A stretch of 11,669 nt of DNA from Pseudomonadota bacterium. GTDB taxonomy: Bacteria; Pseudomonadota; Gammaproteobacteria; Burkholderiales; Rhodocyclaceae. This document shows, one piece after another, positions 1 through 11,669 of this stretch (position 1 is its first letter; every line of letters starts with the position of its first letter). A model generated the notes under the pieces. That model saw only the letters and a program-made list of their open reading frames with translations. It had not been told where the DNA came from and ran no database searches. The DNA is taken from assembly GCA_030917225.1 (NCBI GenBank), contig JAUPVD010000120.1:1-11669 (forward strand), written 5' to 3'. The translations under genes and the position numbers were made by a program.

Positions 1-114
1 CGTGTCGTGACGACCATGCCGCTCGATGGCACCCATGTCGCCGTGACCAATGGCTTGCAGCCGGGCGATCGCGTCGTCGTGCGTGCTGCCACGCTGGTCA
101 ATCAGGTTCGTTAA
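1..114 (+). CDS. RND efflux periplasmic adaptor (membrane fusion) subunit, C-terminal fragment
   Basis: Only the last 37 codons are in the window, read in frame 1 to a TAA at 112-114. The peptide contains VTNGLQPGDRVVVRAATLVNQ, which matches the usual C-terminal end of HlyD/CusB-type adaptors (a V-x-x-GL-x-PGD-x-VV pattern followed by a hydrophobic Leu-Asn stretch). Such adaptors sit in the periplasm, anchored to the inner membrane, and link the RND pump to an outer-membrane channel. The stop lies 12 bp before the pump start, so the two genes are almost certainly cotranscribed. The 5' end is cut by the window edge, so substrate-binding features cannot be judged. The identification rests on a short tail plus position and is good but not independent of the neighbour. 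Confidence 0.75.
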   Translation, partial: RVVTTMPLDGTHVAVTNGLQPGDRVVVRAATLVNQVR

Positions 115-126
115 GAGGAACACGGC

Positions 127-3100
127 ATGTTCAAGTGGTTACTCGAAAACAGCCTGGTCAACCGGCTGCTGGTGAGCATCGCCAGCGTCGTGCTGACGGC
201 CTATGGCGCCTACACGCTGACGCGCACGCCGGTGGACGTCTTCCCCGACCTCAACAAGCCGACCGTCACGATCATGACGGAAGCGGGCGGCATGGCAGCG
301 GAGGAGGTCGAGCAACTGCTCACCTTTCCGCTCGAATCGACGATGAACGGCTTGCCAGGAGTCGAGAGCGTGCGCTCCGTTTCCAGTGCCGGTCTCTCCT
401 TCGTCTATGTCACCTTCGACTGGGCGACGGAAATCTTCCGCGCGCGGCAGATGGTGTCGGAGCGTCTTTCCGGCATGGAGGAAGGCTTGCCGCCGGGTGT
501 CATCCCACGCATGGGGCCGGTCAGTTCGATCATGGGCGAGATCATGCAGATTGCCATTCCCATCGACACGGCAAAACTCTCGCCGATGCAGGTGCGTGAA
601 TACGCCGACTGGGTGCTGCGTCCGCGCCTGATGGCGATTGCCGGCGTGGCGCAGGTGATCCCGATCGGTGGCGAGGTGCGCCAGTTCCAGGTGCAGCCGA
701 ACACCGTGCGCATGGCCGAACTCGGTATCTCGCACGAGCAACTGGAAGGCGCGCTCAAGGGCTATTCGTCGAATACTTCCGGGGGCTTTCTCGAACTGAA
801 CGGCCGCGAATATCTGATCCGCAATCTCGGCCGCACGTCGCGTCTGGAAGACCTGCAGCATCTGGCGCTGACGGCACGGAATGGACAGCCGATCCTGATG
901 CGACAGATTGCCGAGGTGACGTTCGCGCCCGCGCTCCGCCGTGGCGATGCCGGTTTCGAGGGCAAGCCGGCGGTCATCCTCGGTATCCAGAAGCAGCCGA
1001 CGGCGGACACCATTCACCTTACACGCAGCATCGAGGCCGCACTGAAAGACCTCGGCAAATCGCTGCCGGTGGGCATGGAGGCGCCGCAGGTCACCTTCCG
1101 TCAGGCGAGCTTCATCGAGGCGTCGATCGGCACCCTGCAGGGCAAGCTGGTCGGGGCGTCGATCTTCGTCGCGGCGATTCTCTTCTTCTTCCTCGGTACG
1201 CTGCGGCCGACGGTGATCGCACTCACCGCCATTCCTGTCTCGATCTTCGCGACGGCGCTGGTCTTCAAGTATTTCGGCCTGTCGATCAATACCATGACGC
1301 TGGGCGGCCTGGCCATCGCCATCGGTGGGCTGGTCGACGATGCAGTGGTTGGCGTAGAGAACGTGCTACGACGGCTGAAAGCGGATAGAGCCAGGCATCA
1401 CGACCACCGCATGCATCCGATCGAACTGGTTGCGCAGGCAACGATGGAAGTGCGCTCGGCGATTCTTTACGCAACGATCATCATCGTCCTCGTCTTTCTG
1501 CCACTGTTCGCGTTGCCCGGCATGGAGGGGCGCCTGTTTGTGCCGCTCGGCATTGCCTTCATCGTGTCGACGCTGGCCTCGCTGGTAGTGTCGGTGACGG
1601 TGACGCCGGTGCTCTCCTTCTACCTGTTGCCGCGCATGAAGTCGCTCGACCATGGCGATACGAAGCTGCTGGCCTGGCTCAAGGCGGCCTACCGCAATGC
1701 GTTGCAGACGGTGCTCGACCGGCCACGAATGGCGCTGGCGGCTGGCGCACTCGCGGTGCTGTTGGCTGCAGTTGCCGTTCCCTTCTTTCCGAAGACCTTC
1801 CTGCCGCCGTTCAACGAGGGCACCTTGCTGGTCGGCCTGCGCCTGAATCCGGGAGTGACACTGGCCGAGTCCTCGGACCTCGCCCGGCAAGCCGAAGTGC
1901 TGGTCAAGGGCGTACCCGAGGTGACCCACGTCGGGCGCCGCAGCGGTCGCGCCGAACTCGACGAACATGCCGAGGGTGTCCATGTCAGCGAACTCGATGT
2001 CGGCCTGAAACCGGCCGGCGAGCTGACCCGACCGATGGGTGAGATCGCTGGCGACATCCGCGCCCGCTTGGTCAATCTGCCGGCAGCCATCGCCGTTGGC
2101 CAGCCGATCTCGCACCGCATCGACCACATGCTCTCCGGCGTGCGTTCGCAGATCGCCATCAAGATTTTCGGCGACGACCTCGATACGCTGCGCGGGCAGG
2201 CCGACGCGCTGCGTGGCAAGCTGGCGGCGATTCCCGGTATTGCCGATCTGGAGATCGAGAAACAGGTACTGGCGCCGCAGATCAAGGTGCGCATCGACTA
2301 CGCCGCGGCAGCGCAATACGGCGTGCCGGCACCGCAGGTGCTGGCCACGCTGCAGAGCCTGGTCGAGGGCGAGAAGGTAGCGCAGATCGTCGAGGGCAAC
2401 CGGCGCTTTGCGCTGGTGGTTCGTCTGCCGGAATCGTCGCGCTCTATCGAAGGCCTGGGCGACATCCTGCTGGAGACGCCGCGTGGCCGCATTCCGCTTT
2501 CACGCATCGCCACCATCGAGGATAGCGACGGACCGAACCAGATCAGCCGCGATGATGGCAAACGGCGCATTGTCCTTTCAGCCAATGCCCAGGGGCGCGC
2601 GCTGTCGGAGATCGTCGAGGACATTCGCCGCGTGGTTGCCGAGAGCAAGCTGCCGGAAGGCTACTTCGTGACGCTTGGCGGCCAGTTCCAGGCGCAGGAG
2701 GAAGCCTCGCGCCTGGTCGGGCTGCTGTCGATCGTCTCGCTGGTGCTGATGTTCGCGGTGCTGTTCAGCCGCTACAAGTCGGTCCGGCTGTCGGTGCTGA
2801 TCATGGCCAACATCCCGCTGGCGCTGGTCGGTGCCGTGATCGGCCTGTGGATTTCCGGCCAGCCGCTGTCGGTGGCCGCGTTGATCGGCTTTATCACGCT
2901 CGCCGGCATCTCGGTGCGTAACGGCATCCTCAAGGTCAGCCATTACATCAATCTGATGCGCATGGAAGGCGAGAGTTTCGACCACAGCATGATCGTACGC
3001 GGCTCACTGGAACGTCTGGCACCGGTATTGATGACGGCGCTGGTGACTGCCTTTGCACTGGCGCCGCTGCTCTTCGAGGCTGAGCGGCCGGGCACCGAGA

Positions 3101-3246
3101 TCCTTCATCCGGTGGCAGTAGTCATCTTCTCCGGGCTGATCAGTTCGACGCTGCTCGATACCTTCCTGACACCTGCCATGTTCTGGCTGTTCGGTCGCAA
3201 GGATGCCGAGCGGCTGGTGAACGACCGAGATGTCGGGGCGCTTTGA
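127..3246 (+). CDS. RND efflux pump inner-membrane subunit, CusA/CzcA (heavy-metal) family
   Basis: This 1039-residue protein has the family's usual length and architecture. There is one N-terminal helix (about 12-30), a large periplasmic loop, helices at about 338-358, 362-384, 390-412, 444-464 and 472-500, then one at 534-553, a second periplasmic loop, and five helices from about 863 to 1020. The family is a proton-driven trimer that expels metal cations or other solutes from the periplasm. The fourth helix carries GLVDDAVVGVEN (401-412), matching the proton-relay segment: Asp405 or Asp404 and Glu411 are acidic. The first Asp of the CzcA-type DFG motif is replaced by Ala398, as in CusA. 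A start at 127 is supported by GAGGAA at 115-120. The gene follows the adaptor by 12 bp and precedes a His-rich secreted protein by 25 bp. From memory of CusA, its copper-relay methionines M573 and M623 correspond to Gly570 and Val620 here, and M672 falls at His667, with Met668 next to it. A copper call is therefore unsafe. The substrate is not assignable. Confidence 0.93.
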   Translation: MFKWLLENSLVNRLLVSIASVVLTAYGAYTLTRTPVDVFPDLNKPTVTIMTEAGGMAAEEVEQLLTFPLESTMNGLPGVESVRSVSSAGLSFVYVTFDWATEIFRARQMVSERLSGMEEGLPPGVIPRMGPVSSIMGEIMQIAIPIDTAKLSPMQVREYADWVLRPRLMAIAGVAQVIPIGGEVRQFQVQPNTVRMAELGISHEQLEGALKGYSSNTSGGFLELNGREYLIRNLGRTSRLEDLQHLALTARNGQPILMRQIAEVTFAPALRRGDAGFEGKPAVILGIQKQPTADTIHLTRSIEAALKDLGKSLPVGMEAPQVTFRQASFIEASIGTLQGKLVGASIFVAAILFFFLGTLRPTVIALTAIPVSIFATALVFKYFGLSINTMTLGGLAIAIGGLVDDAVVGVENVLRRLKADRARHHDHRMHPIELVAQATMEVRSAILYATIIIVLVFLPLFALPGMEGRLFVPLGIAFIVSTLASLVVSVTVTPVLSFYLLPRMKSLDHGDTKLLAWLKAAYRNALQTVLDRPRMALAAGALAVLLAAVAVPFFPKTFLPPFNEGTLLVGLRLNPGVTLAESSDLARQAEVLVKGVPEVTHVGRRSGRAELDEHAEGVHVSELDVGLKPAGELTRPMGEIAGDIRARLVNLPAAIAVGQPISHRIDHMLSGVRSQIAIKIFGDDLDTLRGQADALRGKLAAIPGIADLEIEKQVLAPQIKVRIDYAAAAQYGVPAPQVLATLQSLVEGEKVAQIVEGNRRFALVVRLPESSRSIEGLGDILLETPRGRIPLSRIATIEDSDGPNQISRDDGKRRIVLSANAQGRALSEIVEDIRRVVAESKLPEGYFVTLGGQFQAQEEASRLVGLLSIVSLVLMFAVLFSRYKSVRLSVLIMANIPLALVGAVIGLWISGQPLSVAALIGFITLAGISVRNGILKVSHYINLMRMEGESFDHSMIVRGSLERLAPVLMTALVTAFALAPLLFEAERPGTEILHPVAVVIFSGLISSTLLDTFLTPAMFWLFGRKDAERLVNDRDVGAL

Positions 3247-3271
3247 TTTTTACTCAACGAAAGGAAGAAGC

Positions 3272-3664
3272 ATGAAACTGTTTCGCTTGCTGTCTGTTTT
3301 CCTGGTAGCAACTTCTGGTGTCGCATTTGCCGACCATGATCACGCGCATAGCCACGGCCATGGCAACAACCCGATGCACGGCGGGGTGGTGACCGAGGTC
3401 AAGGATGTGGACTACGAACTGGTGGCCAAACCCGAATCGCTGCAGTTGCACCTGCGAAATCACGGCACGCCGATCAGCGTTGCCGGCGGCAGCGCCAAGG
3501 CGACCCTTCTCGCCGGCAGCGAAAAGCAGGAACTCGAACTCAAGCCGGCAGGGAACCGCTTCGAGTATGCCGGCATGGTCAAGGCGACGAGGGGCGCGAA
3601 GGTGGTGGTGGTCGTCAATCTTCCCGGCAAGCCGGCAGCGACGGCGCGCTTCGTGCTGAAGTAA
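3272..3664 (+). CDS. Small secreted His-rich protein, accessory of the RND operon
   Basis: This is a 130-residue protein of unknown function. I chose the ATG at 3272 because AAGGAAG at 3261-3267 gives a well-spaced ribosome site and because the protein then opens with a clean signal peptide: Lys2 and Arg5, a hydrophobic core of residues 6-18, and cleavage predicted after AFA (residue 20). An in-frame start at 3230 would overlap the pump gene and bury the signal peptide. The mature N-terminus has His at 22, 24, 26, 28, 30 and 36 with Asp21, Asp23 and Met35, a strong candidate metal-binding tail. The rest (about 38-130) is predicted from its alternating hydrophobic pattern to be a small beta-rich domain, with an HGG motif at 36-38. 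Its place 25 bp after the pump suggests a periplasmic metal-buffering or metal-delivery accessory. This role is inferred; similar small proteins accompany heavy-metal RND operons. Confidence 0.82.
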   Translation: MKLFRLLSVFLVATSGVAFADHDHAHSHGHGNNPMHGGVVTEVKDVDYELVAKPESLQLHLRNHGTPISVAGGSAKATLLAGSEKQELELKPAGNRFEYAGMVKATRGAKVVVVVNLPGKPAATARFVLK

Positions 3665-3679
3665 GGCGTGTACCGGTAC

Positions 3680-3706
3680 GCGATGAGAACCGAGAATTCT
3701 CATCGC
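3680..3706. terminator. Hairpin between converging operons, possible bidirectional terminator
   Basis: A perfect 10-bp inverted repeat (GCGATGAGAA at 3680-3689 and TTCTCATCGC at 3697-3706) encloses a 7-nt loop. It sits in the 69-bp gap between the stop of the His-rich gene (plus strand) and the stop of the methyltransferase gene (minus strand), where a shared terminator would be expected. No run of U follows on either strand, so this is not a classic intrinsic terminator. A second short palindrome, GTACCGGTAC at 3670-3679, abuts it. It may protect 3' ends or assist factor-dependent termination. Confidence 0.45.
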
Positions 3707-3733
3707 AGCATCGCCGTGCCCGTCCGCTCATTT

Positions 3734-4327
3734 TCAGGGCTGCGGAAAATTGTCGCAATAAGCGAGTTGGCCGAAGTGATATGGACAAGCCTCGCCAATG
3801 TCCACGTCGGCAATCGAATGAAACCCGGCTTCCTCCATCCAGCCCCGGCACTGCACTTCCGTCGGCCGAATCTCCAATGTCGGACCACGCGGCGTAGGGA
3901 TGTCGCTTCGCCAGTGAATGACGGACAGGCTGCCACCCTTGCCAAGAACGCGGCGCGCCTCGCGCAGCAGCGCGACGGGATTCTCGATGTGTAGCAGGTT
4001 GTAGATCATCGCGTGCCGTTGCGAGCCATCGTCGAGACCCGTTCCCAGCGCAACGAAATCCCGGACGGCCGCATTGACGTTGTTCAGGCCCGCATCGCTC
4101 GCCTTGTCCCTGACGATGGCGATCATTGCCGGCTCGATGTCGAGGGCCGTGACCCTACCCATCACCCGGCGTGCGGCCGACAGTGTGAAGGTGCCGTAGC
4201 CGGCGCCGAACTCGACCAGGTTTCCCGTTAGCGCCGTTTCCGGAAGCAGGCGGTCGAGCATCGCCTCCGGGTTAAAGAAGGAGGACCAGTAGTCTTCCTC
4301 CGGCATGCCGCTTTCCCGACCCTTCAT
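3734..4327 (-). CDS. Class I SAM-dependent methyltransferase, substrate unknown
   Basis: This 197-residue Rossmann-fold methyltransferase has motif I as VEFGAGYGTF (38-47, glycine loop) and an acidic residue for the SAM ribose at Asp63 (ALDIEP). A MIYNLLHIEN segment (107-116) follows at the usual motif-IV position, then ARRVLGKGGSLSVIHW (124-139, the PGG-like turn before the last strands). No signal peptide or membrane segment is seen, so it should be cytoplasmic. Its ATG overlaps the TGA of the upstream PLP-enzyme gene (ATGA at 4327-4324), which implies translational coupling and a shared transcript. A second in-frame ATG at residue 8 has a GGGAAAG upstream and is an alternative start. It resembles small UbiE/methyltransf-11-type enzymes in general form. 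The sulfur-themed operon makes a thiol, selenium or other small-molecule acceptor conceivable, but nothing in the sequence identifies the substrate. Confidence 0.85.
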   Translation of the reverse strand: MKGRESGMPEEDYWSSFFNPEAMLDRLLPETALTGNLVEFGAGYGTFTLSAARRVMGRVTALDIEPAMIAIVRDKASDAGLNNVNAAVRDFVALGTGLDDGSQRHAMIYNLLHIENPVALLREARRVLGKGGSLSVIHWRSDIPTPRGPTLEIRPTEVQCRGWMEEAGFHSIADVDIGEACPYHFGQLAYCDNFPQP

Positions 4328-5496
4328 GCTGACAGTGCCTGCTCCAGATCGGCGATCAGGTCCGCCGGGTCTTCCAGTCCGACCGAGAGGCGCAGCATCG
4401 CATCCGAAATGCCGCGACGCTGACGCTCTTCCGGCGTCAGCCCGTGGTGCGTGGTGGTGCAGGGTTGCGTGACGAGGCTTTCGGCGCCGCCCAGGCTGGG
4501 CGCCAGCGCAAACAGGCGCAGGGCATCGGCGACGCGCGTCGCGTCGGCGCCGGTGCCGCGCACTTCGATGCTGAGCATGCCGCCGAAGCCGTGCATCTGC
4601 TCCCGCGCCAGTGCGTGCCCCGGAAAATCGGCGAGGCCCGGATAGAAAACGCGGGCAATCTTCGGATGCCTGTTCATTGCTTCGGCTACCGCTTGCGCCG
4701 CTGCATTCTGCTGGCGCACGCGCACGACCAGCGTACGCAGGCTGCGCGAAAGCAGCGAGGCGGTTTCCGGCGCAATCATCGAGCCGAGGTTCTTGCGCCA
4801 GTTCCAGACCGGCATCAGATCGTCCTTCTTCCCCATCAGCGCGCCGGCGGTGAGATCGCTGTGGCCACCGAGGTACTTGGTAGCGCTATGCACAACGAAA
4901 TCGGCGCCGAGTTCGAGCGGACGTTGGTTCACCGGCGAGGCAAAGGTATTGTCGACGGCGACCTTGGCGCCGTATTTTTGGGCGACGAGCGAAATCGCGC
5001 GGATGTCGAACAGCTCCAGTGTTGGGTTGGTCGGCGTCTCAAAGAACACCAGTCGGGCGCCGTCGGCCAGCAGGACATCGAGCTTGCCGAGTTCGTTGCC
5101 GAGGATGCAGTGCGTCTTGATGCCAAGCAGCGGCAGTTGGGCCGAGAGCAGTTCCAGGGTGCCGCCGTAGGCGTCGCCGATGCAGACGATGCCATCGCGG
5201 CCCTGGGTCAGGAACAGCGCGGTCTCGGCGGCCATGCCCGAGCAGAAAGCCCATGCTGCCTCGGCGCTTTCGAGTCCGGCCAGCGTTTCCTCCAGCGCGA
5301 AGATGCTCGGGTTCAGGCCGTAACGCGTGTAGAGGCTGCCGGCCTTGCGACCGTCAACGACGTCGAGCAGGTCGGCCGTGGACGGAAAGGCGAAGGTGGT
5401 AGTGTTGTAGATCGGGACGTGCGGACTGCCGTGGGCGTCCTTCAGGGTCGTACCGTGAATTGCGCGCGTTGATAGTCCCTGTGCAGGCTTGCTCAT
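4324..5496 (-). CDS. PLP-dependent Cys/Met-metabolism (cystathionine gamma-synthase/lyase-like) enzyme
   Basis: This 390-residue enzyme belongs to the gamma-family of PLP transsulfuration enzymes (cystathionine gamma-synthase, cystathionine gamma-lyase, O-acyl-homoserine sulfhydrylase, methionine gamma-lyase). Family marks are YTRYGLNPS (56-64, the Tyr/Arg that contact PLP phosphate across the dimer), CSGMAA (85-90), ETPTNP (153-158), VDNTFASP (181-188, Asp182 pairing with the PLP ring nitrogen), SATKYLGGHSD (204-214) with Schiff-base Lys207, SLGGAESL (334-341), and LRLSVGLED with Arg369 for the substrate carboxylate. The start at 5496 has GGGAG at 5508-5504 with good spacing. The open frame runs to 5868 upstream, but that extension overlaps the dsrE-like gene and is low-complexity. 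It is third in the minus-strand operon, 55 bp after the DsrE-like gene, and its stop overlaps the methyltransferase start. The reaction cannot be fixed from motifs alone. The gene context favours sulfur mobilisation or thiol handling over routine methionine synthesis, which is inference. Confidence 0.9.
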   Translation of the reverse strand: MSKPAQGLSTRAIHGTTLKDAHGSPHVPIYNTTTFAFPSTADLLDVVDGRKAGSLYTRYGLNPSIFALEETLAGLESAEAAWAFCSGMAAETALFLTQGRDGIVCIGDAYGGTLELLSAQLPLLGIKTHCILGNELGKLDVLLADGARLVFFETPTNPTLELFDIRAISLVAQKYGAKVAVDNTFASPVNQRPLELGADFVVHSATKYLGGHSDLTAGALMGKKDDLMPVWNWRKNLGSMIAPETASLLSRSLRTLVVRVRQQNAAAQAVAEAMNRHPKIARVFYPGLADFPGHALAREQMHGFGGMLSIEVRGTGADATRVADALRLFALAPSLGGAESLVTQPCTTTHHGLTPEERQRRGISDAMLRLSVGLEDPADLIADLEQALSA

Positions 5497-5551
5497 GATT
5501 TGTCTCCCTATTGGTATTGGATTGGGCAATGAATTGGGTGATAGCTTTGTT

Positions 5552-5893
5552 TCAGAACACCAGAACCTTGTCCGCCTCGGCGGTCCAGGTCGCCAGTTGG
5601 TCGAGCGTGCCGCGTGTGGCACCGGGCACGATCTCGTTATCGGCAATGCCGCGTGCGTTGAGACAGGTGCCGCACAAAGCCACTTCGCCGCCGACCATGC
5701 GCACCATGTCACCAGCGTTGTAGTAGCCCTCCGGCACCTTCTGCCCGGCTTTGGCGCAGGCGACGGAATCGCCCATGAGGAAAACGCGAACCGTCTCTCC
5801 TTCCTTCTTGCCGAGGGCACGCGCCAAGCGCAGTGCGTTGTAGCTGCGCTCGCTGCCGTAGGGGGCATCGTTGAGGATGAACAGCGTGTTCAT
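5552..5893 (-). CDS. DsrE/TusD-family (YchN-like) sulfur-relay-type protein
   Basis: This 113-residue cytoplasmic protein has the DsrE/DsrF-like fold pattern: an N-terminal strand NTLFILNDAPYGSE, a helix rich in Arg/Leu (17-28), the strand VRVFLMGDSV (35-44), and a Cys-bearing loop. Cysteines are at 46, 74 and 77. The C-G-T-C pair lies in VALCGTCLNARGI (71-83), near the position where TusD and DsrE carry their sulfur-accepting Cys, so a persulfide carrier role is plausible. The start at 5893 is supported by GAAGGGAG (5908-5901), 7 bp from the ATG. The gene lies 25 bp after the ArsR-rhodanese gene and 55 bp before the PLP enzyme. Family members act in tRNA thiolation, dissimilatory sulfur oxidation or unknown sulfur transfer. 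No TusBC or Dsr partners are present here, so it probably receives sulfur from a different donor. Confidence 0.87.
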   Translation of the reverse strand: MNTLFILNDAPYGSERSYNALRLARALGKKEGETVRVFLMGDSVACAKAGQKVPEGYYNAGDMVRMVGGEVALCGTCLNARGIADNEIVPGATRGTLDQLATWTAEADKVLVF

Positions 5894-5918
5894 GGCATTT
5901 CTCCCTTCGTTGTGAGAT

Positions 5919-6578
5919 TCAGCGGTCCAGCGGCATGCCGTTCGTCGACCATTCGGTCACGCCGTCGCTGATCTTGCTGGCCGAGAAGCCCCGCGCGCGC
6001 AGCAGGCGGACGGCTTCGTCCGACATCAGGCAAAACGGGCCGCGGCAATAGGCGACGATCTCCTTGCCCGGCAGCAGGTCGGCGATGCGTTGCTCCAGTT
6101 CTTCCAGCGGCATCGAGCGGGCGTGTGGCAGATGGCCGGCCGCGAACTCGTCACCGGGGCGCACGTCGATGACGACGAGTTCGCCGCTGCGGGCCTTGGC
6201 GAGAAGCGATTCGCGGCTCTCCGAAAGCAAGGCATCCGGCTGTGTCGCCATCTGTTCGAGCGCGATGCGAAGTTCGATCAGATGCTCTTCAGCCGTGCCA
6301 CGCAGGGTCAGCCAGAGTTGGGCGATGTCCGGGCCGCTCAGGCGGTAGCGAATGAATTTGCCTTCCCGGCTGCTTTCGACAAGACGCGCCTCGCGCAAAG
6401 CGCGGAGATGCGCACTCGCCAGCCGGATGTCAATGCCGCAGCGCTGCGCCAGCACATCGACGGTCTGCTCGCCCTGGGCGAGAAGTTCAATGATCTCCAG
6501 ACGCTTGGAACTGGACAGGGCCTTTCCGATGCGGGCGACCTGCTCGTAAAGGTGGGTGCGTGTTGGATTTTGTTTCAT
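5919..6578 (-). CDS. ArsR-family repressor fused to a rhodanese domain
   Basis: This is a 219-residue two-domain protein. Residues about 10-95 form an ArsR-type winged helix: KRLEIIELLAQGEQTVDVLAQ, then a recognition-helix region at about 50-64 (IRLASAHLRALREARLV), then the wing SREGKFIRYRL (70-80). Residues about 118-219 form a rhodanese (sulfurtransferase) domain with IDVRPGDEFAAGHLPHA (137-153) and the active-site loop YCRGPFCLMSDEAV, with catalytic Cys178 and a second Cys183. The only other Cys is Cys47, beside the helix-turn-helix. ArsR-rhodanese fusions are known; the expected role is a DNA-binding regulator that responds to sulfane sulfur or thiosulfate. It is the first gene of the minus-strand operon, so it probably autoregulates. 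The next Met is at residue 110, so the ATG at 6578 is the only sensible start, yet no Shine-Dalgarno precedes it. Confidence 0.93.
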   Translation of the reverse strand: MKQNPTRTHLYEQVARIGKALSSSKRLEIIELLAQGEQTVDVLAQRCGIDIRLASAHLRALREARLVESSREGKFIRYRLSGPDIAQLWLTLRGTAEEHLIELRIALEQMATQPDALLSESRESLLAKARSGELVVIDVRPGDEFAAGHLPHARSMPLEELEQRIADLLPGKEIVAYCRGPFCLMSDEAVRLLRARGFSASKISDGVTEWSTNGMPLDR

Positions 6579-6579
6579 A

Positions 6580-6618
6580 CTAACAATCTAACGAATTAAC
6601 GAATGTAGGTCAACGAAT
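6580..6618 (-). repeat. Octamer repeat array over the arsR-rhodanese promoter (candidate operator)
   Basis: Read on the minus strand, ATTCGTTG (6618-6611), ATTCGTTA (6604-6597), ATTCGTTA (6596-6589) and ATTGTTAG (6587-6580) follow one another from the -35 box to two bases before the ATG. The two central copies are identical and abut, and the fourth lacks the C. The AT-rich array stands out in a GC-rich window. Its place across the -35/-10 spacer fits an ArsR-type repressor operator, most simply for autoregulation by the gene it precedes. Direct rather than inverted repeats are atypical for a dimeric ArsR protein, so binding by several dimers, or by another protein, is possible. Confidence 0.6.
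6585..6613 (-). promoter_or_regulatory. Sigma70-type promoter of the arsR-rhodanese/dsrE/PLP/methyltransferase operon
   Basis: On the minus strand, TTGACC (6613-6608) is separated by exactly 17 bp from TAGATT (6590-6585). The -35 matches consensus at five of six positions and the -10 at four of six. Transcription would start about 7 bp downstream, at or within one or two bases of 6578, the A of the ATG. No SD-like purine run lies between the -10 and the ATG, so the transcript may be leaderless. Confidence 0.65.
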
Positions 6619-6619
6619 T

Positions 6620-6810
6620 GCTTTGGTCTCAGGTCGAAACTGTCGGAACGCATTTGTCAGCAATGGAGAACTCGACTGGTAGATGCGTGAATTCGCAGCA
6701 TGAGGAACTACTGTTCTCCGGCTACCAATGTTGAATGGCTGCTAAGTAGCTCGTTGCAGCCTGATTCTTCTCCGCAGGCCAACGGCAGCAAAGGCCGACC
6801 AGCCGCCCCC
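6620..6810. other. Unassigned intergenic stretch between arsR-rhodanese promoter and cysB stop
   Basis: These 191 bases follow the cysB-like gene (minus strand) and precede the arsR-rhodanese promoter. I find no credible gene. The short open frame starting at 6700 on the plus strand has no ribosome site and runs into the antisense of cysB. No U-tailed hairpin was seen. Only weak wobble-containing stems near 6777-6800 might end cysB transcription. The base composition is more mixed than that of the flanking genes, so a decayed sequence is possible. Confidence 0.4.
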
Positions 6811-7752
6811 TTACAACTGATACTCCTCCCCGCCCCCCGCCAGCGCCATGTCCACCGCCTTCCGCGTCAGGTGCGAGGCGAAGAACTCGATGAAGTCGTA
6901 TTCGTAGCGCCGCAGGTAGCTGCCGCGCCGCATGCCGAGGCGCGTGGTGTTGGAGCCGAAGAGGTGTTCGGCATCGAGGGCGGCTAGCCCGACATCCCGC
7001 TGCGGGTCGAAGGCCATGCGGGCGATGATGCCGAGGCCGAGGCCAAGGCTGACGTAGGTCTTGATCACGTCGGCGTCGATGGCGGCGAGCACGACGTTCG
7101 GCTTGAGGCTGGCCCGCTCGAAGGCGCGGTTAATGCGCGAGCGGCCGGAGAAGGCCGGGTCGTAGGTGACCAGCGGCCACTTGGTCAGCGATGACAGTGA
7201 CAGCCCTTTCTCCTTGAGAATCGCGTGGCCTTCCGGAGCAATCACCGCGTGCCCCCACTGATGGCATGGCAGCGTGATCAGCGCCGGGTACTGGTCGAGC
7301 GATTCGGTGGCGATGGCCAGATCGGCTTCGCCAGAGAGCGTCCATTCGGCGATCTGGGTCGGGTTACCCTGGTGCAGCGTCAGCCGAACCTTGGGCCAGC
7401 GTTCGAGGAATCGGCTGACGACTGCGGGCAACACATAGCGCGCCTGCGTGTGCGTGGTCGCGATGTTGAGGCTGCCCGTGTCCTCGCCGGCGTATTCCTC
7501 GCCGACACGCTTGAGGTTGTCGGCCTCGCGCAGGATGCGTTCGGAGATTTCCAGCACCGCCTTGCCCGGCTCGGTGATGCCGGTGAGGCGTTTGCCGCTG
7601 CGCTCGAAGACGGTGATGCCAAGCTCGTCCTCAAGCAGCCGCACCTGCTTGGAAACACCCGGCTGCGAGGTGTGCAGAGCCTCGGCGGCCTCCGAGACGT
7701 TGAGCCCCTGGCGGGCGACTTCGACCAGATAGCGGAGTTGCTGAAGCTTCAT
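6811..7752 (-). CDS. cysB: CysB-type LysR-family regulator of sulfur assimilation
   Basis: This 313-residue LysR-type regulator starts MKLQQLRYLVEVARQGLNVS, nearly as in E. coli CysB, with the helix-turn-helix at about 18-37 (SEAAEALHTSQPGVSKQVR). The inducer-binding domain keeps residues that line the sulfate/effector pocket of CysB at the same numbers: Thr100, Thr102 and Gln103 in TTHTQAR, Thr149 in AIATE, and Trp166 in CHQWG. Thr202 is conservatively replaced by Ser202 (AFSGRS). CysB activates sulfate-assimilation genes with N-acetylserine or O-acetylserine as co-inducer and represses itself. It is transcribed divergently from the exporter and sulfite-reductase genes 104 bp away, consistent with their being its targets. 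AGGTG (7762-7758) serves as the ribosome site. A paralogous Cbl-like role cannot be fully excluded, but the cys neighbours favour CysB. It is slightly shorter than the 324-residue E. coli protein, mainly at the C-terminus. Confidence 0.93.
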   Translation of the reverse strand: MKLQQLRYLVEVARQGLNVSEAAEALHTSQPGVSKQVRLLEDELGITVFERSGKRLTGITEPGKAVLEISERILREADNLKRVGEEYAGEDTGSLNIATTHTQARYVLPAVVSRFLERWPKVRLTLHQGNPTQIAEWTLSGEADLAIATESLDQYPALITLPCHQWGHAVIAPEGHAILKEKGLSLSSLTKWPLVTYDPAFSGRSRINRAFERASLKPNVVLAAIDADVIKTYVSLGLGLGIIARMAFDPQRDVGLAALDAEHLFGSNTTRLGMRRGSYLRRYEYDFIEFFASHLTRKAVDMALAGGGEEYQL

Positions 7753-7766
7753 GGCAGCACCTAAAT

Positions 7767-7777
7767 AACAATTTGTT
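7767..7777. promoter_or_regulatory. Dyad AACAA-T-TTGTT near the predicted cysB transcription start
   Basis: AACAATTTGTT at 7767-7777 is a perfect 5-1-5 dyad. It lies about where the minus-strand cysB transcript should begin (near 7776) and 14 bp upstream of its ATG, a position suited to an autorepression or roadblock site. TAACAAT occurs twice here (7766-7772 and 7779-7785), 13 bp apart. The nine bases AACAATTTG recur at 8648-8656, just before the sulfite reductase gene. Which protein binds is unknown; CysB is the obvious candidate. Confidence 0.4.
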
Positions 7778-7790
7778 CTAACAATCTAAC
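7778..7790 (-). repeat. 13-bp word shared with the arsR-rhodanese promoter
   Basis: CTAACAATCTAAC at 7778-7790 is identical to 6580-6592; on the minus strand it reads GTTAGATTGTTAG. In both places it contains the proposed -10 hexamer TAGATT at the same offset, followed by GTTAG. It is itself a direct repeat of GTTAG with a 3-bp gap. It may be a shared operator or a shared core-promoter sequence. Confidence 0.6.
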
Positions 7791-7811
7791 TCAATATTCT
7801 TTTTCACTCAA
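7783..7811 (-). promoter_or_regulatory. Candidate sigma70 promoter of cysB
   Basis: On the minus strand, TTGAGT (7811-7806) and TAGATT (7788-7783) are separated by 17 bp, each matching four of six consensus bases. The predicted start is near 7776, giving a leader of about 25 nt that holds the AGGTG ribosome site. The -35 box shares one base with the -35 box proposed for the divergent exporter promoter. Confidence 0.5.
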
Positions 7812-7829
7812 TTCTCCTGTTGTTACTAT
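7801..7829 (+). promoter_or_regulatory. Candidate promoter of the exporter / cys operon
   Basis: TTTTCA (7801-7806) and TACTAT (7824-7829) lie 17 bp apart, each matching four of six consensus bases. The predicted start near 7836 gives a short leader of about 20 nt before the ATG at 7857. The weak -35 box would fit activator dependence, for example on CysB. An alternative pairing, TTGTTC (7773-7778) with TATTCT (7795-7800), is weaker. Confidence 0.45.
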
Positions 7830-7856
7830 GCGCCCATACATTTATTGCGGTGCATC

Positions 7857-8630
7857 ATGGACTGGCTCTACACCCTTTCAGGCTTTGCCGTTGGCGCGAT
7901 CGTCGGGCTCACCGGCGTCGGCGGCGGCTCGCTGATGACTCCCCTGCTGGTGCTGTTGTTCGGCATTCACCCGGCCACGGCTGTGGGTACCGACCTGCTC
8001 TATGCCGCCCTGACCAAATCCGGCGGCACCGTAGTCCATGGCCGCAAGGGCCACGTCGACTGGAAGATCGTCGGACTGCTGGCTTCGGGCAGCATTCCGG
8101 CCACGGCCATCACCATTTTCATCCTCTCGCAACTGCCCAAGCAGGATGCCGCCACAACCCATGCGATTTCGTTTGCGCTCGGCATCGCCCTGCTGCTGAC
8201 CGCCGGCGCCATCATCTTCCGCAAGCAGATCCTCAGCTACGCACAGGCGCACGAAACCTCCTTCCTGCATCGCCATCAGGCGCCGGTCACTGTTGCGGTC
8301 GGAGCCATTCTGGGCGTACTCGTTTCGATTTCGTCGGTCGGCGCTGGCGCGTTGGGCGTCGCCGCACTCTACTTTCTCTACCCGCGACTGCAGGCCGTAC
8401 GCATTGTCGGCACCGACATCGCGCATGCCGTGCCGCTGACACTGGTCGCCGGCACCGGCCACTGGCTGCTCGGCAACGTCGATTGGTCGCTGCTCGGCGC
8501 CCTGCTGCTCGGCTCGCTGCCCGGCATCTGGGTTGGCAGCCACATTTCGGCCAAGGTTCCGGATAGAATCCTGCGCCCGATCCTCGCCAGCATGCTGGTG
8601 CTGATCGGCGCGAAACTAATCGCCAGCTAG
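7857..8630 (+). CDS. TauE/SafE-family membrane transporter, probable sulfite or sulfonate exporter
   Basis: This is a 257-residue polytopic inner-membrane protein. Hydrophobic segments lie at about 4-20, 26-45, 68-90, 102-121, 143-180, 191-229 and 238-255. The family's internal duplication is visible: VGLTGVGGGSL (16-26) echoes LVSISSVGAGAL (155-166), and VGTDLLYA (43-50) echoes VGTDIAHA (184-191). TauE/SafE proteins export sulfite, sulfoacetate or related anions. Standing in front of a sulfite reductase gene and divergent from cysB, a sulfite-relief role is the best guess, though sulfate or thiosulfate transport is possible. I chose the ATG at 7857; an in-frame TTG at 7845 would add four residues but has no better ribosome site, and the SD is poor for both. 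The sulfite reductase begins 52 bp downstream, so cotranscription is likely. Confidence 0.87.
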   Translation: MDWLYTLSGFAVGAIVGLTGVGGGSLMTPLLVLLFGIHPATAVGTDLLYAALTKSGGTVVHGRKGHVDWKIVGLLASGSIPATAITIFILSQLPKQDAATTHAISFALGIALLLTAGAIIFRKQILSYAQAHETSFLHRHQAPVTVAVGAILGVLVSISSVGAGALGVAALYFLYPRLQAVRIVGTDIAHAVPLTLVAGTGHWLLGNVDWSLLGALLLGSLPGIWVGSHISAKVPDRILRPILASMLVLIGAKLIAS

Positions 8631-8682
8631 AGCGCCTAAGCCACAACAACAATTTGCAAAGCCCCCACGCAGAGACCTGACC
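8631..8682 (+). other. Exporter to sulfite reductase spacer with AACAATTTG word
   Basis: This 52-bp spacer lacks a terminator-like hairpin, so read-through from the exporter is expected. It contains AACAATTTG (8648-8656), the same nine bases as in the cysB/exporter intergenic region, overlapping the 8-bp palindrome TTTGCAAA (8653-8660). It could hold a secondary regulatory site. Only a weak AGAG precedes the next ATG. Confidence 0.3.
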
Positions 8683-10359
8683 ATGTACCGCTACGACCAC
8701 TACGATCAAGCCCTCGTCGACGAACGCGTCGCCCAGTTCCGCGACCAGGTCGCGCGCTGGAAGGCAGGCGAGCTTTCCGACGACGAACTGCGTCCGCTGC
8801 GCCTGCAGAACGGCCTCTACATCCAGCGCCACGCGCCGATGTTCCGCATCGCCGTCCCCTACGGCATGCTCGCCTCGCGCCAGCTGCGCTGCCTGGCCGA
8901 ACTCGGCCGCAAGTACGACCGCGGCTACGGCCATTTCACCACGCGCCACAACATGCAGTTCAACTGGCCGAAAATCGAGGACGTGCCGGAGATGCTGGCC
9001 GAACTGGCCAAGGTCGAGATGCACGCCATCCAGACTTCTGGCAACTGCATCCGCAACGTCACCACCGACCAGTTTGCTGGTGTCGCTGCCGACGAGATTC
9101 TCGACCCGCGCCCGCTGTGCGAAATCCTGCGCCAGTGGAGCACCTTCCACCCGGAATTCGCCTTCCTGCCGCGCAAATTCAAGATCGCGGTGAACGGCGC
9201 CAGGGAAGACCGCGCGCTGACCTGGTTCCACGACATCGGCCTGCACATCCTGAAAACCGACGACGGCCTCGTTGGCTTCCGCGTCATTGTCGGTGGCGGC
9301 TTGGGCCGCACGCCGATCCGCGGCGAGATCGTGCGCGAGTTCCTGCCCTGGCAGGACATCCTCACCTACTGCGAAGCCATCCTGCGTGTGTACAACCGCT
9401 ACGGCCGCCGCGACAACGCCTACAAGGCCCGCATCAAGATCCTCGTGCAAGCACTTGGCGTCGTTGAATTCGCCCGCCAGGTTGAGGAAGAATGGGCGTA
9501 CCTGAAAGGCGGTCCGGCCACCATCACGCAGGCCGAATACGACCGCGTCACCGCCTTCTTCGGCGCTCCGGCCTATGCCACGCTGCCGACCATCGACGAA
9601 ACCTTTGTCGCCCAGCAAGCCGATTCCGTGCCCTTCGCCCGCTGGGTCGAGCGCAACGTGCGGCCGCACCGCATTCCTGGTTATGCCTCGGTCACGCTGT
9701 CGTTGAAGAAACCGGGTATTGCGCCGGGCGACATCACCTCCGACCAGATGGACATTGCCGCTGAACTGGCCGACGCCTACAGCTTCGGCGAATTGCGCGT
9801 CACGCACGAGCAGAATCTGGTGCTGGCCGATGTCGAACAGCGCCAGTTGTTCGCGCTGTGGCAGGAAGCCAAGGCCGCCGGTTTCGCCACGCCGAACATC
9901 GGCCTGCTGACCGACATGATCGTCTGCCCCGGCGGCGATTTCTGCGACCTCGCCAACGCCCGCTCGATCCCGGTGGCCAACGCCGTGCAGGCGCGCTTCG
10001 ACGACCTCGACTACCTGTGGGACATCGGCGACATCGAACTCAACTTCTCCGGCTGCATGAACTCCTGCGGTCACCACCACGTCGGCAATATCGGTATCCT
10101 CGGCGTCGACAAGGGCAACGAGGAGTGGTACCAGATCACCCTCGGCGGCGAGCAGGGCAACGACGCCCGCCTCGGCAAGGTCATCGGCCCGTCGTTCGCT
10201 GCGGCCGATGTACCGGACGTGATCGAGAAGATCGTCCGTTTCTACATCGCCCAGCGCTTTGATGACGAGCGCTTCATCGATACCTTCCGCCGTCTCGGCG
10301 CCGACCCGTTCAAGGTTGCCGTCTATGGCGACAAGGCCCGCCTGAAGGCCGCCGCCTGA
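8683..10359 (+). CDS. cysI: Siroheme/4Fe-4S sulfite (or nitrite) reductase hemoprotein
   Basis: This 558-residue cytoplasmic enzyme reduces sulfite to sulfide by six electrons. The duplicated ferredoxin-like/siroheme domain plan is visible. Active-site basic residues are present: Arg88 in FTTRHNMQF, Arg124 in SGNCIRNV, and Lys165 and Lys167 in LPRKFKI, corresponding to R83, R153, K215 and K217 of the E. coli enzyme. The cluster cysteines are Cys415 and Cys421 (CPGGDFC, C-x5-C) and Cys458 and Cys462 (CMNSC, C-x3-C), with Cys462 expected to bridge to siroheme iron. The SGNCIRN form resembles the ferredoxin-type nitrite/sulfite reductases common in betaproteobacteria. No cysJ flavoprotein is in the window, so the electron donor must be encoded elsewhere. 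Linkage to cysH, DUF934 and cysB supports sulfite rather than nitrite. The DUF934 gene starts within 12 bp of the stop. Confidence 0.92.
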   Translation: MYRYDHYDQALVDERVAQFRDQVARWKAGELSDDELRPLRLQNGLYIQRHAPMFRIAVPYGMLASRQLRCLAELGRKYDRGYGHFTTRHNMQFNWPKIEDVPEMLAELAKVEMHAIQTSGNCIRNVTTDQFAGVAADEILDPRPLCEILRQWSTFHPEFAFLPRKFKIAVNGAREDRALTWFHDIGLHILKTDDGLVGFRVIVGGGLGRTPIRGEIVREFLPWQDILTYCEAILRVYNRYGRRDNAYKARIKILVQALGVVEFARQVEEEWAYLKGGPATITQAEYDRVTAFFGAPAYATLPTIDETFVAQQADSVPFARWVERNVRPHRIPGYASVTLSLKKPGIAPGDITSDQMDIAAELADAYSFGELRVTHEQNLVLADVEQRQLFALWQEAKAAGFATPNIGLLTDMIVCPGGDFCDLANARSIPVANAVQARFDDLDYLWDIGDIELNFSGCMNSCGHHHVGNIGILGVDKGNEEWYQITLGGEQGNDARLGKVIGPSFAAADVPDVIEKIVRFYIAQRFDDERFIDTFRRLGADPFKVAVYGDKARLKAAA

Positions 10360-10370
10360 GGAATATGACC

Positions 10371-10880
10371 ATGACCAAGATCATCAAGAACCGTCAGGCT
10401 GTTGCCGATGACTACACCCTGCTCAAGCTGGCTGAAGGCGAAGTTGCCGAGACCGTCGCGCTGCCAGCCGGTGCTGTGCTGGTACCGTTGGCCGTTTGGG
10501 TGGCACGCAAGACTGAACTACTGGCCCGCGGTACCCCGGTCGGCGTTTGGCTCGATGCTGGCGAAGGCCCGGAAGCTATCGACGCCGACCTCGCCCAACT
10601 CCCGGTCATCGGCGTGAATTTCCCGAAGTTTGTCGATGGCCGCGGCTACTCGACCGCCCGCCTGCTGCGCGAGCGCTACGGCTACCAGGGCGAAATCCGC
10701 GCCATCGGCGACGTGCTGCAGGACCAGCTGTTCCTGATGGCCCGCTGCGGCTTTGACGCCTTCGCGCTACGCGCCGACAAGAGCATCGAGAAGGCCCTCG
10801 GCGCCTTCGAAACCTTCAAGGCGCCGTATCAGGCGGCCGTCGACCAGACTCAACCCCTCTTCCGCCGCCGCGCTGCGTAA
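10371..10880 (+). CDS. DUF934 protein, probable accessory to sulfite reduction
   Basis: This 169-residue cytoplasmic protein has the DUF934 signature VNFPKFVDGRGYSTARLLRE near its middle, followed by the conserved GEIRAIGDVLQDQLFLMARCGFDAF. No metal-binding Cys cluster is seen (one Cys, in ARCGF). DUF934 genes recur between or beside cysI and cysH in proteobacteria, and the family is generally linked to sulfite reduction. A biochemical activity is not established to my knowledge; electron delivery or assembly of the reductase are possibilities. Two ATGs occur, at 10365 and 10371. I prefer 10371 because AGGA at 10359-10362 is 8 bp from it but only 2 bp from the first. Either way the gene follows cysI closely and ends 4 bp before cysH. 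Confidence 0.88.
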   Translation: MTKIIKNRQAVADDYTLLKLAEGEVAETVALPAGAVLVPLAVWVARKTELLARGTPVGVWLDAGEGPEAIDADLAQLPVIGVNFPKFVDGRGYSTARLLRERYGYQGEIRAIGDVLQDQLFLMARCGFDAFALRADKSIEKALGAFETFKAPYQAAVDQTQPLFRRRAA

Positions 10881-10884
10881 AAAT

Positions 10885-11601
10885 ATGTCGATCAACATCA
10901 CCCTCAACGACGCCCTGCTCGCCTCGACCGCCGCCAAGACCGACGCCGCGAAGAAACTGCTGGCCGAGATCGCCCGCGATTTCTCGCCGGTCACCTTCGC
11001 CAACAGCCTCGGCGCCGAGGACATGGTGCTGACCGACCTGATCGTCAGGGAAAAGCTCGACATCGAGATCTTCTCGCTCGACACCGGCCGCCTGCCGCTG
11101 GAAACCTACGACCTGATGGCCGAGGTACAGAAGCACTATGGCTTGAAGCTCAAGGTCTATACGCCGCGCCACGAGCTGCTCGAGCCCTTCGTCCGCGACA
11201 AGGGCATCAACGCCTTCTACGAATCGGTCGAGCTCAGGAAGGGCTGCTGCTTCGTGCGCAAGGTCGAGCCGCTGCAGCGTGCGCTCTCTGGCAAGAAGGC
11301 CTGGATCACCGGCATGCGCGCCCAGCAGTCGGCCACCCGCGACGGCCTGCCGGTACGCAGCTTCGACGACGGCAACGGGCTGGAGAAATTCAATCCGCTC
11401 GCCGACTGGAGCGAAAAGGAAGTCTGGGCCTACCTCAAGCAGCATGGCGTCCCTTACAACGCGTTGCATGACAAGTTCTATCCGTCGATCGGCTGTGCAC
11501 CCTGTACGCGCGCCGTGACCCCCGGCGAAGATGTACGCTCCGGCCGCTGGTGGTGGGAAAATGCCGACACGAAAGAGTGCGGGTTGCACGTCAAGGCCTG
11601 A
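10885..11601 (+). CDS. cysH: Assimilatory APS-type (4Fe-4S) reductase CysH
   Basis: This 238-residue enzyme of the PAPS/APS reductase family reduces adenylylated sulfate to sulfite with thioredoxin or glutathione. The nucleotide-binding start SPVTFANSLGAEDMVL (34-49) and the SLDTGRLPLETY stretch (64-75) are typical. Two Cys pairs, Cys121-Cys122 (KGCCFVRK) and Cys204/Cys207 (GCAPC), are the 4Fe-4S ligands that distinguish APS-using enzymes from the clusterless E. coli PAPS reductase. The catalytic Cys232 lies in ECGLH near the C-terminus. This predicts sulfate assimilation through APS without a need for APS kinase. The start at 10885 gives the expected family length; an in-frame extension upstream to 10753 only overlaps DUF934 out of phase. 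No SD is visible before the ATG, so translation probably depends on the preceding gene, 4 bp away. Confidence 0.95.
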   Translation: MSINITLNDALLASTAAKTDAAKKLLAEIARDFSPVTFANSLGAEDMVLTDLIVREKLDIEIFSLDTGRLPLETYDLMAEVQKHYGLKLKVYTPRHELLEPFVRDKGINAFYESVELRKGCCFVRKVEPLQRALSGKKAWITGMRAQQSATRDGLPVRSFDDGNGLEKFNPLADWSEKEVWAYLKQHGVPYNALHDKFYPSIGCAPCTRAVTPGEDVRSGRWWWENADTKECGLHVKA

Positions 11602-11669
11602 GGCACGGCGGCTGATCCGAACTTCCCCGCCGAAGAGGACTCCAACCCTTGTCGCCGCACTGATTTCCA
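11602..11669. other. Right-edge sequence after cysH, nothing recognised
   Basis: No gene can be assigned in these 68 bases and there is no ATG on the plus strand. A 6-bp stem (CGGCGG at 11606-11611 with CCGCCG at 11627-11632) has a 15-nt loop and no U tract, so it is not a convincing terminator. GAAGAGGA at 11632-11639 looks like a ribosome site, so a further cys gene such as a sulfate adenylyltransferase subunit may begin just beyond. Confidence 0.3.

Follow-up and report, generated by a model that had tools for sequence, protein, structure and literature searches.

A putative sulfane-sulfur-responsive operon headed by an ArsR-rhodanese fusion regulator, with DsrE, PLP enzyme, and methyltransferase genes

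The window, the whole stretch of 11,669 nucleotides analysed here, contains an operon of four minus-strand genes, encoding an ArsR-rhodanese fusion regulator, a YchN-like DsrE protein, a gamma-family PLP enzyme, and a small SAM methyltransferase. We read this operon, with a probability of about 0.5, as a member of a widespread, horizontally exchanged detoxification set that would respond to sulfane sulfur; its sensor would be laid out in a new way, and methylation would form one branch. The four-gene arrangement is not due to chance. The features are as follows:

3734..4327, minus strand: small class I SAM methyltransferase, 197 aa, UbiE-like, with a KGRESGMP N-terminus (Pfam Methyltransf_25/11)
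4324..5496, minus strand: Cys/Met-metabolism gamma-family PLP enzyme, 390 aa (Pfam Cys_Met_Meta_PP, 388 bits)
5552..5893, minus strand: YchN-like DsrE protein, 113 aa, with a C74-G-T-C77 motif (Pfam DsrE, 75 bits)
5919..6578, minus strand: ArsR-type HTH and rhodanese fusion regulator, 219 aa (Pfam HTH_20/HTH_5 and Rhodanese)
6583..6606, minus strand: predicted inverted-repeat operator, ACATTCGTTAATTCGTTAGATTGT in the minus-strand reading, spanning the spacer and the -10 box
6585..6613, minus strand: promoter, with -35 TTGACC (6613-6608), 17 nt, and -10 TAGATT (6590-6585)

From the regulator onwards the genes are spaced by 25 bp, 55 bp, and a 4-bp overlap; these coordinates confirm the layout given by the first-pass annotation, and each of its four family assignments is backed by a Pfam match. 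Taken by itself, the "one good promoter" that it described, TTGACC-17-TAGATT, is weak (9 of 12 consensus positions; one found versus 0.8 in shuffled sequences), but the position of its -10 box inside a conserved palindrome strengthens it. The -10 box ends 6 nt before the ATG at 6578, so the mRNA is probably leaderless. A cysB-like gene (6811-7752) lies upstream on the same strand; no terminator-like site was found between it and the operon, and transcription may read through from it.

The ArsR domain of the regulator is over the cut-off for both HTH_20 (35.0 bits) and HTH_5 (34.2 bits), and the protein also passes NF033788 (70.5 bits, cut-off 55), while the rhodanese part matches PF00581 with 49.5 bits (cut-off 22.2). 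The rhodanese loop is C178-R-G-P-F-C183, with the family form CRGPxC. In the alignment of 51 ArsR-rhodaneses, Cys178, Arg179, Gly180, and Cys183 are present in every sequence and Pro181 in 47, and no column outside positions 178 and 183 holds cysteine in at least half of the rows. According to PMC12423496, known ArsR repressors answer sulfane sulfur and control pdo, rhd, tauE, and RND genes, and the ArsR-domain cysteine pair of sHdrR consists of Cys50 and Cys116. Like SqrR, BigR, SoxR, sHdrR, YgaV, and HlyU, the fusion protein is a putative ArsR-type repressor heading an operon of sulfur-handling proteins, and its inducer is probably also sulfane sulfur. Unlike the SqrR/BigR group, it has its conserved cysteines solely in the fused rhodanese domain, the SqrR/BigR/sHdrR-type pair being absent from the ArsR domain across the alignment, and its core partners are DsrE and the methyltransferase instead of the pdo/rhd/tauE regulons. 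The curated BigR model NF040642 gives 44.2 bits versus a cut-off of 155. That the ArsR part is without the cysteine pair defining the known sulfane-sulfur ArsR sensors speaks against a detoxification role.

The predicted operator (PWM score 23.5) is the top site of its own genome (15.2 bits, E 0.09, the site having been in the training set of the model). Of 26 held-out ArsR-rhodanese genes, 19 have the motif a short way upstream, and across 51 ArsR-rhodanese genes 33 have it at a constant -28 relative to the called start. In 121 family genomes, all 14 sites at E <= 0.05 (4 of them from the training set) abut ArsR-rhodanese and/or DsrE genes. A DsrE gene unlinked to the set, in genome G095, is likewise preceded at 46 bp by a site (E 0.14). 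At E <= 0.5, 6 of the 25 sites in the family genomes are located elsewhere. No site occurs within 260 nt upstream of the other seven held-out regulator genes; five of these have one 680-1440 nt upstream, and for the remaining two there is none in 1.5 kb. The sites elsewhere and the regulators with no near site weigh against the detoxification reading, as do the methyltransferase loci with no partners (21/80).

Among 80 named methyltransferase loci, ArsR-rhodanese and DsrE are both encoded within 5 kb at 44, and one of them at a further 15 (59 with at least one). Neither partner is found within 5 kb at the other 21, seven of which have a flank shorter than 3 kb; the Planctomycetota and Verrucomicrobiota rows are unlinked (0/3 each). 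In the family genomes where both genes occur, they lie within 10 kb of each other in 21 of 23 cases for ArsR-rhodanese and DsrE, 8 of 8 for ArsR-rhodanese and the PLP gene, and 5 of 5 for ArsR-rhodanese and the methyltransferase. The identical four-gene order was found again in two other records. These counts bear out the claim that the four families are conserved as neighbours, and the objection that they are not neighbours in related genomes fails. The PLP gene, on the other hand, is present at only 9 of the 80 loci, and of the 18 family genomes with it, 10 gave no ArsR-rhodanese match at E <= 1e-25. The constant core is thus ArsR-rhodanese/DsrE/methyltransferase and the PLP enzyme is accessory, so the four genes do not form the one fixed pathway that had been suggested. 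A sulfur relay from the PLP enzyme via DsrE to the methyltransferase is not directly supported. Searches of open-access papers showed no description of the four-family set, in line with the earlier remark that no named pathway is known with exactly this set.

The DsrE protein is a sequence relative of YchN, its nearest solved structure (1jx7, E 3.6e-22), and resembles the YchN/DsrE sulfur-carrier family, with C74 and C77 conserved in 48 of 48 aligned sequences. Unlike DsrEFH/TusBCD, it is a stand-alone single protein with a CGTC pair, and it is well under the cut-off of the curated TusD model (TIGR03012, 28.7 bits versus 89.25).

The mechanical ORF of the PLP gene extends to 5868, and the start is likely the ATG at 5496, with GGGAGA upstream. 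The enzyme resembles methionine gamma-lyase and cystathionine gamma-lyase/synthase in its full-length match, its Schiff-base lysine (K207), and the retained active-site Tyr/Arg. It reaches the cut-off of none of the 25 NCBIfam models listed, of 45 matched, and on sequence grounds it forms its own subfamily. The residues Cys116 and Lys240-Asp241, markers of methionine gamma-lyase in the numbering of that enzyme, are replaced in this subfamily by Gly112 and Arg234-Lys235 in 24 of 24 rows; Pro333 and Cys346 are likewise present in all 24. The methionine gamma-lyase model TIGR01328 gives 371.6 bits versus a cut-off of 549.7. Both differences make it very unlikely that the PLP enzyme would free methanethiol from methionine for conversion to dimethylsulfide by the methyltransferase, even though the solved chains nearest to the PLP enzyme are methionine gamma-lyases (E about 1e-88), its stop overlaps the methyltransferase start by 4 bp, and, for the Mdd pathway, PMC12904073 describes megL and S-methyltransferases together in a single organism. 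The best cystathionine gamma-lyase/synthase scores among the matches listed are 344.1 versus 600 (NF006097) and 342.1 versus 513 (NF005871).

The PLP family also includes O-acylhomoserine sulfhydrylases, and in the window the operon adjoins the cysB-like gene, tauE, a sulfite/nitrite-reductase-like gene, and cysH. The enzyme might then fix sulfide on a homoserine or serine in activated form, with the operon tuning assimilation beside the cysB/cysI/cysH cluster. We regard this as unlikely, as mapped relatives carry the operon in surroundings other than this cys neighbourhood, homology between the window and relative L124 sets in some 9 bp ahead of the -35 box, and the sulfhydrylase models among the matches listed are all under cut-off (317.8 versus 522, 301.7 versus 510.05, and 287.6 versus 495.1); moreover, the rhodanese sensor, DsrE, and the methyltransferase would be left unexplained.

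The methyltransferase (AlphaFold2 model with mean pLDDT of 89.6) matches PF01209 (UbiE) with 29.8 bits (cut-off 20.1), and its family comprises 1501 matches at E <= 1e-10 among 1991 candidates. A single cysteine, C160, is conserved throughout. The arsenite methyltransferase ArsM has a set of cysteines, to which C160 alone does not correspond, and the ArsM model NF008823 gives 23.5 bits versus 263. As a small SAM methyltransferase in a sulfur setting, the protein is like MddH, MddM1, MddM2, and TMT1A/B, and it is UbiE-like as are MddH and MddM2, an agreement at the class level only. PMC12904073 describes the UbiE-type S-methyltransferases MddH and MddM2 as acting on H2S and on methanethiol; a search of its text for ArsR and for rhodanese gave 0 hits.

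Sulfur-handling proteins are common among the neighbours across the set (TauE, cysteine desulfurase, TusA, rhodaneses, and a DsrP that scores over its cut-off) and, together with the operator, suggest that the fusion regulator governs a reactive-sulfur regulon, as the first-pass annotation proposed. Metallo-beta-lactamase (MBL) and MFS genes neighbour some members, and some of the MBL-annotated proteins carry two rhodanese stretches. None of the neighbouring MBL proteins reaches the cut-off of the persulfide-dioxygenase models, which counts against detoxification. On Streptomyces plasmids a cysteine desulfurase stands alongside the PLP, ArsR-rhodanese, and TusA genes; such a pair of desulfurase and TusA would make sulfane sulfur, not remove it, again in disagreement with detoxification. 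A cysteine desulfurase is also found near ArsR-rhodanese in Methylocystis and in G001/G041, in the latter beside a type II DMSO-reductase-family gene set, and in Herbaspirillum a chromate transporter follows the operon. The operon could be a sulfur donor, in which sulfane sulfur made from cysteine (by the PLP lyase or cysteine desulfurase) and carried by DsrE/TusA would be used to thiolate a toxicant (such as cyanide, selenite, tellurite, or a metalloid), which would also be methylated and then exported. We find this rather improbable, as metal and oxyanion genes near the set are occasional, the methyltransferase has C160 as its one fully conserved cysteine instead of an ArsM-like set, and with persulfide-dioxygenase-like and TauE partners the same sulfur would be oxidized and exported. 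The desulfurase, DMSO-reductase, and chromate neighbours agree with it, as does the SAM methyltransferase SefB of Thauera selenatis, whose gene is located by that of SefA (PMC3975340).

The sequences themselves establish the gene order, its conservation, the invariant cysteines, and the operator motif with its specificity across genomes. For the favoured detoxification reading, we infer the inducer, the repression, the PLP substrate, the methylated product, and every reaction. A dimer of the ArsR-rhodanese would bind the palindrome over the -10 box and keep the operon off. As persulfides and polysulfides accumulate, rhodanese Cys178 would be persulfidated and probably bond with Cys183, releasing the repressor. 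DsrE, with its CGTC pair, would strip sulfane sulfur from low-molecular-weight carriers and then hold or reduce it, and the methyltransferase would use SAM to S-methylate the released sulfide or a small thiol, giving methanethiol or dimethylsulfide. This disposal may be supplemented in other members by the persulfide-dioxygenase-like MBL, an MFS or TauE exporter, and periplasmic rhodaneses. In some members, the PLP enzyme may form or cleave a C-S bond in a small thiol amino acid (at the cysteine/homocysteine level) and would therefore link the sulfur pool to amino acids.

More tentatively, the set could be an undescribed mobile sulfur-stress system of several phyla, in which the fused rhodanese, and not the ArsR domain, reads sulfane sulfur and controls a DsrE carrier and a dedicated S-methyltransferase family venting methanethiol/dimethylsulfide, with the new PLP subfamily feeding or draining it. 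If so, ArsR regulators would have a second way of sensing reactive sulfur, and the large methyltransferase family may release volatile sulfur from environmental bacteria that has so far gone uncounted. The operator offers a direct handle on the regulon and the inducer in named members of the set, which include Denitromonas iodatirespirans (L105), Aromatoleum evansii (L125), and Azospira restricta (G053).

The operon of the window belongs to an operon type that is real, conserved and mobile, and its best reading as a whole, to which we give a probability of about 0.5, is a putative sulfane-sulfur sensing system acting through a fused rhodanese, with a DsrE carrier and a methylation branch. No description of this gene set was found in the open-access papers searched, which is not proof of absence; the first-pass annotation knew of no named pathway with exactly this set. 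In the 11,669 bases of the window one promoter precedes four minus-strand genes, spaced as that annotation had described (gaps of 25 and 55 bp, overlap of 4 bp), and each family is confirmed by Pfam:

5919-6578, minus strand, ArsR-rhodanese fusion regulator
5552-5893, minus strand, DsrE protein
4324-5496, minus strand, gamma-family Cys/Met-metabolism PLP enzyme (probable start, the ATG at 5496)
3734-4327, minus strand, small class I SAM methyltransferase (MT)
6811-7752, minus strand (the same as the operon), cysB-like gene upstream of the operon

The window is a single contig of a 2.6-Mb genome (completeness 74%). Transcription may read through from the cysB-like gene into the operon, and beyond that gene the plus strand carries tauE, a sulfite/nitrite-reductase-like gene, a DUF934 gene and cysH. 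Convergent with the operon is a CusA/CzcA-type RND gene, which is directly followed by a small His-rich protein (3272-3664), probably exported, with no Pfam or NCBIfam match. The same genome encodes a second DsrE-family protein (41% identity; L002, G000:C393, 1501-1845).

Searches of 121 genomes of the same family, its own included, with each of the four proteins recovered ArsR-rhodanese in 30 (E <= 1e-25), DsrE in 39 (E <= 1e-15), the PLP enzyme in 18 (E <= 1e-100) and MT in 5 (E <= 1e-20). Where both members of a pair occur, they lie within 10 kb in 21/23 genomes for ArsR-rhodanese and DsrE, 8/8 for ArsR-rhodanese and PLP, 5/5 for ArsR-rhodanese and MT, 3/3 for PLP and MT, 5/6 for DsrE and PLP, and 3/4 for DsrE and MT (for DsrE, linkage was counted with matches of at least 55% identity, retained in 24 genomes, weaker ones being left out). 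The species-genome collection was scanned with an alignment of five MTs; 283 relatives were confirmed, the best 80 were taken on, and partner genes were located by tblastn. Among these best 80 of 283 loci, both ArsR-rhodanese and DsrE lie within 5 kb of MT in 44, ArsR-rhodanese alone in 7, DsrE alone in 8, and neither in 21 (in 7 of which the flank is shorter than 3 kb). The same 80 loci include a metallo-beta-lactamase (MBL) protein in 11, an MFS protein in 11 and an additional rhodanese in 12, which in three cases (L136, L153, L164) is merely the rhodanese half of the regulator. Linkage among the 74 named rows of the best 80 of 283 is seen in Pseudomonadota (44/52), Chloroflexota (6/6), Acidobacteriota (4/5), Campylobacterota (1/1) and unplaced rows (1/2), with 0/3 for Planctomycetota, 0/3 for Verrucomicrobiota, 0/1 for Hydrogenedentota and 0/1 for Thermodesulfobacteriota.

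The order ArsR-rhodanese, DsrE, PLP, MT is also that of Denitromonas iodatirespirans (L105) and of a Rhodocyclaceae MAG (L124); L142 has ArsR-PLP-MT-DsrE, and L120 and L149 have MT-DsrE-PLP. From the linkage counts and gene orders, the four families are thus neighbours in related genomes, and the refutation that the first-pass annotation had proposed fails; their co-occurrence in the order of the window stands for L105 and L124. What stays constant across the loci, however, is the trio of ArsR-rhodanese, DsrE and MT, and the PLP enzyme, found by tblastn at only 9 of the best 80 of 283 loci, is accessory.

Upstream of the ArsR-rhodanese genes lies the palindrome ACATTCTAAnnATnnTTAGAATGT. In the window it spans the promoter spacer and the -10 box, so that a repressor bound to it would block the promoter. 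The -10 box stops 6 nt short of the ATG, and in 33/51 ArsR-rhodanese genes the site is at -28 relative to the start, an arrangement that argues for a leaderless operon mRNA. Scores of at least 11 are reached in 51/51 upstream regions versus 0.4% of shuffled ones, a circular comparison, as the same 51 regions built the matrix. In a held-out test on 26 ArsR-rhodanese genes from genomes of the family, with no near-identical counterpart among the training loci, a site scoring at least 14 is present within 260 nt upstream in 19/26, versus 5/398 control windows. Of the seven misses, five (G034, G069, G078, G092, G119) have the site 680-1440 nt upstream, and because these are the sole other sites of at least 14 in the 26 loci, the control-window matches coincide with them; upstream of the remaining two genes (G023, G055) no site of at least 14 was found. 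Three of the loci (L080, L082 and L084, of G078, G069 and G119) have divergent ArsR-rhodanese genes (39-41% identity) with the operator ~680 nt upstream.

A whole-genome search of the 121 genomes with a sequence-only model, whose stricter filters lose some weak matches, gave 14 distinct sites at the E <= 0.05 level, and each of these (14/14, including 4 training sites) adjoins ArsR-rhodanese and/or DsrE genes; at E <= 0.5 it gave 25 distinct sites, of which 19 do so. In G095 the DsrE gene is on a different contig from ArsR-rhodanese, yet a site (E 0.14) is found 46 bp before the DsrE match. In the 1.08 Mb of the 80 loci, two sites of at least 12 have no assigned ArsR-rhodanese gene, and shuffled sequence also gives two; one of the two in the loci (L126) is followed by an ArsR-rhodanese gene missed by the gene caller. 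An imperfect operator-like site (E 0.10, chance level) stands ahead of a MarR-type gene in the window's own genome (L221, G000:C156, 1561-2060), and a MarR gene 55% identical to it lies directly 5' of the PLP gene in G116 (L099). Downstream of the operator and a DsrE gene, L212 (4003-8329) and L223 (4667-9090) encode an MMPL-type exporter and a LolA-like protein (identified by their domains in L212, where a DUF1302-like protein comes next), possibly an envelope branch of the same regulon.

The CRGPxC loop of ArsR-rhodanese contains C178 and C183 in 51/51 aligned proteins, and at no other column of the 51 rows is Cys present in at least half. The known sulfane-sulfur ArsR repressors depend on two ArsR-domain cysteines (PMC12423496). 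The regulator lacks this defining pair, which sets it outside that group, and has its conserved cysteines only in the rhodanese loop; if functional, it would therefore act through a different site, and it may still work like those repressors. Sulfane-sulfur sensing through the fused rhodanese is, by our own estimate, probable, and more so than the reading as a whole. DsrE has C74 and C77 in 48/48 aligned proteins, and its nearest solved protein is YchN.

The PLP subfamily (24 aligned rows, a few identical) has K207, Y110, S334 and R369 in 24/24, and Y56 and R58 in 23/24. Gly occupies the position of Cys116, and Arg-Lys that of Lys240-Asp241, of methionine gamma-lyase (24 rows). The subfamily also has Pro333 and Cys346 in 24 rows, Pro333 standing at a place where named enzymes presumably carry Val or Glu. 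The enzyme falls below the cut-off of each of the 25 curated models listed, of 45 matched. In MT, C160, H113, H138, H184 and the PRGP motif are found in 77/77 rows; in a second alignment (30 rows) two of these positions, C160 and the motif's first Pro, are no more than near-invariant. The predicted structure (mean pLDDT 89.6) shows a compact class I fold; its nearest structure is an uncharacterised Aquifex protein, so the fold gives no substrate. Putative sulfide methylation is, in our estimate, less likely than the reading as a whole.

In or beside the ArsR-rhodanese/DsrE operons are found TauE and thioredoxin-like proteins, DsrP above cut-off (384 versus 350 bits) with an Fe-S partner, and MMPL and LolA-like proteins; the MBL proteins are weakly similar to glyoxalase II and the Blh sulfur dioxygenase, below cut-off. 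PMC12423496 names as targets of sulfane-sulfur ArsR repressors sqr, sox, pdo, rhd, shdr, RND pumps, TauE and SoxT/PmpAB. A type II DMSO-reductase-family enzyme is present in G001 (L098; closest solved protein to the alpha subunit, perchlorate reductase 4ydd) and, by similarity, in G041 (L092), and sits among ArsR-rhodanese, thioredoxin-like proteins, rhodaneses, a PLP enzyme and cysteine desulfurase. A protein of ~146 aa without a Pfam match (c3; L106, 9002-9439, and relatives), probably exported and periplasmic, occurs near ArsR-rhodanese and DsrE at 14 of the best 80 of 283 MT loci and is possibly a new sulfur-related periplasmic family. An N-terminally extended PNP_UDP_1-type protein lies beside MT or its operon in L133, L136, L141, L143, L144, L153, L160 and L178, loci that span several phyla; none of the three members scanned reaches curated nucleosidase/phosphorylase cut-offs.

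The gene set is mobile. An Azotobacter salinestris plasmid has ArsR-rhodanese, DsrE, MBL, MFS, rhodanese and MT, and the set is also plasmid-borne in Azonexus hydrophilus and Methylocystis rosea. Among plasmid records, four encode a PLP relative at E <= 1e-80. In Streptomyces pFRL4 and pI, ArsR-rhodanese and cysteine desulfurase precede the PLP relative, followed by MFS and TusA, with MFS and an MBL-annotated protein opposite:

L227, 4083-8866, Streptomyces plasmid operon
L228, 4083-9424, Streptomyces plasmid operon, with a CMD protein after PLP

In this actinobacterial version TusA is present and no DsrE is annotated. Cysteine desulfurase and TusA would generate sulfane sulfur, which counts against a pure removal role and keeps alive a sulfur-donor role, in which the operon would make sulfane sulfur from cysteine to thiolate and methylate a toxicant. 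By Pfam the MBL-annotated protein has two rhodanese stretches and no MBL domain; in its Rhodococcus opacus counterpart the MBL part scores 22.5 bits versus a cut-off of 22.7.

In the Paracoccus plasmid record (Paracoccus versutus pBEN, L230) DsrE (55%) is 4.5 kb from the PLP relative, and the sole ArsR relative is distant (33%). The record has MFS, DsrE and a methyltransferase gene, then an opposite-strand pyridine-nucleotide-disulfide-type flavoprotein, a second MFS and the PLP relative. On the Acidithiobacillus caldus megaplasmid (L229) a 126-aa ArsR stands ahead of the PLP relative (74%), with an RND efflux set opposite.

The DNA alignment of the window with L124 covers 3815-6622 at 88% identity, its start lying ~9 bp ahead of the -35 box. 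ArsR-rhodanese, DsrE and PLP are 96-98% identical between the two and MT just 66%, yet residues 1-25 of MT are identical, which makes recombination within the MT gene (3815-4260) likely.
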